In this document: positions 1 to 8,660 of the stretch, piece by piece
Numbering within the stretch: the stretch's first letter is position 1
How the letters are laid out: the number at the start of each line of letters is the position of its first letter
Assembly: GCA_025774865.1 (NCBI GenBank)
Contig: JALGZO010000396.1
Span: 1 to 8,660, forward strand
DNA from: a bacterium
Lineage (GTDB): Bacteria; ARS69
Reading direction: 5' to 3'
DNA length: 8,660 nucleotides
Program-made: the position numbers and the translations under genes
Notes under the pieces: model-generated
Told to the model about the DNA's origin: nothing
Databases searched by the model: none
The model's input: only the letters and a program-made list of their open reading frames with translations

Positions 1-2
1 AA

Positions 3-353
3 TGGCTCGACTGGCGGCTCGCCACCGACGACGGTTCGGAGGGTTTCGCCGGCAACGTCGTCCAGCTTCTCGAATCCTACCTCGGTGAGCTCCTCTCGAA
101 CGGCACGCGGCCTGGCGATCTCGCGATTTACGCGGCGGGGCCCGAACCGATGCTCGAAGGCACCGCGTCGGTCTGTCTCGCCAGTGACCTCGATCTGCAA
201 GTGTCGATGGAGGCGCACATGGGATGCGGCGTGGGCGCCTGCCGCGCCTGCGGAGTCGTCGCGTGGCGCGATGAGTCGCGCATCAACGGACGCGTGTGCC
301 GCGAGGGTCCGGTGTTCGACGCGCGAGAGATCCTGTGGGAGAAGGTGGGCTGA
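3..353 (+). CDS. pyrK: Dihydroorotate dehydrogenase electron-transfer subunit PyrK (3' end, partial)
   Basis: This is the C-terminal 116 residues of PyrK, the iron-sulfur flavoprotein that passes electrons from the FMN of PyrD class 1B to NAD+. The visible part begins inside the FAD/NAD-binding reductase domain, with the typical IYAAGPEPML segment near residues 41-50. It continues into the 2Fe-2S domain, where cysteines 75, 80, 83 and 99 (counted from the first visible codon) form the expected CX4CX2C...C cluster ligands in MGCGVGACRAC and RVCREGPVF. These motifs are specific to PyrK among ferredoxin-reductase relatives. The stop TGA shares one base with the pyrD start, and pairing with pyrD is the usual arrangement. 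The N-terminal half lies outside the window, so nothing can be said about its start or promoter. Confidence 0.95.
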   Translation, partial: WLDWRLATDDGSEGFAGNVVQLLESYLGELLSNGTRPGDLAIYAAGPEPMLEGTASVCLASDLDLQVSMEAHMGCGVGACRACGVVAWRDESRINGRVCREGPVFDAREILWEKVG

Positions 354-1336
354 TGGGCACTGGATCGAAGACCACCGAAAAGGCTGCGAACCCCGCCCCC
401 GTGTCGCTGGAGGTTCGGCTCGGCGGCATCGTACTGCGGAACCCCGTGCTGGCCGCAAGTGGGACGTACGGATACGGGGCCGAGTATCACGACTTCGTCG
501 ACAACGAGACGATCGGCGGATTCGTCACGAAGAGCGTGACACCCAGGCCCCGTCGCGGCAATCCGCACCCGCGCGTGGCGGAGACGCCGTCCGGCATGCT
601 GAACTCGATCGGCCTCGAGAATGCCGGCATCGACGAGTTTCTGGCGCACGACTGGCCCGACGTGCTGGAGGAGCCCTGCGTACCGATCCTCTCGATCGCG
701 GCGGGCACCGTGGACGAGTACGTGGAGATGTGCGTGAAGGTCGAGAGGGCCGGCGGTGTGCGCGCCATCGAGGTCAACCTCTCTTGTCCGAACGTGAAGG
801 AGGGCGGGCGCACCTTCGGCGCGGATCCGGCGGCCGTCGAGGCGATCATGCGGGGCTGCAAGAATGTGACGGGCGCGTTCCTCATCGCGAAGCTGACCCC
901 GAACGCCGACACGGTGGCGATTGCGCAGGGTGCGGAGGCGGGCGGAGCGGACGGCCTCTCGCTCATCAACACGCTCCTCGGCCTGGGCGTCGACGTGGAG
1001 CGGCGGAAACCGCTGCTCGCGATGGGTATGGGTGGGCTCTCGGGTCCGGCCGTGAAGCCCGTCGCGCTCGCGGCGACGTACCAGGTGTGTCGCGTGACGA
1101 CGCTGCCGGTGATCGGGATCGGCGGAATCGCCACCTGGAAGGATGCCGCGGAGTTTCTCGTCGTCGGGGCGACGGCGGTTCAGGTCGGCACCGCTCTCTT
1201 TGCGAACCCGCGCGCCATGAATGAGATCATCGAGGGGCTCACGGACTACTGCGTAAGACACGGATACGACTCGGTCACCGACATGATCGGGACCCTGGAG
1301 CGGGGAGACCTCATCGAAGAAGGAGTCGCCGGATGA
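353..1336 (+). CDS. pyrD: Dihydroorotate dehydrogenase, class 1B, catalytic subunit
   Basis: PyrD oxidises dihydroorotate to orotate, the fourth step of UMP synthesis; class 1B enzymes are soluble and work with PyrK. The 327-residue protein is full length for the family. Visible landmarks are RNPVLAASGTYGYG (residues 29-42), the TPRPRRGNPHPR segment, GMLNSIGLENAG, the NLSCPNVKEGG active-site loop with Cys145 as the probable catalytic base of class 1 enzymes, KLTPN, and the C-terminal FMN-phosphate motifs IGIGGI and VGATAVQVGTALF. The Cys and the adjoining pyrK identify class 1B rather than the membrane class 2. The frame is open upstream to 296, but ATG 353 is chosen because AAGGTG at 342-347 lies five bases before it and it overlaps the pyrK stop by one base, indicating translational coupling. 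Confidence 0.96.
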   Translation: MGTGSKTTEKAANPAPVSLEVRLGGIVLRNPVLAASGTYGYGAEYHDFVDNETIGGFVTKSVTPRPRRGNPHPRVAETPSGMLNSIGLENAGIDEFLAHDWPDVLEEPCVPILSIAAGTVDEYVEMCVKVERAGGVRAIEVNLSCPNVKEGGRTFGADPAAVEAIMRGCKNVTGAFLIAKLTPNADTVAIAQGAEAGGADGLSLINTLLGLGVDVERRKPLLAMGMGGLSGPAVKPVALAATYQVCRVTTLPVIGIGGIATWKDAAEFLVVGATAVQVGTALFANPRAMNEIIEGLTDYCVRHGYDSVTDMIGTLERGDLIEEGVAG

Positions 1337-2049
1337 CGAAGCTGACGCCGAAGGAACGGGTCGCGGTCGCCTTCGACGTGGAGACGCGAGACCAGGCCTG
1401 GCGACTGCGAGAGCGGCTGGGGACGGCGCTCGGCCTCGCGAAGCTCGGGAGCGCACTCTTCGTGCGTGAGGGGCTGCCGCTGGTGCGCGAGCTGAAGGAC
1501 GACGGCGTGCGCGTCTTCCTCGACCTCAAGTTCCACGATATCCCGAGCGTCGTCGGGAAGGCGGTGGAGAAGGCGGTCGCGGTCGGAGTGGACTGGTTGA
1601 CCGTGCACGCGTCGGGCGGACGGACGATGGTCGAGGCGGCGGTCGCCGCGACGGCGGGAAGCGAGACGAAGGTGCTCGCCGTCACCGTGCTGACGAGCCT
1701 CGATCTCGAATCCTGGAAGGCCGGCGCGTCTCCGGATGAGCCGTCGATGGAGTCGGCGGTGCGCAGGCTGGCGTCTCTGGCCACGGAAGCGGGGGCTCAC
1801 GGCCTCGTCGGATCGGCGCACGAGACGGCGGTGCTACGGGACGTCGGCGGACCCGATCGCGTCATCGTGACGCCGGGCATCCGCGTTCCCGGCACGGCAG
1901 TGCCCGACCAGTCGCGGACGGTGACGGTCGAGGAGGCGGTCGCGAGCGGGGCCGACATCCTCGTCGTCGGGCGGGGGGTCCGCGCGGCCGCGGATCCGCT
2001 GGCCGCGCTCCGCTCGATTCACGCCGCTCTCGAGGAGGTGCCGGCATGA
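1333..2049 (+). CDS. pyrF: Orotidine 5'-phosphate decarboxylase
   Basis: PyrF decarboxylates OMP to UMP, the last step of the pathway. The 238-residue protein is a normal-length TIM-barrel OMP decarboxylase. Catalytic residues are in place: Asp15 in VAFDV, Lys37 in LAKLG, and the DLKFHDIP motif with Asp64, Lys66 and Asp69. The C-terminal phosphate-binding parts TPGIRVPG and VVGRGV (Arg214) are also present. The ATG overlaps the pyrD stop as ATGA, and AAGGAG at 1320-1325 lies seven bases upstream, so the start is secure. It is one of the core genes of the compact pyrK-pyrD-pyrF-pyrE unit. Confidence 0.96.
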   Translation: MTKLTPKERVAVAFDVETRDQAWRLRERLGTALGLAKLGSALFVREGLPLVRELKDDGVRVFLDLKFHDIPSVVGKAVEKAVAVGVDWLTVHASGGRTMVEAAVAATAGSETKVLAVTVLTSLDLESWKAGASPDEPSMESAVRRLASLATEAGAHGLVGSAHETAVLRDVGGPDRVIVTPGIRVPGTAVPDQSRTVTVEEAVASGADILVVGRGVRAAADPLAALRSIHAALEEVPA

Positions 2050-2630
2050 ACGAGGAGACTCTGCGCGCGCACTTCGAGGAGACCGGAGCGCTTCTCTCCG
2101 GTCACTTCCAGCTTTCGTCGGGGCTTCACTCGCCTGTGTATTTCCAGTCCGCACTCGTCTTGCAGTATGCGGACCGCGCGGAGAGGATCGGGCGCTCGCT
2201 CGCGGATCGGTTGCGCGATCTCGAGCCGGATCTGGTCGTCGGGCCGGCCCTCGGAGGGATCGTCATCGGCCATGAGGTGGCCCGCGCCCTCGACGTGCGC
2301 GGGGTCTTCACCGAGCGCAAGGACGGCGAAATGGCGTTGCGGCGCGGCTTCTCGATCCGCCGGGCCGAGCGCGTCGTGGTAATCGAGGACGTCGTCACGA
2401 CGGGCAAGTCCACCGGCGAGGCCATTCAAGTGATCCGAGCCGCCGGCGGCGATGTCGTGGGCGTCGGCGCGATCGTCGATCGAAGCGGCGGCACCGCGCC
2501 GCTCGACGTTCCGTTCCGCTCCTTGCTCAGCCTCCCGGTGGAGGCCTTCGTGCCGGCGGAGTGTCCCGACTGCCGCGCGGGAGCGCCGATCGCGAAGCCG
2601 GGCAGCCGTCCCGGAGCCGCGCGCGTCTGA
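2046..2630 (+). CDS. pyrE: Orotate phosphoribosyltransferase
   Basis: PyrE joins orotate and PRPP to give OMP. The 194-residue protein has the substrate-binding GHFQLSSGLHSPVYFQ segment (residues 19-34), the flexible catalytic loop around ERKDGEMALRRGF (90-102), and the PRPP-binding signature VVVIEDVVTTGKS (110-122). Its C-terminus contains CPDC (Cys173, Cys176) followed by KPGSR. That tail is typical of the longer Thermus/archaeal-like form of PyrE and not of the E. coli form. The start overlaps the pyrF stop as ATGA and is preceded by an excellent Shine-Dalgarno, AGGAGGTG at 2033-2040, five bases away. The gene order K-D-F-E matches the pathway, with PyrE acting before PyrF. Confidence 0.95.
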   Translation: MNEETLRAHFEETGALLSGHFQLSSGLHSPVYFQSALVLQYADRAERIGRSLADRLRDLEPDLVVGPALGGIVIGHEVARALDVRGVFTERKDGEMALRRGFSIRRAERVVVIEDVVTTGKSTGEAIQVIRAAGGDVVGVGAIVDRSGGTAPLDVPFRSLLSLPVEAFVPAECPDCRAGAPIAKPGSRPGAARV

Positions 2631-2632
2631 TC

Positions 2633-4318
2633 GTGGTTTCGAGAGCGAGCATCGTCGGGCTCACGACCCTCATCCTCGGTTGCTCGGGCGTCGACCGGGA
2701 CCAGCGCGACCCGACCGCGCTGGTCCTCATCGTGATCGACACGTTGCGGGCGGACCGTCTCGGGCACACCGGTTACGCTCCGGCCTCGACGCCTACGCTG
2801 GACTCGCTGGCGGCTCGCGGCGCGCGCTTCTCCCACGCGACCACGCCCGTGCCCACGACCCTGCCCGCCGTCACGAGTCTCCTGACCGGTCTCTACCCGA
2901 CCCGGCACGGTGTTCGGGACAACGGCCGGTTCCGGCTCGAGGCCTCCTTCGAAACTCTGGCCGAGCGTTTCCGCGCCGCCGGCTGGCGCACGGGAGCGGT
3001 GTTGGCTTCCGCGGTCCTCGAGAAGGAGCGCGGGCTCGCGCAGGGGTTCGAGAGCTGGGACGCGGACTTCGAGGGGGAGTATCCCGTCTACCGCGCCGCG
3101 CTTCGTCCCTTCGCCGAGGAGCTCGCCACGGATCGGCGACGGGCGGACGTGGTGACCGACCGCGCGCTCGAGCGGCTCCGACAACTCGGCGATTCCCGTT
3201 TCTTCCTCTTCGTTCACTACTTCGACGTCCACATGCACTACGATCCGCCCCCTCGTTTCGACGAACTCCATCCCGAGCGACCCTACGATGGCGAGGTGTC
3301 GTTCGTTGACGAGGAGATCGGGCGCTTACTGTCCTCCGTTCCCGAGAGTGCGCTCGTCGTCGTCGTCTCCGACCACGGAGAGGCACAGGGCGAGCACGGC
3401 GAGCCGCAGCACGGATTCCTCCTCTACGACGCCACGCTTCGGATTCCCATGATCGTGAGCGGTCCCGGCGTGCCCGAAGGCGCCGTGCGCGATGAAGCCG
3501 TCAGTCTCGTCGACCTGGAGCCGACGCTGGCCCGCATCTTCGAGTTGCCCTCGGACGGGACCGAGCGCGACGGGCGGGTTCTCGCTTGGACGGGGCCCGA
3601 GCCCGAAGTGGTTCCGCTGTACGCGGAGACGTTCCACCCGCTCGTCTCTTACGGTTGGAGCGAGCTGCGATCGATTCGCTCGGGCGATCGGAAACTCATT
3701 GAGGGAGCGGGGGTGAGCGAGCTTTACGACCTCGACGATGACCCGGGTGAGCTCCGCAACCTGGGGGCGGCGGCGGTGCCGCCCGCGCTCCGGGAATCTC
3801 TCGCAGTCATGGTGCGCGGCGACGACCCCGAAGAGGTTTACGCGGCCGCACACTCTGCGCCGGATGCGCAATCGAGAGCAGAGCTCGCGAGCTTGGGGTA
3901 CCTGAGCGCGCCGAGCGCCCGAACGAACGGGCCGCGTCCGCATCCGCGACGACAGCTCCCGCGTTGGGTCGCCCGGCAGCAGGCGAAGATGTACATCGGA
4001 GAGGCCGCGGTCCGCGCGACAGAAGGAGACTTCGCGGTGGCGCTGAAGCAGCTCGACCGGGCACTGACGCTCGATCCCCGCGCGGCCGACGCTCACCATG
4101 GCCGCGGGCGAGTCTACGAACACGTCGGCGAACTGGCCCGCGCGGAGCGTGACTATCGGGCGGCGATCAAGACGCAACCGGACCACCTCTCGTCGCACCG
4201 GTCGCTCGCGAGGCTCCTCACTCGCGAGGGCCGCGACGCGGAGGCCATCGCCCAATGGGAGAAGGTCCTGAAGCTCGCGCCCGAAGACGTCGAGGCGCTG
4301 GAGTTTCTGGCGGAGTAG
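2633..4318 (+). CDS. Sulfatase-like (alkaline phosphatase superfamily) lipoprotein with C-terminal TPRs
   Basis: This is a 561-residue predicted lipoprotein. From GTG 2633 it has a short hydrophobic signal ending in ILGC, so Cys17 would be lipidated; in-frame starts further upstream would bury this signal inside pyrE. A sulfatase-type domain follows: the metal-binding IVIDTLRADRLG (Asp36), the nucleophile region PTTLPAVTSLLTG, the VHYFDVHMHYDPP core (His195, Asp198), SDHGE (Asp247, His248) and QHGFLLYD (His260). The sulfatase CxPxR motif reads TLPAV: Thr76 replaces the Cys and Val80 the Arg, so no formylglycine can form. A Thr-nucleophile phosphatase or phosphotransferase-like activity is possible. 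Residues 453-561 form about three TPRs reaching the C-terminus. The gene lies two bases after pyrE with only a distant GGAG (2613-2616), so translation is probably coupled. The substrate is unknown, and a role in pyrimidine metabolism is not implied. Confidence 0.85.
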   Translation: MVSRASIVGLTTLILGCSGVDRDQRDPTALVLIVIDTLRADRLGHTGYAPASTPTLDSLAARGARFSHATTPVPTTLPAVTSLLTGLYPTRHGVRDNGRFRLEASFETLAERFRAAGWRTGAVLASAVLEKERGLAQGFESWDADFEGEYPVYRAALRPFAEELATDRRRADVVTDRALERLRQLGDSRFFLFVHYFDVHMHYDPPPRFDELHPERPYDGEVSFVDEEIGRLLSSVPESALVVVVSDHGEAQGEHGEPQHGFLLYDATLRIPMIVSGPGVPEGAVRDEAVSLVDLEPTLARIFELPSDGTERDGRVLAWTGPEPEVVPLYAETFHPLVSYGWSELRSIRSGDRKLIEGAGVSELYDLDDDPGELRNLGAAAVPPALRESLAVMVRGDDPEEVYAAAHSAPDAQSRAELASLGYLSAPSARTNGPRPHPRRQLPRWVARQQAKMYIGEAAVRATEGDFAVALKQLDRALTLDPRAADAHHGRGRVYEHVGELARAERDYRAAIKTQPDHLSSHRSLARLLTREGRDAEAIAQWEKVLKLAPEDVEALEFLAE

Positions 4319-4325
4319 GCGCGGC

Positions 4326-4715
4326 TCAGAGTGCGAGCTTCCGCGCGATCCCGAGACGCCCGCCGAGCCACGCGCCGAGTGGTCCGAGCGCGAGAAGCGT
4401 GATCGGATACCACATCGGCAGCGACGAGTACTGCCTCATCGACACCAAAGCCATGACGAGCATGAACCCCATGAGGCCCAGCACGTGTTTCGCTTCGGCG
4501 TGTCGGGCGATGGAGGCGGTGACGAATCCCCCCACGATCGCGGCGACGAAACCGAACGTCAGGATCAACAGGATCACCGGAGGCGGCGGCATCGCGCCGG
4601 GGACCTCGGCCGACCAGAAGGAGCCGATCGTCGCGAACAGGATCAGCACGAGGAAAGACATCGCGAGGTATCCCGTGAGCACCGCGAGCACGCTTCGTAC
4701 CATGGCTGAGAGCAT
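4326..4715 (-). CDS. Small four-helix membrane protein, function unknown
   Basis: This is a 129-residue hydrophobic protein that I do not recognise as a named family. Four membrane segments are visible at about residues 9-31, 47-69, 77-93 and 101-119, joined by short loops. One is a proline run (PPPP, 43-46) and another is basic and His-containing (RHAEAKH, 71-77). The frame stays open to a TTG at 4772, but that extension is hydrophilic and has no ribosome site. ATG 4715 is preferred, with a weak GAAG upstream, and ATG 4703 (125 residues) is nearly as plausible. The gene converges on the sulfatase-like gene with only seven bases between the two stops. It is divergent from the S2P-like gene, so it is probably a single-gene transcript. 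Confidence 0.75.
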   Translation of the reverse strand: MLSAMVRSVLAVLTGYLAMSFLVLILFATIGSFWSAEVPGAMPPPPVILLILTFGFVAAIVGGFVTASIARHAEAKHVLGLMGFMLVMALVSMRQYSSLPMWYPITLLALGPLGAWLGGRLGIARKLAL

Positions 4716-4863
4716 ATCAGCTTCGATCGGCGTACGCCCGTGTCGCGATCGCTGGATGAGCGTCTCGTCCAAAGTAGATTGGAATACCCCCCGGGAGCCG
4801 ATTCAGGGAAGAGGGCCAGGGCCCGATGAGGGAACGAGACCCCCTTCGCCACCCGGAGACCGT
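4716..4863. promoter_or_regulatory. Divergent intergenic control region
   Basis: These 148 bases separate the small membrane gene (-) from the S2P-like gene (+), so both promoters should lie here. Two perfect palindromes are visible: GGCGTACGCC at 4729-4738, just upstream of the minus-strand start, and GCGATCGC at 4745-4752. They could be operator half-sites, but short GC palindromes are common in DNA this GC-rich. A -10-like TAGATT at 4775-4780 on the plus strand lacks a convincing -35. A GGAG at 4855-4858 serves as the Shine-Dalgarno of the plus-strand gene. Confidence 0.4.
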
Positions 4864-5841
4864 ATGTTCCGCTTCCGACTGCTTCCGCGCCTCGCACAGC
4901 GCCTGCTCTCGGAGCGGTCGATCGCGGCGGGGAGCCTCGGCGGAGTTCCGGTACTCTTCCATCCGAGCGGAATCTACCTGGCTCTCGTGCTTTTCGTAGC
5001 GCTTGCCGTCCACGCTTCGCCGGCCCTGCTGCGCTTCGCATCACCCGTTGCCCGAGTCGCAGCGGCCGGAGTCGTCACCGTTCTCTTGTTTTCGTCGATA
5101 CTGGCCCGCGAATGGGTGCGCGCGCTCGCCGCCGAGCGCGAGGGCATTCCGAATCGCGGCGTCGTCTTCATCCTGCTCGGCGGCTTCGCGATCCTGGAGC
5201 GCGAACCGAACCGACCGGGCGCCGAGTATCGCATCGCGATCGCCGGTCCACTCGCGAGCGTGGTGATCGCCCTCGGTTTCACGGCGGTCACCGTGGTCTG
5301 CGCGAATGTCCCCGGCGGTTCTCAGTTCGTTCCGCTCGCCGGAGTCCTCGCGCTCGCGAACACCGTGCTGGCGTCGCTCAGTGCGTTCCCGGCATTGCCG
5401 CTCGATGGCGGCCGCGTCCTCCGCTCCATGCTCTGGCGATGGAACGGCAGCCGCGACCGTTCATCGTGGCTCGCCGCCCGGGCCAGTCGCTGGTTCGCGC
5501 TCACGTCGATCGCGGCGGGCGCGGCTCTCCTCGGACAGGGACACGCGATCGGGATCGTGGCGGTGCTCACGGGATGGTTCGTGGGGGAATCCGCGAACGC
5601 CGCGGAAGAGGAAGCGAGGCTCTCCCTCGCGGCTCAGGCCTCGGGCGGCGAGCTCCCTGTGGTCTCACGGTCGATGGGGAGGCCGGGGGAGCCGGAAGCG
5701 GCCGCCGGTAGGCTCCAGCTCACGAACGCGAGGACCAGGAACACGACGATTCCGGGAAGGCTTCCCTCGACGCCGAAGGCTCCGCCGGTCCAGAGCTCCG
5801 AACCCGTCGACGAGACCTCGAAGAGAGCCACGTCCAGCTGA
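4864..5841 (+). CDS. Site-2-protease (M50)-like membrane protein lacking zinc ligands; probable pseudoprotease
   Basis: This 325-residue multi-pass membrane protein follows the S2P/SpoIVFB-like M50 layout. It has an N-terminal GxPVLFHPSG strand-and-helix, a helix carrying the protease motif, ILLGGFAILEREPNRPGAEYRIAIAGPLAS, and a second catalytic region ending in ALPLDGGRVLRSMLW. The active site is degenerate. Where M50 enzymes have HExxH it reads REWVR (Arg82, Glu83, Arg86), and where they have NxxPxxPLDGG the Asn is Ser173; Asp181 remains. Both zinc-binding His are gone, so it should not be an active metalloprotease. The start is ATG 4864, with GGAG at 4855-4858 five bases upstream. The M50-like part ends near residue 256, and the last 69 residues (5634-5841) are low-complexity and lie antisense to the CPBP gene, as if a stop codon had been lost. 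A scaffold or substrate-binding role is inference. Confidence 0.82.
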   Translation: MFRFRLLPRLAQRLLSERSIAAGSLGGVPVLFHPSGIYLALVLFVALAVHASPALLRFASPVARVAAAGVVTVLLFSSILAREWVRALAAEREGIPNRGVVFILLGGFAILEREPNRPGAEYRIAIAGPLASVVIALGFTAVTVVCANVPGGSQFVPLAGVLALANTVLASLSAFPALPLDGGRVLRSMLWRWNGSRDRSSWLAARASRWFALTSIAAGAALLGQGHAIGIVAVLTGWFVGESANAAEEEARLSLAAQASGGELPVVSRSMGRPGEPEAAAGRLQLTNARTRNTTIPGRLPSTPKAPPVQSSEPVDETSKRATSS

Positions 5842-6572
5842 AAGCCGCTCACGGCGACCGACCAGACCATCGCGGTGAAGACGTTCCAGCCAGCGTGAAC
5901 TCCGCACACCATCCCGAGATCGCCGCGGGCGCGCGCCAGCCCGGCGAGTGCGAGCCCCGCGAGGAACACTCCCAGCAGCCCGCTCGACCCGATGTCGGGG
6001 TTGCCCCCGTGGATCACCGCGAAGGAGCCGGCGAGGAAGATCGCGGCGATCGGGAAGGTCAGGGCGGCGGAGATGTCCCGCTGCGCCGGGCCGCGAAACC
6101 CGAACTCCTCCCTCGCGGCTTCGAAGAAGAGAGTGACGAGCACCGCCAGCACCCGGGTCGGTTGTTCGCGCCAGGCGAACGAAACGGAGTCGATCCGGAG
6201 GGCGCCGACCAGGAAGAGCGGGGCCAGCACGATCGTCGCGGCGATGGCGCCGATGGCGAACCCCCGACCCCACTCCCGGAACCACGGACGGTCGAGCCAG
6301 AGCAGACGCTTCGGTCGCGCGGCGCCGTACCCGGTGCGGGAGTACAGGAGAACGGCGCCGGCCGAAACTGCGAGCGTCGATCCGGAGAGTACCGCCGGCC
6401 AGAAGGCTCCCTCCGGATTTCCCGAGAGGAGCCCGGGAAGCCCACCCCCGGGAAGCGCCTCCCCCAGGAGGTCCCGGGCGACGACCGGGATGAAGTAGAC
6501 GAGGAAGACGAATCCGAGGCCGCGCGCGACGAGGGTCAGGCGGCGGACAATGTCGGCGAGGTCGAATCTCAT
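5634..6572 (-). CDS. CPBP-family intramembrane metalloprotease (Rce1/Abi-type)
   Basis: This 312-residue multi-pass membrane protein has all three CPBP (CAAX protease and bacteriocin-processing) motifs intact: EEFGFR (Glu155, Glu156, Arg160), FAVIHGG (His188) and HAGWN (His226, Asn230). These form the glutamate/histidine active site in the Rce1 fold. About eight hydrophobic segments are visible, the last near residues 272-290, followed by a short polar tail. ATG 6572 is the first start, with only a weak GGA upstream that lies inside an inverted repeat. In bacteria the family includes prenyl-protein-type proteases, bacteriocin self-immunity proteins and proteins of unknown role, and the substrate here cannot be told. 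Its last 69 codons, which include the final membrane segment, overlap the end of the S2P-like gene on the other strand. Confidence 0.9.
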   Translation of the reverse strand: MRFDLADIVRRLTLVARGLGFVFLVYFIPVVARDLLGEALPGGGLPGLLSGNPEGAFWPAVLSGSTLAVSAGAVLLYSRTGYGAARPKRLLWLDRPWFREWGRGFAIGAIAATIVLAPLFLVGALRIDSVSFAWREQPTRVLAVLVTLFFEAAREEFGFRGPAQRDISAALTFPIAAIFLAGSFAVIHGGNPDIGSSGLLGVFLAGLALAGLARARGDLGMVCGVHAGWNVFTAMVWSVAVSGFQLDVALFEVSSTGSELWTGGAFGVEGSLPGIVVFLVLAFVSWSLPAAASGSPGLPIDRETTGSSPPEA

Positions 6573-6576
6573 TCGA

Positions 6577-6593
6577 TGATCAATCCGTGATCA
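6577..6593 (-). promoter_or_regulatory. TGATCA inverted repeat upstream of the CPBP start
   Basis: Two copies of the palindrome TGATCA (6577-6582 and 6588-6593) are spaced 11 bases apart, one helical turn. They lie just before the ATG at 6572 of the CPBP gene. On the minus strand they can fold into a 6-bp stem with loop CGGAT, which contains the only Shine-Dalgarno-like bases for that gene. It could be a protein operator or a hairpin affecting translation; both are inferred. Confidence 0.35.
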
Positions 6594-6730
6594 GGAACTT
6601 CCCGGGTTGCGCGCGCATGGCGCAGCCGTCCGCACGGTCCCGCTTCGCGTCCGGCGAACGGCGCTGAGGATCGCCGAGAACTGTACCCGGATCTCCGGTA
6701 ATCTCCCAGCTCGACGGCGAGGCACGCGTC

Positions 6731-6746
6731 TGGCCCGCATCATGCA
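6731..6746 (+). promoter_or_regulatory. Possible sigma-54 (-24/-12) promoter
   Basis: TGGCCCGCATCATGCA matches the sigma-54 consensus TGGCACG-N4-TTGCW at all but two fixed positions, with the invariant GG and GC at the correct spacing. Transcription would start near 6757 on the plus strand, heading into the structured region and the HARE-HTH gene about 380 bases away. An enhancer-binding site was not identified, and a chance match in GC-rich DNA is possible. Confidence 0.35.
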
Positions 6747-6794
6747 ATAGGGAGTCGGCGTGTCCAGTGCCTCCGGAGACGGGGCGGAGGGCGC

Positions 6795-6817
6795 GGGAGT
6801 GGCTCTCCCTATTATTT
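6795..6817 (+). terminator. Weak hairpin followed by a T-rich tract
   Basis: A 5-bp stem, GGGAG pairing with CTCCC around loop TGGCT (6795-6809), is followed by TATTATTT, the most AT-rich run in this region. It has the shape of a weak intrinsic terminator or attenuator for plus-strand transcripts. No plus-strand gene ends immediately before it, so attenuation of a leader would be the likelier use. Confidence 0.25.
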
Positions 6818-6880
6818 GGGTTGCGGGTGTATTGGGGGCGCTCGTGGCCACCACTCCGAATCGTGCGCTTCCGCACCCGT

Positions 6881-6917
6881 CTCCCGGAAGGTGGACTCCG
6901 GCTTTCCCCGGCGGGAG
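6881..6917. repeat. Imperfect inverted repeat
   Basis: CTCCCG at 6881-6886 pairs with CGGGAG at 6912-6917. Inside it, GAAG (6887-6890) can pair with the CTTTC stretch at 6902-6906, giving an interrupted stem of about ten pairs. A smaller 5-bp hairpin, GTGCG/CGCAC, lies just upstream at 6863-6876. Together they suggest folding potential of a transcript from this region. Confidence 0.3.
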
Positions 6918-7011
6918 CACTCCTCTCCTAAGCGGTGTTCATGCTCGCAAGTCTCTCCCGGTAATCCTCCCTAGACACGGGCATGGAAACAGCTCCCGCC
7001 GGGCGCCTCCC

Positions 7012-7038
7012 CGGCGCTCGCCGCAAGGGCGAGCGCCG
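7012..7038. repeat. Perfect 11-bp GC-rich hairpin
   Basis: Bases 7012-7022 are exactly complementary to 7028-7038 around the five-base loop GCAAG, giving a very stable stem. No T tract follows on either side, so it is not a standard intrinsic terminator. It lies in the non-coding stretch about 100 bases before the HARE-HTH gene and could be part of a structured leader or RNA, or a protein-binding site. Confidence 0.5.
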
Positions 7039-7059
7039 CCGCGGGCGTGCGAATTCTCC

Positions 7060-7088
7060 TTCAACTCGTTCGTCGGGTAGGGTATCTT
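7060..7088 (+). promoter_or_regulatory. Weak sigma-70-type promoter candidate for the HARE-HTH gene
   Basis: TTCAAC (7060-7065) and TATCTT (7083-7088) are separated by 17 bases, matching 3/6 and 4/6 of the consensus hexamers. Transcription would begin near 7095, giving a leader of about 45 bases before the TTG start. The -10 overlaps the left arm of the inverted repeat at 7085-7126. Confidence 0.25.
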
Positions 7089-7126
7089 TTCCGTTCCTTC
7101 GTTTCGTCCAAAAGTAACGGGAAAGA
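7085..7126 (+). repeat. 11-bp inverted repeat ending one base before the HARE-HTH ribosome site
   Basis: Bases 7085-7095 pair with 7116-7126 over 11 positions with one G-U wobble, enclosing a 20-base loop. The right arm ends one base before the AGGTGG ribosome site. If transcribed, the stem could affect access to that site; as DNA, it is a plausible operator overlapping the candidate -10. Either would allow control of the DNA-binding protein that follows. Confidence 0.4.
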
Positions 7127-7127
7127 A

Positions 7128-7133
7128 AGGTGG
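7128..7133 (+). promoter_or_regulatory. Ribosome binding site that fixes the TTG start
   Basis: AGGTGG lies six bases before TTG 7140 and is the only strong Shine-Dalgarno in this frame. The earlier in-frame GTG at 7047 has none and would add 31 residues lacking conservation-like features. Confidence 0.7.
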
Positions 7134-7139
7134 TCTGCC

Positions 7140-7526
7140 TTGCCTCGAGTCACGTCCCCACGGTTGAAGAGACTCCGCGCCAAACGCGAGAAGGTTCTGC
7201 GAGGGATTCGGGCGGTGGATCGGGAGATCGGCCAAATCGAGCGGAAGCTCGGTGTGAGCCGGAGCAAACGGCGGTCCGCGACTCTGCTGCGGAAACCGAA
7301 CGCCCGCCGCTTGAACGAACTGACGGTGAAGGACGCCGTCGTGAAGCTCCTCCGGAAGAAAAGGCGGCCGATGCACTACAAGGACATCACGAGAGCGCTC
7401 CTGGATGAAGGGATCTACCGGACCAAGAGCAAGAGTTTCCTCTCGACCGTTGCGATCTCGATCATGCGGGACAAGCGCATCAAGCGTGTCGAGCCGGGTG
7501 TGTACACTCTTCGGAAGGGCGTCTAG
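7140..7526 (+). CDS. Small basic coiled-coil protein with a HARE-HTH-like winged-helix domain
   Basis: This is a 128-residue, strongly basic protein. Residues about 8-38 are Arg/Lys-rich with heptad-like hydrophobics (LKRLRAKREKVLRGI...IERKL), suggesting a short coiled coil for dimerisation. Residues 61-124 match the HARE-HTH pattern (HB1/ASXL/restriction-endonuclease helix-turn-helix): a helix TVKDAVVKLL, the PMHYKDITRALLDEGIY core, a helix with FLSTVAISIMRD, and the closing wing RIKRVEPGVYTL. HARE-HTH domains are linked to DNA binding and occur both alone and fused to nucleases or RNA polymerase delta subunits; here the domain stands alone. The TTG start is chosen for its ribosome site. The gene converges on the next one with 24 bases between stops. 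It may be a nucleoid-type or regulatory protein, but its target is unknown. Confidence 0.82.
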   Translation: MPRVTSPRLKRLRAKREKVLRGIRAVDREIGQIERKLGVSRSKRRSATLLRKPNARRLNELTVKDAVVKLLRKKRRPMHYKDITRALLDEGIYRTKSKSFLSTVAISIMRDKRIKRVEPGVYTLRKGV

Positions 7527-7550
7527 CGTCACGCCGAAGACCCCGTGCGG

Positions 7551-8660
7551 CTAGGAACTCTCCGCCTGTCGCGCGAGGCGCTTCCGCGTGCGATCGAGCC
7601 GCCCCTGGATCGTGTCGCGTTCCGGGGCCGCCTCCGGCGGCAAGAGACGGAGCGCTGTCTCCAGAGCCGGGATCGCTTGGTCCAGTTGATCGACCGCGAG
7701 ATAGGTGTGCCCCAGGAAGCGATACGCGAGCCATGCTCCGTCGTCTGACTCACGAGCGTACTGCTCGAGCGTGGCGATCGCCTGCCCGAACGCATGCTGA
7801 CGGTGCAAGAGCTGGGCGAGCCCCAGTGCCGCCAGCGAGTGGTTGGCCTCGTCCAGGGTGAGCAACATGAGAAAGTCGCGCTCGGCCGAGTGCTCGAGTG
7901 CGAGATCGACGTAGAGCGACGCCGCCTGAAGGAGCGAGCGCGAGTAGTATCCGGCGACGGTCTTGCCGTCGCGTAGCGGCGAGGGCGGTGAAGACTGGTT
8001 CAAGTCGATGTCGTCCCAGAGGGATTTCATCGCGATCGCGTCCTGCTCCAGGATGAGGTCTTCTTTCCCGACGAGACGGTAGGCGAGTCCGTGGGGAACC
8101 GCGCGCCACCGATCTCCGAGCAACGCGAGCCGCTGCTCGACGTCGAAGAAGAAGCCGGGATCCACGAGCACCGGCCGCTGCCCGTGGTTGAGACCGACGA
8201 CCTCGCTCAGGAATTCGCCGCTCATGCGCTCGCCCGGTCGCACGGGTGGCGCGTGCACGACCCGATTCGGGTGGCGCGAGACGAGCGTCGCGGGATCTTC
8301 CACCCAGACGACGTCCACGTCGGGACGCTCACCGTCCGCCGACAGGGCGAGGTGCACGGGGTCCCGCGTCAGAAGCAGCGATTCCTGCGGGACGATGTCG
8401 AAGGACTTGCGTGACCAGAGGATCTCCTTCTCGGCCGAGCGATCGATCGTCCTGAGCGAAGTCGCGAGCACCAGGAATCCCCCGACGAAGCCCACGATCA
8501 CGGTTCGCGTGGCCGCCCGCCGCTTCGTATCGTCCGCGGCGAAACCTCCGAGCCGCCGGTAAACCTCGGCGACCGCCGGGATCGCGAGGAACAGGAACGA
8601 CCAGCCGATCAGCGCCGATGCCGTTCCGGTGTCAGCCGGCTGCCCGAGGACGAGGGCACC
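7551..8660 (-). CDS. Membrane protein with C-terminal TPRs, DUF2723/GT117-like (5' part outside window)
   Basis: The last 369 residues of a larger membrane protein are visible; the frame is open to the window edge, so the internal GTG at 8501 is not the start. Two hydrophobic segments (about 14-30 and 52-69 of the visible part) end the membrane domain. A soluble region of about 160 residues follows, beginning ILWSRKSFDIVPQESLLLTRDP and containing GQRPVLVDP and VPHGLAYRLVG. This order resembles DUF2723 (GT117) proteins, where a multi-pass glycosyltransferase-like domain is followed by 'DNDTFP/RPVY'-like and 'GL.Y.L' segments. Residues about 255-350 form helical TPR-like repeats (HSLAALGLAQLL, AYRFLGHTYLAVDQLDQAIPALETALRLLP). 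The family call is moderate because the diagnostic N-terminus is missing; other TPR-bearing membrane glycosyltransferases are possible. Confidence 0.8.
   Translation of the reverse strand, partial: GALVLGQPADTGTASALIGWSFLFLAIPAVAEVYRRLGGFAADDTKRRAATRTVIVGFVGGFLVLATSLRTIDRSAEKEILWSRKSFDIVPQESLLLTRDPVHLALSADGERPDVDVVWVEDPATLVSRHPNRVVHAPPVRPGERMSGEFLSEVVGLNHGQRPVLVDPGFFFDVEQRLALLGDRWRAVPHGLAYRLVGKEDLILEQDAIAMKSLWDDIDLNQSSPPSPLRDGKTVAGYYSRSLLQAASLYVDLALEHSAERDFLMLLTLDEANHSLAALGLAQLLHRQHAFGQAIATLEQYARESDDGAWLAYRFLGHTYLAVDQLDQAIPALETALRLLPPEAAPERDTIQGRLDRTRKRLARQAESS

Follow-up and report, generated by a model that had tools for sequence, protein, structure and literature searches.

The window analyzed here, the whole stretch of 8,660 nucleotides of contig JALGZO010000396.1, comes from an uncultured bacterium and contains a site-2-protease (S2P)-like gene of the M50 family in which both zinc-binding His residues are replaced by Arg and a conserved Asn is replaced by Ser. 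As a reading of the DNA this finding is real, and it is the better anchored because an orthologue whose site is intact could be identified by synteny. Catalysis in M50 enzymes depends on the zinc-site residues; from this established chemistry, the protein is probably unable to hold zinc in the usual way and catalytically dead. We tentatively propose, at just under an even chance, that the gene encodes a lineage-specific S2P pseudoprotease which derives from an active, vertically inherited M50 protease and keeps the substrate-binding beta-loop. That the gene lost its function recently is almost as probable as a binding pseudoprotease. The features of the window were as follows.

4864 to 5841, + strand: M50/S2P-like gene (translation, PF02163, homologue alignment, structure model, and Foldseek against mjS2P and SpoIVFB)
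4864 to 5619, + strand: S2P core of the M50-like gene, residues 1-252
Residues 253-325 of the M50-like gene, + strand: low-confidence tail beyond the S2P core
5107 to 5121, + strand: REWVR replacing HExxH, with R82 (CGC), E83 (GAA), and R86 (CGC) (DNA; all other homologues have His at the two positions)
5152 to 5196, + strand: membrane-reentrant beta-hairpin, strands 97-103 and 106-111, Gly106-Gly107 kept; in S2Ps, the loop on which the substrate docks (DSSP of the model; function of the SpoIVFB loop taken from PMC11486902)
5380 to 5382, + strand: Ser173 (AGT) replacing the Asn of NxxPxxPLDGG (DNA, homologue alignment, and orthologue codon)
5398 to 5418, + strand: P179-L-D181-G-G-R-V185, in which Asp181, at the position of the third zinc ligand, is retained (translation and alignment)
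5634 to 6572, - strand: CPBP/Rce1-like membrane protease gene with the EEFGFR catalytic motif intact (PF02517, alignment with the orthologue in genome G003, and synteny)

The M50-like open reading frame (ORF) runs on the + strand from an ATG at 4864 to a stop at 5841 and encodes 325 amino acids by translation. The earlier note had given the span 5101-5436, which lies in the gene and corresponds to residues 80-191, but the gene itself covers 4864-5841; the intact frame that it claimed was borne out, the ORF being unbroken over this whole length. Pfam assigned the protein to Peptidase_M50 (PF02163) with an E value of 3.6e-10; the score of 40 bits exceeds the curated cut-off, which is 27.2. The G+C content at the three codon positions of residues 1-252 (0.72/0.54/0.80) resembled that of neighbouring genes, and codon periodicity was normal. 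A promoter and terminator scan around the gene gave nothing above chance.

The M50-like ORF and the CPBP ORF are convergent and share 208 bp (window 5634-5841), and the tail of the M50-like ORF is antisense CPBP sequence. A similar M50/CPBP overlap is present in G002, a genome of the sister genus (L037, M50 stop at 5041). The likeness of the tail (residues 253-325) to other genomes, being antisense to the CPBP gene, was rejected as evidence for an M50 tail, because the same match was found in G003, where this locus lacks an M50 gene.

At the catalytic site, the DNA at 5107-5121 reads CGC GAA TGG GTG CGC, encoding R82-E83-W84-V85-R86, and the HExxH of active S2Ps is missing. The conserved Asn of NxxPxxPLDG is also missing, with Ser173 in its place, while the LDG feature with the third zinc ligand Asp is present as PLDGG, in which D181 is coded GAT. 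The catalytic motif is thus lost, as in an S2P pseudoprotease. The earlier note had described the same replacements of HExxH and Asn, which were read directly from the DNA; the other homologues all have His, His, and Asn at the aligned positions. Its view that the M50 landmarks are well kept also agreed with the translation and alignment, which showed Gly-Gly at 106-107, GP at 128-129, and PLDGGRVLR with Asp181. Each change is consistent with the single A-to-G step suggested there, because the syntenic orthologue in G002 uses CAC, CAC, and AAT at these codons.

The distribution of the altered site was analyzed among homologues. A total of 386 genomes were searched, 66 of which had matches with an E value of 1e-12 or lower; with the matches of a less strict search added, 77 distinct homologues were compared. 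HExxH was intact in all 76 other homologues covering the segment, syntenic orthologues included, and Asn was present in 75 of 75 covering that position. In a MAFFT set of 69 full-enough sequences, His, His, and Asn were found in 68, the window protein being the sole exception, and Glu83 and Asp181 were invariant across the set. The upper 95% bound on motif loss in this homologue group is about 4%. Scans of genome contigs for closer relatives recovered only the G002 orthologue, and a scan of viral contigs gave two distant homologues, both with HExxH intact. The earlier note had left room for a REWVR/Ser combination shared among homologues and had held that intact HExxH in all close homologues, as the mark of a private mutation or sequencing error, would refute its reading. 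As far as the sampling reaches (one genome of its own genus), the close homologues do all carry intact HExxH, and on these alignments the combination is private to this genome at the sampled depth.

The gene neighbourhood was compared in the phylum sample, which consists of five genomes, one per genus, with the window genome as the sole member of its genus. In G002 (contig JALGZR010000024.1) a syntenic orthologue with 46% identity carries HEIAH, and the gene order is M50-CPBP-HARE-TPR, with the downstream genes as in the window. In G004, from another genus, a partial orthologue (5' half, ended by the contig end) carries HEGAH and adjoins pyrK-D-F-E, which is also present in the window; there the M50 gene directly follows pyrE, unlike in the window. 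Because the syntenic G002 and G004 orthologues have intact sites, the ancestor was, judged by these motifs, active, and the gene was vertically inherited in place. G003, a complete genome of the same family (listed as 100%), has pyrD-F-E and CPBP-HARE-TPR, but pyrE is followed by the CPBP gene with no M50 gene in the interval, and its only M50 elsewhere is of the RseP type; the gene is therefore dispensable in this family. On contig C25 of G003 (L120 5195-5283), pyrE and the CPBP gene lie less than 100 bp apart. A compensating close active relative in the window genome (92.65% complete, 785 contigs, 8.3% contamination) was looked for and rejected: because the other M50 proteins of the assembly are of the RseP type (HEWGH) and one distant type (HEAAH), the M50-like gene does not duplicate a closely related active gene in the assembly.

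The chief rival explanation is that the gene is a recently inactivated, dispensable protease gene, in which selection on catalysis was lost and the active site drifted while the frame is not yet broken; we regard this as a serious possibility, somewhat below an even chance. The intact HExxH of all the other homologues and the missing gene in G003 both speak for it. To compare loss at catalytic and other sites, both orthologues (window and G002) were aligned to an outgroup-only homologue profile. The profile had 26 non-catalytic columns with at least 90% conservation, of which 6 were lost in the window protein and 5 in the G002 protein; at the five catalytic columns the window protein had lost 3 and the G002 protein none. 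A neutral spell should strike catalytic and structural sites alike, but 3 of 5 catalytic columns were lost against 2 of 21 comparable non-catalytic columns kept by G002 (p about 0.02-0.04, up to 0.07). Fisher's test gave p = 0.034 at the 90% cut and 0.06-0.07 at other conservation cuts, and, given 2/21, a loss of at least three of the five catalytic residues is expected with a probability of 0.0075 (plug-in) or 0.023 (uncertainty allowed). The excess loss at the catalytic site in these alignments is suggestive, not overwhelming. The intact frame, the normal codon use, and equal Tajima counts also stand against recent inactivation. A long decay of the gene appears unlikely, because the conserved non-catalytic positions have been retained about as well as those of the active orthologue.

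Rates of change were compared as well. Tajima-type unique differences against outgroups numbered 18.8 for the window and 18.4 for G002, and neighbouring genes of the two genomes evolved at a similar pace. Maximum likelihood (ML) terminal branches on the outgroup-profile alignment were 1.03 for the window and 0.56 for G002 (ratio 1.78, interval 0.98-3.4), and the ratio on the MAFFT alignment was 1.86 (interval about 1.0-3.1). A query-anchored alignment gave a ratio of 0.53, which was set aside as biased towards the query because the MAFFT and outgroup-profile alignments gave 1.86 and 1.78 and the Tajima counts and identities were equal. Two of the three alignments thus make the window branch about 1.8 times as long as the G002 branch, with intervals touching 1. 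This would fit relaxation, and with it recent inactivation, but the outcome changes with the alignment. The pairwise dN/dS with G002 (NG86 0.51/1.29) was not used, as it is near saturation and dominated by the time before the loss.

These results bear in two directions on the earlier description of a maintained pseudoprotease that is not decaying. As that description implies, the zinc site is lost, the reading frame is unbroken, and conserved non-catalytic positions are retained, but all homologues reached are intact and the gene is absent from its syntenic place in G003. The label is plausible. Against a pseudoprotease are also the occurrence of the dead form in one genome only, with no conservation across species, and the missing gene in the corresponding interval of G003, a complete genome.

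The structure prediction proposed in the earlier note was made from a four-sequence alignment (mean pLDDT 70.8, with low confidence past residue 262). The model has the core fold of S2Ps, helices with a membrane-reentrant beta-hairpin, and its only significant PDB matches by Foldseek were mjS2P (3b4r, E 5e-9) and SpoIVFB (8vjl, E 5e-5). With these PDZ-less M50 proteins the M50-like protein has in common the Pfam family, the fold, the reentrant hairpin, the PLDGG Asp ligand, and the Glu of HExxH; it differs in having Arg for both zinc His residues and Ser for Asn, and in that no CBS domain was found. Neither a CBS nor a PDZ domain was matched by Pfam in the M50-like protein, nor in its G002 orthologue. 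Group III S2Ps have a C-terminal CBS domain and no PDZ domain (PMC10202637), and the M50-like protein, with no CBS match, does not fall in this group.

In SpoIVFB, substrate is captured largely by beta-sheet augmentation on the reentrant loop, and the inactive E44Q protein still makes a complex with its substrate (PMC11486902). In the model, the docking elements appear to be retained in the M50-like protein. Because these elements remain while catalysis is probably lost, the likeliest function, if there is any, would by analogy be binding without cutting. According to the proposed pseudoprotease reading, a six-helix membrane protein of the S2P fold, descended from an active, vertically inherited M50 protease, would in this lineage have given up zinc binding, through the change of both His residues to Arg, together with the Asn adjacent to the active site. 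Transmembrane or pro-segments of substrates may dock by extending the sheet of the retained hairpin with a further beta-strand and then pass into the cleft, where they would be held, protected, or escorted without being cut. As a guess, the R82 and R86 side chains may stand in for the charge of zinc through salt bridges to Glu83 and Asp181. A stronger version, in which the pseudoprotease is fixed in a whole bacterial lineage, the two Arg residues supply the charge of the zinc, and the protein regulates by binding substrates, possibly protecting membrane segments against the active intramembrane proteases of the genome, seems unlikely.

Peptidase databases may list inactive M50 homologues. A phrase search of open-licence literature found no report of a bacterial S2P pseudoprotease. 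The plant chloroplast protein EGY3 is likewise an S2P homologue without a working HExxH; one paper describes it as the sole pseudoenzyme with homology to S2Ps, and it shows that a physiological role is possible for an S2P pseudoprotease (PMC9355673; EGY3 also PMC12389704). EGY3 is a thylakoid protein conserved across the plant kingdom, whereas the M50-like gene is known here from one bacterial genome, whose assembly contains no closely related active paralogue. The iRhoms (inactive rhomboids) offer an analogy in mode of action, a fold that binds transmembrane segments without cutting them (PMC11266112), but their fold and family are unrelated. If the pseudoprotease reading is true, a bacterial pseudoprotease that has a syntenic active enzyme as its source and lacks a close active paralogue would give a before-and-after view of an intramembrane metalloprotease becoming a binding protein; if the gene is merely being lost, the case is an ordinary one.

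Glutamate-type intramembrane proteases (Rce1/CPBP) exist, one of this family is encoded next door, and Glu83 and Asp181 are kept, so that the protein might still be a protease, with another metal arrangement or a metal-free Glu83/Asp181 mechanism. This is very improbable: two zinc ligands are Arg and the Asn is lost, we found no precedent, and a review notes that S2Ps of several species are less active when HExxH or LDG is mutated (PMC10202637). An assembly, binning, or sequencing artefact, which the fragmented and partly contaminated assembly might suggest, is just as hard to credit, as three separate in-frame substitutions exactly in catalytic codons form an implausible error pattern (sequencing error at all three is very unlikely), the gene order of the contig fits that of the family, and pyrE is single copy in the genome.

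Other genes of the window were also recorded. Between pyrE and the M50-like gene lie a sulfatase-plus-TPR gene (2561-4318) and a small - strand ORF (4326-4772) with no Pfam match and, by eye, hydrophobic stretches. Downstream of the M50-like gene, the best conserved gene encodes a HARE-HTH (HB1/ASXL) protein (7047-7526), which is 66% identical to its counterpart in G002 and 49% to that in G003.
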